Below are positions 1 to 64,000 of a stretch of DNA of 64,000 nt, piece after piece. The notes beneath the pieces are model-generated. The model was not told where the DNA came from, did no database searches, and worked only from the letters and a program-made list of their open reading frames with translations. Origin of the DNA: Micromonospora sp. WMMD980 (GTDB taxonomy: Bacteria; Actinomycetota; Actinomycetes; Mycobacteriales; Micromonosporaceae); assembly GCF_029626035.1 (NCBI RefSeq), contig NZ_JARUBE010000003.1:558001-622000 (forward strand). The letters are read 5' to 3'. Position numbers and translations under genes: made by a program. Positions within the stretch are counted from its first letter, which is position 1. Each line of letters begins with the position of its first letter.

Positions 1-1015
1 CGAACGGCCAGAACAGCCACCGTCCGCACACCACGAGCACCGCCGGCAGCAGCGTGGTCATCGCCAGCAACGCGGCCACGATGCCGACCGCGCCGACCGG
101 CCCCAGGCCGCGGGTGGCGGGCAGGTCCGCCGCGACCAGGCAGAGCAGCCCGAGCGCGACCGTCGCCGCGGAGGCGAAGACCGCGCCGTACGACCGGCGC
201 AGCGCCACCGCCATCGCGGCGTGCCGGTCGGCGTGTCGGCGCAACTCCTCCCGGTAGCGGGCGATGAGCAACAGGGCGTAGTCCACGCCGACGCCGAAGA
301 CCAGCACGGTGAGGATGGTCTGGCTCTGGAAGTCCACCGCCAGGCCGGCGTGCCGGGCCAGCAGGTAGACGGTGGCACCGGCGAGTTGGTTGGCGACGCC
401 GACCGCGAGCAGCGGCACCAGCCACAGCACCGGGCTGCGGTAGGTGACGAGCAGGAGCAGGGCGACGGTGACGGCGGTGGCCAGCAGCAACGCGCCGTCC
501 ATTCCGTCGAACGCGTCCCAGACGTCGCTCTCGGCGACCGCGTCGCCGGTCAGCGCGGTCCGCAGGCCGGGCGCCGCGTCGGCGAGCCGGTCCTTCATGG
601 CGCGCACCGCGTCGGCGCGCCGCTCCTCGTCGAGGGTGACCGGGAGCGAGAACAGCAGTGCCCGGCCGTCCGCGCTCGGTGCCGGCGGGGAGACCACGCC
701 GCCGTCGGCGTACCCGGCGAAGGCCGCCCGGTCGGCGTCGACCCGGGCCCGGTCGGCGGCGGTCAGGCCGGTGTCGCGGACGTACACGGCGACGGCCAAC
801 TGCCGGCGGGACTCGGGGAAGGCGGCCTCGGCCCGCTGCGCGGCGCGGCTGCTCTCGACGCCGGGCGGCAACGCGCCGAGCGTCGAGTTGTCCTGCGTCC
901 CGCCCAGCTTCAACGCGAGCGGCCCGGCGACCGCGAGCAGCACCAGCCAGAGGACGAGGACCGCGTACTTGCCGCGGCGGCCGGCGGGCAGCCGGGCCAT
1001 TCGGTGCGGGGACAT
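1..1015 (-). CDS. MMPL family membrane transporter, N-terminal part
   Basis: The 338 visible residues are the N-terminal part of an RND-superfamily MMPL transporter, a family that exports lipids or siderophores across the actinobacterial membrane. A first membrane helix (about residues 17-36) is followed by an extracytoplasmic domain of about 140 residues and then a block of closely packed helices. That block includes a TILTVLVFGVGVDYALLLI stretch carrying the conserved acidic GVDY motif expected for proton coupling. The ATG start follows a GGAAGGAA ribosome-binding site. The gene runs off the left edge, so its length, substrate and C-terminal half cannot be judged. It is divergent from the sensor kinase gene with about 140 bp between them, and that two-component pair may control it (inference). 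Confidence 0.9.
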   Translation of the reverse strand, partial: MSPHRMARLPAGRRGKYAVLVLWLVLLAVAGPLALKLGGTQDNSTLGALPPGVESSRAAQRAEAAFPESRRQLAVAVYVRDTGLTAADRARVDADRAAFAGYADGGVVSPPAPSADGRALLFSLPVTLDEERRADAVRAMKDRLADAAPGLRTALTGDAVAESDVWDAFDGMDGALLLATAVTVALLLLVTYRSPVLWLVPLLAVGVANQLAGATVYLLARHAGLAVDFQSQTILTVLVFGVGVDYALLLIARYREELRRHADRHAAMAVALRRSYGAVFASAATVALGLLCLVAADLPATRGLGPVGAVGIVAALLAMTTLLPAVLVVCGRWLFWPF

Positions 1016-1157
1016 CAGGGTTCCTTCCACTCGTCGCCCGGCGCGGACCGCGGGCCCTGATCCGATCCTTCGGGCCGGTGGGCCGCCGGTCAGGGGTGCC
1101 GCCCCGACTCCACGGGTGGTGCCAGCACCACCGGTGGACCGGCGGTGGTGCCGGAGA

Positions 1158-2471
1158 ATGGGGCTCGTGGACGCATCGGTACGCGTACTGCTCCGGACCC
1201 GGCTGCGGCCCGCCGCGGTGACCGCCGCCCAGGGGCTGGTGACCGCGCTGCTGTCGCTGACCACGCACGTGGCCCTGTTCGTGCTGTCGCTGGCCGCGCT
1301 GCTGCTGATCCCGGCGTTCGGCGTCGGCTTCGCCCTCTTCCCGGTGGTCACCGCCGCGGTCCGGGTCTGCGCCGGGCTGCACCGCCGGCTGGCCGGCTGG
1401 GGCGGCGTCGAGATGCCCACGCCCTACCTGCCGGCGCCGGCCGGCGCGCAGTTCGGCACCTGGCGGCGGTTCCGCTGGGTGGTGGGCGACCCGGCGACCT
1501 GGCGGGAGCTGGCCTGGCTGCTGCCCGGCGCGGTCACCGGCGCGGTGTGCCTGGCCGCGTTCGTCCTCCCGCTGTACGGCCTGGAGGGGTTGCTCGGCGT
1601 GCCGCTGGTGCTGCGTGCCGCCGGCGTCTGGTACGGCTACGGGCCGTTCTGGCCGCTCGACAACCTCGTCGAGGCGGTGCTCTGCGTCCCGTTGGGCGCG
1701 CTGCTGCTGGCCGCCGGGGTGGCGGCCGGGCGCTGGCTGGTCTGGCTGCACGTGACGTTCGCCGGGTTCTTCCTGCCCCCGACCCGCGGCGCCGCGCTGG
1801 CGCTGCGGGTGCGCCAGCTCACCGTCACCCGGGCCGAGGCGGTGGACGCGCAGGCCGCCGAGCTGCGCCGGATCGAACGGGACCTGCACGACGGGGCACA
1901 GGCCCGGCTGGTCGCGCTGAGCATGAGCATCGGGCTGGCCGAGCAACTGGTCCGCGACGACCCGGAGGCGGTCCGCCGGCTGCTCGCCGAGGCTCGGGAG
2001 ACCAGCGGCCAGGCCCTGGCCGAGCTGCGCGGGCTGGTCCGCGGCATCCACCCGCCGGTGCTCGCCGAGCGCGGCCTCCCCGGCGCGGTACGGGCGCTGG
2101 CGCTGGCCGTGCCGCTGCCGGTGGAGGTCACCGTCGACCTGCCCGGCCGAGCCGCCGCCCCGGTCCAGTCGGCCGTCTACTTCGCGGTCGCCGAGGCGCT
2201 GGCCAACGTCGGCAAGCACAGCGGCGCGACCCGGGCGTGGGTGGAGCTGCGGCACGCCGACGGACGACTGACCGCCGTGGTCGGTGACGACGGCCGGGGC
2301 GGTGCGACGCCGGCGGCCGGCGGCGGGCTGGCCGGGACGGGACGCCGGCTGGCCGCGTTCGATGGGACGATGGCGGTGACCAGTCCGGCCGGTGGACCCA
2401 CCGTCATCAGCATGGAGCTGCCGTGCGCGTTGTCATCGCCGAGGATCTCGCCCTCCTCCGGGACGGGCTGA
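1158..2471 (+). CDS. NarL-type sensor histidine kinase
   Basis: A 437-residue membrane sensor kinase that phosphorylates the response regulator encoded next to it. Four to six hydrophobic helices occupy residues 20-210. The HisKA_3 dimerisation segment RDLHDGAQARL carries the phosphorylated His244. The ATPase domain has the N-box EALANVGKHSG and a glycine-rich DDGRGG loop. The chosen ATG gives a start with no long extension; the frame stays open far upstream, but that part is antisense to the MMPL gene and reads as low-complexity. The last 49 bases overlap the response regulator gene, so the kinase ends in a tail (about residue 422 on) that departs from family sequence and suggests translational coupling. 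The stimulus is unknown. Confidence 0.9.
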   Translation: MGLVDASVRVLLRTRLRPAAVTAAQGLVTALLSLTTHVALFVLSLAALLLIPAFGVGFALFPVVTAAVRVCAGLHRRLAGWGGVEMPTPYLPAPAGAQFGTWRRFRWVVGDPATWRELAWLLPGAVTGAVCLAAFVLPLYGLEGLLGVPLVLRAAGVWYGYGPFWPLDNLVEAVLCVPLGALLLAAGVAAGRWLVWLHVTFAGFFLPPTRGAALALRVRQLTVTRAEAVDAQAAELRRIERDLHDGAQARLVALSMSIGLAEQLVRDDPEAVRRLLAEARETSGQALAELRGLVRGIHPPVLAERGLPGAVRALALAVPLPVEVTVDLPGRAAAPVQSAVYFAVAEALANVGKHSGATRAWVELRHADGRLTAVVGDDGRGGATPAAGGGLAGTGRRLAAFDGTMAVTSPAGGPTVISMELPCALSSPRISPSSGTG

Positions 2472-3091
2472 CCCGGATCCTCGAGGCGTTCGGCTGCCAG
2501 GTGGTGGCGGCCGTCGACAACGGACCGTCGGTGCTGCCCGCGCTGGCCACGCACCGGCCGGACGTCGCGGTGATCGACGTACGCCTGCCGCCGACGTTCA
2601 CCGACGAGGGGTTGCAGGCGGCCGTGCGGGCCCGTGCCGAGCTGCCCGGGCTGCCGGTGCTCGTGCTGTCCCAGCACGTCGAGCAGCTCTACGCCCGGGA
2701 GCTGCTCGCCGACCGGCGCGGCGGGGTCGGCTACCTGCTCAAGGACCGGGTGTCGCACGTGGACCAGTTCGTCGACGCGGTGCGCCGGGTCGCGGCCGGC
2801 GGCACCGTGATGGACCCGGAGGTGGTGGCCCAGTTGCTTTCCCGCCGCGACGGTGCCGGGCCGCTCGCCGAGCTGACCGCGCGGGAGCGCGAGGTGCTCG
2901 GCCTGATGGCCGAGGGCCGGTCGAACGCGGCCGTGGCGGCCCGGCTGTTCGTCACCGAGAAGGCCGTCGACAAGCACATCAACAGCATCTTCAGCAAGCT
3001 GCGGATGCCGCCGTCCGGCGACGACAACCGGCGGGTGCTGGCCGTGCTGGCCTACCTCGACGGCGCCGACCCCGGCCGCCCACCGAGCTGA
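2423..3091 (+). CDS. LuxR/NarL-family response regulator
   Basis: A 222-residue DNA-binding response regulator and partner of the upstream kinase. The receiver domain (about 1-125) has the acidic pair E7-D8, phospho-acceptor Asp52 in AVIDVRLP, and conserved Lys107 in GYLLKDR. The C-terminal LuxR helix-turn-helix is at about 148-212 (LTAREREVLGLMAEG, then the recognition helix around TEKAVDKHINSIFSKL). The GTG start lies inside the end of the kinase gene. The two genes form one unit that probably controls the divergent MMPL gene, although no operator was identified. A copy of the roughly 54-bp GGGGCCCC repeat follows the stop. Confidence 0.92.
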   Translation: MRVVIAEDLALLRDGLTRILEAFGCQVVAAVDNGPSVLPALATHRPDVAVIDVRLPPTFTDEGLQAAVRARAELPGLPVLVLSQHVEQLYARELLADRRGGVGYLLKDRVSHVDQFVDAVRRVAAGGTVMDPEVVAQLLSRRDGAGPLAELTAREREVLGLMAEGRSNAAVAARLFVTEKAVDKHINSIFSKLRMPPSGDDNRRVLAVLAYLDGADPGRPPS

Positions 3092-3112
3092 CCCCCCGCC
3101 CGGCCCCGGGTG

Positions 3113-3166
3113 TCGAGCGGGGGCCCCGCCTCTACCGGATGCGTTAAGAAGGGGCCCCTCCTTACG
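3113..3166 (+). repeat. GGGGCCCC-pair interspersed repeat, copy 1
   Basis: About 54 bp with two GGGGCCCC-type palindromes flanking a TACCGGATGCGTTAA core. Three related copies occur at 28026, 44744 and 47845. Its right end supplies the TAA stop (read on the minus strand) of the GGDEF-EAL gene, and it lies between two convergent genes, so it may also act as a bidirectional terminator. Confidence 0.75.
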
Positions 3167-4928
3167 CCGCCGGCGCGTGGGTGAGGTGCTGCACCGCCGG
3201 GCCGGGGCGGCCGAAGTGCCAGCCCTGCCCGGCGTCGCACCCGATGGCCCGCAGCCGGTCCGCCTGGTGGGCCGTCTCCACCCCCTCGGCGGTGACGGTG
3301 AGGTCGAGGGCGTGCGCCAGCGAGACCAGCGAGGCGAGGATCCGCTCGTCGGTACGGGCGCCCGGGTCGCCGGCGGGCGCGCGCAGCCCGGTGACGAACT
3401 CACCGGCCACCTTCATCTCGTTGACCGGCAGGTCCCGCAGGTAGGCCAGGTTGCAGTAGCCGGTGCCGAAGTCGTCGATGGCCACCCGGACGCCGAGGTC
3501 GCCCAGCACCCGCAGGGCCCGGACCGGTTCGACCACGGTGCTCATCATGGTGCTCTCGGTGATCTCCAGTTGCAGCCGCTCCGGGGCCAGCCCGGTGCGG
3601 CCGAGCACGCCCCGCACCTCGGTCACCAGGTCGGCGCGGTGCAGTTGGCGCACGGCCAGGTTGACGCTGACGAACGGGGCGTCCCCGCCCGCCGCCGACC
3701 AGGTGCCCGCCTCGCGGCACGCCTCGGCCAGCACCCAGCTGCCGAGCCGGACGATCAGGCCGGTCTCCTCGGCCAGCGGGATGAAGCTGTCCGGCCGGAG
3801 CACGCCGAGTTCCGGGTGCCGCCAGCGCACCAGCGCCTCCATGCCGAGCACCCGGCCGTCGCGCAGCGACGTCAGCGGCTGGTAGTCGAGGTAGAACTCG
3901 CCCCGGTCCAGCGCGGCCGGGATCGCCGCGGAGAGCGCGTAGCGGGCCAGCTCCCGGCGGTTGCGGTCGGCGTCGAACAGCGACCAGCGGGCCCCGCCGG
4001 CGGCCTTGGCCCAGTGCAGCGTGCTGTCCGCCGCGCGCATCAACTCCATCGGCGAGGTGCCGGAGACCGGGCGCTCGACGATGCCGATGCTCGCCGAGAC
4101 GGTCAGCTCGTGCCCGTCGACGAGCGCCGGCTCGCGTACCGCGTCCAGCGCCGCCTCGGCGACCTTGACCGCGTCGTCGGTGCCGCCGGTGCGCTCGATG
4201 AGGATCACGAACTCGTCGCCACCGAGGCGGGCCACCAGGTGCTCGCCGAGCGCCCGGCGCAACCGCTGCGCCACCGCGACCAGCAGCGAGTCGCCGACCT
4301 GGTGGCCGAGCGAGTCGTTGACCACCTTGAACCGGTCCAGGTCGAGGAAGCAGCCCCCGACCCGGTCGGCGCCCCGGCCGGGCGTGGTGATCGCGGCGGT
4401 CAGCCGCTCGGTGAACAGCGTGCGGTTCGGCAGGTCGGTCAGCGGGTCGTGGGTGGCCTGGTGCTTGAACCGGGCCTCGCTGTCGCGTAGCGCTCGTTCG
4501 GCGTGCGCCCGGGCCATCATGGCGGCGCGCCGGATGGACTCCTGTTCGTCGAGCGTACGGTCGCGCAGCGCCCGCGCGTAGCCGGTGGCGACGGTGGCGA
4601 GCAGCCGGGCCATCCGGTCCTCGACGTCGTCGACGACCAGGTCGAGGTCGCGGACCAGCCGGAGCTGGATCACCTCGACGGTGCGGCCCAGCCCCTCGGC
4701 GGAGGCGATGTGCGACTGCACCAGCTCCGCGCCCACCTGCTGGCCGATCCGCAGGTCGAACGGGTCGGCGCGCAGCGCCTGGGCCAACCGGTCGGTGAGC
4801 CGTTGCAGCACCTCCTCCAGTTGGGCCTGGGTCATCGGCAGGTAGCTGGTCCCGGAGACCGCCTTCGCCCACGCCCGGGCGAAGACACCGGGGCGGCGGC
4901 CCGTCGGCGCGGCCACGTGCTCAGGCAC
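3162..4928 (-). CDS. GGDEF-EAL bifunctional cyclic di-GMP protein
   Basis: A 588-residue soluble protein that makes and/or degrades cyclic di-GMP. Residues 1-150 form a mainly helical sensory region with a coiled-coil-like stretch just before the GGDEF domain. The GGDEF domain keeps an intact GGDEF signature at 236-240, so cyclase activity is plausible. The EAL domain begins with EAL at 364-366 and keeps the ITES, DDFGTG and EGVE motifs. One conserved motif is altered: the usual K-I-D-x-x-F reads KVAGEF, keeping the catalytic Lys but losing the following Asp. No membrane helix was seen. The GTG start overlaps the end of the upstream methyltransferase gene by 8 nt, indicating coupled translation. 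The stop codon lies in an interspersed repeat. Confidence 0.9.
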   Translation of the reverse strand: MPEHVAAPTGRRPGVFARAWAKAVSGTSYLPMTQAQLEEVLQRLTDRLAQALRADPFDLRIGQQVGAELVQSHIASAEGLGRTVEVIQLRLVRDLDLVVDDVEDRMARLLATVATGYARALRDRTLDEQESIRRAAMMARAHAERALRDSEARFKHQATHDPLTDLPNRTLFTERLTAAITTPGRGADRVGGCFLDLDRFKVVNDSLGHQVGDSLLVAVAQRLRRALGEHLVARLGGDEFVILIERTGGTDDAVKVAEAALDAVREPALVDGHELTVSASIGIVERPVSGTSPMELMRAADSTLHWAKAAGGARWSLFDADRNRRELARYALSAAIPAALDRGEFYLDYQPLTSLRDGRVLGMEALVRWRHPELGVLRPDSFIPLAEETGLIVRLGSWVLAEACREAGTWSAAGGDAPFVSVNLAVRQLHRADLVTEVRGVLGRTGLAPERLQLEITESTMMSTVVEPVRALRVLGDLGVRVAIDDFGTGYCNLAYLRDLPVNEMKVAGEFVTGLRAPAGDPGARTDERILASLVSLAHALDLTVTAEGVETAHQADRLRAIGCDAGQGWHFGRPGPAVQHLTHAPAA

Positions 4929-5733
4929 CGAGCCGCCCGACCCCGCCCATGAAGACCGCCCGTTCGGCGTTCTCCGCCTGGTCGGGGGCGTCCGGCCGCC
5001 ACTGCGGCACCCACACCACGCCCGGTTCGACCAACTCGAAGCCGGCGAAGAGCGCGGTCAACTCGGCCCGGCCGCGGATGAACAGCTGGCTGTCGGTGCG
5101 CCGGTAGACCCGCTCCGCCTCGGCCCGCTCGCCGGTGTGGTCGCGGCCGTCGTCGCTGGCCTGGGAGAGCACCAGGTGGCTGCCGGGCGCCAGCGCCGCG
5201 CGCAGGGTCCGCAGGATCTCGTCCGGCCGGTCGGAGTCCGGGACGAAGTGCAGCACCGCCACGATCATCACCGCGATCGGCTCAGTGAAGTCGAGCAGTC
5301 GGGTGACGTCCGGATGGCGCAGGATCGCCTCCGGGTGACGCAGGTCCTCCTGGACCACGACGGCACGCTCGTCGCCGGCCAGGATCTCCTGGCTGTGCGC
5401 CACGGCCACCGGGTCCACGTCGACGTAGACCACCCGGGACCCCGGGTCGATCCGCTGCGCGATCTCGTGCACGTTGCCCACGGTCGGGATGCCGGAGCCG
5501 ATGTCCAGGAACTGACGCACCCCGGCGTCGGCCAGGTAGTGCACCGCCCGGCGGAGGAAGGCGCGGTTGGCCTGCGCCATCAGCGGGGCCTCCGGCACCG
5601 CCTCCACCATCGCCCGGGCGGCGGCCCGGTCGGCCGCGAAGTTGTGCGACCCGCCCAGGTAGTAGTCGTACATGCGGGCGACGCTCGGGCGCTCGATGTC
5701 GATCGTCTCGGGTGCCCAGTCCGGCCGCTGCAT
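4921..5733 (-). CDS. DUF574 SAM-dependent methyltransferase
   Basis: A 270-residue protein of the actinobacterial DUF574/Methyltransf_19 family: class I methyltransferase fold, physiological substrate unknown. It has the family N-terminus with SVARMYDYYLGGSHNF, the SAM-binding motif LDIGSGIPTVGNVHE and an acidic strand end VVYVDVDPVAV. The ATG was chosen because the MQRPDW start matches family N-termini, whereas the longer open frame adds a basic low-complexity extension. It overlaps the cyclic di-GMP gene by 8 nt. Members of this family are commonly found in many copies beside regulatory genes in actinomycetes, so a regulatory link to the downstream GGDEF-EAL protein is possible but unproven. 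Confidence 0.88.
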   Translation of the reverse strand: MQRPDWAPETIDIERPSVARMYDYYLGGSHNFAADRAAARAMVEAVPEAPLMAQANRAFLRRAVHYLADAGVRQFLDIGSGIPTVGNVHEIAQRIDPGSRVVYVDVDPVAVAHSQEILAGDERAVVVQEDLRHPEAILRHPDVTRLLDFTEPIAVMIVAVLHFVPDSDRPDEILRTLRAALAPGSHLVLSQASDDGRDHTGERAEAERVYRRTDSQLFIRGRAELTALFAGFELVEPGVVWVPQWRPDAPDQAENAERAVFMGGVGRLGA

Positions 5734-5882
5734 GTCCCTACCCCTTGGGTGTCGGCGACTCGCGGCCCCACCGCCGCGCGGATCACCCGGGTATTCTGCC
5801 CGCCCGCCGTCGCGGTGCAAAGACCACCGTCGCTACGCGTCCGGCCGCTCACCGTGCGCGGTCGCACCGGCCCCGTGATGTC

Positions 5883-5921
5883 GGAGAGGCCCGCGTCCGG
5901 CGTGCGGACCCGGGCCTCTCC
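5883..5921 (-). terminator. Hairpin terminator after the response regulator gene
   Basis: A perfect 11-bp stem, GGAGAGGCCCG pairing with CGGGCCTCTCC, encloses an inner 5-bp stem (GTCCG/CGGAC). It lies 11 bp beyond the stop of the leftward response regulator gene. There is no T-run, as is usual for actinobacterial terminators. Confidence 0.65.
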
Positions 5922-5932
5922 GGCGGTGGACG

Positions 5933-6601
5933 TCAGAACTTCGGCGCGTCGGGGGCCTCCAGCAGCCCGAGCCGCAGCGCGGTCATCAGCGCCTGGGCCC
6001 GGTTGGCCGCGCCCAGCTTCTCGTAGAGCTTGGAGATGTGGGTCTTGGCGGTCGACTCGCTGACGAAGAGCTGCTTGGCGATGCCGGCCACGCTCATGCC
6101 GTCGGCGAGCAGCCGCAGCACCTGACCCTCGCGCGGGGAGAGCTGCGGGCCGGACGGGGCCAGCCGGCGCTTCATCGCCTCGGCCAGGTCGGCCGCGGTG
6201 AACGCGCTGGGGGAGGAGGCGGCGTGCCGGGCGGCGGCCACCACCTCGTCGGCCGGGGCGGTCTTCGGCACGAACGCGCTGGCCCCCGCCTCCAGGGCGC
6301 CGAAGAGCTGGTCGTCACCGGCGTACATGGTGAGCACGACGATGCCCATCGAGGCGCTGGACTTGCGCAGCGCGCGGGTGGCCTCGAGGCCGCTGCCGTC
6401 GGGCAGCCGCAGGTCCATGATCACCACGTCGGGCTGGAGCGCGCCGGCCTGGCGCACGCCCTCCGCGGCCGTGGCGGCCTCGCCCACGACCTCGAACTGG
6501 CGGTCCCGCTCGAAGGCGTGTCGCAGACCCTTGCGGATCAGGTCGTGGTCGTCGACAAGGAGAACCTTGGTCCGGGTGGCCGGTGTCGGGCTGGTGGTCA
6601 T
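5933..6601 (-). CDS. LuxR/NarL-family response regulator
   Basis: A 222-residue response regulator whose gene starts 7 nt after the stop of the sensor kinase gene. The receiver domain has the VDDHD acidic pocket, an Asp in VVIMDLRLPDGSG as the phospho-acceptor, and the conserved Lys in AFVPKTAP. The LuxR-type helix-turn-helix is C-terminal (LSPREGQVLRLLADGMSV, with SESTAKTHISKLYEKL as the recognition helix). The chosen ATG gives a normal MTTSPTPATRTKVLLVDDH start. The longer open frame upstream overlaps the kinase gene and is unlikely to be coding. The gene forms an operon with the kinase and the acyl-CoA ligase and ends at a strong hairpin. Confidence 0.93.
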   Translation of the reverse strand: MTTSPTPATRTKVLLVDDHDLIRKGLRHAFERDRQFEVVGEAATAAEGVRQAGALQPDVVIMDLRLPDGSGLEATRALRKSSASMGIVVLTMYAGDDQLFGALEAGASAFVPKTAPADEVVAAARHAASSPSAFTAADLAEAMKRRLAPSGPQLSPREGQVLRLLADGMSVAGIAKQLFVSESTAKTHISKLYEKLGAANRAQALMTALRLGLLEAPDAPKF

Positions 6602-6608
6602 CCTCGGG

Positions 6609-8303
6609 TTACTCCCCTTCTGCTGCTGCGGCGCTGCCGCGCACCTTATCGCGCCGGGGCGACGAGCCGAGTACCACCGCCACGGTTGTGCCGCTGGGTT
6701 GCCGCGGCCTGATCTCCAACCGGCCTCGGATACGTTCCGCCCTCTCCGCCATGATCGCAAGACCATAGTGCCCCTCGGGGCGCTGGTCACCGATGCCGTG
6801 ACCGTCATCCGACACTTCGATCCGGGCGTACGGGGGATCCACCTCACAGGTGACCCAGAGGTTCGACGCGCCGGCGTGCTTACGCGCGTTGGTCACCGCC
6901 TCCTGCGCGATGCGCAGCAACTCCGCCTCGGTGGCGGCCGGCAGCCGGGCGGTCGACTCGTCCAGCGACAGGTTCACCCGCAGGCCGCCGGACGCGCCGA
7001 CGGTGCGGGCGTACTCGGCGATCGCGGCGGCCAGGCCGCCGTGCCGGTCCACCTCGCTGCGCAGCTCGAACAGGCTGAGCCGCAGCTCAGTGATCACCCG
7101 GGTGACCTCCTGGCGCAGCGTGCGCAGCGAGTCGGCGGTCTCCTCGGCGTCGTCGTGCACGGTGGCCAGCGCGTTGTCGATGCCGTAACCGACCATGACC
7201 AGTTCCTGGGCCACCCCGTCGTGGATCTCCCGGGCCAGCCGCTGCCGCTCCTCGTTGGTGGCCAGCGAGCGCACCTCGTCGAAGAGCAGCGCGGCCTCCA
7301 GCCGCAGCGCCGCCGGGCCGGTCAGCGCGGTCACCCGGGACACCACCGGCGGCGGGTACGCGGCGCCGCTGTCCGCCTCGATCACCACCAGGCCGACCGT
7401 GCGCACGCCCGCGACGAGCGGCACGATCAGCGCCGACACCTCGCCGGAGTGCTGGGACCGGGCCTGCGAGCGGGCCGAGACGGTCGGCTGCTGGCTGGCC
7501 CAGGCGTCGGCGATGGCCGAGTCGGCGTCGAGCGTGGTCTCCCAGTCGACCCGGTCCGCGCCGACCTGGGCGAGCACCACCAGTCGGCCGCCGCCGCTGG
7601 CGGAGAGCACCGCGCCGCGGTCGGTCTTCGCCACCACCCGCAGCTCTTCCAGCAGGTGCTCGGAGATGCCGCCCGGGTCCAGGGTGGCGCCGGGCAACTG
7701 GCGGGCGACCGTGCGCAACTGGGTCAGCAGCCGGGTCGCCTCGGCGTACGGCTGGGGTTTGCTCTCGCCGCGGACCCGCATCACCCGCTGCAGCGTGCCG
7801 GCGGTGTAGAGGCCGAGGCCGGCCAGGATCAGCCACTGCCCGCAGACCGCCAGGTAGCCGACCTGGCCGAGCTGCGGCTCGCCGCCGACCTCGGTGAACG
7901 CGGCGCTGGCCAGCAGCGTCGCCGCCGCCACCGCGAGCAGCGCCGCGCCCTCGCGGAACCGGCGGCGGAGCGCGGTCACGGTGACCGGCACCGCGAGGTA
8001 CGGCAGCACGGCGGAGGCACCCCGCCCGTCGGTGACGCCGGCGAGCTGGGCGGCGGCGGCGACCTGGCTGGCCGCCAGCCCGAGCACCACCACCTCGGCG
8101 AGCCGGCTGATCGGGGCAAGCAGTCGGTGCTGCGGGGCGAGCACGGCGGGCAGCCCGGCGAGGCCGAGCAGGGCGATCCACCAGAGCTGGGCGGGGTCGC
8201 GGGTGGCGAACAGGGTCAGGGCGGCGACCAGCGCGAGGAGGACCGCGCGGGCGCCGACCGCGAGGAGCTGCGTCTGCGGCTGTCCGGATGTGGAGGCGGG
8301 CAC
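6609..8303 (-). CDS. GAF-containing sensor histidine kinase
   Basis: A 564-residue sensor kinase paired with the response regulator immediately downstream. Residues 15-175 hold five or six membrane helices. A GAF-like sensory domain covers about 190-335. The HisKA_3 segment has REIHDGVAQEL with the phospho-His at 361. The ATPase domain has EAVTNARKHAGA and DDGHGIG. The GTG start was chosen because it lies just downstream of the ligase stop and gives an N-terminus (VPASTSGQ) of ordinary length; no strong ribosome-binding site precedes it. Placement 14 nt after an acyl-CoA ligase gene suggests the system may sense envelope lipid state (inference). Confidence 0.9.
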   Translation of the reverse strand: MPASTSGQPQTQLLAVGARAVLLALVAALTLFATRDPAQLWWIALLGLAGLPAVLAPQHRLLAPISRLAEVVVLGLAASQVAAAAQLAGVTDGRGASAVLPYLAVPVTVTALRRRFREGAALLAVAAATLLASAAFTEVGGEPQLGQVGYLAVCGQWLILAGLGLYTAGTLQRVMRVRGESKPQPYAEATRLLTQLRTVARQLPGATLDPGGISEHLLEELRVVAKTDRGAVLSASGGGRLVVLAQVGADRVDWETTLDADSAIADAWASQQPTVSARSQARSQHSGEVSALIVPLVAGVRTVGLVVIEADSGAAYPPPVVSRVTALTGPAALRLEAALLFDEVRSLATNEERQRLAREIHDGVAQELVMVGYGIDNALATVHDDAEETADSLRTLRQEVTRVITELRLSLFELRSEVDRHGGLAAAIAEYARTVGASGGLRVNLSLDESTARLPAATEAELLRIAQEAVTNARKHAGASNLWVTCEVDPPYARIEVSDDGHGIGDQRPEGHYGLAIMAERAERIRGRLEIRPRQPSGTTVAVVLGSSPRRDKVRGSAAAAEGE

Positions 8304-8317
8304 CTGACGGATGGTAG

Positions 8318-10126
8318 TCAGCGCTGGTAGATCTCCGCGATCTCCGTGGCGTACGTCTTGTGCACGACCTGTCGCTTGACCTTCAGCGACGGGGTCAGCT
8401 CGCCGGTCGCCTCGGTGAAGTCCTGCGGCAGGATCCGGAACACCTTGATCGCCTCGGCCTTGGAGACGGACAGGTTGGCCTGGTCGACCGCGGCCTGCAC
8501 CTCGGCCCGCAGCGCCTCGTCGTCGCGCAGCTCGGCGGCGGTGGTGGTCTCCGGGCGGCCCTGCCCGGCGAGCCACTTCGGCAGCGCCTCCTCGTCGAGG
8601 GTGACGAGCGCCGCGATGAACGGCTGGCGGTCGCCGACGACGACGCACTGGCTGACCAGCGGGTGCGCCCGGACCTGGTCCTCCAGCACCGCCGGGGCGA
8701 CGTTCTTGCCGCCGGCGGTCACGATGATCTCCTTCTTCCGGCCGGTGATGCTAAGGTAGCCGTCCTCGTCGAGCTGGCCCAGGTCGCCGGTGCGGAACCA
8801 GCCGTCGCTGGTGAGCGCCTCGGCGGTGGCCTCCTCGTTGTGCCAGTAGCCCTGGAAGACGATGTCCCCGGCGATCAGCACCTCGCCGTCGTCCTCGATC
8901 CGGACGGTGACGCCGGGAAGCGGACGGCCGACCGTGCCGATCCGGGTGCCGGTGGGCAGGTTCGCGGCGGCGGCCGGCGAGGTCTCGGTGAGGCCGTACC
9001 CCTCGCAGATGGTCACCCCGACGCCGCGGAAGAAGTGCCCCAGCCGGGCGCCGAGCGGCGCGCCGCCGGAGATGGCGTCGCGGCACCGGCCGCCCATCGC
9101 CGCACGCAGCTTGCCGTAGACCAGCTGGTCGAAGAGGGCGTGCTGGGCGCGCAGCGCCAGGCCCGGGCCGCCGGGGGTCTCCCGGGCCTCGCTCCAGGCG
9201 ATGGCGACCTTCTCCGCCCGGTCGAAGATCCTGCCCTTGCCGTCCGCCTCGGCCTTCTGCCGAGAGCCGTTGTAGACCTTCTCGAAGACCCGGGGTACGG
9301 AGAGCACGAACGTCGGCTTGAAGTCCTGCAGCTCGCCGACCAGGTTGCTGGTGTCCGCGCAGTGCGCCATGGTGGCCCGGGCCTGCACCACACCGACCTG
9401 GATGAGCCGGGCGAACGCGTGTGCCAGCGGGAGGAAGAGCAGCGTGGAGGCGCTCTCGCGGAACAGGTTCGGCAGCACCGGCACCGCGTTGGCGATGTCG
9501 GCGTAGATGTTGCGGTGGGTCAGCACGCAGCCCTTCGGCCGGCCGGTGGTGCCGCTGGTGTAGATGATTGTGGCGACGTCGTCGGCCGTGAGCATCGAGC
9601 GGCGCGCCTCGACCTCGGCCGGGTCCACCGACGTGCCGGCGGCGACCAGCTCGGCCACCGCGTCCAGCTCGATCTGCCAGACCTCGCGCAGCTCGGGCAG
9701 CCGGTCCCGGACGCCGGCGACAAGTGTCGCGTGGGCGGTGCTCTCCACCACCACGGCGACCGCGCCGGAGTCGCCGAGGATCCAGGCGGCCTGCTCGGCG
9801 CTGGAGGTCTCGTAGATCGGCACGGTGACCGCGCCGGCCGCCCAGATCGCGTAGTCGAACAGGGTCCACTCGTAGCGGGTGCGGCTCATCAGCGCGACCC
9901 GGTCGCCGGGGGAGACGCCGGCCGCGACCAGGCCCCGGGCCACCGCTACCACCTCGTCGCGGAACTGCCGGCAGGTCACCTCGACCCGGGACGCCGGCCC
10001 GGCGTCGCCGGGGATCCGGACGAACTGCACGGTGTCCGGGGCGACCTCGGCGTTGTCCCAGACCGGGTCGGTCAGGTTTGCCGCGTCGCCGACGGTGACG
10101 ATCGGCGGAACGGAGAACTCGCGCAC
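8318..10126 (-). CDS. fadD15: Long-chain fatty-acid-CoA ligase (AMP-binding)
   Basis: A 602-residue adenylate-forming enzyme that activates long-chain fatty acids to acyl-CoA through acyl-AMP. It carries the P-loop-like signature YTSGTTGRPKG near residue 190, the GYGLTETSP motif, TGDLG, and the C-terminal catalytic lysine region (LKVKRQVV). A GTG two codons upstream is also in frame, but it directly abuts the GAGGGA ribosome-binding site. The second GTG (MREFSVPP start) has the correct 6-nt spacing and was chosen. Its place next to the SRPBCC gene resembles FadD15 (Rv2187) near Rv2185c in M. tuberculosis, the reason for the symbol (from memory, not searched). Confidence 0.9.
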   Translation of the reverse strand: MREFSVPPIVTVGDAANLTDPVWDNAEVAPDTVQFVRIPGDAGPASRVEVTCRQFRDEVVAVARGLVAAGVSPGDRVALMSRTRYEWTLFDYAIWAAGAVTVPIYETSSAEQAAWILGDSGAVAVVVESTAHATLVAGVRDRLPELREVWQIELDAVAELVAAGTSVDPAEVEARRSMLTADDVATIIYTSGTTGRPKGCVLTHRNIYADIANAVPVLPNLFRESASTLLFLPLAHAFARLIQVGVVQARATMAHCADTSNLVGELQDFKPTFVLSVPRVFEKVYNGSRQKAEADGKGRIFDRAEKVAIAWSEARETPGGPGLALRAQHALFDQLVYGKLRAAMGGRCRDAISGGAPLGARLGHFFRGVGVTICEGYGLTETSPAAAANLPTGTRIGTVGRPLPGVTVRIEDDGEVLIAGDIVFQGYWHNEEATAEALTSDGWFRTGDLGQLDEDGYLSITGRKKEIIVTAGGKNVAPAVLEDQVRAHPLVSQCVVVGDRQPFIAALVTLDEEALPKWLAGQGRPETTTAAELRDDEALRAEVQAAVDQANLSVSKAEAIKVFRILPQDFTEATGELTPSLKVKRQVVHKTYATEIAEIYQR

Positions 10127-10223
10127 CTGCACTCCCTCGTGCTCGCACCGGCGGGGGCCGGCCTGGTCGGCTCAGTCGAAACCTACCCGCCCGCCTGGCC
10201 GGGCGGCCGGGTAGCCTCCCCCC

Positions 10224-10679
10224 ATGGCGGACTCATCCACCCAGTCGATCATCATCGGCGCGTCACCGGACCGGGTGGCGGCGGTCATCTGCGACTTCCC
10301 CCGCTACCCGGAGTGGACCGAGGCGGTGCGGCGGGCCGAGGTGGTCGAGGAGTACGAGGACGGCTACGCCAGCCAGGTCCGGTTCACGCTCGACGCGGGC
10401 GTGCTGGCCGACGAGTACGTGCTCGCCTACGAGTACGCCGAGGACATCTCCCGCATCGAGTGGCACCTGGTCGCGCCCTCGCGGATGCAGCGGTCCCAGC
10501 GCGGGTCGTACGACCTGGTGGGTAACCCGGACGGGACCACCACGGTGACCTACACGCTCGAGGTGGAGCTGTCGGTGGGGATGCTCGGCATGTTCCGCCG
10601 CAAGGCCGAGAAAATGATCATGGATGCGGCGTTGAAGCAGCTCAAGCGCCGGGTAGAAACACCCGGTGCGGCAGACTGA
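10224..10679 (+). CDS. SRPBCC-family lipid-binding-fold protein
   Basis: A 151-residue START/SRPBCC-fold (polyketide cyclase-like) protein with a hydrophobic pocket for a lipid or similar ligand; no reaction can be assigned. The N-terminal ADSSTQSIIIGASPDRV strand followed by FPRYPEWTEAV and a long C-terminal helix (RRKAEKMIMDAALKQLKRR) are typical. It matches the M. tuberculosis TB16.3 (Rv2185c) type in size and position. It is divergent from the acyl-CoA ligase gene across about 97 bp, so both may share a control region. Its link to lipid metabolism is inferred from that neighbour only. Confidence 0.85.
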   Translation: MADSSTQSIIIGASPDRVAAVICDFPRYPEWTEAVRRAEVVEEYEDGYASQVRFTLDAGVLADEYVLAYEYAEDISRIEWHLVAPSRMQRSQRGSYDLVGNPDGTTTVTYTLEVELSVGMLGMFRRKAEKMIMDAALKQLKRRVETPGAAD

Positions 10680-10721
10680 TCCCGATCGCCGTCCCGGTCG
10701 TCACGCTTGAGGAGCCGAACC

Positions 10722-11375
10722 ATGGGCACCACCGATCCGGGTTCGGCCCGGGAAGAGGCCGAGCGCCTCGTCGTCACGTTGCTGGCCACCGCGCGGCTCG
10801 CCGCCGCCTCGTCCCGGACGGGTGGGGGCCCGCTCGGTGGGATCCTCTCGGGTGTCCTCGGTCACAGCACGGGCGGCGCCGGCACCGGTTTCGCCACCGG
10901 CTCGCCGGAATGCTGCGTGTGTCCGCTCTGCCGCGGGATCGCGGCGTTGCGTGATCCGAGTCCGGAATTCGCCGAGCGGCTCGCCACCGGCGCCGGCGAC
11001 CTCGCAGCCGGTGTGGCCAGCATGTTGCGCGCGTTCGCGCCGCCCGCGCCCGGCGCACCGGCCGGGTCGGCCCGGTCGTCGGAGCCGACCGCGCCGGGAA
11101 GTCCGGCGGGTGCCACGTCGGCCGGCTCGTCGGACCACGTGTGGCGCGAGGCGACCCGCACCGGGCATGATTCTCAGCCGGTACCCGAGCAGGACGTGTG
11201 GTCCGCCGCCACCCGGGGGGAGGGCGCGGCCGATCCGGGTGCCTCGGAACCGCCCGTCGACGCCGCCGGGCCGGACGCGCCGGCGGCGAGCCGGCCGCCG
11301 GCCGGCAGTCCAGTGGTGCCCGCCTCGCGGGCGCCCGGCGAGGCGGGCGCGGACGCACCAGGCGACGGGGCCTGA
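10722..11375 (+). CDS. Conserved actinobacterial protein with a Cys motif, function unknown
   Basis: A 217-residue soluble protein. The first 80 residues are conserved-looking and end in a compact cysteine motif, ECCVCPLCRG (Cys64, 65, 67 and 70), which could bind zinc or an iron-sulfur cluster. The helix after it (EFAERLATGAGDLAAGVASML) is amphipathic. From about residue 110 to the end the protein is low-complexity, rich in Ala, Pro, Gly and Ser, and probably disordered. The ATG follows a TTGAGGAG ribosome-binding site. It sits 42 nt after the SRPBCC gene and just upstream of the glucokinase gene in the same direction, so the three probably share a transcript. I do not recognise a function. 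Confidence 0.75.
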   Translation: MGTTDPGSAREEAERLVVTLLATARLAAASSRTGGGPLGGILSGVLGHSTGGAGTGFATGSPECCVCPLCRGIAALRDPSPEFAERLATGAGDLAAGVASMLRAFAPPAPGAPAGSARSSEPTAPGSPAGATSAGSSDHVWREATRTGHDSQPVPEQDVWSAATRGEGAADPGASEPPVDAAGPDAPAASRPPAGSPVVPASRAPGEAGADAPGDGA

Positions 11376-11448
11376 CCACCGGACATCCCGGGATCGCACG
11401 GCCGGTTCGGCCGGTGCCGGGGGAGCACAGCAGAGGGGAGTGGCAGCG

Positions 11449-12396
11449 GTGACGCTGACCATCGGAGTCGACGTCGGTGGCACGAAGGTGGCCGGCGGTG
11501 TCGTGGACGACACCGGCGCGGTACTCGTGCAGACGCGCCGAGACACCCCCGCCGACGACGTGGCCAAGACCCGCGACGTCATCATCGAGGTGGTCACCGA
11601 GCTGTCCACCGGGCGTACCGTCGAGGCCGTCGGCATCGGCGCGGCCGGCTGGATCGACGCCTCCCGCTCCACCGTGCTCTTCGCCCCCAACCTGGCCTGG
11701 CGGGACGAGCCGTTGCGCGAGTACGTGAGCAACGCCACCGGTCTGCCGGTGATCGTGGAGAACGACGGGAACGTGGCCGCCTGGGCGGAGTTCCGTTACG
11801 GCGCGGCCCGCGACGCCGACGACTCGATGGTCATGTTCACCATCGGCACCGGCGTCGGCGGCGGCATCGTGCTCGGCGGCGAACTGGTCCGCGGCGCCAA
11901 CGGCATCGCCGCCGAGCTGGGGCACATGCTCACCGTGCCGGACGGCCACCAATGCGGTTGCGGACGGCTCGGCTGCATCGAGCAGTACGCCAGTGGCAGC
12001 GCGCTGGTCCGCTTCGCCCGCGCCGCCGCCCGCCAGGAACCGCACCGGGCCACCGCCCTGCTGGAGTTGGCCGACGGCGAGGCCGAGGCGATCACCGGTC
12101 CGATGGTGACCGCCGCGGCCAAGGGCGGCGACCCGGTCTCCACCGAGGCGTTCGCCCAGGTCGGCCGCTGGCTGGGCACCAGCCTCGCCGACATGGCGCA
12201 GATCCTCGACCCGCAGGTGCTGGTGGTCGGCGGCGGCGTGATCGACGCCGGCGACCTGCTGCTCGGCCCGACCCGGCGGTCGTTCACCGACGCGCTGGCC
12301 CAGCGCAGCCGCCTGCCCGTCGCCGAGGTGCGCCCGGCCGAGCTGGGCAACACCGCCGGCGTGATCGGCGCCGCCGACCTGGCCCGGCGGATCTGA
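11449..12396 (+). CDS. ROK-family glucokinase
   Basis: A 315-residue sugar kinase of the ROK family, most likely glucokinase, phosphorylating glucose in the cytoplasm with ATP (a polyphosphate preference cannot be excluded). It has the phosphate-binding GVDVGGTK motif (residues 6-13), catalytic Asp106 in VENDGNVA, the ATP-site TIGTGVGGGI, and the ROK zinc motif CGCGRLGCIEQY near 169-180. GTG is preferred at 9 nt from the GAGGGGAG ribosome-binding site; another in-frame GTG lies three codons earlier. Single-subunit ROK kinases of this length are the main glucose kinase in actinomycetes and often mediate glucose repression (family knowledge). The next gene starts 1 nt beyond the stop. Confidence 0.92.
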   Translation: MTLTIGVDVGGTKVAGGVVDDTGAVLVQTRRDTPADDVAKTRDVIIEVVTELSTGRTVEAVGIGAAGWIDASRSTVLFAPNLAWRDEPLREYVSNATGLPVIVENDGNVAAWAEFRYGAARDADDSMVMFTIGTGVGGGIVLGGELVRGANGIAAELGHMLTVPDGHQCGCGRLGCIEQYASGSALVRFARAAARQEPHRATALLELADGEAEAITGPMVTAAAKGGDPVSTEAFAQVGRWLGTSLADMAQILDPQVLVVGGGVIDAGDLLLGPTRRSFTDALAQRSRLPVAEVRPAELGNTAGVIGAADLARRI

Positions 12397-12397
12397 C

Positions 12398-13099
12398 GTG
12401 CCGGGCCCGGGGGTGCCGCTGCGGGTGCTGTCGTACAACGTCCACTCGCAGCGCGACGACACGGCCGCGCTGGCCGAGGTGGTCCGGGAGGCCGCGCCGG
12501 ACGTGGTGATCGTGCAGGAGGGGCCGCGCCGGTTCCGGTGGCGGCAGAAGTGCGCCACGCTCGCCGACTCGTTCGGCCTGGTGATCGCCGCCGGCGGCCT
12601 GCCGTCGCTGGGCAACCTGTTGCTGACCAGCCTGCGGGTGCGGGTCACCGACACCCGGTGCGCGCGCTACCCGCTCACCCCGGGGCGGCACCTGCGTGGC
12701 GCCGCCTACGCGCGCTGCCGGGTGGGCGGCGTCGACTTCCTGCTCGCCGGTTCGCACCTGTCCACGGACCCGGCGGAGCGGCCGGCCCAGGCGGCGGCGT
12801 TCAAGCGGGAGTTGGCCGCGTCCGCGCTGCCGGTGGTGGCCGGCGCGGACCTCAACGAGGGGCCGGACGGGCCGGCCTGGCGGACCGTGGCCGAGGGGCT
12901 GACCGACACGGCGGTCGCCGCCGACCGGGCCGACCGGCACACGTTCTCCTGCGCCGACCCGCGACGGCGCATCGACGCGCTCTTCGTCGACCCGCGGATC
13001 ACCGTGGTCGACTACGACGTGGTCGACACGCCGCGGACCCGCCGGGCCAGCGACCACTTCCCGATCCTGGTCGACCTGCTGCTGCCGGCCGCCGGCTGA
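12398..13099 (+). CDS. Endonuclease/exonuclease/phosphatase-family hydrolase
   Basis: A 233-residue metal-dependent phosphoesterase of the EEP fold. Motifs appear in the expected order: LRVLSYNVHS at the N-terminus with the metal-site Asn, VIVQEG with the metal Glu, GSHLST, AGADLNEGPDG with the catalytic Asp/Asn, and the terminal SDHFPI with the catalytic Asp-His pair. The substrate could be nucleic acid, a phospholipid head group or a small phosphate ester; nothing here decides. No signal peptide was found, so it should be cytoplasmic. GTG lies 1 nt past the glucokinase stop, indicating an operon. A gap of about 500 bp follows. Confidence 0.88.
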   Translation: MPGPGVPLRVLSYNVHSQRDDTAALAEVVREAAPDVVIVQEGPRRFRWRQKCATLADSFGLVIAAGGLPSLGNLLLTSLRVRVTDTRCARYPLTPGRHLRGAAYARCRVGGVDFLLAGSHLSTDPAERPAQAAAFKRELAASALPVVAGADLNEGPDGPAWRTVAEGLTDTAVAADRADRHTFSCADPRRRIDALFVDPRITVVDYDVVDTPRTRRASDHFPILVDLLLPAAG

Positions 13100-13595
13100 C
13101 CGCACCCCCGGCCACCACGGCTCGCGCCGGCCGGACGGGCGGCGGCGCCGGCCGTCCCCGACGACGCGGCACGGGCGTGCGGCGCCGGCGAGCGTCGCGG
13201 GCGGCGCGGGCCACATGCGTGCGAGGCCGGAGGCGACGTCGAACGCCGTTACCCAGCGTGATTAATCGTCGGGCGGAAGGTGCCGCCCGGCGGCGCCTTT
13301 GCTCTGCAGCCATTTGCGCAGCAGCCACCCTTCGTGATTACTGCGGCGATGCGCGAACCGCCGGTCCGCACGGGATTGCCCAGCTCGCGGCCGTGCTGCG
13401 TCGATGGGTGCAGAGCAAAGGCGCGCACGAGGCACGCCCACCGCGCGGCCTCGCCCTCACGCTGGGTGAAACATCAGCGGTGACCGGGCGTCACGCCGCA
13501 GGCGAAGGCCGGTCGGGATGGCTGGACAACGGCGGGCATTCTCGGCAGGATTTCGCACCGACCGGCACGCGTGCCGCACAAAAGGAGACTTCCCG
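13100..13595. other. Intergenic region without a recognised gene
   Basis: About 496 bp between two rightward genes. It contains a GC-rich part with short self-complementary stretches, then a widely spaced pair of inverted sequences (annotated separately), and finally the strong AAAGGAGA ribosome-binding site of the flavin monooxygenase. No frame in it shows convincing codon bias together with a ribosome-binding site. Confidence 0.6.
13293..13424. repeat. Widely spaced inverted repeat (GCGCCTTTGCTCTGCA)
   Basis: GCGCCTTTGCTCTGCA at the left is matched exactly by its reverse complement at 13409-13424, with about 100 bp between. Similarity continues inward past the exact arms (CCAT, then CGCAGCA, in both half-sites), so each half is a sequence of about 30 nt in opposite orientation. 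This could be a two-site operator or a mobile-repeat remnant upstream of the monooxygenase gene. Confidence 0.65.
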
Positions 13596-15002
13596 GTGCC
13601 CTCCTCCACCGATCTCGGCCGCCCCGATCCGGACGCCACGGCCGCCCCCAGCCGGGACGACCGGCCGGTCTCCGACCGGGGCGACACGGTCTGCGTCATC
13701 GGCGCCGGCGCCAGCGGGCTGACCGCGGTGAAGAACCTGCGCGAGGCCGGCTTCGGCGTCGACTGCTACGAGCGGGAGACCGGCGTCGGCGGGGCGTGGA
13801 ACTGGCGGCACGACCGCAGCCCGGTGTACGCCAGCACCCACCTCATCTCGTCCCGGCCGTTCACCCAGTTCCCGGACTTCCCGATGCCCGACGACTGGTC
13901 GGACTACCCGCACCACAGCCAGTTGCTCTCCTACTTCGAGCGCTACGCCGACCACTTCGACCTGCGCCAGCACGTCTGGTTCGGCACCGAGGTGGTCCGG
14001 GTCGAGCCGGTCGAGGGCGACCGGTGGGACGTGACCACCCGCAGCACCGGCGGCTACGGCCCGGAACGCACCTCCCGGTACGCGGCCGTGGTGCTGGCCA
14101 ACGGCCACAACTGGTCGCCGAAGCTGCCCCGGTACGAGGGACTGGCGGAGTTCCGCGGCGAGGTGATGCACGCCTCGTCCTACAAGGACCCGGCCCAGTT
14201 GCGTGGCAAGCGGGTGCTGGTGGTCGGCGCCGGCAACACCGGCTGCGACATCGCGGTGGAGGCGGCCCAGCAGGCGTCGCACTGCTGGCACTCCACCCGG
14301 CGCGGCTACTGGTACGCCCCGAAGTACGTCCTCGGCCGCCCGGCGGACCAGGTCAACGACACGCTGCTGGCGCTGCGGGTGCCGCTGCGGATGCGGCAGT
14401 GGCTCTACCACTGGACGCTGCGGCTGACCGTCGGCGACCTGACCCGGTTCGGCCTGCCCAAGCCCGACCACCGGGTCTACGAGACGCACCCGATCGCCAA
14501 CAGCCAGCTCGTCTACTACGTCGGGCACGGCGAGATCACCCCGGTACCGGACGTCGCCCGGTTCCACGACCGCGCCGTCGAGCTGACCGACGGCCGTCGG
14601 ATCGACCCGGAACTGGTCGTCTTCGCCACCGGATACCTGCCGCGCTTCGAGTTCATGCAGGGCCGGGTGCTCGGCGACGAGGACGGCTCCGGCAAGCCCC
14701 GGCTGTGGCTTAACGCGTTCAGCGCCGGTCGTCCCACGCTTGCGGTGGTCGGCCTGGTCCAGCCGGACTCCGGCATCTTCACCATCTCGCACTGGCAGAG
14801 CGTGCTCTTCACCCGGCTCCTCACGCTGCGCGCCACCGGGCCGGAGCGGGTGGCCGCGTTCGACCGCCGGGTCCGCGCCGGCCTCGGCGAGCGGTACTCG
14901 GCCAAGGTCAAGGACAGCACCCGGCACTGGTTCGAGGTCGGGCACGCCGACTACCTGCGCGCGCTGGAGAAGGCGCTGCACGAGCTGGAGGGATCCAAAT
15001 GA
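13596..15002 (+). CDS. Flavin-containing monooxygenase
   Basis: A 468-residue class B flavin monooxygenase expected to use FAD and NADPH to oxygenate a heteroatom or ketone. It has the FAD Rossmann motif VIGAGASG, the GGAWNWRHDR region, the family fingerprint FRGEVMHASSYKD (the F-x-G-x-x-x-H-x-x-x-Y form seen in FMOs rather than the Baeyer-Villiger W form), the NADPH Rossmann motif VVGAGNTGCD, and ATGY near the end. GTG is 5 nt beyond an AAAGGAGA site and was preferred over an upstream ATG that adds an unconserved extension. The stop overlaps the next ATG by 4 nt, so the alpha/beta hydrolase-fold protein is made in step with it. Confidence 0.9.
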   Translation: MPSSTDLGRPDPDATAAPSRDDRPVSDRGDTVCVIGAGASGLTAVKNLREAGFGVDCYERETGVGGAWNWRHDRSPVYASTHLISSRPFTQFPDFPMPDDWSDYPHHSQLLSYFERYADHFDLRQHVWFGTEVVRVEPVEGDRWDVTTRSTGGYGPERTSRYAAVVLANGHNWSPKLPRYEGLAEFRGEVMHASSYKDPAQLRGKRVLVVGAGNTGCDIAVEAAQQASHCWHSTRRGYWYAPKYVLGRPADQVNDTLLALRVPLRMRQWLYHWTLRLTVGDLTRFGLPKPDHRVYETHPIANSQLVYYVGHGEITPVPDVARFHDRAVELTDGRRIDPELVVFATGYLPRFEFMQGRVLGDEDGSGKPRLWLNAFSAGRPTLAVVGLVQPDSGIFTISHWQSVLFTRLLTLRATGPERVAAFDRRVRAGLGERYSAKVKDSTRHWFEVGHADYLRALEKALHELEGSK

Positions 15003-15826
15003 GCACCACCGGGCGGGTGCGGGTGGTCCGGGGCTGGGAGTGGGCCCGGCCGGAGCGGCCGGTGCGCCGCGAGGTGCTGGCCGCGGTGCCCGAGCAGGAG
15101 GAGGCCAAGCCGCCGCTGCTGTTCGTGCCCGGCTTCGGGCACGGCGCGTGGGCGTTCGCCGAGCACTGGCTGGGCCACGCCGCCGGTCGCGGTTTCCCGG
15201 CGTACGCGGTGAGCCTGCGCGGGCACGGCGGCAGCGAGCCGGCGCCGGAGGCGACGCTGCGGGCGTACACCCATGACGTGGTGCAGGTGGCGGCGAGCCT
15301 GCCGCGGCAGGCGGTGCTGGTGGGGCACGGCGCCGGCGCCCGGGTGGTGGCGCACGCGCTGTCCCGCTACCCGGCGCGGGCCGCGGTGCTGGTGGCGCCG
15401 GTGCTCGGCGGCTGGGCGACGTTCGGCACGGCGTTGCGTCGCAATCCGGCCGGCACGCTGCCGGCGGTCTTCGGCGCCGGGCTGCGGCTCAACCGGCGGC
15501 AACTGTTCAGCCGGGAGCTACCCGAGGCGGACGCCCGCCGGCACGTGGCCCGGCTGGGCCGGGCCGGGCGTCGCGCGCAGTGGCAACTGCTCACCGGCCG
15601 GCGGCCGGAGCCGGCGGTGGGCCGGCCCCCGATGCTGGTGCTGGGCAGCCCGGACGACCGCGTCCTGTCGGCGACCGCGCTGACCCGGGCGGCCCGCCGG
15701 TACGCCTCGGCCCCGCTGCTCTTCCCCGGAATGGGCCACGACCTGATGCTCGACGCCCGCTGGCGGGAGCCGATCGACGCGATCCTGGACTGGCTGGACA
15801 AGGACCCGGCGCCCACCTCGGGGTGA
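14999..15826 (+). CDS. Alpha/beta-hydrolase-fold protein lacking the nucleophile Ser
   Basis: A 275-residue protein with a clear alpha/beta-hydrolase fold: FVPGFGHGAW oxyanion region, SLRGHGGSEP, a nucleophile elbow, an acid-site Asp in LGSPDDRVL and a catalytic-type His in FPGMGHDLM. At the elbow the usual G-x-S-x-G reads G-H-G-A-G, so the nucleophile position is Gly. Either it is a pseudoenzyme (a scaffold or partner) or it uses a different chemistry, as cofactor-free dioxygenases and some lyases of this fold do. Coupling to the monooxygenase by an ATGA overlap implies a shared substrate pathway. No signal peptide or membrane helix is visible. Confidence 0.87.
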   Translation: MSTTGRVRVVRGWEWARPERPVRREVLAAVPEQEEAKPPLLFVPGFGHGAWAFAEHWLGHAAGRGFPAYAVSLRGHGGSEPAPEATLRAYTHDVVQVAASLPRQAVLVGHGAGARVVAHALSRYPARAAVLVAPVLGGWATFGTALRRNPAGTLPAVFGAGLRLNRRQLFSRELPEADARRHVARLGRAGRRAQWQLLTGRRPEPAVGRPPMLVLGSPDDRVLSATALTRAARRYASAPLLFPGMGHDLMLDARWREPIDAILDWLDKDPAPTSG

Positions 15827-15840
15827 GCGCCGGGGCCGGC

Positions 15841-17301
15841 TCAGCGGGCGGCGGGCCGGCGGCCGACCAGCGACCCGCTCTCCTCCAACGCGCTCAGGTA
15901 GGACGCGGCCCAGGCGTGGATGTCGTTGTGCGCCAGGTGTTCCCGCATCGCGCGCATCCGAGCCGCCACGTCCTCCGGGCCGGCCCGCAGCGCGGCGAGC
16001 AGCCCCTGCTTCAGGCCGTCCAGGTCGTGCGGGTTGACCAGGTACGCCTGCTCCATCTCGGCGGCCGCGCCGGCGAACTCGCTGAGCAGCAGCGCGCCGG
16101 TGCCGTCGACGCGGGCGGCCACGTATTCCTTGGCGACCAGGTTCATCCCGTCGCGTAGCGGGGTCACCGCCATCACGTCGGCGACCCGGTAGAGCGCGAC
16201 CAGTTCGGCCCGGTCGAAGGGCTGGGTGAGGTAGTGGATGGCCGGCTCGCCGACCCGGCCGAACTCGCCGTTGATCCGGCCCACCTGGTGCTCCACCCGG
16301 TCGCGCAGGATCTGGTATTGCGCCACCCGGTCCCGGCTGGGCACCGCCACCTGCACCAGCACCGTGTCCCGGACCTTGACGTCGCCGCTGGCCAGCAGCT
16401 CGCGGTAGGCCTTGAGTCGCTGCTCGATGCCCTTGGTGTAGTCCATCCGGTCGACGCTGACGATCACCTTCTCCGGCTGGCCGAGATCCTGCCGGAGCCG
16501 GCGGGCCCGGTCGGCCACCTCGGGCCGGGCCGCGAGCGCGGACATCTCGGCGGTGTCGATGGCGACCGGGAAGGCGCCGATGCGCACCACCCGGTCGTCC
16601 ACGCCGATCCGCCGGTCGGTGGCGGACAGGCCGAGCACCTTCGCGGCGAGCTGCGCGAAGTTGTGCGCGGCCTGGGCCCGCTGGAAGCCGATCAGGTCGG
16701 CGCCGAGCATCCCGCGCAGCAGCTCCGAGCGACGGGGGAGCTGCATGAACAGCTCCGGCGGCGGGAACGGCACGTGCAGGAAGAAGCCGATGCGCAGGTC
16801 GGGGCGGAGCGCGCGGAGCAGGCCGGGCACCAGTTGGAGGTGGTAGTCCTGCACCCAGACCAGGCCGCCCGGCTCGGCGGCCTCGGCGGCGGCCTCGGCG
16901 AACCGCTGGTTGACCCGCTGGTACGCCTCCCACCAGCGGCGGTGGTATTCCGGCTGCTCGACGGCGTCGTGGTAGAGCGGCCAGAGGGTGGCGTTGGCGA
17001 AGCCCTCGTAGTGGTCGCGGAAGTCCTCCGCGCTCAGCGGGACGCTGCGCATCCGGACGCCGTCCACATCGGGCAGCTCCGGCGCGGGGCCGGTGCCGCC
17101 GGCCCAGCCCACCCAGGTGGCTGGGGTGTGCCGGAGCAGTGGGTGCAGGGCGCTCACCAGGCCGCCGGGGCTGCGGCGCCACTCGAAGGCGCCGTCCGGC
17201 GCCACGCTGTCGTCGATGGGGAGGCGGTTGGCCACCACCACCAGGGGGCTCTGTCGCATCTCGGGCAATCCGCTCAGCAGGGGTACCGGCGACCGGATCA
17301 T
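15841..17301 (-). CDS. otsA: Alpha,alpha-trehalose-phosphate synthase
   Basis: A 486-residue GT20 glycosyltransferase that joins glucose from a nucleotide sugar to glucose-6-phosphate, giving trehalose-6-phosphate, a step of stress-protectant trehalose synthesis in the cytoplasm. Motifs present are VVVANRLPID (phosphate loop), YEGFANATLWPLYH, VQDYHLQLVP, HVPFPPPELF, the VDRMDYTKGIEQRL nucleotide-sugar site and TPLRDGMNLVAKEY. The first ATG is used; a second ATG (MRQSPLVVVANRLP) 14 codons later is nearly as good, and neither has a strong ribosome-binding site. No OtsB phosphatase gene is nearby. A direct repeat of GTTACAC lies about 60 bp upstream. Confidence 0.95.
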   Translation of the reverse strand: MIRSPVPLLSGLPEMRQSPLVVVANRLPIDDSVAPDGAFEWRRSPGGLVSALHPLLRHTPATWVGWAGGTGPAPELPDVDGVRMRSVPLSAEDFRDHYEGFANATLWPLYHDAVEQPEYHRRWWEAYQRVNQRFAEAAAEAAEPGGLVWVQDYHLQLVPGLLRALRPDLRIGFFLHVPFPPPELFMQLPRRSELLRGMLGADLIGFQRAQAAHNFAQLAAKVLGLSATDRRIGVDDRVVRIGAFPVAIDTAEMSALAARPEVADRARRLRQDLGQPEKVIVSVDRMDYTKGIEQRLKAYRELLASGDVKVRDTVLVQVAVPSRDRVAQYQILRDRVEHQVGRINGEFGRVGEPAIHYLTQPFDRAELVALYRVADVMAVTPLRDGMNLVAKEYVAARVDGTGALLLSEFAGAAAEMEQAYLVNPHDLDGLKQGLLAALRAGPEDVAARMRAMREHLAHNDIHAWAASYLSALEESGSLVGRRPAAR

Positions 17302-17361
17302 GGCGCAAACCGGACAGCCGGTGCGGGACGTGACGTTCAGCGGTATTCCTACTGACCGTAA

Positions 17362-17379
17362 GTTACACCCCTGTTACAC
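17362..17379 (-). promoter_or_regulatory. Tandem GTGTAAC direct repeat upstream of otsA
   Basis: Read on the gene's strand, GTGTAAC occurs twice with 4 nt between, an 11-bp period (GTAAC-N6-GTAAC). One-turn direct repeats of this kind are typical for OmpR/PhoB-family regulators, and the sequence resembles sites reported for MtrA in actinomycetes. It sits 61 bp upstream of the otsA start, in an AT-richer patch. Confidence 0.45.
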
Positions 17380-17432
17380 GAACGACGCGGGGCGGGCGGT
17401 GTCCCGCGATCCGGGCAGGCCCCGGCCGGCGC

Positions 17433-18272
17433 TCAGACGACCGCGCCGTCGTCGGGGTCGTGGTCGTCCCGGTCGCCGGGGCGCAGCCGCCAGATGAGCA
17501 TCACGAAGCCGGCCAGGATGCCGGTGAAGCCGAGCAGCGTCACCACCTTCGGGTCGACCAGCGACATCACGGTGGGGGACAGGAACAGCAGGAAGCCGAG
17601 CACGATGCTGAGCACGCCCAGCACCGCGTATTTCGAGAAGCGTGGCAGCGGGGGCGGCGGGGGCGGGGTGTAGTGCTCCTCGTCCGCCGCGTCGTCCGGC
17701 AGGCCGGTGCCGAACGTGTCCAGGCCGTCCAGCAGGGAGGGCTCGTCGTGCCGGTCGCGGCTCACCGAGATGCCGGAGACGTCCGCGGCGTAGGGCAGCC
17801 GGCGGACGTCGGTGGCGGTCGGCCCGGCCGGCTCCTCGGCCCGGCCGGTGGCACCGCTGCCCGGCGCGGCCGGGTCGTCGACGTCCTCGGCGGCGGGCCA
17901 GGGGTTGCCGCCGGCGGCCGGCGCGGTGTGGAACCCCGCCACGATCTTGGCCCACTCGGCCTCGATGTCCGGCTCGTCGGCGCGCGGCGGCTCGCCGCCG
18001 CCCTCGTCGGCGAGCTGGGTGAGGTAGTCGCGGGCGGTCCTCAGGTGGAACCGGTCGACGTAGAGCCGGTCGACCGGGCGGGCCGGGACCGTGGTGGTGC
18101 GCGTCACCGGATTCAGGTCGGCGGAGGGCTGGAGGTAGGCGGCGATGCCGCCGGCGGCCAGCACGTCGAGCAGGTGCTCGCCGACGCGCGGATCGACGTC
18201 GCCCGCGACCGCGTACTCGGCCGCGTCGAGCCCGTTGTCCCGCCGCCCTCGGCGGGGCCCGCCCCCTGACAC
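17433..18272 (-). CDS. Membrane-anchored conserved protein, function unknown
   Basis: A 279-residue protein with a soluble N-terminal region and two C-terminal membrane helices (KYAVLGVLSIVLGFLLFLSP and KVVTLLGFTGILAGFVMLIW, about residues 208-262). The first 100 residues look folded and contain a DPRVGEHLLDVLAAGGIAAY segment followed by a short beta-rich stretch (VDRLYVDRFH), a pattern that recalls small DUF2007-like domains. Residues 100-205 are acidic and low-complexity with a run of Pro before the first helix. GTG was chosen with a GAAGGGG ribosome-binding site. It is transcribed toward otsA and is divergent from plsC. I do not recognise a specific function. Confidence 0.8.
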   Translation of the reverse strand: MSGGGPRRGRRDNGLDAAEYAVAGDVDPRVGEHLLDVLAAGGIAAYLQPSADLNPVTRTTTVPARPVDRLYVDRFHLRTARDYLTQLADEGGGEPPRADEPDIEAEWAKIVAGFHTAPAAGGNPWPAAEDVDDPAAPGSGATGRAEEPAGPTATDVRRLPYAADVSGISVSRDRHDEPSLLDGLDTFGTGLPDDAADEEHYTPPPPPPLPRFSKYAVLGVLSIVLGFLLFLSPTVMSLVDPKVVTLLGFTGILAGFVMLIWRLRPGDRDDHDPDDGAVV

Positions 18273-18423
18273 CGGACACCCCCTTCACCGCGGCCTGACG
18301 TCGTGCCCTGAATCCTGACACGTCGAAGCCCCGTTCCGGGAGTGCGTTGTGGCGCGGCGTACGTGGTTCGTACCCTCATCCCGGACGATCCCCCGCGTCA
18401 CCACCCGATCCGGAAGGACCTCG

Positions 18424-19119
18424 GTGCTGTACTGGCTGCTGAAGTACATCATCCTCGGCCCGTTGCTGCGGCTGGTCTTCCGCCCGCAGGTCGAGGGGTT
18501 GGCGCACGTGCCGGCGACCGGTCCGGTGATCCTGGCCAGCAACCACCTCTCCTTCTCGGATTCGATCTTCACCCCGCTGATCGTCAAGCGAAAAGTCACC
18601 TTCATCGCGAAAGCCGAATACTTCACCGGCAAGGGCGTGAAGGGATGGCTGACCAAACTGTTCTTCGTCGGCTCCGGCACCATCCCGGTCGACCGCTCCG
18701 GCGGCCGGGCCGCCCGGGCCGCCCTCGACACCCAGCTCGAGGTGCTGCGCGCCGGTGGCGTCGCGGGCATCTATCCGGAGGGCACCCGGTCGCCGGACGG
18801 CCGGCTCTACCGGGGCAAGACCGGGGTGGCCCGGCTCGCGCTGGCCAGCGGCGCCCCGGTGGTCCCGATGGCCATGCTCAACTCCGACGCGATCCAGCCC
18901 ACCGGGCAGATCATCCCCAACCTGGGCCGGATCCGGATCCGCTTCGGCCCCCCGCTCGACTTCTCCCGCTACGCCGGCCTGGTCGGCGACCGCTTCGTCG
19001 AGCGGGCTGTCACCGACGAGATCATGTACGAGCTGATGGAACTCTCCGGCCGGGAGTACGTCGACACGTACGCCCAGAAGGTGAAGAGCGCGCCGCCGCG
19101 GCAGCCGCTACCCGCCTGA
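18424..19119 (+). CDS. 1-acyl-sn-glycerol-3-phosphate acyltransferase (PlsC family)
   Basis: A 231-residue PlsC-type acyltransferase that places the second acyl chain on lysophosphatidate or a related acceptor during phospholipid synthesis at the inner face of the membrane. It has the catalytic NHLSFSD block (the H-x4-D motif), the substrate-site YPEGTRSPDG block, and VVPMAMLNS. A hydrophobic helix at the N-terminus (VLYWLLKYIILGPLLRLVF) should anchor it. GTG with a GAAGGA ribosome-binding site gives the shortest credible start; the longer frame adds a basic, unconserved stretch. Position and size fit the M. tuberculosis Rv2182c type. It converges on the large cyclase gene with only 2 bp between stops. 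Confidence 0.9.
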   Translation: MLYWLLKYIILGPLLRLVFRPQVEGLAHVPATGPVILASNHLSFSDSIFTPLIVKRKVTFIAKAEYFTGKGVKGWLTKLFFVGSGTIPVDRSGGRAARAALDTQLEVLRAGGVAGIYPEGTRSPDGRLYRGKTGVARLALASGAPVVPMAMLNSDAIQPTGQIIPNLGRIRIRFGPPLDFSRYAGLVGDRFVERAVTDEIMYELMELSGREYVDTYAQKVKSAPPRQPLPA

Positions 19120-19121
19120 GG

Positions 19122-22100
19122 TCAGCCGGCCCCGGCGATCCGGAGCAGGCCGCCCGCGGCATGCCGGGCCGCGAACGCGCGTACCCGGGCCAGCGTCTCC
19201 GCCGCGGCCGCCGGATCAGCCCCGGCCAACGGAACCACCGCCAGGGCGGCGGCGATGATCTGGTCGGTCGCGTCGGTCATCCCGGCGTAGTCCGCCGCGG
19301 CGGCGGTGAACAACCGGCCGGCCCGGGCCGGGTCACCGTCACGGCGGGCCAGCGCCGCGTCCGCCGACCGGCCGGCCGCCCGCGCCCAGCGGGTGGCGCG
19401 CGGGGCGCGGCGCAGCAGGTCGCGCACCAGCACCGCCGCGTCGCCGCCGAGCAGGCCGGCGACGTGCCCGACCGCCGGCACCCACTCGGCGAACGGAATC
19501 ATCCGGGTCCGCCGCCAGTCCTCGTCCAGCTCGGTCAGGAGCGCGAGCGCCTCGTCCCGGCGGCCCTGCACCGCCCGGCAGAGCGCGGCGTGCGCCACGG
19601 TGGACCGCAACACCCGGTGGAAGCCGCTGCGCCGGGCGGCGACGAGCGCCTGGTCCACCAGGTCCGGGCCGCCGGGGCCGACGCGCGGCCCGTCGCCCAG
19701 CGCCCGGATCCAGCCGGAGACGGCCACGATGTGCAGGTCCCACTCGTCGGTCGGCCGCCGGATGGACCCCTCGGCCATCCGCAGCGCCGCGGTCCAGTCA
19801 CCGCTGTAGTAGGACCGGGTCCACTGGTCGCTGAAGCTCACCGTGAGACCGTGCTCGCCGGCCAGGTCCAGTGACCGTTGTTCGTCGACCAGCCGGGCCG
19901 AGCCGGCCAGGTCGCCCTCCTCCTGCAACGCCCACGCCAGGTTGTGCACCGCGCGGCGGCGGCTGGTCAGCCGCTCCACCCGGCACTCCTCGGTGACCTC
20001 GGTCAGTTCGGCGAACGCCTCCGCCACGCCGGCCTGGTAACGGGCCACCGCCAGGGTGATCCGGGCGTTGGCCCGTGCCTCCCGCAGCTCCAGCCGTTCG
20101 GCCAGCTCGGCGGCGCTGCCGGCGGCGGCGCAGGCGGGTTCGGTCTCCGCGTCGAGCATGTACGCCCGGGCCAGCTCGAGCAGCACGCCGACCTTGTCCT
20201 CGCTGTCCGGCAGCGCGGCGTGCAGCCGGATCGCCCGGTCCAGGCAGCGCAGCGTCTCCGACCGGTCCGCCCGGGCCCAGGCCGCGGTGGCCAGCAGCCG
20301 CCACGCCTTGGCCGCGCCGGGCAGGTCACCGGCGTCGGTGAGCCGCCCGGCCAGGCCGGTGAGCACCGCCGTGCCGTCGGCGACCAGGAACCCGTCCTGG
20401 TCGGCATAGAACGCCAGCTCGGCCTGGAACAGCTCGAGCGCCGGATCCGGCCCGCACTCGACGGTGAGCGCGCGTTCCACCAGCGTGGCCGCGGTGTCCA
20501 GCGCGTGCAGCTCGTACGCGCGGCGGGCGGCCCGGTGCAGCGCGGACCGGGTGGCCGCGGCGTACGGGGCCTGGTCCAGGCCCACCGTGCGGGCGATCTC
20601 GTGCGCCGCCCACCGGTGGTTGGCCACCACCTCGGCCAGGTCGTGCTGCCGGCCGTCGGCGAGCTGCTCCAGCCAGTCGGCGGCGCGCTGGTGCCGGGCC
20701 ACCCGCTCGGCGCGCGGCAGCCGCTGATAGCAGACGTCGCGCACCAGCACGTGCCGGAACCGGTACTCCGGCTGCCCGGGCATGGTCGAGGTGGGCAGCT
20801 CGAAGACCAGGTCGCGCCGCTGGAGCCGGTGCAGCGCCCGTTCCACCCACTCGGCCGGCCGGCCCAGGGCCAGCGCCACCGGCGCCGCCCAGAACTGCAC
20901 CCCGACCACCGAGGCGGCCTGGAGCACCGCCCGGTCGGCGGGGTCCAGCAGGTCCAGCCGGTTGGCGATGACCGCCTGGACGGTACGCGGCATCCCGGCG
21001 CCGCCGGCCGGTTCGAGGCGTACCGGGCCGGCGGCCCGCTCGACCAGGCCGCCGTCGAGCAGCATCCGGGCGTACTCCTGGGCGTAGAGCGGGTTGCCGT
21101 CGGCGAACTCGATCAGCGGCGCGCGGGCGGTGCTGGGCAGCGTGGCCTGGCCGAGCAGCAGCGAGTAGAGCGTGTCGATGTCGCCGTCGTGCATCGGCGG
21201 CACCGAGATGGACATGGCGCCGCTGATCGTGCCGGTCCACGCCGGGTGCCGCTCGCGCAGCTCCGGCCGGGCGGTGGCGACGACCAGCAGCGGCACGTTG
21301 CGGGCCGCCGCGCCGAGCTGCTCGACGAAGGAGAGCATCGCCTCGTCGGCCCAGTGCATGTCCTCGAAGACGAGCACGGTCGGGCCGGTGGCGGCCAGCG
21401 CGAGCAGGAACCGCCGCCACGCCGCCTCGGTCTCGGCCGAGGTGAGCCGCTCCCCGGGCACGCCCACCAGCGGGCCCAACGCCTCGGCCAGCCGCACCGC
21501 GTGCGGGTCGGCGAGCCGGCCCAGCCGCTCGCGCAGGCGCTCCCGGGCGGCGACCGGGTCGTCGGCGCCGGTCAGCCCGGTCCAGCGCCGCACGATGTCG
21601 GCCAGCGCGGCGTAGGTGACGTTCTCGCCGAACGGCGGGCACTGACCGGTCAGCCAGGTGACCCGCGCGCCGGGCAGGTTCGCCGCGTGCCGGGCCAGCT
21701 CGCGCAGGAGCCGGCTCTTGCCCACCCCGGCCGGGCCGAAGACGGTCAGCAACTGCGAGGTGCGCTCGGTCACCGTGCGGTGCAGCGCGCTGACCAGCAG
21801 GCCCCGCTCGTGGTCCCGGTCGACCATCGGGGTCAGCTCAGCGCCCTGGTCGTCGCGCCGGGGTCGGGCCTGCACGGCCAGCCAGATCCGGCTCACCGCC
21901 GACCGGCCGCGTAGCGTCACCGGCGGCTGGTCGGCGTACTCCATCTCGCGTCGGGTCGCCGCCCAGGTGCTCTCGTCGACCACCACGCCGCCGACCGGGG
22001 CCAGCGCCTGCAGGCGGCTCGCGGTGTTGACCACGTCGCCGGTGACGAACGCCTGGCCGCCGTCGCGCGCCGCGGCCAGGTCGACGAGCGCCTCCCCGGT

Positions 22101-22589
22101 GGCGATGCCGACCCGGAAGCCGAGCGGCGGGTGCGGCCCGGCCGGCTGCCGGGCCAGGCTCCGCTGCAGCTCCAGCCCGGCGCGTACGCAGCGCAGCGCG
22201 TCGTTGTCGGTGGCCACGGGCGCGCCGAACAACGCCATGACCGCGTCGCCGATGTACTTCTCCACCACACCGCCGTACTGGTGCACCAGCCGGCGCACCG
22301 TGGCGAAGTAGACCTGTTGCAGGCCGCGCGCCTGTTCCGGGTCGGCCCGCTCGGCATAGGTGGTGAAGTCGACGATGTCGATGAAGAGCACGCTGACCTG
22401 GCGGCGGTCCTCCTGCACGGCAACCGCGTGGTCGCGCAGTGGCTGGCCGCAGTTGGTGCAGAAGTTGGCGCCGGCGTCGTTGGCGTGGCCGCAGCCCGGG
22501 CAGGCGGCGGCGAGCGGCCGGCCGCACCCGCCGCAGAAGCGGTCGTCCGGCCCGGCGCTCCGCGAGCAGTGTCCACAGGTGAGGTCGAT
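19122..22589 (-). CDS. Class III nucleotide cyclase with zinc ribbons, ATPase and TPR-like region
   Basis: A giant signalling protein of about 1,155 residues. Two zinc ribbons come first (CGHC, FCGGCG, CPGCG, FCTNCG), then a class III cyclase domain with metal Asps in LFIDIVDFT and EKYIGDAVMALFG and the VVNTASRLQ transition-state motif. A STAND/AAA-type ATPase follows, with a P-loop GPAGVGKS and Walker B VLVFEDMHWADE, and a long helical repeat region. The first canonical start is a GTG 57 codons downstream, which would remove the zinc ribbons. I extended to an ATC codon that has GGAG 6 nt upstream; no ATG, GTG or TTG lies between. If ATC is not used, the protein starts at complement 22418 (1,098 residues). 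Confidence 0.85.
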   Translation of the reverse strand: MDLTCGHCSRSAGPDDRFCGGCGRPLAAACPGCGHANDAGANFCTNCGQPLRDHAVAVQEDRRQVSVLFIDIVDFTTYAERADPEQARGLQQVYFATVRRLVHQYGGVVEKYIGDAVMALFGAPVATDNDALRCVRAGLELQRSLARQPAGPHPPLGFRVGIATGEALVDLAAARDGGQAFVTGDVVNTASRLQALAPVGGVVVDESTWAATRREMEYADQPPVTLRGRSAVSRIWLAVQARPRRDDQGAELTPMVDRDHERGLLVSALHRTVTERTSQLLTVFGPAGVGKSRLLRELARHAANLPGARVTWLTGQCPPFGENVTYAALADIVRRWTGLTGADDPVAARERLRERLGRLADPHAVRLAEALGPLVGVPGERLTSAETEAAWRRFLLALAATGPTVLVFEDMHWADEAMLSFVEQLGAAARNVPLLVVATARPELRERHPAWTGTISGAMSISVPPMHDGDIDTLYSLLLGQATLPSTARAPLIEFADGNPLYAQEYARMLLDGGLVERAAGPVRLEPAGGAGMPRTVQAVIANRLDLLDPADRAVLQAASVVGVQFWAAPVALALGRPAEWVERALHRLQRRDLVFELPTSTMPGQPEYRFRHVLVRDVCYQRLPRAERVARHQRAADWLEQLADGRQHDLAEVVANHRWAAHEIARTVGLDQAPYAAATRSALHRAARRAYELHALDTAATLVERALTVECGPDPALELFQAELAFYADQDGFLVADGTAVLTGLAGRLTDAGDLPGAAKAWRLLATAAWARADRSETLRCLDRAIRLHAALPDSEDKVGVLLELARAYMLDAETEPACAAAGSAAELAERLELREARANARITLAVARYQAGVAEAFAELTEVTEECRVERLTSRRRAVHNLAWALQEEGDLAGSARLVDEQRSLDLAGEHGLTVSFSDQWTRSYYSGDWTAALRMAEGSIRRPTDEWDLHIVAVSGWIRALGDGPRVGPGGPDLVDQALVAARRSGFHRVLRSTVAHAALCRAVQGRRDEALALLTELDEDWRRTRMIPFAEWVPAVGHVAGLLGGDAAVLVRDLLRRAPRATRWARAAGRSADAALARRDGDPARAGRLFTAAAADYAGMTDATDQIIAAALAVVPLAGADPAAAAETLARVRAFAARHAAGGLLRIAGAG

Positions 22590-22728
22590 GTCCGGCTCCG
22601 TACGCGTGAGGTCACCAGTGTCCCGCGCGGCCGGGCAGTCGGGTAACCGACCCCTCGGCGGGACGTCACGGCTGTTCGGCCGGGTCTAGTCTCCTCTAGC
22701 AGACAGTCCCGTCGACAGGGAGAGTGCC

Positions 22729-22974
22729 GTGCACGTCCGGCTTTCCGCCCCATGGACCGATCCACGAGGGACGCTGTGGGCCTCGGGCGACACGGTCGAC
22801 GTGGACGCCGTCACACTCGCCGAACTGGAGGAAAAAGGCATGGTGGAGCAGCCCACGAGCAGCGGATCGTCCGAGACCACGACCCCCACGACGACCACGC
22901 CGCCGAAGAAGACCGACCCGTCGAAGATCGGCCCCGGCCCGAGCGCGCCGCCGGCCGACACCAAGGACAACTGA
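22729..22974 (+). CDS. Small conserved-looking protein with Pro/Thr tail
   Basis: An 81-residue protein. Residues 1-41 look like a small folded domain with a beta-hairpin character (MHVRLSAPWTDPRGTLWASG, then TVDVDAVTLAELEEKGMVEQ), similar in style to short domains of phage-head or secretion accessory proteins, although nothing decisive is visible. The rest is a Ser/Thr/Pro/Lys-rich tail, probably disordered. GTG has an AGGGAGAG ribosome-binding site at good spacing. The gene is divergent from the cyclase gene and is followed by a very strong hairpin, which supports it as an independent transcription unit. There is no signal peptide, lipobox or sorting signal. Function unknown. Confidence 0.7.
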   Translation: MHVRLSAPWTDPRGTLWASGDTVDVDAVTLAELEEKGMVEQPTSSGSSETTTPTTTTPPKKTDPSKIGPGPSAPPADTKDN

Positions 22975-22982
22975 GACCAGAT

Positions 22983-23010
22983 GGAGCCGGTGGCCGCGGC
23001 CACCGGCTCC
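22983..23010. terminator. Perfect 14-bp palindromic hairpin, bidirectional terminator
   Basis: GGAGCCGGTGGCCG pairs perfectly with CGGCCACCGGCTCC. It lies between the stop of the rightward small gene and the stop of the leftward MFS gene, so it can serve both. Confidence 0.8.
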
Positions 23011-23026
23011 ACCGTGCCCGATCGGC

Positions 23027-24249
23027 TCAGGCCACCGCCGCCACGGCTGTCCGCCGCCTCGTCCGTCCACCGAGGGCCCGGGTCAGCAGCGGCACCACGA
23101 GCGCCAGCGTGGCGAGGATCCCGACGCCGGACACGGCCAGCAGCCACCGGGGTCCGATCGCTCCGAGCAGGGACGCCCCGGCGAGGTACGCCAGCACCTC
23201 CGCCCCGTAGGGGGACATGTAGACCGTGCCGAAGACGACGCCGAGTCGTTCGGCCGGCACGTGCTGCTGGATGAGCGTGTCCGCCGCCACGTGGTGCCAA
23301 CCCGCGCCGGCCCCGGCCAGCGCCTGCCCGACGAGCGCCACGCCGATCACCGGACTCATGCCGGTGACGAGCGTGCCGACGCCGAGCGCGAGCACCGCGC
23401 CGTAGAGCACGAACTGCATCCTGGTTCGTCCGCCGGCGCGGGCCAGCAGCATCGGGCCGAGCACCATGCCCGCGCCGTAGGCGGTGCCGAGCAGACCGAT
23501 CATGACCTCGTCGGCCGCGAGCGCGGTGCGTCCGAGCGGCACCAGCGCCAGGTTGTCCAGCGCGGCGAACGTCACCAGCACCAGGAAACCGATCGAGACC
23601 GCCCGCACACCACGCCGCTGGTACGCACGACGCGCATTCCCGCGCCGAGCACCTGACGGTACGGCTCACGCGGTGGGGTCGGCGCGCCGGGCGCGGACAG
23701 CCCGCGTACGCCGCCGATCAGCAGCGCGGACGCCACGAAGGTGGCGGCGTCGACGATCAGCGTGGACGTCAGGTCGATGGTGGCCAGCATCAGCCCGCCG
23801 AGGGCCGGGCCGGCGGCGAACCCGATGTTCATGCCGACGGCCAGTTGGGCGTTGGCCGCGGGCAGCCGCTCCCGGCCTACCAGCCGGGGCAGCAGGCTCC
23901 GGCCGGCCGGGGTGAAGGCGGTGGCGGCCAGGGTGGCCGCGGTGACCGCCGCGAGCAGCACCGGCAGCGGCGGGGCCAGCAGCGCCAGGGCGAGGTAGAG
24001 CAGGGCCTGGGTCAGGTCGCAGCCGACCATCAGCCGGCGTTGGTCGAACCGGTCGGCGAGCGCACCCAGCAACGGTCCGAGGAGCCTCGGCGCGGTGGTC
24101 GCCAGCAGCAGCAGGGCCACCGCCGTGCCTCCGTATCTGTCGTAGGCGGCGATCAGCAGCGCGGTGCGGGCCAGCTGGTCGCCCAGGTAGGAGACGAGGC
24201 GGGCGGACCAGTAACGACGAAAGACGACATTGCCGCGGATCAGTGACAT
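23027..24249 (-). pseudogene. MFS transporter with an apparent frameshift
   Basis: Together the two frames encode a normal-length (about 407-residue) major facilitator efflux protein of the 12-helix type. The first frame starts MSLIRGNVVFRRYW with a GAGGAG ribosome-binding site and covers helices 1-6, including the loop motif GALADRFDQRR. It runs out of frame after LGAGMRVVRTSG and stops at 23572. The rest (AVSIGFLVLVTFAALDN onward, helices 7-12) is in another frame and ends at 23027. The break lies at about 23600-23615 and one missing base would restore a continuous protein. It may be a real inactivating mutation or a sequencing error in a GC-rich run. The gene is divergent from the GWxGPTR peptide gene. 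Confidence 0.82.
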
Positions 24250-24463
24250 GCCCGTCAACTCCTCGCTGCGATCGGTCTGTCCGGCGGGGCACCGGGGCAG
24301 GGGCGCGCGGGGCAACCTTGGCAGCGGGGATCGGGGTCGGACAACGGCTCTTCAGGCAGCAATTCATGCACATATGTCTATTTTGTCCGACTCGCTCCGG
24401 CCGTAGCGTCTGTCCCGTACCGCCGCACCAGCCGCGGTGGACCGACGATCTCCGGGAGGAACG

Positions 24464-24619
24464 ATGACCACCTCGACCAACGCCACCGCGACCGGCTGGG
24501 CCGGCCCCGGCTTCTCCGCCACCACCCCGCAGGGCTGGATCGGCCCCACCCGCGGTTGGGCCGGCCCGACCCGTGGCTGGGTCGGCCCCACGCGTGGCTG
24601 GCTCGGCCCGACGCGCTGA
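24464..24619 (+). CDS. Short peptide gene with four GWxGPTR tandem repeats
   Basis: A 51-residue peptide. Residues 1-23 are rich in Thr, Ala and Ser and include a degenerate unit GWAGPGF. Residues 24-51 are four perfect heptads: GWIGPTR, GWAGPTR, GWVGPTR and GWLGPTR, ending exactly at the stop. The DNA repeats with a 21-bp period, with synonymous differences (GGC/GGT, CCC/CCG, CGC/CGT) while the amino acids are kept, except for one variable aliphatic position. That pattern suggests selection on the peptide. A GGGAGGA ribosome-binding site is ideally placed before the ATG, and a 21-bp perfect hairpin follows. No Cys or transmembrane helix is present. It could be a multi-core precursor of a modified peptide, with Arg-Gly as a cleavage site. 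I recognise no characterised family. Confidence 0.75.
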   Translation: MTTSTNATATGWAGPGFSATTPQGWIGPTRGWAGPTRGWVGPTRGWLGPTR

Positions 24620-24624
24620 CGGGA

Positions 24625-24669
24625 CGCACGCAGGCGCCGACCGCCTCGGGCGGTCGGCGCCTGCGTGCG
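24625..24669 (+). terminator. Perfect 21-bp stem terminator after the repeat peptide gene
   Basis: The two arms (24625-24645 and 24649-24669) pair over 21 bp without mismatch around a 3-nt TCG loop. It begins 5 nt after the stop codon. This is the longest perfect hairpin noted in the window and implies strong termination of a short transcript. Confidence 0.85.
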
Positions 24670-24733
24670 CGTGGGTGGGCCGGGGCGGGCCGGCGCGTGG
24701 TGCGCCCGCTCCCGGGTGGCGCCGGTGATGGAC

Positions 24734-25426
24734 CTAGCGGTCGCTCATGCCGGCGCGGCGGCGCAACGCGGCCACGTCGGTGACCACGATCCGGCGACCT
24801 TCGGTACGCAGCCAGCCGCGGCTGGCGAACGAGCCGATGGCCTGGTTGACGCTCTGCCGCGACCCGCCCGCCATCTCCGCGAGCTGGCTCTGGTTGAGCT
24901 CGATGGTGATCATCGGAGCCTGGCTCTCGCCGGCCAGCCGGACCAGCGTCTTGGCCACCCGGCCGGGCAGGTCGAGGAAGACGTGGTCGGCGTTCTGCTC
25001 GGTGAGCCGGCGGATCAGCTGGCCGAGCGAGCGCATCACCGCGTCGAGGATGCGCGGGTTGGAATGCACCAACTCCATGAAGGCGGGACGGGACAGCGCC
25101 AGCGCGGCGCAGTCCTCGATGGCCTCGGCGGAGGCCGACCGGGTCGAGGCGTCCAGCAGGGAGACCTCGCCCAGCACGTCGGGCGGTCGGATCACCGACA
25201 GCACGGCCCGCTCGCCGGTCGGGGCGGTGCGGAACACCGCCACGGCGCCGCGGCGCAGCACGATCAGGGACTCACCGGGATCGTTCTCGACGAAGAGGAG
25301 CTGCCCCTTGCGGTAGGTGCGCGGCACGGCCGCGGCGATGACCCGCTGCCGCACCTCCGGCTCCAGCCCGGCGAACATCTCCACGCCCGTGAGCGCGTCA
25401 CCTGGCTCCGGCAGGCGAGACTCCAC
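24734..25426 (-). CDS. Crp/Fnr-family transcriptional regulator
   Basis: A 230-residue regulator with an N-terminal cyclic-nucleotide-binding fold (about 10-130, including GESLIVLRRGAVAVFR and DVLGEVSLLDASTRSASAEA, where the Glu and Arg-Ser resemble the cAMP phosphate-binding cassette) and a C-terminal winged helix-turn-helix (QSQLAEMAGGSRQSVNQAI). The spacing fits the Crp subgroup of actinobacteria. GTG is preferred because it lies 7-8 nt from a GGGGAGG site; a TTG two codons upstream abuts that site. It may respond to cAMP made by cyclases such as the large one a few kilobases away (inference). A divergent region of about 245 bp separates it from the exoribonuclease gene. Confidence 0.9.
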   Translation of the reverse strand: MESRLPEPGDALTGVEMFAGLEPEVRQRVIAAAVPRTYRKGQLLFVENDPGESLIVLRRGAVAVFRTAPTGERAVLSVIRPPDVLGEVSLLDASTRSASAEAIEDCAALALSRPAFMELVHSNPRILDAVMRSLGQLIRRLTEQNADHVFLDLPGRVAKTLVRLAGESQAPMITIELNQSQLAEMAGGSRQSVNQAIGSFASRGWLRTEGRRIVVTDVAALRRRAGMSDR

Positions 25427-25672
25427 GGCCAACCCCTCCCCGGTCAGAAGTCACCACTCGCACACCGGGTGAAGCTGTCAGTCCCGGTACGAGGCAGCTC
25501 AACCGGTTCGGCGCCCGACGGCGGTACACATCAGATCATGACGTCCCGGTAGCGTGCTGTACACCCCTGGAGACACTTCCGTGACCATGCCGGGCCGGCG
25601 ACCGGCGCCGCGCCGACCTCGGCGGACGCCCCGGCGACGGCCCGGCGGGGGCGATGGGCGAGGATGGGGCCG

Positions 25673-26170
25673 ATGGTCTACCGCTACTTCTACGACTGCG
25701 AATTCATCGAGGACGGCCGCACCGTCGACCTGGTGTCGATCGGCGTCGTCGACGAGTACGGCCGTGAGTTCTACGCGGTCTCCACCGAGTTCGACGACAC
25801 CCGGGCCGTGCCCTGGGTGCGGCGCAACGTGCTGGACAAGCTCCCCTCGCCGGCCGACCGGGGCTGGCGCTCACGCGAGCGGATCCGCGACGACCTGCAC
25901 GAGTTCCTCCTGGCACCGGTCCGCGACCGGCCGGGCGAGCAGCTCGAACTCTGGGCCTGGTACGCGGCGTACGACCACGTGGTGCTGGCCCAGCTCTGGG
26001 GCGCGATGCCGGCGCTGCCCCGGGAGATCCCCCGGTTCACCAAGGAGCTGCGCCAGCTCTGGGACGACCGGGGTCGGCCCCGGCTGCCGGAGGCCGAGTC
26101 CGGCCGGCACGACGCGCTCGTCGACGCCCGGCACAATCTGGCCCGGTGGCGAGCCATGACCACGCGCTGA
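25673..26170 (+). CDS. DEDDh 3'-5' exoribonuclease (Rv2179c-like)
   Basis: A 165-residue single-domain exonuclease of the Rv2179c-like family. Characterised relatives degrade RNA 3' overhangs with a two-metal mechanism. It shows the DEDDh set: Asp/Glu in FYDCEFIEDG, an Asp in the AAYDHVVLAQLWG segment, and the C-terminal His and Asp in SGRHDALVDARHN. The second of two nearby ATGs was chosen because MVYRYFYDCEF matches relatives, which begin almost directly with the catalytic strand. In mycobacteria this gene sits beside aroG; here aroG is about 9 kb away with several insertions between. It is followed by a repeat-rich intergenic stretch. Confidence 0.88.
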   Translation: MVYRYFYDCEFIEDGRTVDLVSIGVVDEYGREFYAVSTEFDDTRAVPWVRRNVLDKLPSPADRGWRSRERIRDDLHEFLLAPVRDRPGEQLELWAWYAAYDHVVLAQLWGAMPALPREIPRFTKELRQLWDDRGRPRLPEAESGRHDALVDARHNLARWRAMTTR

Positions 26171-26191
26171 GCCCATGCCCGGCCGGCACAG

Positions 26192-26235
26192 CATGAGCGA
26201 ATGCACCGAGCGCAGCGAGGGCCGTGAGCGCATGC
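26192..26235. repeat. Short direct and inverted repeat cluster
   Basis: CATGAGCGAATGC and CGTGAGCGCATGC form near-identical 13-bp direct repeats 31 bp apart, with CCGAGCGCAGCGAGG between them. Similar GAGCGCAGCGAG-type intergenic sequences are common in Micromonospora-like genomes. It lies between the exoribonuclease gene and a flavin-fold gene. Confidence 0.5.
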
Positions 26236-26311
26236 CCAGCCCGCACGGCAGGTTTGACCCGTTCTGCCCGGGGCATCGGAGGCGGCATCACGCCGATCCG
26301 AGGAGGGGTCC

Positions 26312-26815
26312 ATGAGCAACGAGCCGGCCAGTGCGGCCGACGCCCGCCGCAAGGTCACCGAGCTGATCCGCGACGCCCGGATCTGCCTGCTCACCACCAC
26401 CGCCGTCGACGGGCGCCTGGTCAGCCGGCCGATGGGCCTGCAGGAGGCGGACTTCGACGGCGACCTGTGGTTCTTCGCCTACGCCGACTCCGCCAAAGTC
26501 CGCCAGATCCGGGTGAACCCGCAGGTCAACGTCGGCTTCTCCGACCAGAAGCACAACGCCTGGGTCTCCGTGGCCGGCACCGCCACCGAGGAGTGGGACG
26601 CCGCCCGGGCCAAGGAGCTGTGGAACCCGCTGCTGAAGGCATGGTTCCCGGACGGCCTGGAGACGCCGGGGATCACCCTGATCAAGGTGCACGCCGGTTC
26701 CGCGGAGTACTGGGACTCCCCGGGCAGCACGGTGGTCAACCTGCTCGGCTTCGCCAAGGCGGCGGTGACCGGGAAGCCGCCGAAGTCGGGGGAGAACCAG
26801 GAGGTCGGCTACTGA
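26312..26815 (+). CDS. Pyridoxamine 5'-phosphate oxidase-fold (general stress 26-like) protein
   Basis: A 167-residue split-barrel flavin-binding protein of the general stress protein 26 type. It has RDARICLLTTTAVDGRLVSRPMGLQ, where the Ser-Arg-Pro strand usually contacts the FMN or F420 phosphate, then LWFFAYADSAKVRQIRVNPQ and VNVGF, characteristic of the family. A C-terminal WDSPGSTVVNLLGFAKAAVTG segment matches the general-stress branch. The cofactor could be FMN or F420 and the substrate is not known. The ATG has a perfect AGGAGG ribosome-binding site. It stands alone between two non-coding stretches. Confidence 0.87.
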   Translation: MSNEPASAADARRKVTELIRDARICLLTTTAVDGRLVSRPMGLQEADFDGDLWFFAYADSAKVRQIRVNPQVNVGFSDQKHNAWVSVAGTATEEWDAARAKELWNPLLKAWFPDGLETPGITLIKVHAGSAEYWDSPGSTVVNLLGFAKAAVTGKPPKSGENQEVGY

Positions 26816-26994
26816 CCGGTAGCCGGCCCGGGGGGCGGGACGGTCCGGGGCGCGGTGCCGGCGCGCACCCGCGCCGACTACAGTTCGCTGTGACGGCCCG
26901 CCCCGGGCCGGCAACGGCGCCGATGGTCTGATCCGACACATATCCTGGGGCTTAATCCGGGCTTCACCTGATGCTTCAGGAGGATGAGCAGATC

Positions 26995-28023
26995 ATGCGT
27001 ATCGGCGTGCTCACCGGCGGCGGCGACTGCCCTGGTCTCAACGCGGTGATTCGGGCGGTGGTCCGCAAGGGCGTCGCCACCTACGGTCACGAGTTCGTGG
27101 GCTTCCGGGACGGCTGGAAGGGCCCGCTCGAGGGGCTGACCAAGCCGCTGGGCATCGCGGAGGTGCGCGGCATCCTGCCGCGCGGCGGCACCATCCTCGG
27201 TTCGTCCCGGACCAACCCGTTCAAGATCGAGAACGGCGTGCAGCGGATCAAGGAGAACCTGGCCGCGCAGGGCGTGGACGCGCTGGTCGCGATCGGCGGC
27301 GAGGACACCCTGGGCGTCGCCACCAAGCTCCACGAGCTGGGCGTCAACGTGGTCGGTGTGCCGAAGACGATCGACAACGACCTGGGCGCCACCGACTACA
27401 CGTTCGGCTTCGACACCGCGGTCAACATCGCGATGGAGGCGATCGACCGGCTGCACACCACCGCCGAGAGCCACCACCGCACGCTCGTCGTCGAGGTGAT
27501 GGGCCGGCACGCCGGCTGGATCGCCCTGCACGCCGGGCTCGCCGGCGGCGCCAACGTGATCCTGCTGCCGGAGCGGCAGTTCGACGTCGAGCAGGTCGCC
27601 GGCTACGTCGAGAAGCGCTTCCAGCACCAGTACGCGCCGATCGTGGTCGTCGCCGAGGGCGCCCAGCCGTTGGACGGCCAGATGGTGCTGCACAACCAGG
27701 AGCTCGACTCCTTCGGCCACGTCCGCCTCGGCGGCATCGGCCAGTGGCTGGCCGAGCAGTTGGAGGCCAAGACCGGCAAGGAGGCCCGCACCGTGGTGCT
27801 CGGGCACATCCAGCGCGGCGGCACCCCGACCGCGTTCGACCGGGTGCTCGCCACCCGGCTCGGCCTCCAGGCGATCGACGCGGTGCACGAGGGCGACTGG
27901 GGCAAGATGGTCGCCATGCAGAGCACGGACATCGTCCGCGTTCCGCTGGCCGAGGCCACCGCCGAGCTGAAGACGGTGCCGCTGGAGCGCTACGCCGAGG
28001 CCGAGGTCTTCTTCGGCAGCTGA
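26995..28023 (+). CDS. pfp: 6-phosphofructokinase with pyrophosphate-type active site
   Basis: A 342-residue phosphofructokinase that phosphorylates fructose-6-phosphate in glycolysis. It has GVLTGGGDCPGLN, the catalytic PKTIDNDL loop and MGRHAGW. Two residues indicate the donor. Position 104 is Asp (GGEDT), where ATP enzymes have Gly, and position 124 is Lys (PKTIDND), where ATP enzymes have Gly (PGTIDND). Both are hallmarks of PPi-dependent enzymes such as the one described in Amycolatopsis methanolica, so PPi is the predicted donor although sequence databases usually label such proteins ATP-dependent. The ATG with an AGGAGGA site gives MRIGVLTGGG. An interspersed repeat begins 3 nt past the stop. 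Confidence 0.93.
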   Translation: MRIGVLTGGGDCPGLNAVIRAVVRKGVATYGHEFVGFRDGWKGPLEGLTKPLGIAEVRGILPRGGTILGSSRTNPFKIENGVQRIKENLAAQGVDALVAIGGEDTLGVATKLHELGVNVVGVPKTIDNDLGATDYTFGFDTAVNIAMEAIDRLHTTAESHHRTLVVEVMGRHAGWIALHAGLAGGANVILLPERQFDVEQVAGYVEKRFQHQYAPIVVVAEGAQPLDGQMVLHNQELDSFGHVRLGGIGQWLAEQLEAKTGKEARTVVLGHIQRGGTPTAFDRVLATRLGLQAIDAVHEGDWGKMVAMQSTDIVRVPLAEATAELKTVPLERYAEAEVFFGS

Positions 28024-28025
28024 GG

Positions 28026-28081
28026 TGTAAGGAGGGGCCCCTTCTTAACGCTTCGCGCATAGCAGGGGCCCCCGCTTGACA
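28026..28081 (-). repeat. GGGGCCCC-pair interspersed repeat, copy 2
   Basis: This is an inverted copy of the family at 3113, 44744 and 47845, with two GGGGCCCC palindromes and the GCGTTAAGAA part of the core. The central TACCGGA is replaced by TATGCGCG. It lies in the 80-bp gap between the phosphofructokinase and proC. Confidence 0.75.
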
Positions 28082-28103
28082 GAAGTCGGACGAGGAGGCG
28101 CGG

Positions 28104-28913
28104 GTGGGCGGGCACACGGTCGCGGTGATCGGCGCGGGCAAGATCGGCGAGCTGATGCTCTCCGGGCTGCTCCGCTCCGGCTGGCCGGTGGAGCGGCTGC
28201 TCGCCACCGCGCGCCGACCGGCCCGCGCGCAGGAACTGACCGATCGCTACGGCGTGCGGGTGGTGGACAACCCGACCGCGGTGGCCGAGGCCGACGTGCT
28301 GGCCGTCTCGGTGAAGCCGCAGGACGCCGCCGCCCTGCTCGACGAGATCGGCCCGAAGGTCCCGGCCGGCAAGCTGGTCATCTCGCTCTGCGCCGGCCTG
28401 CCGACCGCCTTCTTCAACCGCCGGCTGCCCGAGGGCACCCCGGTGGTGCGGGTGATGACCAACACCCCGGCCCTGGTCGACCAGGCGATGAGCGCTATCT
28501 CGCCGGGCGCGCACGCCACCGGCGCGCACCTGGCCCTGGCCGAGGAGATGTTCTCCCCGCTCGGCTCGACGGTCCGGGTGCCGGAGTCCCAGCAGGACGC
28601 GGTCACCGCGCTCTCCGGCTCCGGCCCGGCCTACTTCTACCTGCTGGTCGAGGCCATGATCGACGCCGGCATCCTGCTCGGCCTGCCGCGCCAGGTGGCG
28701 CACGAGCTGATCGTGCAGACCGCGATCGGCTCGGCGGTGATGCTGCGCGACTCCGGCGAGCACCCGGTGAAGCTGCGCGAGGCGGTCACCTCGCCGGCCG
28801 GCACCACCATGTCCGCGATCCGCGAGCTGGAGAACCACGGCGTACGCGCGGCCATGCTGGCGGCGCTGGAGGCCGCGCGCGACCGGGCTCGCGAACTCGC
28901 CGCCCAGGTGTGA
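28104..28913 (+). CDS. proC: Pyrroline-5-carboxylate reductase
   Basis: A 269-residue enzyme that reduces pyrroline-5-carboxylate to proline with NAD(P)H, the last step of proline synthesis. It has the dinucleotide-binding motif VIGAGKIGELM, SVKPQD, VVRVMTNTPALV, and the family signature ALSGSGPAYFYLLVEAMIDAGILLG region with the ESQQDAVTALSGSG lead-in. Length is normal. GTG follows a GAGGAGG site. A DUF2203 gene follows about 45 nt downstream and may share its transcript. Confidence 0.95.
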   Translation: MGGHTVAVIGAGKIGELMLSGLLRSGWPVERLLATARRPARAQELTDRYGVRVVDNPTAVAEADVLAVSVKPQDAAALLDEIGPKVPAGKLVISLCAGLPTAFFNRRLPEGTPVVRVMTNTPALVDQAMSAISPGAHATGAHLALAEEMFSPLGSTVRVPESQQDAVTALSGSGPAYFYLLVEAMIDAGILLGLPRQVAHELIVQTAIGSAVMLRDSGEHPVKLREAVTSPAGTTMSAIRELENHGVRAAMLAALEAARDRARELAAQV

Positions 28914-28959
28914 GGCACCGACCCCGCCGAGCGCCGCTTCCGTGCCCCATACTGGCCCG

Positions 28960-29310
28960 GTGTTCACTCTCGCCCAGGCGCGACACCTGGTGGCCACCCT
29001 GCGGCCCCGCGTCGACGAGCTGATCAAGCTGCGGGCCGACCTCGCCGAGCTGCGGGTCGACCTGGCCGACCACGGCGCCAGCGCGCTCGGCGGGCTCGCC
29101 GAGGTGAAGGCGCTGGAGGCCCGCCTGCACGCCGTGGTGGAGGAGTTCCACCAGCACGACATCGAGGTCAAGGGGATCGCCCCGGTGCTGCTCGACTTTC
29201 CCGGTGAGCGGGACGGTCGGGCGGTGCTCTGGTGCTGGCTGGAGGGGGACACCGACGTCCGCTGGTACCACCGGGTGGAGTGCGGCTTCGCCGGCCGTCG
29301 CCCGGTCTGA
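28960..29310 (+). CDS. DUF2203 family protein
   Basis: A 116-residue small soluble protein of the DUF2203 family, conserved among bacteria and without an assigned role. It begins with an amphipathic helix (VFTLAQARHLVATLRPRVDE), continues with a coiled-coil-like helix (ALGGLAEVKALEARLHAVVEEFHQHD), and ends in a short beta region containing GIAPVLLDFPGERDGRAVLW and the GDTDVRWYH motif seen across the family. The GTG that gives VFTLAQAR matches family N-termini; an upstream GTG adds six residues. It sits downstream of proC in the same direction and ends at a bidirectional terminator. Confidence 0.82.
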   Translation: MFTLAQARHLVATLRPRVDELIKLRADLAELRVDLADHGASALGGLAEVKALEARLHAVVEEFHQHDIEVKGIAPVLLDFPGERDGRAVLWCWLEGDTDVRWYHRVECGFAGRRPV

Positions 29311-29368
29311 ACCGCCCGGTCCGTGCCGCTGCCGCCGGTCCGAACCGGCGGCCGACGACGAGCCCGGT

Positions 29369-29400
29369 GCCCGGCGGCCGATCGTGACCGACCGCCGGGC
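29369..29400. terminator. Hairpin between convergent genes
   Basis: A 9-bp stem, GCCCGGCGG/CCGCCGGGC, with a 14-nt loop lies between the DUF2203 stop and the stop of the leftward F420-type reductase gene. Confidence 0.55.
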
Positions 29401-29409
29401 GCGCGTGGG

Positions 29410-30093
29410 TCAGATGTCGGCGTAGCGGCGGGCGGCGGCGAGGGCGGCGCGCAGCCGTGGCGCGTCGACGGTCGCGGGTCGTGCCCAGTCGCCGTCGGTG
29501 GCGTAGATGCCGGCGTACGCGGTGGTGTCGCGCTGGAACCGCCAGCCCTCGGCGAGCGGTCCGGCGTCGACGGCGTCGTAGCCCAGCGAGTCGAGGAACG
29601 CGGTGACCGCGGCCTTGGCCGCCGGGTCGTCACCGGCGATCGGCAGGGCGGTGCGGTCCGCCGCGCCAGCCGGGCGGCCCAGGTCGCGCAGGTGTGCGAA
29701 GTAGATGTTGTTGAAGCCCTTGACCACGCGCGACTCCGGCAGGTGCCGCTGGAGCAGTTCGCTGGTGGTGGTCGACTCGTCGTCCAGCTCCGGGAGGCTC
29801 CCGTCGCGGTCCGGGTAGTAGTTGTTGGTGTCGATAACGATCTTCCCGGCGAGCGGCGCGGCCGGCACCTCGCGGTAGGCCCGCAGCGGGATCGTGACGA
29901 CCACCAGGTCGCCGGCGGCCGCCGCCTCGGCCGGGGTGGCCGCCCGGGCCCGGGGGCCCAGCTCGGTCACCAGGTCGCGGAGTGTGTCCGGGCCGCGTGA
30001 GTTGCTGAGCACCACCTCGTGGCCGGCGTCCACCGCGAGCCGGGCCACCGTGCCGCCGATGTTGCCGCTGCCGATCAGTCCCACAGTCGTCAT
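29410..30093 (-). CDS. NADPH-dependent F420 reductase-like oxidoreductase
   Basis: A 227-residue dinucleotide-binding protein of the F420H2:NADP oxidoreductase family. It has VGLIGSGNIGGTVARLAVDAGHEVVLSNSRGP, the last part (SNSRGP) marking NADP over NAD, then VVVTIPL, and VIDTNNYYPDRDG, FNNIYFAHL. The ATG giving MTTVGLIGSGNIGG was preferred; an upstream frame exists but is not conserved in character. It may move hydride between NADPH and F420 or act on a small substrate. It is divergent from the SGNH hydrolase gene. Confidence 0.85.
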   Translation of the reverse strand: MTTVGLIGSGNIGGTVARLAVDAGHEVVLSNSRGPDTLRDLVTELGPRARAATPAEAAAAGDLVVVTIPLRAYREVPAAPLAGKIVIDTNNYYPDRDGSLPELDDESTTTSELLQRHLPESRVVKGFNNIYFAHLRDLGRPAGAADRTALPIAGDDPAAKAAVTAFLDSLGYDAVDAGPLAEGWRFQRDTTAYAGIYATDGDWARPATVDAPRLRAALAAARRYADI

Positions 30094-30236
30094 GTCCGGT
30101 GCCAACCCCGGCGGCGCCCGTCGGCATTCCCCGGCGGAAACCTTCATTCGTACGCCATGGAACGGCATCGATTTGTATGGACAAGTCTCAATGAACGGAG
30201 ACCGCCAATCGGTGATCTTCCATGTTTGGTGATCTC

Positions 30237-30248
30237 ATTGATATCAAT
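30237..30248. promoter_or_regulatory. Perfect palindrome upstream of the SGNH esterase gene
   Basis: ATTGATATCAAT is a perfect 12-bp palindrome 34 bp upstream of the esterase GTG and within an AT-rich patch. It is a plausible operator for either divergent gene; no regulator can be named. Confidence 0.4.
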
Positions 30249-30282
30249 CTCTCACCACCACTTCCCACCCCAGGAGTGCGAC

Positions 30283-31086
30283 GTGCGGAGATCCCGTCTT
30301 GCCACCATCGCCCTGACCCTGGCCGCCTCGGTCGGGTTCACGCTGTCACTGGCCGCCCCCGCCCAGGCGGCCCCGTCCGACCGTTACGTCGCGCTCGGCG
30401 ACTCGTACGCCTCCGGCGTCGGCGCCGACAGCTACACCTCCGAGAGCGGCAACTGTCTACGCAGCACCAACGCGTACCCGGCGCTCTACAACGCCAACAT
30501 CCGGCCGGCCTCGTACCGCTCGGTCGCCTGTTCCGGCGCCACCACCTCGGACGTCATCAACGGGCAGCTCTCCGCGCTCTCCTCGACCACCACGCTGGTC
30601 AGCGTCACGATCGGCGGCAACGACGTCGGCTTCGCCAACATCATGAGCACCTGCGTGCTCCAGGGGGAGACCCAGTGCGTGGCGGCCGTCAACTCGGCCA
30701 TGAACGTGGCCCGCACCCAGATGCCCGGCCGGCTCGCCAACGTCTACAACGGGATCAAGAGCCGCGCCCCCTCGGCCCGTGTCGTGGTGGTCGGCTACCC
30801 GGTCTTCTACCAGCTCGGCACCGTCTGCGTCGGGCTCACCGCGACCTCGCGGGCCAAGATCAACGAGGGCATCAACCTGCTCGACGACATCACCCGGACG
30901 GCGGCCACCTCCGCCGGCTTCACGTTCGCCGACGTCCGGTCCATCTTCGTCGGTCACCAGCTGTGCAGCTACGGCACCAAGTGGCTGCACGCGTTGAACG
31001 TGCTGAATCTGACCATCTCCTACCACCCGACCGCCGCGGGGCAGTCCGGCGGCTACTACCCGGTCTTCCGGTCCGCCGCCGGCTGA
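30283..31086 (+). CDS. Secreted SGNH/GDSL hydrolase (lipase/esterase)
   Basis: A 267-residue precursor with a Sec signal peptide (positively charged VRRSRLATIA start, hydrophobic core, cleavage near AQAA at residue 28). The mature part is an SGNH esterase of the Streptomyces scabies type: block I YVALGDSYASGVG with the nucleophile Ser, SGAT with the oxyanion Gly, GGNDVGF with the Asn, and the C-terminal SYHPTAAGQ with the catalytic His. No Asp is seen three residues before that His, consistent with the Ser-His dyad known for that subgroup. Six or more Cys suggest disulfides. It should be active outside the cell on short esters or lipids. GTG has a CAGGAG ribosome-binding site. Confidence 0.92.
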   Translation: MRRSRLATIALTLAASVGFTLSLAAPAQAAPSDRYVALGDSYASGVGADSYTSESGNCLRSTNAYPALYNANIRPASYRSVACSGATTSDVINGQLSALSSTTTLVSVTIGGNDVGFANIMSTCVLQGETQCVAAVNSAMNVARTQMPGRLANVYNGIKSRAPSARVVVVGYPVFYQLGTVCVGLTATSRAKINEGINLLDDITRTAATSAGFTFADVRSIFVGHQLCSYGTKWLHALNVLNLTISYHPTAAGQSGGYYPVFRSAAG

Positions 31087-31103
31087 CCTGAGGCGCCCGG
31101 CCC

Positions 31104-31137
31104 GAGCGGCATGCCCCGACGCGGGGGCATGCCGCTC
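31104..31137. terminator. Perfect 14-bp hairpin between convergent genes
   Basis: GAGCGGCATGCCCC and GGGGCATGCCGCTC pair perfectly with a 6-nt loop. It terminates the esterase transcript and probably also the leftward glutathione-peroxidase transcript. Confidence 0.85.
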
Positions 31138-31147
31138 CGCCGTGCGC

Positions 31148-31636
31148 TCAGGCCGGCAGGACCTTCTCGATCGCGGCGCGCAGCTCCGGGTCCTCGGGGG
31201 TGACCTGCGGGGCGAACCGGGCGGCCACCGTGCCGTCCGGCGCGACGAGGAACTTCTCGAAGTTCCAGCGCACGTCGCCGGTGTGCCCCTCGGCGTCCGG
31301 CGTGGGCGCCAGCTCGGCGTAGAGCGGGTGGCGACCCGGCCCGTTGACGTCGACCTTCTCGGTGAGCGGGAACGTGACGCCGTAATTGACCTGGCAGAAC
31401 TCCTCGATCTCCGCGGCGTCGCCCGGCTCCTGGGCGGCGAACTGGTTGCACGGCACCCCGAGCACGGTGAGCCCGCGCCCGGCGTAGGCGTCCGAGAGCG
31501 CCTGCAGGCCCGCGTACTGCGGGGTGAGGCCGCAGCGGGAGGCCACGTTGACCACCAGCAGGGCGCGGCCGCGGTAGCGGTCGAGGTCGGCCGGGCCGCC
31601 GGTGAGGGCGTCGATGGGTACGTCGAAAACGGTCAT
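31148..31636 (-). CDS. Glutathione peroxidase family (thioredoxin-dependent) protein
   Basis: A 162-residue peroxidase of the GPx family that reduces hydroperoxides. It has NVASRCGLTPQY with the peroxidatic Cys, the VPCNQFAAQEPG block with a second Cys and the Gln of the catalytic tetrad, and RWNFEKFLV with the catalytic Trp and Asn. Bacterial Cys forms are generally reduced by thioredoxin rather than glutathione, and actinomycetes lack glutathione, so thioredoxin is the likely partner (family knowledge). No signal peptide. The gene is divergent from the chitinase gene, separated by about 140 bp. Confidence 0.92.
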   Translation of the reverse strand: MTVFDVPIDALTGGPADLDRYRGRALLVVNVASRCGLTPQYAGLQALSDAYAGRGLTVLGVPCNQFAAQEPGDAAEIEEFCQVNYGVTFPLTEKVDVNGPGRHPLYAELAPTPDAEGHTGDVRWNFEKFLVAPDGTVAARFAPQVTPEDPELRAAIEKVLPA

Positions 31637-31702
31637 GCGACGAGGCTACGGGCCGTCGGGCGGCTCACCCCGCGCCACCCGTGAAATCGACGCATCTACA
31701 TC

Positions 31703-31761
31703 TTGACGAACTGATGACGGCGTGAGTAGCGTCTCAGCAATCAATTTGGAAAGTTTCCTAA
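31703..31761 (+). promoter_or_regulatory. Chitinase promoter with GGAAA-N-TTTCC operator
   Basis: A -35 TTGACG (31703-31708) and a -10 TAGCGT (31727-31732) have an 18-nt spacer. Just downstream, GGAAAGTTTCC (31748-31758, with a further matching T-A pair on each side at 31745-31746 and 31760-31761) makes a near-perfect palindrome at the predicted transcript start, where a repressor would block initiation. Confidence 0.65.
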
Positions 31762-31779
31762 CTATTGGGGAGACGCCGT

Positions 31780-33420
<1,641 letters not shown>

Positions 33421-33475
33421 GCCGAGGGCGACGCACCAACCCTCGGTGAACCGAGGGCCGACGCACCACCCACCC

Positions 33476-33508
33476 GGCGGGGAGGGGCCGCACCGGCCCC
33501 TCCCCGCC
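33476..33508. terminator. Perfect 14-bp hairpin between chitinase and AraC genes
   Basis: GGCGGGGAGGGGCC and GGCCCCTCCCCGCC pair perfectly around a 5-nt loop. A weaker hairpin (CCCTCGGT/ACCGAGGG) precedes it near 33440. Serves both convergent genes. Confidence 0.8.
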
Positions 33509-33515
33509 CGCGTGG

Positions 33516-36865
<3,350 letters not shown>

Positions 36866-36866
36866 C

Positions 36867-37898
36867 GTGGATGAGTCGTTGATCGACCTGAGGACCGACA
36901 CCGTGACCCGGCCGACGCCGGCGATGCGGGAGGCCATGGCCGCCGCCGAGGTGGGCGACGACGTCTACGCCGAGGATCCGACCGTGACCGCGCTCGAGGC
37001 CGAGGTGGCCGCCCTGTTCGGGAACGAGGCGGCGCTGTTCGCCCCGAGCGGCTCGATGGCCAACCAGCTCGCCCTGCAACTGCTCGTCCCGCCCGGCGAC
37101 GAGCTGCTCTGCGACGCCGACGCGCACGTGGTCACGTACGAGGTCGGCGCCGCCGCGGCGTACTCCGGAATCTCGTCGCGGACCTGGCCGGCGGTGGGCG
37201 CGGAGCTGGACCCCGACGTGGTCGCCGGGATGATCCGGCCGGACGGCTACTTCGCGGTGCCCACCCGGGCGGTCGCGGTGGAGCAGACCCACAACCGGGG
37301 CGGCGGCGGGGTGATCCCGCTGTCCACGCTGCGCCGGCTGCGCGCGGTCACCGACGAGCACGGGCTCGCGCTGCACTGCGACGGGGCCCGGATCTGGCAC
37401 GCGCACGTGGCCGACGGGGTGCCGTTGGCCGAGTACGGCGTGCTGTTCGACACGCTGTCGGTCTGCCTCTCCAAGGGGTTGGGCGCGCCGGTCGGCTCGC
37501 TGGTGGTGGGCAGCGCCGAGAAGATCGCCCGGGCCCGGTTCCTGCGCAAGCGGATGGGCGGCGGCATGCGGCAGGTGGGCATCCTCGCCGCCGCCGGCCG
37601 GTACGCGCTGGCGCACCACGTGGAGCGGCTCGCCGACGACCACGCGAAGGCCGCCCGGCTCGCCGAGGCGGTCGCCCCGCACGGCGTGCTCGCGACCGGG
37701 GTGCGGACCAACATCGTGCCGCTGGACCTGACCAAGCATCCGCTCGACGCGCACGCCCTCGCCGCCGCCACCCGGGCGGAGGGTCTGCTGATCTCGGTGC
37801 TCGGGCCGCGAACCGCCCGGCTGGTCACCCACCTGGACGTCACCGACGCCCAGATCGACCGCGCCGCGGACGTCCTGACCGCGGCGCTGCGAGCCTGA
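36867..37898 (+). CDS. ltaE: Low-specificity threonine aldolase
   Basis: A 343-residue PLP enzyme that cleaves threonine or allo-threonine to glycine and acetaldehyde. It shows the beta-eliminating lyase fold with LRTDTVTRPTPAMREAM, GDDVYAEDPTV, APSGSMANQLAL, HCDGARIWHA with the PLP-ring Asp, and the Schiff-base Lys in SVCLSKGLGAPVGS. GTG follows an AAAGGA ribosome-binding site that replaces the repeat-unit end. It lies downstream of aroG across a tandem repeat, so the two may be translated in a chain. It converges with the endonuclease IV gene with 3 bp between stops. Confidence 0.93.
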   Translation: MDESLIDLRTDTVTRPTPAMREAMAAAEVGDDVYAEDPTVTALEAEVAALFGNEAALFAPSGSMANQLALQLLVPPGDELLCDADAHVVTYEVGAAAAYSGISSRTWPAVGAELDPDVVAGMIRPDGYFAVPTRAVAVEQTHNRGGGGVIPLSTLRRLRAVTDEHGLALHCDGARIWHAHVADGVPLAEYGVLFDTLSVCLSKGLGAPVGSLVVGSAEKIARARFLRKRMGGGMRQVGILAAAGRYALAHHVERLADDHAKAARLAEAVAPHGVLATGVRTNIVPLDLTKHPLDAHALAAATRAEGLLISVLGPRTARLVTHLDVTDAQIDRAADVLTAALRA

Positions 37899-37901
37899 CG
37901 A

Positions 37902-38780
37902 TCAGGGGCGGAGGCGCCTGAGGGTGGCGATGTCGGCCGCGTGGCCGACGTGCTTCTCGCTGGGCGTCTCCACCAGCACCGGTACGCCCGCCGTCGCCGG
38001 GTGGCGCATCAGCTCCGCGAACGCCGGCTCGCCGATGCTGCCCTTGCCGATGTTCTCGTGCCGGTCCCGGGTGGAGCCGCACAGGTCCTTCGAGTCGTTG
38101 GCGTGCACCAGTCGTAGCCGGTCGGCGCCCACGGTGTCGACGAGCGTGTCCAGCGTGGTGGTCATGCCACCCTCGGCGGCCAGGTCGTGCCCGGCGGCCC
38201 AGGCGTGGCAGGTGTCGAAGCAGACGCCCAGCATCGGGTGCCCGTCGACCGCGTCCAGGTAGGGGCCGAGGTGCTCGACCCGGGAGGCCAACGACCGGCC
38301 GCCCCCGGCGCTCGGCTCGACAAGCAGCATCGGCCCACCGGCCGCCGCGGTCGCGTCGAGCAGCGGCAGCAACGACTTCCGCACCTGACGCAGGGCCGCC
38401 TCGGCGTGCCCGGCGTCGACCGAGCTGCCGGCGTGGAACACCACGCCCTCGGCGCCGATGGCCCGGCCCCGCCGCAGCGCGTGGGCCAGCGTCTCGGCCG
38501 ACCGGGTGACCGTGGCCGGGGTGGGGGAGCCGAGGTTGACCAGCAGCGAGGCGTGGATGAAGACGGGCAGGCCCCGCTCGCCGCAGCCGTCGCGGAACAG
38601 CGCGTCCTGCGCCGGGTCGCCGGCCGGCAGCGCCCAGCCGCGCGAGTTGGCGACGTAGACCTGCACCACCTCGGAGCCGGCCGCCTCGGCGTACGGCAGC
38701 GCCGCCCGGGCGAGCCCACCGGAGGTGGGGGTGTGCGAGCCCACCCGCCTGCGGTCGTCGGCCCGGTTCCGCACGCTCAC
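37902..38780 (-). CDS. nfo: Deoxyribonuclease IV (endonuclease IV, AP endonuclease)
   Basis: A 292-residue AP endonuclease that nicks DNA 5' to abasic sites in base-excision repair using a trinuclear zinc site. Ligand motifs appear in order: a His in VVFHAGSSVD, Glu in LLVEPSAGGG, FDTCHAWAAGHD, HANDSKDLCGSTRDRHENIGKG and the terminal VETPSE. The start is GTG (VSVRNRADDRRRVGSH) overlapping the kinase stop by 4 nt, so it is co-translated with the kinase gene. The overall length is at the normal value for the family. A link between a cell-wall sensing kinase and DNA repair is positional only. Confidence 0.92.
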   Translation of the reverse strand: MSVRNRADDRRRVGSHTPTSGGLARAALPYAEAAGSEVVQVYVANSRGWALPAGDPAQDALFRDGCGERGLPVFIHASLLVNLGSPTPATVTRSAETLAHALRRGRAIGAEGVVFHAGSSVDAGHAEAALRQVRKSLLPLLDATAAAGGPMLLVEPSAGGGRSLASRVEHLGPYLDAVDGHPMLGVCFDTCHAWAAGHDLAAEGGMTTTLDTLVDTVGADRLRLVHANDSKDLCGSTRDRHENIGKGSIGEPAFAELMRHPATAGVPVLVETPSEKHVGHAADIATLRRLRP

Positions 38781-40762
38781 AGGCAGGTCACCGTGACCGT
38801 GGTCCCGGGCGGCACCGGGGTGTTCTCGGCCGGGTTCTGCAGCCGGGCCACACCGTTCGGGTTGAGCTGCACGTTGACCGGGAAGCCCTGGCTCTCCAGC
38901 GTCTGCTTGGCCTGCTGGCAGGGCATGTCGACCACCCGGGGGACGGCCACCTGGGGCGGACCCTTGCTGATCTCCAGCTTGACCTTGGCGCCCTTCTCCA
39001 CGCCGGTGCCGTCGGCCGGGCTCTGGCCGAGGATCTCGTCCTTCGGCTTGTCGGAGTCCTTGTAGTTCTCCTCCGCGGTCAGCTCGAGCTTCGCCAGGAT
39101 GCCGCGCGCCTCGTTGATGTTCTTGCCGACCAGGTTGGGCACGGTGACCGGGGCGCGACCCTTGCTGAGGATCAGCGTCACCTTCGACCCGGGCTTGACC
39201 ACCGTGCCCACCTTCGGGTCGGTGGCCAGCACCACGCCGGCCGGCAGCGCGTCGTCGTAGCGGGAGGCGCCCTTGGCGGGCACCAGCTTGGCGCCGCTCA
39301 GGTCGGCCTGGGCCAGCTCGTAGTCCTTGCCGACCACGTCCGGCACCGGCAGCCGCTCCGGGCCCAGCGACAGCGTCAGGGTGATCGTGCCGCCCTTGAC
39401 GATCCGGGCGGCGGACCCGGGGGCCTGCCCGAGGACCGTGTCCTTCGGCACCGTCTCGTTGTAGCGCGGGTCGGCGTAGCGCAGCGTGAAGCCGCCGCGC
39501 TGGGCCTGCGCCTCGGCCTCGGCCTTGGTCATGCTGACCAGCTGCGGCGCGACCGTGTAGCGGCCCACCCCGAACCACCAGCCGCCGAGCGCGGCCACCA
39601 GGCCCAGCACCACGGCCGCCGCGGCGACGGCCAGTCGGCCGCGCGGTGAGCCCATGACCTGGGTACGCAGGGCGGCCAGCCGGGCGCCCAACCCCTCCGG
39701 CTCGTCGGCCCGGCGCCGGTGCGGGCGCTGCCCACCGCCGCCCTCGGGCAGCCGGGCCCAGGCCGGCCGCTCGGCCGGCCGAACCGCGGCGACCACCTGG
39801 GTCGGCTGGCTCAGCACCGCCGTGTCGTCGCTGATCTGACGCAGCACGGCGGTGTGCGCGTGCGGGTTGCCCAGCTCCTCGCGGGCCGCCTGCACCTCGG
39901 TCAGCAGCGCGCCGGCGTTGGCCGGGCGGGCCGCCGGATCGCGCCGGGTCGCCCGGGCGACGAGCGCGTCGAGGACCGGCGGCAGCGCCGGGACCAGCGT
40001 CGACGGCGCCGGCACGTCGCGGTCGACGTGCTGCCAGGCGACCTCGACCGGCCGGTCGCCGTCGTAGGGCACCCGGCCGGTGAGCATCTCGAACAGCACG
40101 ATGCCGGCGGAGTAGACGTCGGTGCGCGGGTCCGCGTGCCCCTGGGTGACCAGCTCCGGCGCCACGTAGGCCACGGTCGCCATGAGCTGGTTGCCGTTCT
40201 CTTCCTCGGCGCTCGCCTCGACCGCCCGGGCCAGGCCGAAGTCGGCCACCTTGACCACGCTGTCGACCAGGTTGCCGCTGCCGCCGGCGGGCGCCTCGGC
40301 GACCAGCACGTTCTCCGGCTTGACGTCGCGGTGCACGAGACCGGCGCGGTGCGCGGCGGCGATCGCGGCGAGCATCTGCTCGGCGATCGCGAGCGCCTCG
40401 TCCGGGTCGAGCCGGCGTCGTTCGGCGAGCACGTCGCGCAGCGTGCGACCGCGGACGTACTCCATCACCAGGTAGGGCAGGCCGGCGTGGATGCCCTGGT
40501 CGTAGACCGCGACCACGTTCGGGTGGGTGAGCCGGGCGATGGTCTTCGCCTCGTCGGTGAAGCGCTCGACGAAGCCGGCCATCCGGGCCCGCGCCTGCGG
40601 CGCCTGGCTCGGGTGAATGATCTTGATCGCCACGGTGCGCTCCAGGCGCTCGTCGGTGGCGGTGTAAACAGTCGCCATGCCGCCACGGGCCACGCGACCG
40701 CGAATGCGGTAGCGCCCGTCGAGCAGCGAGCCCAGCAACGTGTCGGCGACCTGTGTGTCCAT
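38777..40762 (-). CDS. pknL: PASTA-domain serine/threonine protein kinase
   Basis: A 661-residue membrane kinase. The N-terminal Hanks kinase has the glycine loop RVARGGMATVY, Lys47 in VAIKII, catalytic Asp146 in HRDVKPEN, DFG at 174-176 and APE at 201-203; the activation loop has Thr196. A membrane helix (LAVAAAAVVLGLVAALGGWWF, about 385-405) leads to four extracellular PASTA repeats that in relatives bind peptidoglycan fragments or lipid II. By its neighbours (aroG, Rv2175c-like gene, prenyl synthase) it corresponds to PknL of M. tuberculosis rather than PknB. It is divergent from the Rv2175c-like gene. Confidence 0.93.
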   Translation of the reverse strand: MDTQVADTLLGSLLDGRYRIRGRVARGGMATVYTATDERLERTVAIKIIHPSQAPQARARMAGFVERFTDEAKTIARLTHPNVVAVYDQGIHAGLPYLVMEYVRGRTLRDVLAERRRLDPDEALAIAEQMLAAIAAAHRAGLVHRDVKPENVLVAEAPAGGSGNLVDSVVKVADFGLARAVEASAEEENGNQLMATVAYVAPELVTQGHADPRTDVYSAGIVLFEMLTGRVPYDGDRPVEVAWQHVDRDVPAPSTLVPALPPVLDALVARATRRDPAARPANAGALLTEVQAAREELGNPHAHTAVLRQISDDTAVLSQPTQVVAAVRPAERPAWARLPEGGGGQRPHRRRADEPEGLGARLAALRTQVMGSPRGRLAVAAAAVVLGLVAALGGWWFGVGRYTVAPQLVSMTKAEAEAQAQRGGFTLRYADPRYNETVPKDTVLGQAPGSAARIVKGGTITLTLSLGPERLPVPDVVGKDYELAQADLSGAKLVPAKGASRYDDALPAGVVLATDPKVGTVVKPGSKVTLILSKGRAPVTVPNLVGKNINEARGILAKLELTAEENYKDSDKPKDEILGQSPADGTGVEKGAKVKLEISKGPPQVAVPRVVDMPCQQAKQTLESQGFPVNVQLNPNGVARLQNPAENTPVPPGTTVTVTCL

Positions 40763-40906
40763 CGGCAGGCAGTCTATGTGTCGGGACGGTGAAGGTTGAA
40801 CAGGATGCTACCGCCGGGGTCCGACGGGAGTGGACCGGGACGCTCCGGGTACGCGTGCGGGGGGTGCCGTGCACCGTCTGGCGGCGGCACGTGGCAGGGT
40901 GGTCGG

Positions 40907-41287
40907 GTGACCGATTCCGTACCCGCCGAGACCGGTGCCGACCTGCCCGGACCGACCGACCCGGCCGGCTGGCTGGCCCTGCCGGACGTGGCCGAGCGCC
41001 TCGAGCTGTCGATCAGCAAGGTGCACCAGATGATCCGGGACCGGGAACTGCTCGCGGTGCGCCGCGACGGCGTCCGCCGGATCCCGGCCGAGCTGGTGGC
41101 CAACCGCAACGTGCTCAAGCACCTACCCGGCGTGCTCAACCTGCTCGCCGACGCCGGGTACGACGACGAGGAGGCGCTGCGCTGGCTCTACCGCGAGGAC
41201 CCGAGCCTCCCCGGCACCCCGGCCGCCGCGCTCGCCGGCGACCTGGCCCGCGAGGTCAAGCGCCGCGCCCAGGCCGTCGCCTTCTGA
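40907..41287 (+). CDS. Rv2175c-like winged helix-turn-helix DNA-binding protein
   Basis: A 126-residue DNA-binding protein of the Rv2175c family, which M. tuberculosis PknL phosphorylates at an N-terminal Thr, abolishing DNA binding (published, from memory). It has a helix-turn-helix LPDVAERLELSISKVHQMIRD with a wing ELLAVRRDGVRRIPAELV, and a C-terminal helical domain. The flexible N-terminus VTDSVPAETGADLPGPTD has Thr at position 9, the same number as the reported phosphosite. Being divergent from the PASTA kinase gene repeats the PknL-Rv2175c arrangement. GTG is the start; a longer frame exists but is not family-like. Confidence 0.9.
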   Translation: MTDSVPAETGADLPGPTDPAGWLALPDVAERLELSISKVHQMIRDRELLAVRRDGVRRIPAELVANRNVLKHLPGVLNLLADAGYDDEEALRWLYREDPSLPGTPAAALAGDLAREVKRRAQAVAF

Positions 41288-41304
41288 CCACCGAACCTCG
41301 TCGG

Positions 41305-41353
41305 TCATGCGGTCGGCGGCGGAAACGATCCGATCGCGCCGCCAACCTCATGA
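41305..41353. repeat. Inverted repeat between convergent genes (CATGAGGTTGGCGGC type)
   Basis: Two 16-nt arms, TCATGCGGTCGGCGGC and GCCGCCAACCTCATGA, pair with two mismatches. A similar element is at 50156. Lies between two convergent genes, so probably a terminator. Confidence 0.6.
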
Positions 41354-41378
41354 TCGATCAGAGCCGGGGCGGGGTGGG

Positions 41379-42461
41379 TCAGTCGGCGCGGCGGGTGGCG
41401 GCGATGGCCAGGTCGACCAGCGCCTGACGCGCCTCGGTGTCCAGGTCGACGGCGCTCAGCGCGGCCAGGGCGCCCTCGGTCAGCGTGGCGATCCGGCGCT
41501 CGGTACGCGCCAACGCGCCGCTCGCGGTGATCAGCTCACGCAGCCGGGCCACCCCGTCGGCGTCCAGGCCCGCCGCGCCCAGCCCGGCCAGGAGCAACTC
41601 CCGACCGGCCGGGTCGAGCGCCTCCAGGGCCGCCGCCACCAGGTAGGTCCGCTTGCCCTCGCGCAGGTCGTCGCCGGCCGGCTTGCCGGTGCGCTCCGGG
41701 TCGCCGAACACCCCGAGCACGTCGTCGCGCAGCTGGAACGCCTCGCCCAGCGGCAGCCCGTACGCCGAGTAGGCCGCGTGCACCTCGGCGGGCGCGCCGG
41801 CCAGCGCGGCGCCCAGCAGCAGCGGACGCTCGACGGTGTACTTCGCCGACTTGTAGCGGGCCACCTTGCCGGCGCGCTCGAGCGACGTGTCGCCGGTGGC
41901 CTGGGTCAACACGTCCAGGTACTGCCCGACGGTCACCTCGGTGCGCATCTCGTCGAAGACCGGCCGGGCCCGCGCCACCGTCGCCGGGGCCAGGCCGGCG
42001 GAGTGCAGCAGCTCGTCGGACCAGACCAGGCAGAGGTCGCCCAGCAGGATCGCCGACGCGTCGCCGAACGCGTCGGCGTCACCGCCCCAGCCGGCCGCGC
42101 GGTGCCGGGCGGCGAACCGCCGGTGCACCGCGGGCTCACCCCGCCGGGTGTCCGACCGGTCCATCAGGTCGTCGTGGATCAGTGCACTGGCCTGCACGAA
42201 CTCCAACGCCGCAAGGGTGGCGACAACCTGGTCGGAGTCGATCCCGCCGGCGCCGCGGTAACCCCAGTAACCGAAGGCGGGGCGCAGCCGCTTACCGCCG
42301 CCCAGCACGAACGCCTCGATCGCCTCCGCCACCGGCAGCAGGCCGTCGTCGACGGCGGCGAGCCAGGCGCGTTGGCCGGCGAGGAACTCGGTGAGCGCCT
42401 TGTCGATCCGCTGGCGCAGGCCGGCACGGTCGACGGGGGAGACGGGAGCAGCGTGGGTCAC
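41379..42461 (-). CDS. Polyprenyl/geranylgeranyl diphosphate synthase
   Basis: A 360-residue trans-prenyltransferase that builds C15-C20 (or longer) isoprenoid diphosphates from IPP and an allylic primer. It has the first aspartate-rich motif LIHDDLMDRSDTRRG (Asp97, 98 and 101), GGKRLRP, TVGQYLDVL and the second motif QLRDDVLGVFGD. It corresponds in position to IdsA2 (Rv2173) in M. tuberculosis. Because the carotenoid tailoring operon is only 2 kb downstream, the enzyme may supply GGPP for the pigment, although a general role in menaquinone or sugar-carrier chains is equally possible. It lies 9 nt downstream of a small regulator gene. Confidence 0.92.
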   Translation of the reverse strand: MTHAAPVSPVDRAGLRQRIDKALTEFLAGQRAWLAAVDDGLLPVAEAIEAFVLGGGKRLRPAFGYWGYRGAGGIDSDQVVATLAALEFVQASALIHDDLMDRSDTRRGEPAVHRRFAARHRAAGWGGDADAFGDASAILLGDLCLVWSDELLHSAGLAPATVARARPVFDEMRTEVTVGQYLDVLTQATGDTSLERAGKVARYKSAKYTVERPLLLGAALAGAPAEVHAAYSAYGLPLGEAFQLRDDVLGVFGDPERTGKPAGDDLREGKRTYLVAAALEALDPAGRELLLAGLGAAGLDADGVARLRELITASGALARTERRIATLTEGALAALSAVDLDTEARQALVDLAIAATRRAD

Positions 42462-42470
42462 GCCCCGACG

Positions 42471-42857
42471 CTAGTCGGTCCCCGCCGGACGTGCCCCGTC
42501 GCCGCCCCGGCGCGCCGCCCGCACCCGGGGCGCCCGCGCCGGCCCGGAGCGGCCCGGGTGCGCCCGGGACCTGCCGGCCGGGCCCGCCGCCGCGCCGAGC
42601 CGGCGACTGCGCGCGGTGGCCTCGGCGATCAGCTCGGCCGGAACCCCGAGGACCGTCGCCAGCCACGCGGACCAGAAGTCACCGGGCAGCCGGAGTTGGC
42701 GCTCCCACCGGGACACCTCGTGCCGGGTGAGGGTGGGCACGCCGGAGGCGGCGCACAGCTCGGCGGCGAGTCGCTGCTGGCTCCAGCCACGGGCGGCCCT
42801 CAGCTCGGCCAGGAGCGGCCCCAGCAGGCGGGGGCCGGACGGCGGGGACGGGATCAT
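42471..42857 (-). CDS. XRE-like helix-turn-helix protein
   Basis: A 128-residue protein with a lambda-repressor-type helix-turn-helix (LLAELRAARGWSQQRLAAEL, then LTRHEVSRWERQ), followed by LPGDFWSAWLATVLGVPAEL and a basic, low-complexity tail from about residue 90. ATG follows a perfect GGAGG site (MIPSPPSGP start); the frame stays open upstream but is not convincing. It is in one transcription unit with the prenyl synthase (9 nt gap) and could control it. Divergent from metF across about 218 bp. Confidence 0.78.
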   Translation of the reverse strand: MIPSPPSGPRLLGPLLAELRAARGWSQQRLAAELCAASGVPTLTRHEVSRWERQLRLPGDFWSAWLATVLGVPAELIAEATARSRRLGAAAGPAGRSRAHPGRSGPARAPRVRAARRGGDGARPAGTD

Positions 42858-43075
42858 CGGGACCTCCGGGCGACGGCGCGGTGGCGACGCGGACGCCCGG
42901 CCGTGGCGCACCGGCGCGTCGCCGTCGTGGCGACCCCCGCGCGGGCCCCCGGCCGGCCGCCGGCCGCCCACCGCGCTGACGTCGTTTCTACCCCCGGGGT
43001 ACGACGTCGCGCCCGGCCGGCTCGCGGGCTGGGAAGGTCCTCGGCACACCGGCCCCGTCCGGTTACAGTCGGTCC

Positions 43076-43993
43076 GTGGCGCTCGGTCTTCCCTCGGTCC
43101 TCCCCAATCCCCAGCCGGCGATCGGGGAGCTGATCCGTGACGGCCGCCCCACCTTCTCGTTCGAGTTCTTCCCGCCGAAGACCCCGGCCGGCGAGAAACT
43201 GCTCTGGCAGGCGATCCGCGAGCTGGAGCCGCTGCTCCCGTCGTTCGTCTCGATCACCTACGGCGCGGGCGGCTCGACCCGGGACACCACGGTCGCGGTG
43301 ACCGAGCGGATCGCCACCGAGACCACCCTGCTGCCGATGGCGCACCTCACCGCGGTCAACCACTCGGTCGCCGAGCTGCGGCACGTGATCGGCCGGCTGG
43401 CCTCGGTCGGGGTCCGCAACGTGCTGGCCGTGCGGGGCGACCCGCCGGGCGACCCGGGCGGCGAGTGGGTCACCCACCCCGAGGGCGTCCGCTACGCCGA
43501 GGACCTGGTCCGGCTGGTCCGCGACAGCGGCGACTTCAGCGTCGGGGTGGCCGCCTTCCCGTACAAGCACCCGCGCTCGCCCGACGTGGCCAGCGACACC
43601 GCGCACTTCGTCCGCAAGTGCCGGGCCGGGGCCGAGTTCGCGATCACCCAGATGTTCTTCGACGCCGACGACTACCTGCGGCTGCGCGACCGGGTGGCCG
43701 CCACCGGCTGCGACACCCCGATCCTGGCCGGGGTGATGCCGGTGACCCAGATCGGCACCATCGCGCGCTCGGTGCAGCTCTCCGGCGCGCCGTTCCCGCC
43801 GGCGCTGGCCGAGCGGTTCGACCGGGTCGCCGACGACCCCGCGGCGGTGCACCGGCTCGGCGTCGAGCAGGCCGGCGAGATGTGCGCCAAGCTGCTGGAC
43901 GAGGGCGTGCCGGGGATCCACTTCATCACGCTCAACCGGTCCACCGCGACCCGCGAGGTCTGGCAGCGCCTGCGCGCCGACGCGCGGGTGTGA
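43076..43993 (+). CDS. metF: Methylenetetrahydrofolate reductase
   Basis: A 305-residue TIM-barrel flavoprotein that reduces 5,10-methylenetetrahydrofolate to 5-methyltetrahydrofolate for methionine synthesis. Motifs: SFEFFPPKTPAGEKLL (with the catalytic Glu in the first strand), FVSITYGAGGSTRDTT, LTAVNHSVAEL, NVLAVRGDPPGD (FAD/folate loop) and AEFAITQMFFDADDYLRL. GTG is the first codon. In M. tuberculosis its place is taken by Rv2172c, a distant MTHFR-type protein. It is divergent from the regulator-prenyl synthase pair. Confidence 0.92.
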   Translation: MALGLPSVLPNPQPAIGELIRDGRPTFSFEFFPPKTPAGEKLLWQAIRELEPLLPSFVSITYGAGGSTRDTTVAVTERIATETTLLPMAHLTAVNHSVAELRHVIGRLASVGVRNVLAVRGDPPGDPGGEWVTHPEGVRYAEDLVRLVRDSGDFSVGVAAFPYKHPRSPDVASDTAHFVRKCRAGAEFAITQMFFDADDYLRLRDRVAATGCDTPILAGVMPVTQIGTIARSVQLSGAPFPPALAERFDRVADDPAAVHRLGVEQAGEMCAKLLDEGVPGIHFITLNRSTATREVWQRLRADARV

Positions 43994-44037
43994 CCACCCG
44001 CCACACGACACCCGGAGCGCTCTTCTACGGTTGATCC

Positions 44038-44727
44038 GTGGTGGGCACACAGCTGAACTGGGACCAGTACGCGACCGCGTGGGCGCGGCTGCACGGTGGG
44101 TTCGATCCCCGGAGCGCCGCGCCGGTGGTGCGCGCCTGGCTACGCTTCGCCTACCACGTGGGCTTCGTGCTGGGTCGGCTCCGGGTCGGTCCGACCGCGG
44201 TGACCGTGTTCGGGGTGCTGCTCTGCTTCTGCGTACCCCTGCTGGTGGGCCGGACCGGCGACGGACCGTTCCTGGGTTCGCTCTTCGTGCTGCTCGCCGC
44301 CGTGGCGGACAGTGTCGACGGTGCGGTGGCGGTGGCCACCGCCCGCACCACCCGGCTCGGCTACGTCTACGACTCGGTCGCCGACCGGCTCGGCGAGGTG
44401 GCCTGGCTGATCGCGTTCTGGCTGCTCGGCGCGCCCGGCGCGCTGGTCGCCGCCGCCGGCGGCCTGTCCTGGCTGCACGAGTACGTGCGCGCCCGCTCCG
44501 TGTCGGCCGGGATGCGGGAGATCGGCGCGGTGACCGTGGGGGAGCGGCCCACCCGGGTCTGTGTGGCGCTGGTCGGGCTGCTGGTCGCCGGGCTCACCGG
44601 GCTGATCGACGCCGACCTGACCGCCGGCACCGCCACCATGGCCACCACGGTGTGGGTGCTGCTCGCCGGCTTCGGCCTCGGTCAGTTGCTCTCCGCGGTC
44701 CGGCGCGCGCTCGTCGACGCCGGCTGA
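44038..44727 (+). CDS. CDP-alcohol phosphatidyltransferase family membrane protein
   Basis: A 229-residue integral membrane protein with about five or six helices. It carries the family motif as DSVDGAVA (D-x-x-D-G-x-x-A) and, after a spacer, GYVYDSVADR (G-x3-D-x3-D), the residues that bind Mg2+ and CDP-alcohol. Such enzymes transfer a phospho-alcohol head group such as inositol-phosphate or glycerol-phosphate to a membrane acceptor. The second part of the motif has ARTTRLG in place of the usual S-x-x-G. GTG starts the gene (VVGTQLNWDQYATAW). It ends 16 bp before an interspersed repeat. Confidence 0.87.
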   Translation: MVGTQLNWDQYATAWARLHGGFDPRSAAPVVRAWLRFAYHVGFVLGRLRVGPTAVTVFGVLLCFCVPLLVGRTGDGPFLGSLFVLLAAVADSVDGAVAVATARTTRLGYVYDSVADRLGEVAWLIAFWLLGAPGALVAAAGGLSWLHEYVRARSVSAGMREIGAVTVGERPTRVCVALVGLLVAGLTGLIDADLTAGTATMATTVWVLLAGFGLGQLLSAVRRALVDAG

Positions 44728-44743
44728 CCGCCCGGCGGGGTGG

Positions 44744-44796
44744 TGAGAAGGGGCCCCTTCTCTACCGGAGGCGTTAACAAGGGGCCTCGCCTTACC
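44744..44796 (+). repeat. GGGGCCCC-pair interspersed repeat, copy 3
   Basis: Two GGGGCC-type palindromes flank a TACCGGAGGCGTTAA core. The right end supplies the TAA stop codon of the leftward phytoene-desaturase-like gene, the same arrangement as at 3162. Confidence 0.75.
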
Positions 44797-46279
44797 AGGC
44801 GGGGCCGATGGCGTCGGCGACTATCTCCGCGGAGAGGGTCACCATCGGGAGGCCGCCGCCGGGGTGGGTGGAGCCGCCGACCAGCCAGAGCCCGGCGACC
44901 GGGCCCCGGTTGGCCGGGCGCAGCAGGCCGCCCGCGGTGCCGTAGATCGCCCCGCCCGGCGCGCCGGTGGCCGCGTCCAGGTCGGCCGGCGTGCGGATCT
45001 CCGAGAACACCAGCCGGTCCCGCACGTCCACCCCGCGCTCGGCCAGCACGTCGAGGATCCGATCCGCGTACGCCTCGGCCAGCCCCGGCCGCCGCCAGTC
45101 CACCGCGTCCACGGCGGTGCCGTGTCGCGGCGCGTTGACCAGCACGAACCACGCCTCGTGTCCGTCCGGCCGGACCGCCGGGTCGTCGGCCGCGGTGACG
45201 AACACGGTCGGGTCGGCGGCCGGGCGGGCCCGAACGCCGCGACCCGGGTCGCCGAAGACGGCGTCGAACTCGGCGTCGTAGTCGCGGGGGAGGAAGACGG
45301 TGTGGTGGGCCAGGCCGGAGTCGCCGCGCACGCCGAGCAGCAGCACGAAGCCGGCCAGGCTGCGGTCGGTCAGCGCGGCCAGCCGGCGCGGGTGCGGCAG
45401 CAGGTCCCGGTAGACGGTGAGCGCGTCGGTGTTGGCCACCACCACGTCGGCCGGGACCGGCGCGGCCGCACCGGCGACCCGGACCCCGTGCACCCGGCCG
45501 CCGGCCGCGTCGATCCGGGTGACCGCCGCGTCGGTGCGTACCACCACGCCGAGGTCCAGGCAGCGTGACAGCAGCGCGTCGGCGAGCGTGCCCAGCCCGC
45601 CGCGCAGGTACCAGCCGCCGTACGCCAGCTCGGCGTAGGGGACGGCGACCAGCGCGGCCGGCGCGCGCCGCGGGTCGGCGCCGGTGTAGGTGGCGTACCG
45701 GTCGAGCAGCATCCGCAGCCGCGGGTCGGACAGGTGCGTGCGGCCCAGCCCGCGCAGCGTGCGGCCCGGGCCGATGGCGGCCAGGTCGCCCAGCCGCCAG
45801 GCCAGCGCGGCCAGGTCGCGCGGCGAGTCCACGGTGCGGCGCAGGATGTCCCGGTGCGACGCCGCCCACACCCGCTCGGCGCGCCGCCACAGCCGCTGCC
45901 AGTCGGCGGCGGAGCGGTCACCGAACGCGGCGCCGATCCGGGCGGCGAACTCCGCCGGGTCGGCGCAGGAGTCGAGCGCGGGCCCGCCGCCGGGGAAGAC
46001 GTGCCGCACGATCGGGTCCAGCGGGACCAGGTCGAGGTATTCGTCGAGCTTCGCGCCGGTGGCCTCGAACAGGTCGGAGAAGACCTGCGGCAGGGTGATC
46101 AGGCTCGGGCCGGTGTCGAAGCGCCAGGTCCCCTCCGGGGTGTGGTGCGCCCACCGGCCCAGCTTGCCGCCGATCGTGCCGGCCCGTTCCAGGACGGTGA
46201 CCTCGTGCCCGGTGACCGCGAGCCGGGCGGCGGCGGCGAGCCCGCCCACGCCGGCGCCGATGACCACGATGCGCGCCAT
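44792..46279 (-). CDS. crtD: Carotenoid desaturase-like FAD oxidoreductase (CrtI/CrtD family)
   Basis: A 495-residue FAD-dependent oxidoreductase of the phytoene-desaturase family, last gene of the carotenoid operon. It has the dinucleotide-binding motif VIGAGVGGLAAAARL, the GGKLGRWAHHTPEG region, the substrate-domain segment WYLRGGLGTLADALLSRC, and the C-terminal signature GLWLVGGSTHPGGGLPMVTLS that closes the FAD site. CrtD-type enzymes introduce the 3',4' double bond; CrtI-type ones desaturate phytoene. With cruF and a glycosyltransferase in the operon, a CrtD role is favoured, as in sioxanthin biosynthesis of Salinispora (family knowledge). The stop codon lies in an interspersed repeat. 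Confidence 0.88.
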   Translation of the reverse strand: MARIVVIGAGVGGLAAAARLAVTGHEVTVLERAGTIGGKLGRWAHHTPEGTWRFDTGPSLITLPQVFSDLFEATGAKLDEYLDLVPLDPIVRHVFPGGGPALDSCADPAEFAARIGAAFGDRSAADWQRLWRRAERVWAASHRDILRRTVDSPRDLAALAWRLGDLAAIGPGRTLRGLGRTHLSDPRLRMLLDRYATYTGADPRRAPAALVAVPYAELAYGGWYLRGGLGTLADALLSRCLDLGVVVRTDAAVTRIDAAGGRVHGVRVAGAAAPVPADVVVANTDALTVYRDLLPHPRRLAALTDRSLAGFVLLLGVRGDSGLAHHTVFLPRDYDAEFDAVFGDPGRGVRARPAADPTVFVTAADDPAVRPDGHEAWFVLVNAPRHGTAVDAVDWRRPGLAEAYADRILDVLAERGVDVRDRLVFSEIRTPADLDAATGAPGGAIYGTAGGLLRPANRGPVAGLWLVGGSTHPGGGLPMVTLSAEIVADAIGPAW

Positions 46280-46291
46280 GGGGTGCTCCTC

Positions 46292-47419
46292 CTAGGTGAC
46301 CGGGCGACCCCGCCAGGTGAGCCGGCGTCGCTTCCGCAGATGGTACGACCGGACGGTCAACCAACCGAGGACCACGACCGACACGGGGTGCGCCAGCGCG
46401 TCGGGCCAGGCCCGCCCGCCGGTGGCCCGGGCGCTGACCGTGCGGCCCGCGACGCCGGCCAGGTAGGCCAGGAACGCCACGGCGGCCACCGCCGGCGCGC
46501 CGGCCAGCAGCGCCCCGAGGGCCAGCAGTGGCGGCGCCACGTAGAGCGCGAACAGCAGCGCCAGCACGGCCGCCGCGGCGGCCGGATGCCCGAACGAGGC
46601 CCACAGCGACTTGGTGTAGCCGTCGCGCAGTTGCGGCCAGTCGTCGTACATCCGGCAGGACGCCAGCCGGGAGCCGTCGGCCAGCGCGATCCGGCCGCCG
46701 GCCCGCTTCACCGCCCGGGCCAGCTCGATGTCCTCCAGCACCCGGTCGGCCACCGCCGCGTGCCCGCCGGCCCGCAGGTAGCCCGCCCGGTCCACGACCA
46801 GGAACTGCCCGCCGGCCGCGGCCAGCGAGGGCCGCCGCGAGCGTTCCATCGCGCGCAGCGGCAGGAACGTCAGCCACAACCACTGCAACAGCGGTTGCAC
46901 CAACCGGTCGGCCGCCGTCCGCACCACGATCCGGGGGTACGGCGACAGCAGCGTCGCGCCCGCCGCGCGCAGCTCGGTCACCGCCGCCGCGACGGCGTGC
47001 GGGGCGAGCACCACGTCGGCGTCGACGAACGCGAGCACGGGCGGCTGCGGATCGGCACGGGTGGCGAGCTGCCAGCACGCGTGCGGCTTGCCCAGCCAGC
47101 CGGGCGGCAGGGTGACGCCGGTGAGCAGCGTGACCCGGGGGTCGGCGCCGGCCACGGCGCGCACCACGTCGGCGGTGCCGTCGGTCGACCCGTCGTCGAG
47201 GACCACGATCCGCAGCCCGGGCACGCCGCGCTGGGCGAGCAGCGCGCGCAGGCACGGGGTGACCCGGTCGGCCTCGTCGCGCAGCGGCAGCAGCATCGCC
47301 ACGCCCTCGCCGACCTCGGCCGGTCCGTCGGTGGGGCGGCGCAGCCAGGCGAGGGCGTTGACGAGCGTGTGCCCGGTGAGCGTGGCGACCGCCGCCACCA
47401 GCGCGAGCGCGGCGGTCAT
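46292..47419 (-). CDS. Carotenoid glycosyltransferase, GT2 family
   Basis: A 375-residue membrane-bound GT2 glycosyltransferase. Residues 45-150 contain MLLPLRDEADRV, IVVLDDGSTDGTADVV and AFVDADVVLAP (the D-x-D motif for the nucleotide-sugar metal), then the Q-x-x-R-W-type QPLLQWLWLTFLPLRAM. It has a short N-terminal membrane helix and three or four C-terminal helices. The protein should attach a sugar to the 1'-hydroxyl made by CruF, giving a carotenoid glycoside. Its ATG overlaps the cruF stop by 4 nt. In Salinispora an equivalent gene works in sioxanthin formation. Confidence 0.88.
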   Translation of the reverse strand: MTAALALVAAVATLTGHTLVNALAWLRRPTDGPAEVGEGVAMLLPLRDEADRVTPCLRALLAQRGVPGLRIVVLDDGSTDGTADVVRAVAGADPRVTLLTGVTLPPGWLGKPHACWQLATRADPQPPVLAFVDADVVLAPHAVAAAVTELRAAGATLLSPYPRIVVRTAADRLVQPLLQWLWLTFLPLRAMERSRRPSLAAAGGQFLVVDRAGYLRAGGHAAVADRVLEDIELARAVKRAGGRIALADGSRLASCRMYDDWPQLRDGYTKSLWASFGHPAAAAAVLALLFALYVAPPLLALGALLAGAPAVAAVAFLAYLAGVAGRTVSARATGGRAWPDALAHPVSVVVLGWLTVRSYHLRKRRRLTWRGRPVT

Positions 47420-48312
47420 GCCGGCGCGTCGACCCGGGGTGCGGATTCGGCGGCGACGGTCCGCTCCCGGCGGCCCCGCCACAGCGCCACCGCCAGCGGC
47501 ACCGCGGCCACCGCCATGCCGGCCGCGCCCCACACCGCGGACGCGGGCAGCCGGAGAAAGACCGCGTGCGCCAGCACGCTGGAGGCGTACGTCCAGAGGT
47601 AGAGCGCGAACATCGGGGCGTCGCGGCGGTCGACCCGGTCGACGGCCGGTCCGGCGAGCGGGCGCAGCACGACGGCGAGCAGCACGGCGAAGCCCAACCA
47701 GCCCAGGTAGTTGCTGACCGGGATGCCGGGCAGGCCGGGCAGCGCCGGGGTGGCGTCCCGCCAGGTCCAGTAGCCCTCGGCCACCATCTGCGGATCGAGG
47801 AACAGGTCCCACGCCGCCAGCCCCACCGCCGCCAGCGCGACCCGTGCAAGGCGGGGCCCCCCGTTAACGCTTCCGGTAGCGGAGGGGCCCCCTTTTGACA
47901 CCTGGGTGAGTCGCACCGCGGTGAGCCACGCCGGCCAGGCCATCCAGGTCCAGGCCAGCGGGATGATCAGCGGCACGCCGGCCAGCTTCGGGCCCAGCTC
48001 GCCGGAGTAGTCGTAGCTGCCGAACGGGAACCCGGTCGCCACGCCGAGCGCCTCGACCGCGAACCCGCCGCCGGTCACCACCGCGACCAGCGCGGCCGCG
48101 ACCCGGGCGCCCCGGGTGAGCAGCGCGTGGGCGACGGAGAGCAGCCAGCCGAGCACCACCGTGGCCACGGTCAGCCCGGCCCGGGTCGCGCCGCCGGTCA
48201 ACGGGTAGCAGATCTGGGCGAGGACCAGCACGGTCAACAGCGCCCAGGAAAGCTGGAACGCGCCGGCCCGCGAGCGCGGGGCTCGCGGGCCCGGCTCACC
48301 CCCCGAGCTCAC
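47416..48312 (-). CDS. cruF: Carotenoid 1',2'-hydratase CruF
   Basis: A 298-residue integral membrane protein of the CruF (DUF422) family, which adds water across the terminal double bond of acyclic carotenoid ends and so prepares a hydroxyl for glycosylation. About seven helices are seen, with VEALGVATGFPFGSYDYS and LAAWDLFLDPQMVAEGYW in the family pattern. Residues 139-158 (SKGGPSATGSVNGGPRLARV) are encoded largely by a 56-bp interspersed repeat that reads through in frame, placing a loop between two membrane helices. It overlaps both neighbouring genes by 4 nt. Confidence 0.9.
   Translation of the reverse strand: MSSGGEPGPRAPRSRAGAFQLSWALLTVLVLAQICYPLTGGATRAGLTVATVVLGWLLSVAHALLTRGARVAAALVAVVTGGGFAVEALGVATGFPFGSYDYSGELGPKLAGVPLIIPLAWTWMAWPAWLTAVRLTQVSKGGPSATGSVNGGPRLARVALAAVGLAAWDLFLDPQMVAEGYWTWRDATPALPGLPGIPVSNYLGWLGFAVLLAVVLRPLAGPAVDRVDRRDAPMFALYLWTYASSVLAHAVFLRLPASAVWGAAGMAVAAVPLAVALWRGRRERTVAAESAPRVDAPA
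47845..47900 (-). repeat. GGGGCCCC-pair interspersed repeat, copy 4, inside cruF
   Basis: This copy has the same paired GGGGCCCC and TACCGGAAGCGTTAAC core as the intergenic copies but lies within the coding frame of cruF without stop or frameshift, giving about 18 extra residues in a loop. Confidence 0.78.
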
Positions 48313-48872
48313 GGGGCTTCCGCCGGACCGGCGGCGGGCAGCGGCAGGTCCCGGCCGAGCACGCCGAACGGCCGCTCGTCACCGGGGAAGTGGAAGTGGC
48401 GCAGCACGTCGACGAAGCCGAACCGGCGGTAGAGCCGCCAGGCCCGCGACGTCCGCTCGTCCGCCTCCGGCGTGGAGAGCAGCGTGGTGTCGCCCTCGGC
48501 CACGGTGAGCAGCGCGCGGAGCTGGCGGGCGCCCACGCCGTGCCCCTGCGCGGGCGGGCGCACGTGCAGCTCGACCACCTCGAACGGGCGGGCCAGCCAG
48601 CGCCGCCGGGCCTCCGCGTCCAGCGCCCGGTGCACCTGGTCGTGCCACCACTGCCCGGTGGCGCCGAGATAGCCGTACCCGAAGCCGGCCAGGTGCCCCT
48701 CGGTGGTGAGGCTGGCGACGGCGCGGAACCCGGGCCGCCGGACGTGGGTGGCGATGTAGCCGCGCCGGGCCTCCAGCAGGTCGGCGCGGTAGCCCATCGC
48801 CTCGCCGTAGACGGCGACCACGTCGTCCAGCCGGCGGACCAGGTCGTCCGGCGTCCAGCGCACCAGCCTCAT
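48309..48872 (-). CDS. GNAT-family N-acetyltransferase
   Basis: A 187-residue acetyltransferase with GNAT core elements: beta strand FEVVELHVRPPAQGHGVGARQLRALL, whose Q-G-H-G-V-G is the acetyl-CoA pyrophosphate loop, and a late TSRAWRLYRRFGFVDV segment typical of motif B. The N-terminal part (VYGEAMGYRADLLEARRGYIATH) is longer than usual. It sits in the middle of the carotenoid operon and overlaps both neighbours by 4 nt, but acetylation is not a known step of this pathway, so it may act on another substrate or the glycoside sugar (inference). Confidence 0.85.
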   Translation of the reverse strand: MRLVRWTPDDLVRRLDDVVAVYGEAMGYRADLLEARRGYIATHVRRPGFRAVASLTTEGHLAGFGYGYLGATGQWWHDQVHRALDAEARRRWLARPFEVVELHVRPPAQGHGVGARQLRALLTVAEGDTTLLSTPEADERTSRAWRLYRRFGFVDVLRHFHFPGDERPFGVLGRDLPLPAAGPAEAP

Positions 48873-49600
48873 GCGTTCCCTCTCGCCGAGTCGGGGTCGC
48901 CGTCGGCGGCGACCCAGCCGAGCACCGTACGGTCGCCGACCACGTCGCCCACCGCGAACCGCGCGAACAGTTCCTCCGCGTACCAGCCCTCGGTGGGGGT
49001 ACGGGTGATCGCGGCGCGGTGCTCGGGGGAACGGTACGCGAAGGCGACCAGGTCCGTCGGATCGCGCCACACGCTCACCGTGCCCTGCCAGCCCAGCGGC
49101 GCCTCGCCGACGCCGAACCGGGCGAGCAGCCCGGGCGCGGCGTGCAGCTCGGCGGCGACCGGCGGGATCGCCCGCCAGAACGTGGCCGCCCGGCGGGCCC
49201 GCAGCCGGGCCCGGGTCAGCGCCAGCACCGGCCCGGTGACCCGCCCGCCGGCCGGCGTGCCGAACGGCTCCCGGCCGGACCACTCGCCGCGGCTGGTCAG
49301 CGGTCGCAGCTCCAGCCGGGCGGCGGCGTCGGCGACCCGGGCCCAGGAGCGGGCGACCGGGGAGGAGTCGAAACCGGACGCGGCGGCGGGGGAGTCCCAC
49401 ACCACGAGCGCGGCCCACCGGGTCAGGTCGGCGTCGCCGGGGCCGAAGCCGGTGCCGGTCCCGGTGCCGAGCAGCTTGGCGAAGCGGACGCCGGGGAGCC
49501 GACGCAACCGGGCCGGGTGGGTCGCCATCCGGGCCAGCGCGCCGGGAACCGCGCGGCGGGGGACGCGCCACACGTGCAGCGTGACGAGGTCGGGGTTCAC
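48869..49600 (-). CDS. Spheroidene monooxygenase-like protein (CrtA family)
   Basis: A 243-residue protein of the spheroidene monooxygenase family. CrtA enzymes oxygenate C-2 of linear carotenoids to give ketones. The sequence begins VNPDLVTLHVWRVPRRAVPGAL, has two related halves (RFAKLLGTGTG and LGWQGTVSVWRDPTDLVAFAYRSPEHRAAI), and shows the A-F-A-Y-R motif and the EGWYAEELFARFAV tail found across the family. In Salinispora the equivalent product is a 2-hydroxylated end. GTG overlaps the YbaK-type stop by 4 nt and the gene overlaps GNAT by 4 nt, so it is part of the operon. Confidence 0.8.
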   Translation of the reverse strand: MNPDLVTLHVWRVPRRAVPGALARMATHPARLRRLPGVRFAKLLGTGTGTGFGPGDADLTRWAALVVWDSPAAASGFDSSPVARSWARVADAAARLELRPLTSRGEWSGREPFGTPAGGRVTGPVLALTRARLRARRAATFWRAIPPVAAELHAAPGLLARFGVGEAPLGWQGTVSVWRDPTDLVAFAYRSPEHRAAITRTPTEGWYAEELFARFAVGDVVGDRTVLGWVAADGDPDSARGNA

Positions 49601-50091
49601 GCCACCTCGGCCGGGTCGCCGCCGGTGATCCGCAGCAGCTCCGGGTAGGTGGTGGGGAACACCGCCCGCGGCACGCCGCCGGCCGCCCACACCTCGTCGT
49701 ACCCGTTGAGCGCGGTGTCGACCAGGGTGCGCAGCGGCCCGGGGTGGCCGAGCGGCGCGACCCCGCCGATCACCTGACCGGTGTGCCGCCTGACGAAGTC
49801 GGGGTCGGCCCGGCGCAGGTGGGCCACGCCCAGCGTGGCGGCCAGACCGGCGGTGTCCACCCGGTGCGCGCCGGAGGTGAGCACCAGCAGCGGGGCGTCG
49901 TCGGCGTCGAGGACCAGCGAGTTGGCGATGGCGCCGACGTCGACGCCGAGCGCCTCGGCGGCCGCGGCGGCGGTGTGCACCGCCGCCGGCAGCAGACGAA
50001 CGGCGCTGGCGTGCCCGGAGAAGTCCCGCGCCCCGGCCGCGTCGAGCGCCCGCTGCACCGCCCGCACGTTCGGATGTGGCTCAGACTGCAT
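49597..50091 (-). CDS. YbaK/EbsC (ProX) family aminoacyl-tRNA deacylase
   Basis: A 164-residue protein of the YbaK/EbsC fold that hydrolyses mischarged aminoacyl-tRNA, usually Cys- or Ala-tRNA(Pro). It has AVHTAAAAAEALGV, the key Lys region altered to IANSLVLDADDAPLLVLTSGAHRVD (a conserved Lys in this fold is usually just after I-x-K; here IANSL has Asn), the VIGGVAPLGHPGPLRTLVD signature and the YDEVWAAGG segment. First gene of the six-gene operon and overlapping the CrtA-like gene by 4 nt; its role with carotenoid genes is unclear. Confidence 0.85.
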   Translation of the reverse strand: MQSEPHPNVRAVQRALDAAGARDFSGHASAVRLLPAAVHTAAAAAEALGVDVGAIANSLVLDADDAPLLVLTSGAHRVDTAGLAATLGVAHLRRADPDFVRRHTGQVIGGVAPLGHPGPLRTLVDTALNGYDEVWAAGGVPRAVFPTTYPELLRITGGDPAEVA

Positions 50092-50155
50092 GCCCGCATT
50101 CTCCCCCACCACCCCGACCGCCCCGCACCGGGCGCACCGCCCCCACCGGGCGCGT

Positions 50156-50213
50156 CGATCATGAAGTTGGCGGTGTCGCCTCCCGGCGTGTCGGACCGCC
50201 AATCTCATGATCG
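50156..50213. repeat. Inverted repeat, CATGAAGTTGGCGGT type
   Basis: Arms at 50156-50174 (CGATCATGAAGTTGGCGGT) and 50195-50213 pair with two mismatches and a 20-nt loop. The same motif occurs at 41305. It overlaps the TetR stop codon, so it probably terminates that transcript. Confidence 0.65.
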
Positions 50214-50972
50214 GCCGAGGGGTGGTGGGGGTGTGGGGGTGCGGGAGTGGAGCAGGGTCTGGATGCCGTCGAGGATGCGGGTGAGGCCGAAGTCCAGGGT
50301 GAGGTCGGGGGACTGGGCGGGGTCGGGGGATGGTGCGGAGGGGGCGGCCAGGGCGGCGGCGAGGGCTGGGAAGCGGGCCTCGCGGCCGTGCACCAGCGCG
50401 GCGAACGCCTCCTCCCGACCGGAGTCCGGTGGCAGGCCGGCCAGGTTGCGGGCGTGCCCCACCAGCAGCGTCGCCACGTCGAGCTGCTCGGTCGCGGTGA
50501 GCCCGGTCCCGGCGAGCGCGGCCACCACACGGTCCACCCAGGACAGCTCGTTCGGGCCGGGCAGCCGGGCCCCGACGGCCGCCGCCTGCGCCCAGGGATG
50601 CCGGCGGAACCGCTCGACCAGCCGCCGGGTCCAGTCGTCGAGCCGCGTCCGCCAGTCCGCGTCGGCCCGGGCCGCGCCCCGGTCGGCGTCCGGGCCGGGC
50701 GGCGGTGGCTCGCCCAGCGCCTCGTCCAGCATCAGGGCCACCAGCTCGGCCCGGCCCGGCACATAGCGGTAGAGCGCCATCTTGGTGACGCCCAGCGACT
50801 CGGCGACCCGCTGCATGGTCAGCCCGTCCAGCCCGTCCGCGTCGGCGACGACGATGCCGGCGCGGGCCACGGCGGCCGGGGAGAGCGTGGGACGGGGCCC
50901 GCGCCGGGGGCCGGCGGGCACGCCCCAGAGCAGCTCGAACAGCCGCTTCTTGTCGACCTCACCGGCCCGCAC
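50205..50972 (-). CDS. TetR-family transcriptional regulator
   Basis: A 255-residue TetR-type repressor. The helix-turn-helix is MQRVAESLGVTKMALYRYVPGRAELVALML (about residues 50-80), preceded by the helix LSPAAVARAGIVVADADGLDGL. The C-terminal half is the larger TetR_C ligand-binding form (LVERFRRHPWAQAA onwards). A Pro/Ser-rich linker is at about 215-235. GTG was chosen from a GGGAGG site 7 nt upstream; the open frame extends farther but overlaps the ApbE gene. It lies 38 nt downstream of apbE in the same direction and may control the apbE/ferric-reductase unit. Confidence 0.87.
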   Translation of the reverse strand: MRAGEVDKKRLFELLWGVPAGPRRGPRPTLSPAAVARAGIVVADADGLDGLTMQRVAESLGVTKMALYRYVPGRAELVALMLDEALGEPPPPGPDADRGAARADADWRTRLDDWTRRLVERFRRHPWAQAAAVGARLPGPNELSWVDRVVAALAGTGLTATEQLDVATLLVGHARNLAGLPPDSGREEAFAALVHGREARFPALAAALAAPSAPSPDPAQSPDLTLDFGLTRILDGIQTLLHSRTPTPPPPLGRS

Positions 50973-51010
50973 GGATCGCCCTCCCGCCTCGGCGGGGCCC
51001 GCGTCCGCCG

Positions 51011-51817
51011 TCAGGCAGACGATACGGTCACCCCGGCCCGGTGCCCGGGCCAGCCCGGGGTGACCCGGACCCGGCCGGCGGCGTCCACCAGCAGGGCCGC
51101 GTACCCGTCCAGGGTGGCCAGCCACGCCGGTGCGTCCACGCCGCCGGCGACCGCCGCGGTCGCGTACACGTCAGCCCAGAGCAGGTCCGGGCCGACCACG
51201 GTGACCGACCGGAGCGCCTCGGCGGGCCGGCCGGCGCGCGGGTCGGTGATGTGCGCGCCGCGCCGCGCGGTGCCGGAGGTGGCGACCGCGCCGCCGGCCC
51301 GCTCGACCACGTCGAGCATCCGCGCGGACCGGTCCGGATCCTCGATCCCGATCCGCCAGGGCGGCCGGCCCGGCGTGGTCCGCAGCAGCACGTCCCCGCC
51401 CGCGTTGAGGCACAGGTCGTGGTCGGCCAGGTCGGTCAGGTGCCGGGCGGCCCGCTCCACCGCCCAGCCCTTGACCAGGCCGGACGGGTCGAAGCCGGCG
51501 CCGCCCAGCGGCAGCGGCAGGCGGCGGGCGTCGAACCACCCGCCGGTCCGCTCACGGGCCGTCTCGCACAGCCCGGCCACCTCGCGCACCAGCGGGTCGG
51601 CGGTGGCCGCCGGGCCGGGCGGCGCGCCCCGCAGCCGGCCCACCACACTCTCCGGCCGCCACGTGCTGAACACCGCGTCGGCGGCGCGCAGCTCGGCGAA
51701 GACGCGTGCCACCCGGTCCTCGACCCCGGGGGTACGCACCAGCGGACCCCGCAGGTGCACGCTGACCGGCAGCCCCATCACCTGGGCCACCCAGGCCCGG
51801 CGCTCCGGCCCGCTCAC
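51011..51817 (-). CDS. apbE: FAD:protein FMN transferase
   Basis: A 268-residue ApbE flavinyl transferase that moves FMN from FAD onto a Thr side chain in a target protein outside the membrane. It has VFSTWRPESVV, GFDPSGLVKGWAVE, CLNAGGDVLLR and ITDPRAGRP with a bound Mg2+ site, and VWADVYATAAV-like LLWADVYATAAVAGG. No clear signal peptide is visible in this start, unlike many ApbE proteins; some actinobacterial ones are membrane-attached in other ways. The GTG overlaps the stop of the ferric-reductase/FMN-binding gene by 4 nt, suggesting that protein is its target. Confidence 0.9.
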   Translation of the reverse strand: MSGPERRAWVAQVMGLPVSVHLRGPLVRTPGVEDRVARVFAELRAADAVFSTWRPESVVGRLRGAPPGPAATADPLVREVAGLCETARERTGGWFDARRLPLPLGGAGFDPSGLVKGWAVERAARHLTDLADHDLCLNAGGDVLLRTTPGRPPWRIGIEDPDRSARMLDVVERAGGAVATSGTARRGAHITDPRAGRPAEALRSVTVVGPDLLWADVYATAAVAGGVDAPAWLATLDGYAALLVDAAGRVRVTPGWPGHRAGVTVSSA

Positions 51818-52608
51818 CGGAGGTGCGCCGCGTCGATGGCGGACTGGAGCGACTCCCGGTAGCCGTCACTGGTGACGGTGGCCCCGGAGACGCTGTCGAT
51901 CCGCGCGCTCTGCGCGGTCAACGCCTCCTGCCGCAGGATCGGCACCGCGTAGTCGTTCCGAGGTGCCAGCAGGTAGACCGTCCACCAGTAGGCGCGGGCC
52001 AGCGGCGAGGCGAGGAAGTCGGCGCCGGTCCAGAGCTGGTGCGGCAGCGCCAGCGCGACGCCCAGGTAGGCGTAGAGGTGCAGCAGGTGCCAGGACTCGT
52101 AGCGCAACCGCCGCCGGGCCGCGCGGACCGAGGTCACCACCACCAGCACCAGCAGCGCCAGCGCCGCGGTGGCGAGCAGCATTCCGGGGTACGTGACGAC
52201 GAGGTCCCAGGTCTCGGCGAGCATCCCCTGGCGGGCGGTGCCGGCGTAGCCCAGGACGGTCAACAGCACGTGCGCCAGGAGCAGGTGGAACGACGTGAAG
52301 CCGGTGAGCCGGTGCCAGCGGGCGATCCGGTCCTGGCCGAAGCGGCGTTCCAGCAGCGGCACCCGGGCCATCAGCACCACCTGGATCAGCATCAGGTCGG
52401 CGCTGAGCAGGCCGGTGAGCCGGCCGAGCGAGGTGAGCCCGGTGGCCGCGCCGGCCAGCAGCTCCTGCACCCCCCGATCGGCGGTCCACAGGGCGGTGAC
52501 CACCAGCAGGCTGAGCGCCGCGAGGGTGCCGGCGACGTCGGCCCACCAGGCCGGGGCGGCCGGCGGGGCCGGGCGTACGGCCCGCCGGTCGGCCACGGTG
52601 GCGGTCAC
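51814..52608 (-). CDS. Ferric-reductase-like membrane domain fused to a short FMN-binding domain
   Basis: A 264-residue membrane protein. Five or six helices form a ferric-reductase/YedZ-type heme domain with paired His in RWHRLTGFTSFHLLLAH and in ESWHLLHLYAYLGVALALPHQLW. The C-terminal 50 residues carry a flavinylation motif, SVSGATVTSDGY, where the Thr after SGA would accept FMN from ApbE. This part is only about half the usual FMN-binding domain. It lacks the FAD/NAD domain of complete ferric reductases. The GTG start follows no strong ribosome-binding site and the frame is open farther upstream, so the start is uncertain. It should carry electrons across the membrane to an extracytoplasmic flavin. 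Confidence 0.82.
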   Translation of the reverse strand: MTATVADRRAVRPAPPAAPAWWADVAGTLAALSLLVVTALWTADRGVQELLAGAATGLTSLGRLTGLLSADLMLIQVVLMARVPLLERRFGQDRIARWHRLTGFTSFHLLLAHVLLTVLGYAGTARQGMLAETWDLVVTYPGMLLATAALALLVLVVVTSVRAARRRLRYESWHLLHLYAYLGVALALPHQLWTGADFLASPLARAYWWTVYLLAPRNDYAVPILRQEALTAQSARIDSVSGATVTSDGYRESLQSAIDAAHLR

Positions 52609-52784
52609 CGGACGGTCTTCTCGGTACGGCAGACGTTCATGGGGTAAACCGTCTGCCGGTGAGTTCCGGTTCTCCTTTGCCGAGGCTGTGTCCCGGCTGA
52701 GAATCCGTACCGCCGGCCGGCGTGTCCCCGGCGCGTCACACATTGCGTTTTCGTCGGTGGGGGGGTGTACTGTCAGGGTAGTTA

Positions 52785-52796
52785 GAACGAGTGTTC
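52785..52796 (+). promoter_or_regulatory. LexA/SOS box upstream of the mutasome cassette
   Basis: GAACGAGTGTTC fits the actinobacterial LexA consensus (GAAC-N4-GTTC); with flanks it reads tAGAACGAGTGTTCGA, close to the 16-bp TCGAAC-N4-GTTCGA form. It lies about 360 bp upstream of the first cassette gene and also upstream of the divergent ferric-reductase gene. Confidence 0.75.
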
Positions 52797-52953
52797 GATT
52801 AGATCGCGATCGGTTTCCCCGACCGGCACGATCGGCGCACACCGTTCACCACGCTCCGGAAGCGGTGTTTCGCGGCACCGGCTTCCGGAAGGTGCGGCTC
52901 CGCGGGCCGCACCGGGCTTCGGACAGTCGCGAGTCCGAGCCCGTCAGGCAGGT

Positions 52954-53049
52954 CGTCGCCCGCCGCCCACGACCCCCGGGCGGCGGGCGACGGACCCGCC
53001 GGCACGCCGGCCGGGTGTGGGTGTGGGGAAGCGTCCACACCCGGCCGGC
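52954..53049 (+). other. Two strong hairpins in the leader between SOS box and cassette
   Basis: The gap from 52609 to 53153 has no convincing gene. It holds the SOS box and two large perfect hairpins: a 14-bp stem (52954-52967 with 52979-52992) and a 15-bp stem (53006-53020 with 53035-53049). They could terminate a short SOS-induced transcript or attenuate the cassette. Confidence 0.6.
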
Positions 53050-53153
53050 CGCCAACACTGGTGCGTCTTCCTCCGCACCGACCGCTCCGGCGACCGGGCG
53101 ACGGTTCCCCGTCGCGCGAGCGCCCGCCCCGGCCACTCGCGGAGGAGAGACCC

Positions 53154-53660
53154 ATGCCGACCAGTCCGGCCCAGGCGCCCACGGTGCCCGCGCACGTGCT
53201 GCCGCACCGCACCCCCGCCCAACTGCTCGTGGTGGCCCGCGACGGGTTGGCCGAGGCCGCCCGCACCCGCCCCGACGGCCTCCGCTACGCCGCCGCCCAC
53301 CTCGCGGCGCTGCGCGCCGCCGCCGCCGTGCTCGCCGCCCGGGCCCGTCCCGCCCCCACCCGGCGCAACCGGATCACCAGCGTCTGGGTGCTGCTCGCCA
53401 CCGTCGCGCCCGAGCTGGACGAGTGGGCCGCTCTCTTCGCCGCCGGCGCGAGCAAGCGGGCCGCCGCCGAGGCCGGCATCCCCCGGGTGGTCACCACCCG
53501 GGAGGCCGACGACCTGCTGCGCGCCGCCGAGCAGTTCGTGACCGTGGTGGAGACCGCGCTCGGGCTGGCACACCAACCGGCGCTCGACGGCCTGCACCGA
53601 CCGCTCCGGCTCGGCGGTCCCGACGTCGCGCCGCGCCGTCCCGGGGCGGCCGCCGCCTGA
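53154..53660 (+). CDS. SAV_6107-family HEPN-like protein
   Basis: A 168-residue helical protein of the family known as SAV_6107, commonly found beside dnaE2/imu genes in Streptomyces and relatives (family knowledge). Helices run RTPAQLLVVARDGLAEAARTRPD, a second LRYAAAHLAALRAAAAVLAAR, and later LLRAAEQFVTVVETALGL. An R-x4-H pair occurs in LRYAAAH, the HEPN RNase pattern, though it is placed earlier than usual in the fold. ATG follows a perfect GGAGGAGA site. It is first in the SOS cassette and probably co-transcribed with imuA'. Its role in mutagenesis is unknown. Confidence 0.85.
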   Translation: MPTSPAQAPTVPAHVLPHRTPAQLLVVARDGLAEAARTRPDGLRYAAAHLAALRAAAAVLAARARPAPTRRNRITSVWVLLATVAPELDEWAALFAAGASKRAAAEAGIPRVVTTREADDLLRAAEQFVTVVETALGLAHQPALDGLHRPLRLGGPDVAPRRPGAAAA

Positions 53661-53802
53661 GTCGTGGCGCCCGGCCGCCATCGGCGGGACCCGGGTGGCC
53701 GGGCGCCGCTCCCATCCGCACCACACGATCCACAGCAGCACACGATCCACAGCACCACCCACGGGCCGGGCCCGTGGCGGAACACGACGGGGGGTTGGTC
53801 CG

Positions 53803-54555
53803 ATGGCGGGCCGCATGGTGGTCGGCTCCGCCGCCCTGGCCGAGCTGGTGCGTCCGGCGAGCGCGCCCGACCCGGCCGGCGGCCATCGGATGCTCCCCGT
53901 CCGGGCCGAGCTGACCGGGCTGCTGCCCCACCGGGGGCTGCGCCGCGGCAGCACCGTCGCGGTCGGCCTCGGTCAACCCCGGCACAGCGGCGCCACCTCG
54001 CTGATCCTGGCGCTGCTCGCCGAGGCGTCCCGGGCCGGCTCGTGGTGCGCCGTGGTCGGCGTACCCACCTTCGGGGCCGGCGCGGCGGCGGAGGCCGGGA
54101 TCGCCCTGGACCGGCTCGCCCTGGTGCCCGACCCGGGGCCGGAGTGGCCCACCGTGGTGGCCGCGCTCATCGACGGGGTCGACGTGGTGGTCACCGCCGT
54201 GCCGACCACGGTCTCCGCCTCGATCTCCGCACGGCTGGCCGCCCGGGCCCGGCAGCGCGGCAGCGTGCTGGTCCCGTACGGCCGGTGGGACGGCGCGGAC
54301 GTGACGCTCCAGGTGGTCCGCGGCGTCTGGCAGGGGCTCGGGCCGGGCCGCGGGCGGCTGCGCCGACGCGAGGTGACCGTCTCGGCCCGCGGCCGGGGCG
54401 CTGCCGCCCGACCCAAGGAGATCAAGGTATGGCTGCCCGGCGACGAGTCGACCCGGGTGATTCCCCGTGCCGCCGGGTCCGCCGTCCCGTCGCGCCGGCT
54501 GCGCGTGGTGACGCCGGTCGCCCGTCCGCTCCCCGTCGCCGGGACCGGGCGGTGA
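53803..54555 (+). CDS. imuA: ImuA'-like RecA-fold protein of the mutasome
   Basis: A 250-residue RecA-related accessory factor. In mycobacteria ImuA' works with ImuB and DnaE2 in error-prone repair synthesis. The phosphate-binding loop is degenerate: GLGQPRHSGATSL has no Lys at the Walker A position, so ATP binding may be lost, as expected for ImuA'. Later blocks VVGVPTFGAGAAAEAGI and LIDGVDVVVTAVP are in the RecA-core pattern. The ATG starting MAGRMVVGSAALAEL was chosen near a GGGG-rich site. It overlaps imuB by 4 nt (GTGA), so the two are translated together. Confidence 0.85.
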   Translation: MAGRMVVGSAALAELVRPASAPDPAGGHRMLPVRAELTGLLPHRGLRRGSTVAVGLGQPRHSGATSLILALLAEASRAGSWCAVVGVPTFGAGAAAEAGIALDRLALVPDPGPEWPTVVAALIDGVDVVVTAVPTTVSASISARLAARARQRGSVLVPYGRWDGADVTLQVVRGVWQGLGPGRGRLRRREVTVSARGRGAAARPKEIKVWLPGDESTRVIPRAAGSAVPSRRLRVVTPVARPLPVAGTGR

Positions 54556-56258
54556 GCGGCGCCCCGCCCCGGGCGCTGCTGCTCTGGTGCCCGGACTGGC
54601 CGGTCCTCGCCGCCGAGATCGTCGACGGGGTGCCCGCCACCGACCCGGTCGTGGTGCTGCACGCCAACCGGGTGGTCGCCTGCTCCGAGCGGGCCCGGGC
54701 CGAGGGGATCAGGCGCTGGTTGCGCCGGCGGGAGGCGCAGGGCCGATGCCCCGGGCTCACCGTCGTCGAGCACGACCCCGGCCGGGACGCGCGGGCGTTC
54801 GAGCCGGTGGTGGCCGCCGTCGAGGAGGTGGTCGCCGGCATCGAGGTGATCCGGCCCGGCGCGTGCGCGACCGCCGCCCGGGGGCCGAGCCGCCACCTCG
54901 GCGGCGAGGAGGCCGCGGCCGAGCGGATCGTCGAGCACGTCGCGCAGAGCTGTGCGGTGGAGAGCCAGGTCGGCGTCGCCGACGGTGTCTTCGCGGCCGG
55001 GCTGGCCGCCCGGGAGGGACGGATCGTGCCTCCCGGCGGCACCGCGGAGTTCCTGGCCGGCCGCCCGGTCGAGGCGCTCGGCCGGCCCGCCCTGGCCGAC
55101 CTGCTGCGCCGGCTCGGCATCCGCACCCTCGGCGACTTCGCCGCGCTGTCCGCCGGGGACGTGCTGGCCCGGTTCGGTTCCGACGGGGCGTTGGCGCACC
55201 GACTCGCCGCCGGGCGGGACGACCGTCCGCTCGCGGTCCGCCAGCCGCCCGCCGACCTGACCGTCACCGCCGAGCACGACGAGCCGATCGACCGGGTCGA
55301 CGCCGCCGCGTTCGCCGCCCGGACGCTTGCCGAGCGCCTGCACGAGCGGCTCGCCGGGCACGGACTGGCCTGCACCCGGCTCGGCATCGAGGCGGTCACC
55401 GCGCACGGCCAGGAACTGCACCGGGTCTGGCGGCACGACGGCCTGCTCACCGCCGCGGCCATCGCCGACCGGGTCCGCTGGCAGCTCGACGGCTGGCTCT
55501 CCGGCAGCAACGGCCGGGGCGGCGCCCGCCCGGCCCGACCGACCGCCGGCATCGTCCGGCTGCGGCTGGTGCCGGACGGGGTGCTCGCCCAGGCCGGCCT
55601 GCAACCCGGCCTGTGGGGGGAGACCGGCGCGGAGCGGGACCGGGCGCACCGCGCGCTGAGCCGGGTCCAGGGCATCCTCGGGCCCGAGGCGGTGGTCACC
55701 GCCGTGCTCGGCGGCGGGCGCTCCCCGGCCGACCAGGTGCGCCTGGTCCCGTGGGGCGACGAACGGGTGCCCACCCGCCCCGGCCCGCCGCCGCTGCCGG
55801 CCCTCCCGCCGCCCGGCGCCGCGCCGCCGGTGGCGTCGGGTTCGGCTGCCGTGTCGGTTGCGCCCGCCGGTCCGGGTGGGGTGGCGAGACGAGCCGATCG
55901 CCGGATCGGCCGGGGCCGGGTGGTGGCCGAGCCGCCGTGGCCGGGACGGATCCCGCCACCGTCGCCTGCGGTGGTGCTGCCCACCCCGTTGTCGGCCGAG
56001 GTGCACGACGTGGCGGGGGAGCCGGTGGTGGTGAGCGCCCGGCTGGCGGTCAGCGCCGCGCCGGCCCGGCTGACCGTGGGCACCGGCCGACCGGCCGAGA
56101 TCTCCGGATGGGCCGGTCCGTGGCCGGTGGACGAGCGCTGGTGGGCGCCGGTCGAGGCGCGTCGCCGGGCCCGGTTCCAGGTCTGCCTGGCCGACGGCGC
56201 GGCCCTGTTGCTCGCGGTCGAGGGCGGGCAGTGGCTGGTGGAGGCCATCTATGACTGA
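54552..56258 (+). CDS. imuB: ImuB, catalytically inactive Y-family polymerase homologue
   Basis: A 568-residue Y-family-related protein that bridges DnaE2, ImuA' and the beta clamp. The usual catalytic D-x-D and S-x-D-E residues are missing: the first motif reads LLLWCPDWPVLAAE and the second EVIRPGACATAARGPSRHLGG, so it is expected to be non-catalytic. The helix-hairpin-helix (LADLLRRLGIRTLGDFAALSAGDVLARFG) and little-finger region are kept. A probable clamp-binding motif is QVRLVPWGDE near residue 397. A Pro-rich linker precedes a C-terminal domain that includes AEISGWAGPWPVDERWW. GTG start overlaps imuA stop. Confidence 0.9.
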   Translation: MSGAPPRALLLWCPDWPVLAAEIVDGVPATDPVVVLHANRVVACSERARAEGIRRWLRRREAQGRCPGLTVVEHDPGRDARAFEPVVAAVEEVVAGIEVIRPGACATAARGPSRHLGGEEAAAERIVEHVAQSCAVESQVGVADGVFAAGLAAREGRIVPPGGTAEFLAGRPVEALGRPALADLLRRLGIRTLGDFAALSAGDVLARFGSDGALAHRLAAGRDDRPLAVRQPPADLTVTAEHDEPIDRVDAAAFAARTLAERLHERLAGHGLACTRLGIEAVTAHGQELHRVWRHDGLLTAAAIADRVRWQLDGWLSGSNGRGGARPARPTAGIVRLRLVPDGVLAQAGLQPGLWGETGAERDRAHRALSRVQGILGPEAVVTAVLGGGRSPADQVRLVPWGDERVPTRPGPPPLPALPPPGAAPPVASGSAAVSVAPAGPGGVARRADRRIGRGRVVAEPPWPGRIPPPSPAVVLPTPLSAEVHDVAGEPVVVSARLAVSAAPARLTVGTGRPAEISGWAGPWPVDERWWAPVEARRRARFQVCLADGAALLLAVEGGQWLVEAIYD

Positions 56259-56326
56259 GCAGAGTGCCTCGGCGCCGCGGCGTGCCGACGTACCGCGCCG
56301 GCTTCCACCCGGCGGAGCCTACAAAC

Positions 56327-56425
56327 TTGATGGCGTAAACGGGTCACCGCGCCGAACCGCCGCTGTCGTCGTCGCCGTCACCCTGGCCGTACCCGTGACT
56401 CATCCGTGCCATCAAGTTCGTAGGC
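56327..56425. repeat. Inverted repeat between imuB and dnaE2
   Basis: GCCTACAAACTTGATGGC (56327-56344) and its near-perfect inverse (56408-56425; one mismatch) enclose 63 bp. A 7-bp hairpin ACCGGCC/GGCCGGT follows at 56434-56450. The element sits in a 228-bp gap in an otherwise tightly packed cassette. Confidence 0.65.
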
Positions 56426-56486
56426 GACTGCAGACCGGCCTTCGGCCGGTTGGCATCTCGGCGGATGCCGGGTGGGGGAGCGCAGG

Positions 56487-59400
56487 GTGAGCTTCCACAA
56501 TCCGAGGATGCCCTGGTCGAAGCTGGAGCAGGTGCTCTCCGGGCGGGCCACGGGCGAGCGGCACCTGCACGTGGTGGACCCGCTCGCGGTCGACGCCGAC
56601 GGCGGCGACTCCCCGGCCTGGAGCCGCAGGCGCCAGGAATACCAGCCGCCCGAGCTGGACCGCCCGGACGGCACGGTGCCCTACGCGGAGCTGCACGCGC
56701 ACTCCAACTTCAGTTTCCTCGACGGGGCCAGCCACCCCGAGGAGTTGGCCGAGGAGGCCGCCCGGCTGGGGCTCACCGCGCTCGCCGTCACCGACCACGA
56801 CGGCTTCTACGGGGTGGTGCGCTTCGCCGAGGCGGCCAGCGCGCTGCGACTGCCGACGATCTTCGGCGCGGAGCTGTCCCTCGGACTGCCCGGCCCGCAG
56901 AACGGCGAGCCCGACCCGCTCGGCCGGCACCTGCTGGTGCTCGCGCACGGCCACGAGGGATACGCCCGCCTGGCCGCCACCATCTCCCGGGCCCAGCTGC
57001 GCGGCGGGGAGAAGGGCCGCCCGGTCTACGGGGAGCTGGAGGAGATCGCCGCCGAGCTGCGCGACCACGTGCTGGTGCTCACCGGCTGCCGCAAGGGGCA
57101 CGTGCCGGCCGCGCTGCTGACCGAGGGGGTCGACGTGGCGGCCCGGGAGCTGGACCGGCTCGCCGCGTTGTTCGGCGCGGAGACGGTGGCGGTGGAGCTG
57201 ACCGACCACGGGCATCCGGTCGACGCCGACCGCAACGACGCGCTCGCCGAGCTGGCCGGCGCCGCCGGGCTGCCCACGGTCGCCACGAACAACGTGCACT
57301 ACGCCACCCCGGGCCGGCGTCGGCTGGCCACCACGGTGGCCGCGGTCCGGGCCCGGCGCAGCCTGGACGAGATCGACGGCTGGCTGCCCGCCGCGGCCAC
57401 CGCCCACCTGCGCAGCGGCGCGGAGATGGCGGCGCGGTTCGCCGCGTACCCGGGCGCGGTGGCACGGGCCGCCGAGTTCGGCGCGGAACTCGCGTTCGAC
57501 CTGCACCTGGTCGCGCCGCAGTTGCCGGCGTACCCGGTGCCGGCCGGGCAGACCGAGATGAGCTGGTTGCGCCGGCTGACCATGGACGGCGCCCGGGAGC
57601 GCTACGGCCCGCCCGAGGCGCACCCGGAGGCGTACGCGCAGCTGGAGCACGAGCTGCGGATGATCGACGAGCTGGGCTTCCCCGGCTACTTCCTGGTGGT
57701 CTACGACATCGTCACGTTCTGCCGCGAGCAGGACATCTACTGCCAGGGCCGGGGGTCGGCGGCCAACTCGGCGGTCTGCTACGCGCTGCGCGTCACCAAC
57801 GTGGACGCGGTGCGGCACCGGCTGCTGTTCGAACGCTTCCTCGCCCCGGAACGGGACGGGCCGCCCGACATCGACGTGGACATCGAGTCCGACCGCCGGG
57901 AGGAGGTGATCCAACACGTCTACGCCCGCTACGGCCGGGAGCACACCGCCCAGGTCGCCAACGTCATCTCCTACCGGCCGCGCTCGGCGGTGCGGGACGT
58001 GGCCAAGGCGTTCGGCTTCCCGCCCGGCCAGCAGGACGCGTGGAGCAAGCAGATCGACAGGTGGGGCTCGGTCGCCACGGTCGACGTGGCGGACATCCCG
58101 GAACAGGTGGTCGCGTACGCGAACGAGCTGCAGACGTTCCCCCGGCACCTGGGCATCCACTCCGGCGGCATGGTGATCTGCGACCGGCCGGTGATCGAGG
58201 TCTGCCCGGTGGAGTGGGGCCGGATGCCCGGCCGCAGCGTGCTCCAGTGGGACAAGGACGACTGCGCCGCCGTCGGCCTGGTCAAGTTCGACCTGCTCGG
58301 CCTGGGCATGCTGTCCGCGTTGCACTACGGCTACGACATGATCGGGATGAGCCTGGACCTGGGTGGGATGACGCTCGACGACCCCGAGGTCTACGACATG
58401 CTCTGCCGGGCCGACTCGGTCGGGGTGTTCCAGGTGGAGAGCCGGGCCCAGATGGCCACCCTGCCCCGGCTCAAGCCCCGCGAGTTCTACGACCTGGTGG
58501 TGGAGGTGGCGCTGATCCGTCCCGGCCCGATCCAGGGCGGCTCGGTGCACCCCTTCATCCGGCGCAAGAACGGCCAGGAGCCGGTGACGTACGCGCACCC
58601 GCTGATGCGCAACGCGCTGGAGAAGACGCTCGGCGTGCCGCTGTTCCAGGAGCAGCTCATGCAGCTCGCCATCGACCTGGCCGGGTTCGACGCGGCCGGC
58701 GCCGACCAGCTGCGCCGGGCGATGGGTGCGAAACGGTCGGTGGAGCGGATGGCGCGGATCGCCGACCGGCTCTACGCCGGGATGGCCGAGCGGGGCATCA
58801 CCGGCGAGCTGGCCGACGACGTCTACCGCAAGCTCACCGCGTTCGCCAGCTACGGCTTCCCGGAGAGCCACGCGATGAGCTTCGCCTACCTGGTCTACGC
58901 CAGCTCGTGGCTCAAGCGCTACCACCCGGGCCCGTTCCTGGCCGCGCTGCTCAACGCCCAGCCGATGGGCTTCTACTCGCCGCAGACGCTCGCCGACGAC
59001 GCCCGCCGGCACGGGGTGGAGGTGCGCCGGCCGGACATCAACGCCAGCGGCGCCAAGGCGGTGCTGGAGTCCACGCCGCAGACCCGGTGGGGCAGCGGGC
59101 CGGGGGAGCCGCCGCACGCCTGGGGGCTGGGCGGTCCGGCGGTCCGGCTCGGGCTGGGCAGCGTCCGTACCCTGGGCGAGGAGGTGGCCGAGCGGATCGA
59201 GGCGGAGCGGGCGGCGCACGGGCCGTACCGGGACATGCCGGACCTGGCCCGCCGCGTCGGTCTCACCGCCGCGCAGCTGGAGGCGCTGGCCACCGCGGAC
59301 GCCTTCGCCTGCTTCGGGCTGACCCGGCGGCAGGCGCTCTGGGCCGCCGGCGCGGCGGCCCAGGACCGGCCCGGCCGGCTGCCCGGCACGGTGACCGGCG

Positions 59401-59837
59401 TGGACCCGCCCACCCTGCCCGGCATGGCGGCGGTGGACCGGCTGGTCGCCGACGTCTGGGCCACCGGCCTGTCCCCGGAGAGCCACCCGGCCCGGTTCAT
59501 CCGGGACCGGCTCGACGCGCTCGGCGCGGTGCCGATCGCCCGGCTCGGCCAGGTGCCGCCCGGGCAGCGGATCCGGGTCGGCGGGATCGTCACCCACCGG
59601 CAGCGGCCGGCGACCGCCAGCGGGGTCACGTTCCTCAACCTGGAGGACGAGACCGGCATGCTCAACGTCACGTGTTCGCCGGGGCTGTGGCAGCGCTACC
59701 GTCGAATCGCCCGCACCAGCGGCGCGCTGGTGGTGCGGGGCCGGTTGCAGCGGCACGAGGGCGTCACGAACCTCACCGCGGACCGGTTGGACGCGATCGA
59801 GCCGCCCGTCACGCCGGCGTCCCGGGATTTCCGTTGA
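56487..59837 (+). CDS. dnaE2: Error-prone DNA polymerase III alpha subunit, DnaE2
   Basis: A 1,116-residue C-family polymerase for damage-induced mutagenesis with ImuA' and ImuB. It has a PHP domain (ELHAHSNFSFLDGASHPEEL), a palm with catalytic Asp461, Asp463 and Asp465 in PDIDVDIESDR, the fingers with YCQGRGSAANSAVCYALRV and QTFPRHLGIHSGG, a helix-hairpin-helix segment (DMPDLARRVGLTAAQLEALA), and a C-terminal OB domain (RIRVGGIVTHRQRPATASG). The clamp-binding tail seen in DnaE1 is absent, as is usual. GTG (VSFHNPRMPW) follows GGGGGAG. The SOS box lies about 3.7 kb upstream before the first cassette gene, so a local promoter near the inverted repeat is possible. Confidence 0.95.
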   Translation: MSFHNPRMPWSKLEQVLSGRATGERHLHVVDPLAVDADGGDSPAWSRRRQEYQPPELDRPDGTVPYAELHAHSNFSFLDGASHPEELAEEAARLGLTALAVTDHDGFYGVVRFAEAASALRLPTIFGAELSLGLPGPQNGEPDPLGRHLLVLAHGHEGYARLAATISRAQLRGGEKGRPVYGELEEIAAELRDHVLVLTGCRKGHVPAALLTEGVDVAARELDRLAALFGAETVAVELTDHGHPVDADRNDALAELAGAAGLPTVATNNVHYATPGRRRLATTVAAVRARRSLDEIDGWLPAAATAHLRSGAEMAARFAAYPGAVARAAEFGAELAFDLHLVAPQLPAYPVPAGQTEMSWLRRLTMDGARERYGPPEAHPEAYAQLEHELRMIDELGFPGYFLVVYDIVTFCREQDIYCQGRGSAANSAVCYALRVTNVDAVRHRLLFERFLAPERDGPPDIDVDIESDRREEVIQHVYARYGREHTAQVANVISYRPRSAVRDVAKAFGFPPGQQDAWSKQIDRWGSVATVDVADIPEQVVAYANELQTFPRHLGIHSGGMVICDRPVIEVCPVEWGRMPGRSVLQWDKDDCAAVGLVKFDLLGLGMLSALHYGYDMIGMSLDLGGMTLDDPEVYDMLCRADSVGVFQVESRAQMATLPRLKPREFYDLVVEVALIRPGPIQGGSVHPFIRRKNGQEPVTYAHPLMRNALEKTLGVPLFQEQLMQLAIDLAGFDAAGADQLRRAMGAKRSVERMARIADRLYAGMAERGITGELADDVYRKLTAFASYGFPESHAMSFAYLVYASSWLKRYHPGPFLAALLNAQPMGFYSPQTLADDARRHGVEVRRPDINASGAKAVLESTPQTRWGSGPGEPPHAWGLGGPAVRLGLGSVRTLGEEVAERIEAERAAHGPYRDMPDLARRVGLTAAQLEALATADAFACFGLTRRQALWAAGAAAQDRPGRLPGTVTGVDPPTLPGMAAVDRLVADVWATGLSPESHPARFIRDRLDALGAVPIARLGQVPPGQRIRVGGIVTHRQRPATASGVTFLNLEDETGMLNVTCSPGLWQRYRRIARTSGALVVRGRLQRHEGVTNLTADRLDAIEPPVTPASRDFR

Positions 59838-59933
59838 TGGTAGTGATCCACATTACGGTTTCCGGAGGCCGGACACGGGAGACTGCCGGACGCGGGTGGG
59901 CAGTGTCGCCCACCCCGGTATGGGGGATGAACG

Positions 59934-60113
59934 ATGACCTTTCACAGCACGTACCCCGGTGGCGTGGCCAACGCCCGACGGACCCGTCTCGGCGCCGGGT
60001 GGGCGCCGACCCACGAGATCGAGCCGCGCGAGCACCAGGTGACCGACGGCCCGGTGGCCAACGCGCAGCGGTCCCGCGCCGAGGAGGACCCGGCGGGCGG
60101 CGGCGAGTCCTGA
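59934..60113 (+). CDS. 59-residue small protein, function unknown
   Basis: An ORF starting at ATG with GGGGGATG upstream and reading MTFHSTYPGGVANARRTRLG before a hydrophilic remainder. Nearly all third codon positions are G or C, as in the neighbouring real genes, which supports coding. It contains no Cys and no membrane helix; the segment DGPVANAQRSRAEEDPAGG looks disordered. The two GPVANAQR/GGVANARR stretches are similar and may be a short internal repeat. It lies between dnaE2 and a methyltransferase gene in the same direction. I recognise no family. Confidence 0.6.
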   Translation: MTFHSTYPGGVANARRTRLGAGWAPTHEIEPREHQVTDGPVANAQRSRAEEDPAGGGES

Positions 60114-60133
60114 CCCTGGCTAGGCTCGGCGGC

Positions 60134-60865
60134 GTGGAGCAGACCCGAACCCTCACCCCCCGCACCGCCGTGATCTGGGCGGTGCTCCGGGCCGAGTTGG
60201 ACCGGCGGGCCGGCGAACGGCTCTCCGTGCTCGACGTCGGCGGCGGGACCGGCGGCTTCGCCGTCCCGCTCGCCGAGGCCGGCCACCGGGTCACCGTGGT
60301 CGACGCCAGCCCCGACGCGCTCGCCGCGCTGACCCGCCGGGCCGCCGAGGCCGGGGTCGCCGATCGGGTACGCGCGACGCAGGGCGACGCCGACGCGCTC
60401 ACCGGGCTGGTCGAGCCGGCCTCCGTGGACCTGGTGCTCTGCCACTCCGTGCTGGAGGTGGTCGACGCCCCGGAGCCGGTGATCGCGGCGCTGGCCGGCG
60501 CGCTGCGCCCGGGTGGCGCGGCCAGCGTGCTGGTGGCCGCGCGGGCCGCCGCCGTGCTCGGCCGGGCGATGAACGGCCAGCTCGACGCCGCCGCCGCGCT
60601 CGCCACCGACCCGTCCGGCACCGCGGGCGGCCGGGACACCCTGCGCCGCCGCTACGACGCCGAGAGTGCGACCGCGCTGCTCACCGCCGCCGGGCTCGCC
60701 GTCGAGGAGATCCACGGGGTACGCGTGCTCGCCGACCTGCTCCCCGCCGCGGTGGCAGACGGCCAGCCCGCCGCCCTGCTCGACCTGGAGCGTGCTCTGG
60801 CGGCGAAGCCCCCGTACCGCGACCTCGCCGCCCAACTGCACCTGTTCGCCCGCCGGCCGGCATGA
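60134..60865 (+). CDS. Class I SAM-dependent methyltransferase
   Basis: A 243-residue methyltransferase. It carries the SAM-binding motif LDVGGGTGGFAVPLAEAGHRVTVVDASPDALAAL, then DADALTG, VDLVLCHSVLEVVDAPEPVIAALAGALRPGGAASVLV, the usual strand 4 and loop. The substrate is not evident. GTG start 20 nt after the small protein stop; the stop overlaps the next ATG by 4 nt, so it is coupled to the phosphodiesterase gene. Confidence 0.87.
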   Translation: MEQTRTLTPRTAVIWAVLRAELDRRAGERLSVLDVGGGTGGFAVPLAEAGHRVTVVDASPDALAALTRRAAEAGVADRVRATQGDADALTGLVEPASVDLVLCHSVLEVVDAPEPVIAALAGALRPGGAASVLVAARAAAVLGRAMNGQLDAAAALATDPSGTAGGRDTLRRRYDAESATALLTAAGLAVEEIHGVRVLADLLPAAVADGQPAALLDLERALAAKPPYRDLAAQLHLFARRPA

Positions 60866-62025
60866 CCGCCCCGGCCCCGGGGCCGCTGGCCCGGGTCGCG
60901 CCCCGGTATGACGGCGGCAGCCTGGTCGACGTGCTGCCCAGCGCGCTGTCGCTGATCGGTGTCCCGGGCGCGGTCGACAGGCTCGACCTGACCCCCCGGC
61001 TGGCCGGGGTGCGCCGGATCGCCGTGCTGCTCGTCGACGGGCTCGGCTGGTACCAGATCCCCACCGCCGCCCGGTACGCGCCGACGGTGGCCGGGCTGGC
61101 CGCCACCACCGGCTCCCCGCTCACCGCGGGTTTCCCCTCCACCACCCCGACCAGCCTGGTCGGCCTCGGCACCGGTGTCCCGCCCGGCGCGCACGGGGTG
61201 CTCGGCTTCACCGTCCGGGTGCCCGGCACCGATCGGGTCCTCACCCACGTCGACTGGGCCGGCGACCCCGACCCGTTCCGGTGGCAGCCGGTACCCACCT
61301 GGTACGAGCGGGCCCGCGCCGCCGGGGTGGCGGTGACCGTGGTCAGCCGCCCCGAGTTCGCCGGCAGCGGCCTCACCGTGGCCGCCAACCGGGGCGGCGA
61401 CTACCGGGGCGCGGCCGGGGTCGACGCGCTGGCCACCCGGATGCTGGCCGCGCTGGCCGCCGGCGCCGGGCCGGCCCTGGTCTCCGGCTACCACCCCGAC
61501 CTGGACCGGCACGGGCACCTCAGCGGCGTCGACTCGGCGCCGTGGCGCTCCGCCGCCGCCGAGGTGGACACGTTGCTGGCCCGGCTGGTCGACGGGCTGC
61601 CGCCGGACGCCGCGCTGCTGGTCACCGCCGACCACGGCCAGCTCGACATCCCCGTCGCGCACCGGATCGACCTGGACGCCGATCCCCGGCTGCGGGCCGG
61701 GGTGCGGGTGGTGGCCGGCGAGCCCCGGGTCCGTTACCTGCACGTCGAGCCGGGCGCGGAAGCCGACGTGGTGGCCGCCTGGACGGCGGTGCTGGGCGGC
61801 GCGGCCGACGTGCTGACCCGGGCGGAGGCGGTGGCGGCCGGCTGGTTCGGGCCGGTGCCCGCGGCGCACCTGGCCCGGATCGGTGACGTGGTGGTGGTCT
61901 GCCGCGACACGTACGCGGTGGTCGCCACCCGGTCCGAGCCGCCGATGGTGTCGCGGCTGGTGGCGTACCACGGTGCGGACACCGCCGTGGAGATGACCGT
62001 GCCGTTGCTGGTGGTCCGGGGCTGA
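60862..62025 (+). CDS. Alkaline phosphatase-superfamily phosphodiesterase (nucleotide pyrophosphatase type)
   Basis: A 387-residue metal-dependent phosphodiesterase. The pattern VLLVDGLGW (Asp59, first metal ligand), GFPSTTPTSLVGLGTG (nucleophile Thr94 or Thr95), YHPDLDRHGHL, and LVTADHGQLDIP (metal Asp and His) matches the nucleotide pyrophosphatase branch. Substrate could be a nucleotide or a phospholipid-derived diester. No signal peptide, so probably cytoplasmic. ATG overlaps the methyltransferase stop by 4 nt. Confidence 0.88.
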   Translation: MTAPAPGPLARVAPRYDGGSLVDVLPSALSLIGVPGAVDRLDLTPRLAGVRRIAVLLVDGLGWYQIPTAARYAPTVAGLAATTGSPLTAGFPSTTPTSLVGLGTGVPPGAHGVLGFTVRVPGTDRVLTHVDWAGDPDPFRWQPVPTWYERARAAGVAVTVVSRPEFAGSGLTVAANRGGDYRGAAGVDALATRMLAALAAGAGPALVSGYHPDLDRHGHLSGVDSAPWRSAAAEVDTLLARLVDGLPPDAALLVTADHGQLDIPVAHRIDLDADPRLRAGVRVVAGEPRVRYLHVEPGAEADVVAAWTAVLGGAADVLTRAEAVAAGWFGPVPAAHLARIGDVVVVCRDTYAVVATRSEPPMVSRLVAYHGADTAVEMTVPLLVVRG

Positions 62026-62064
62026 CCGGCACGGGTGTCGGACCGGCGGGCTAGCCTGCGGGTC

Positions 62065-63327
62065 ATGGGGCGCAGCCAGTCGTTGCCCCGGGGCGCCGGT
62101 GACCCGCGCTTCGGGCCGGACGCCGACGACACCGGCTGTTCGATCCTGCACGTCGACATGGACGCGTTCTTCGCCTCGGTGGAGGTCCGCCGCCGCCCCG
62201 AGCTGCGCGGCCGTCCGGTGGTGGTGGGCGGCGTCGGCCCGCGCGGGGTGGTCAGCTCGGCCAGCTACGAGGCCCGCCGGTTCGGGGTGCGCAGCGCGAT
62301 GCCCACCGCCCGGGCCCGCGCGCTCTGCCCGGGCGCGGTCTACCTGCCGCCCGACTTCGCCGCCTACTCGGAGGCGTCCCGGGCGGTCATGGCGATCTTC
62401 CGCGACGTCACCCCGCTGGTCGAGCCGCTCTCGCTGGACGAGGCGTTCCTCGACGTGGCCGGCGCCCGGCGGCTGTTCGGGCGGCCGGCGGCCATCGCCG
62501 CGCTGATCCGCCGCCGGGTGGCCGAGGAGCAGCGGCTGACCTGCTCGGTCGGGGTGGCGTCGAGCAAGTTCGTGGCCAAGCTCGGTTCCACCCGGGCCAA
62601 GCCGGACGGCCTGCTCGTGGTGCCGGCCGACCGGGTGCTCGACTTCCTGCACCCGCTGCCGGTGTCGGCGTTGTGGGGCGTCGGGGAGCGGTCGGCGGAC
62701 GCGTTGCGTCGGCTCGGCCTGCGCACCGTGCGCGACCTGGCCGAGGCGCCGCCCGGCCTGTTGCGCCGGGCGGTGGGCGAGGCGTCCGCCGCACACCTGC
62801 ACGAGCTGGCCTGGGGGCGGGACCCGCGCGGGGTGTCCCCCGAGCACGTGGAGAAGTCGATCGGCGCGGAAACCACGTTCGAGACCGACGTGACCGACCC
62901 GGCTGAGATCCGGCGGGCGCTGCTCGCGCTCGCCGACAAGGCCGGCGCCCGGCTGCGCGCGGCCGGGCAGGTGGGCCGGACGGTGTCGCTGAAGGTACGG
63001 TTCGCCGACTTCCGCACGATCAGTCGTGCGCGCACCCTCCCCGTGCCGACCGACACCGCCCGGGAGATGTTCGACACGGCCTGGGCACTCTGGGGTGTTC
63101 TCGCCCCGGTCGAGCCGGTCCGCCTGGTCGGCGTCCGGATGGAGGGGCTCGCCCCGGCGCAGGAGACGCCGCGCCAGCTCACCCTGGGTGAGCCGGAGCG
63201 GGGCTGGCGGGAGGCGGAGGCCGCGGCGGACGCGGCGGCTGCCCGATTCGGGCGGTCCGTCATAGGTCCGGCCAGTCTTCTCGGCCGGCGCGAGCAGCCG
63301 CGAGTCGAAAAACCGACCCGGCCGTAG
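62065..63327 (+). CDS. dinB: DNA polymerase IV (DinB)
   Basis: A 420-residue translesion polymerase. The first catalytic motif HVDMDAFFASVE has Asp31; a Phe at 36 is in the position of the steric gate. SLDEAFLD holds Asp125 and Glu126. VASSKFVAKLGSTRAKP and the little-finger segment (KSIGAETTFETDV) are in place. A probable clamp motif, QLTLGE, is near residue 373. ATG gives MGRSQSLPRG. It is only 2.2 kb from dnaE2 but has no SOS box nearby, so probably constitutive. Its position just before DUF3040 matches many actinobacteria. Confidence 0.95.
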   Translation: MGRSQSLPRGAGDPRFGPDADDTGCSILHVDMDAFFASVEVRRRPELRGRPVVVGGVGPRGVVSSASYEARRFGVRSAMPTARARALCPGAVYLPPDFAAYSEASRAVMAIFRDVTPLVEPLSLDEAFLDVAGARRLFGRPAAIAALIRRRVAEEQRLTCSVGVASSKFVAKLGSTRAKPDGLLVVPADRVLDFLHPLPVSALWGVGERSADALRRLGLRTVRDLAEAPPGLLRRAVGEASAAHLHELAWGRDPRGVSPEHVEKSIGAETTFETDVTDPAEIRRALLALADKAGARLRAAGQVGRTVSLKVRFADFRTISRARTLPVPTDTAREMFDTAWALWGVLAPVEPVRLVGVRMEGLAPAQETPRQLTLGEPERGWREAEAAADAAAARFGRSVIGPASLLGRREQPRVEKPTRP

Positions 63328-63399
63328 GTCGTCCCGCTTTCCGACGCGCGAGGGCCCTCGTAGACTTGCGGGTAAGCAGCCGGCTGGCTGCCACGGTCT

Positions 63400-63419
63400 G
63401 TCGGCCCGACCGGGCCGAC
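63400..63419 (+). promoter_or_regulatory. 8-bp hairpin in the leader of the DUF3040 gene
   Basis: GTCGGCCC and GGGCCGAC pair around a 4-nt loop, 23 nt upstream of the DUF3040 start and just before its GGGGAGGAG ribosome-binding site. A 5' leader structure or a dinB terminator. Confidence 0.4.
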
Positions 63420-63442
63420 CAACGTGACCGGGGAGGAGTGCC

Positions 63443-63844
63443 GTGCCGCTCTCGGAGCACGAGCAGCGGCTGTTCGAGCAGATCGAGCGGTCGCTTGCCG
63501 AGGACCCCAAGTTCGCCTCGGCCGTGCGCGCCAGCGACCCGCGTTTCCACGCGCGGCGTCGCGTGCTCGTCGCTGCCGGCGTGGTCGTCGCTGGTCTGGC
63601 CCTGTTGATCTACGGGGCCGTGATCAAGATTCCCGCGGTGGCCGTGGCGGGTTTCGTCGTCATGCTGGCCTCGTTGGGCTACGCGGTGCAGTCGCACCGC
63701 CGGTCCCAGTCGCCCGACCTGCACGTGGTCGGCGGCACCACAACGAGCCGGCGCCGTCCCCGTGGCCGCAGCGGCGGCCGCCGGGGCTCCTTCCTGGACC
63801 GGATGGAGGACCGCTGGCGGCAGCGCCCGGAGGGCCACCGCTGA
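63443..63844 (+). CDS. DUF3040 domain-containing membrane protein
   Basis: A 133-residue protein with the DUF3040 pattern: a soluble N-terminus (VPLSEHEQRLFEQIERSLAE, PKFASAVRA), then two membrane helices (VLVAAGVVVAGLALLIYGAV and IPAVAVAGFVVMLASLGYAV) and a basic tail with RRRPRGRSGGRRG. GTG starts it with GGGGAGGAG upstream. DUF3040 proteins precede mraZ in the division and cell-wall cluster of actinobacteria, so mraZ is expected right beyond this window. In M. tuberculosis the equivalent is Rv2169c. Molecular role unknown. Confidence 0.9.
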   Translation: MPLSEHEQRLFEQIERSLAEDPKFASAVRASDPRFHARRRVLVAAGVVVAGLALLIYGAVIKIPAVAVAGFVVMLASLGYAVQSHRRSQSPDLHVVGGTTTSRRRPRGRSGGRRGSFLDRMEDRWRQRPEGHR

Positions 63845-64000
63845 CCACGTCCCGCCCCTGACCGGGGCGGGCGGCGACAGGCTCGCGCTTCGCCGGCACC
63901 CGTCGACGAGCGCGCGGGCTCTGTCGCGCCCACCCGACCGGCCCACGCCGACCGGGCCGTCCCGCCCCGGTCCCTCCCCGCCCCCGTGTCGCAACCCGGC
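63845..64000. other. Non-coding end of window
   Basis: Nothing codes convincingly here. The sequence is GC-rich and probably holds the upstream control region of mraZ, which is expected next. Confidence 0.5.

Follow-up and report, generated by a model that had tools for sequence, protein, structure and literature searches.

A family of WxGP repeat-peptide genes divergently paired with one clade of MFS transporters in Micromonospora and a second genus

Multi-core RiPP precursors, such as those of the fungal dikaritins and the cyanobactins, carry near-identical units in tandem, and the number of these units is free. Microcin C involves an adenylating enzyme, MccB, and a terminal Asn, and its MccC is an MFS protein. 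Ryptides and other streptococcal RaS-RiPPs need a radical SAM enzyme. We know of no exporter of the EntS/Mef(A)/MFS_3 type that travels with a repeat-peptide gene. A passage of PMC6795089 describes microcin C as a modified heptapeptide carrying AMP, with a heptapeptide gene of 21 bp and a transport/efflux protein encoded by mccC. Ryptides are introduced in a passage of PMC13361665 as RaS-RiPPs under Rgg/SHP control. The locus described here, a small repeat-peptide gene divergent to an MFS_3/EntS-like transporter gene, lies in a window of 64,000 nucleotides from Micromonospora sp. WMMD980 (contig NZ_JARUBE010000003.1). Its features, in window coordinates, are as follows.

23027..24250, minus strand: MFS_3/EntS-like transporter gene, divergent to the peptide gene, frame-disrupted in the window
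24251..24463, no strand: divergent intergenic region of 213 nt from MFS start to peptide start, alignable and partly conserved in 15 Micromonospora loci
24376..24388, plus strand: AT-rich element GTCTATTTTGTCC, kept with small changes in 15 loci
24454..24460, plus strand: ribosome-binding site GGGAGGA, by sequence, with a purine-rich counterpart ahead of the start codon in the 21 listed members
24464..24619, plus strand: WxGPTR repeat-peptide gene of 51 codons, stop within the coordinates, with intact homologues in 20 other genomes
24494-24514, plus strand: degenerate unit GWAGPGF, upstream of the four 21-bp units
24533..24616, plus strand: four direct 21-bp units, product GW(I/A/V/L)GPTR
24625..24669, plus strand: perfect 21-bp hairpin, probable terminator lacking a T run, with a strong post-stop hairpin in 21/21 members
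24734..25426, minus strand: crp-type regulator gene (cNMP_binding and HTH_Crp_2), convergent with the peptide gene, a neighbour outside the module

The open reading frame at 24464-24619 on the plus strand translates as MTTSTNATATGWAGPGFSATTPQGWIGPTRGWAGPTRGWVGPTRGWLGPTR*. Translation and repeat search both agree with a preliminary description of this DNA, which had reported a 51-residue peptide with four heptads after one degenerate unit, and the GGGAGGA site that it placed before the gene is present. The four heptads differ from one another by 2-3 synonymous changes and at one variable amino-acid position, and four of the five units of this peptide end in Arg. The region is ~96% identical to that of M. 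humi (L004), and comparison of the peptide gene with that of a close relative (G092) gave three synonymous and no non-synonymous differences over the 51 codons. AlphaFold returned a mean pLDDT of 47.9 and no confident fold; the window peptide is probably disordered.

Searches of genome DNA yielded 21 intact loci, the window's included, in two genera of one family: 17 in genus g1, to which the window's genome belongs, and four in genus g51. Genus g1 was taken as Micromonospora via the named relatives L004 and L005, and g51 is called Actinoplanes-like by inference only. A database of 5.8 billion proteins returned four clear members including the window's, the others being P0002 (labelled Nonomuraea sp. 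TT08I-71), P0003 and P0004 (M. chersina), together with one further pair of overlapping protein records related to the peptide, P0006/P0007 (JGI). A peptide profile matched 28/160 genomes, of which 17 were module genomes (16 intact plus the truncated G019), with G174 missed and the other 11 being chance matches or unread. Another profile search matched 26 genomes; 20 of these were module loci, and matches in G034, G305 and G182:C35 lay outside the set of loci read. The profile also missed the shortest member, which was seen only upstream of its MFS gene in G356. Profile matches in G110, G364 and G205 were rejected on reading, and a match in L003 (G015) proved to be a portion of a PPGGGYGP repeat protein. 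A wide DNA pattern of three WxGP units matched 84/300 genomes, and was kept out of all counts because it is noisy in GC-rich genomes and its reversed control also matched many genomes.

Members of the family are 20 to 60 residues long (start codons beyond the Micromonospora set were assigned from the ribosome site), and each repeats the WxGP spacing 2 to 7 times. Among 101 pooled units, which were selected by the W-x-G-P motif so that the fixed W, G and P follow from the selection, x was Ala in 74 and the next residue was Gly or Thr in 98. The unit-final residue was Arg in 43, Phe in 26, Tyr in 22, Ile in six, Val in two, and Asn and Ala in one each. The proposal in the preliminary description that each core is released after Arg therefore does not hold as a rule of the family, only 43/101 units having that end. 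The last residue of the whole peptide was Arg in 21/21 members, within GPTR in 17, GATR in three and GASR in one. In G160 (L021/L058) the DNA past the stop still encodes IGPTR followed by a stop, so the peptide tail was shortened in that genome. N-termini are Thr-rich in Micromonospora and in L095, and begin MIKNER, MIKQAH or MIMQAQ in the other g51 members (starts assigned by inspection). Comparison of the 21 intact members revealed no family-wide conserved leader, and no signal peptide was apparent by eye. The stretch formerly described as leader-like, Thr-rich in Micromonospora, is not conserved over the family as a whole; the shortest member, the 20-residue peptide of G356, reads MIKNERTWAGPTRTWAGPTR (start codon assigned by inspection).

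Selection on the peptide, which the preliminary description had deduced from the repeats, was borne out by a pooled pN/pS of 0.24 (within-group codon comparisons, 30 non-independent pairs). Single pairs ranged from 0 to 0.99, the highest value coming from L096 with L103 over 20 codons. By these codon comparisons the peptide is under purifying selection. A GC-rich DNA tandem repeat that is open by chance would account for 21-bp tandem units in GC-rich DNA, and chance-like WxGP tandem frames do occur elsewhere, for example in G110; the pooled pN/pS, the retention of a ribosome site and of the C-terminus across 21 loci, and the MFS linkage described below all stand against it, and the homologues refute it, leaving this explanation scarcely credible. 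The preliminary description had named an absence of homologues with conserved repeats in other genomes, together with a missing transcript, as its ground for refutation; since such homologues exist (21 intact loci, the window's included, with 2-7 units each), that ground falls away and a chance origin of the window ORF is excluded. On comparison of these loci, the window's repeat ORF is a genuine gene and a member of a real family. Two other occurrences of similar motifs were recorded: WAGPES hexapeptide repeats in an open frame of L100 (G598, 5002-5196), a distant genome of the class, and three WAGPTV motifs in the tail of P0008 (labelled Paractinoplanes maris), a hypothetical protein of 72 aa.

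The peptide had no match in Pfam, NCBIfam or PADLOC, in keeping with the earlier statement that it belongs to no named family. Neither the MFS protein nor two peptides matched any PADLOC defence family at E <= 0.1, PHROGs gave one peptide hit at E 0.45 and nothing useful, and Rfam gave only miRNA matches far below threshold. Searches of the open-access literature found no paper on a WxGP repeat-peptide family. The peptide family and its link to an MFS clade appear undescribed in the databases and open-access literature searched.

The transporter gene is split in the window into ORFs 23572-24315 and 23027-23608, with a frame break near 23.58-23.61 kb that is either a true break or an assembly error; the gene is in one frame in M. 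humi (L004) and full length in 16 Micromonospora relatives. The divergent MFS exporter gene singled out in the preliminary description is thus relevant, given its one-clade linkage to the peptide, but is not intact in the window. The protein matched Pfam MFS_3 at 78.3 bits (cut-off 27), and the EntS and MefA models matched with E values of 2e-21 and 3e-15. NCBIfam family cut-offs were not reached by the L005 MFS protein, which scored 22.7/575 bits for ryptide export, 76.4/324 for EntS and 56.1/675 for Mef(A). No solved structure was found for the MFS by sequence at 0.001.

A transporter-first search, blind to the peptide, matched 27/160 Micromonospora genomes at 1e-60. A close MFS was present in 19/160 (E <= 1e-60), full length in 16 and broken in three, namely the window's own genome (G000, frame-disrupted) and G019 and G182 (both truncated). 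Eight other genomes held only a homologue of ~40% identity, and second matches in G174 and G002 brought such homologue loci to 10; a WxGP small ORF was found beside 0/10 of them (flanks up to 1.5 kb). All 16 full-length Micromonospora copies, and G000, carry the peptide. In G019 (L002, about 1500-1600) the last peptide units are joined to the 3' portion of the MFS gene, and the remnants look as after a deletion; G182 kept an MFS stump, and no WxGP peptide was found there. In g51, a close MFS occurred in 4/67 genomes (E <= 1e-70), three already known from the peptide and the fourth being G356. A divergent peptide gene therefore stands beside 20/20 full-length MFS genes of the clade, and conversely 21/21 intact peptide loci adjoin an MFS gene of this one clade, the window's own being the frame-broken one.

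Beyond these two genera, 66 genomes from 42 other genera of the family gave two MFS matches at 1e-75, in G203 and G239, and a class sample of 394 genomes gave none at 1e-75 besides the window's own. The G239 protein is 43% identical, and no WxGP peptide was seen in its upstream stretch. The G203 gene (L132, 4142-6267) has no peptide and no room for one between crp and MFS. It lies on the same strand as crp and, standing some tens of nucleotides at most behind it, probably lacks a promoter region of its own. The G203 MFS gene also carries about 79 extra codons mid-gene. In a tree of 31 rows the 20 peptide-linked transporters formed one clade (support 97/93), which G203 joined at 100/99. The tree was midpoint-rooted with a long-branch outgroup, the G203 row omits about 79 codons, L067 was left out, and L065, L069 and L073 were included; the exact place of G203 is unsure because of its long branch, the omitted codons, the midpoint root and the long-branch outgroup. 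The simplest history suggested by these sequences is that the peptide was gained once, beside this MFS, and retained wherever the MFS is whole; alternatively, G203 has lost it.

In Micromonospora the peptide-MFS pair lies between crp and a small convergent gene. Among 10 relatives that lack the pair and in which crp was located, the small gene directly followed crp in nine, so at this locus the two genes come and go as a single block. The surroundings of the g51 loci are unlike those of Micromonospora and, in L094, L095 and L096, unlike one another, so the pair stays together away from the Micromonospora locus. The preliminary description had found no modifying enzyme adjacent, and Pfam likewise recognized no RiPP maturase family among 22 window ORF products (10.8 to 42.5 kb; two of them MFS pieces, and the scan took in part of the genes in the stretches), the small neighbour, and 10 neighbours of three g51 loci. 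The scanned neighbours included no obvious biosynthetic cluster and no regulator gene common to the g51 copies. Genes for a flavin monooxygenase and an alpha/beta hydrolase at 13.5-15.8 kb, about 9-11 kb away, have no tie to the peptide; one of the three models matching the hydrolase was serine aminopeptidase S33. An adenylate/guanylate cyclase domain fused to an AAA ATPase is encoded at 19122-22418 on the minus strand, about 2.3 kb from crp. Beside the MFS gene, at 22729-22974 on the plus strand, is a gene for a small protein resembling DUF7210 (below cut-off), found in the same place in relatives L107-L117 and L118-L123. The tail of this protein has a Thr-rich part with IGPGP, or WAGPG repeats, as in TDWAGPGGTDWAGPG; the tails of 10 module-less relatives divide into five with IGPGP and five with WAGPG/WVGPG, and IGPGP was present in 15/15 module-bearing genomes where the protein was found.

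The hairpin after the gene has arms at 24625-24645 and 24649-24669, forming a 21-nt inverted repeat that is 100% complementary with a 3-nt loop, and begins after a 5-nt gap from the stop codon. A strong hairpin in this place was computed for 21/21 family members (z -2.5 to -6.4; 90-nt fold, 60 shuffles each), in agreement with the earlier view of the gene as a unit with its own hairpin. In the g51 genomes the stem sequences differ and the position after the stop is kept. What the preliminary description called a perfect terminator is a perfect hairpin, but one with no T run, the T-tract terminator scan having returned 0 sites. The window hairpin is therefore terminator-like by position and strength only; that it acts as a terminator is probable, and the strong hairpins after the stop of all 21 members favour that role. 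A cis-acting leader peptide or attenuator, in which stalling on WxGPTR codons senses Trp or a ribosome-targeting drug and the hairpin is the attenuator, would suit a short Trp-codon-rich ORF with a strong hairpin directly after it, and a DUF5317-like gene does lie downstream on the same strand in 2/4 g51 loci, L096 and (by eye) L103. However, no conserved gene lies downstream on the same strand: crp is convergent in Micromonospora, and in L095 the next gene after the peptide is a convergent MFS. The conserved partner gene is divergent, selection acts on amino acids, and Rfam gave no real match, which leaves attenuation highly improbable.

A scan for sigma-70 promoters found none. The AT-rich element in the divergent intergenic region is, from its sequence, a possible -10 or operator. 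The genome holds one exact match to GTCYATTTTGTCC, within this element, and three more with one mismatch, against five for the reversed control. An operator regulon for the element was considered and rejected, with one exact genome copy and one-mismatch matches not above the control. The main rival to the reading developed below draws in part on this region. It holds that the disordered Trp/Pro-rich peptide is an intracellular partner or regulator that controls how active the pump is, or how strongly it is expressed, by binding the MFS, its drug or a regulator, and that the peptide arrived along with the independent divergent promoter. Its co-inheritance with one MFS clade is consistent with this, as are the partly conserved 213-nt region with its element of one exact genome copy, and the MFS of G203, which stands behind crp, probably with no promoter region of its own, and has no peptide. 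Weighing against it are the lack of any domain match or confident fold, a unit number of 2 to 7 with a free N-terminal part, which would be unusual for a specific regulator, and the scan of some of the g51 neighbours, in which no common regulator gene was seen. We consider this explanation unlikely, though the strongest of the rivals.

The reading we prefer is that the pump carries the peptide, or a piece of it, as its cargo. The two divergent genes would then form a module of a small ribosomal peptide gene, whose expression we infer, and a dedicated MFS exporter. The peptide would comprise 2 to 7 WxGP(T/G)(R/aromatic) units with Arg at its end; the whole of it, or a fragment cut from the repeat tail, would be exported by the MFS, and the product would have an extracellular role, such as that of a signal or an antagonist. 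Any enzyme needed for cleavage or modification would be encoded elsewhere or have escaped recognition. This is the most likely reading, held tentatively and with the expectation that it could prove wrong somewhat more often than right, because the pair is otherwise alone, its EntS/MefA relatives are exporters by model name, and microcin C and (by model name) ryptides offer precedent. A variable unit number with a fixed unit would also suit a multi-copy product, and the linkage to one MFS clade in two genera, in differing surroundings, speaks for this reading as well, as does the lack of a confident fold. Against the cargo reading, units with Phe or Tyr at the end (48) are more numerous than those with Arg (43), so that a single simple protease would leave some units uncut; no maturase or protease was recognized among the scanned neighbours, and the 21 members share no leader and show no apparent signal peptide; the window genome pairs an intact peptide with a broken MFS frame, unless this is an assembly error; and G203 has a pump without a peptide. 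In addition, MFS pumps mostly carry small molecules, and it would be unusual for one to transport a peptide as long as 20-60 residues.

The efflux-type relatives of the MFS bear on a further explanation, that the aromatic repeat tail is a decoy for a toxic small molecule that the MFS then expels, either sequestering this compound or being sacrificed to it, the pair being a self-protection cassette. Tandem Trp units with no confident fold, and the patchy presence in 19/160 genomes of the genus, would fit such a role. There is no known drug, however, and no obvious biosynthetic cluster among the scanned neighbours, and regular WxGP spacing with a fixed C-terminal Arg seems beyond what a sponge needs; this explanation is judged decidedly less likely than regulation. 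A structural or surface role in the cell envelope or the spore, mechanistically unrelated to the MFS, is suggested by the low-complexity composition, Thr-rich and then Trp/Gly/Pro repeats. It is improbable: no signal peptide is apparent by eye, and it leaves the one-clade MFS linkage in two genera and the absence from most of the genus unexplained.

In its fullest form, the cargo reading would make the pair a minimal system in which two genes suffice to produce and export a ribosomal peptide, with no clustered maturase, leader or protease, kept and lost together, and in which WxGPTR-type oligopeptides or the whole tail serve as a secreted signal or antagonist of this bacterial family. This is a possibility that we lean against as stated. 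If the peptide is exported by the MFS, two genes are all that an actinomycete needs to put a ribosomal peptide to use, and such a pair would be overlooked by genome mining based on modifying enzymes; if its role is rather to tune the pump, the peptide would represent a new type of pump accessory. Tiny repeat-peptide genes of this sort are in any case easily missed by protein-database searches.

Among described systems, ryptides resemble the pair in having an MFS exporter, according to the name of the NCBIfam model 'ryptide export MFS transporter' (NF041056). This model matches the peptide-linked MFS proteins weakly (22.7 and 33.8 bits, cut-off 575), and, unlike the situation in ryptides, Rgg/SHP and a radical SAM enzyme were not recognized among the neighbours scanned here. 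The transporter belongs to the same branch as the EntS/Mef(A)/MFS_3 exporters (Pfam MFS_3), whereas the window-family MFS falls below the NCBIfam family cut-offs for EntS and Mef(A). The DUF7210-like neighbour protein differs in having an N-terminal part resembling DUF7210, in occurring without the MFS and in not being found in the g51 loci searched, but in several relatives its tail resembles the peptide, with either one or two copies of the WAGPG motif or a Thr-rich part and then IGPGP. In contrast to microcin C, no adenylating enzyme was recognized nearby, and the window-type peptide is multi-unit and Arg-ended; the two are alike in that a very short gene for a ribosomal peptide is accompanied by one for a transport/efflux protein. 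Multi-core RiPP precursors differ from this family, in which no maturase or protease was recognized among the scanned neighbours, no leader is family-wide across the 21 members, and the unit-end residue is mixed. The likeness to them lies in the peptide itself, in which near-identical units stand in tandem and in variable number.
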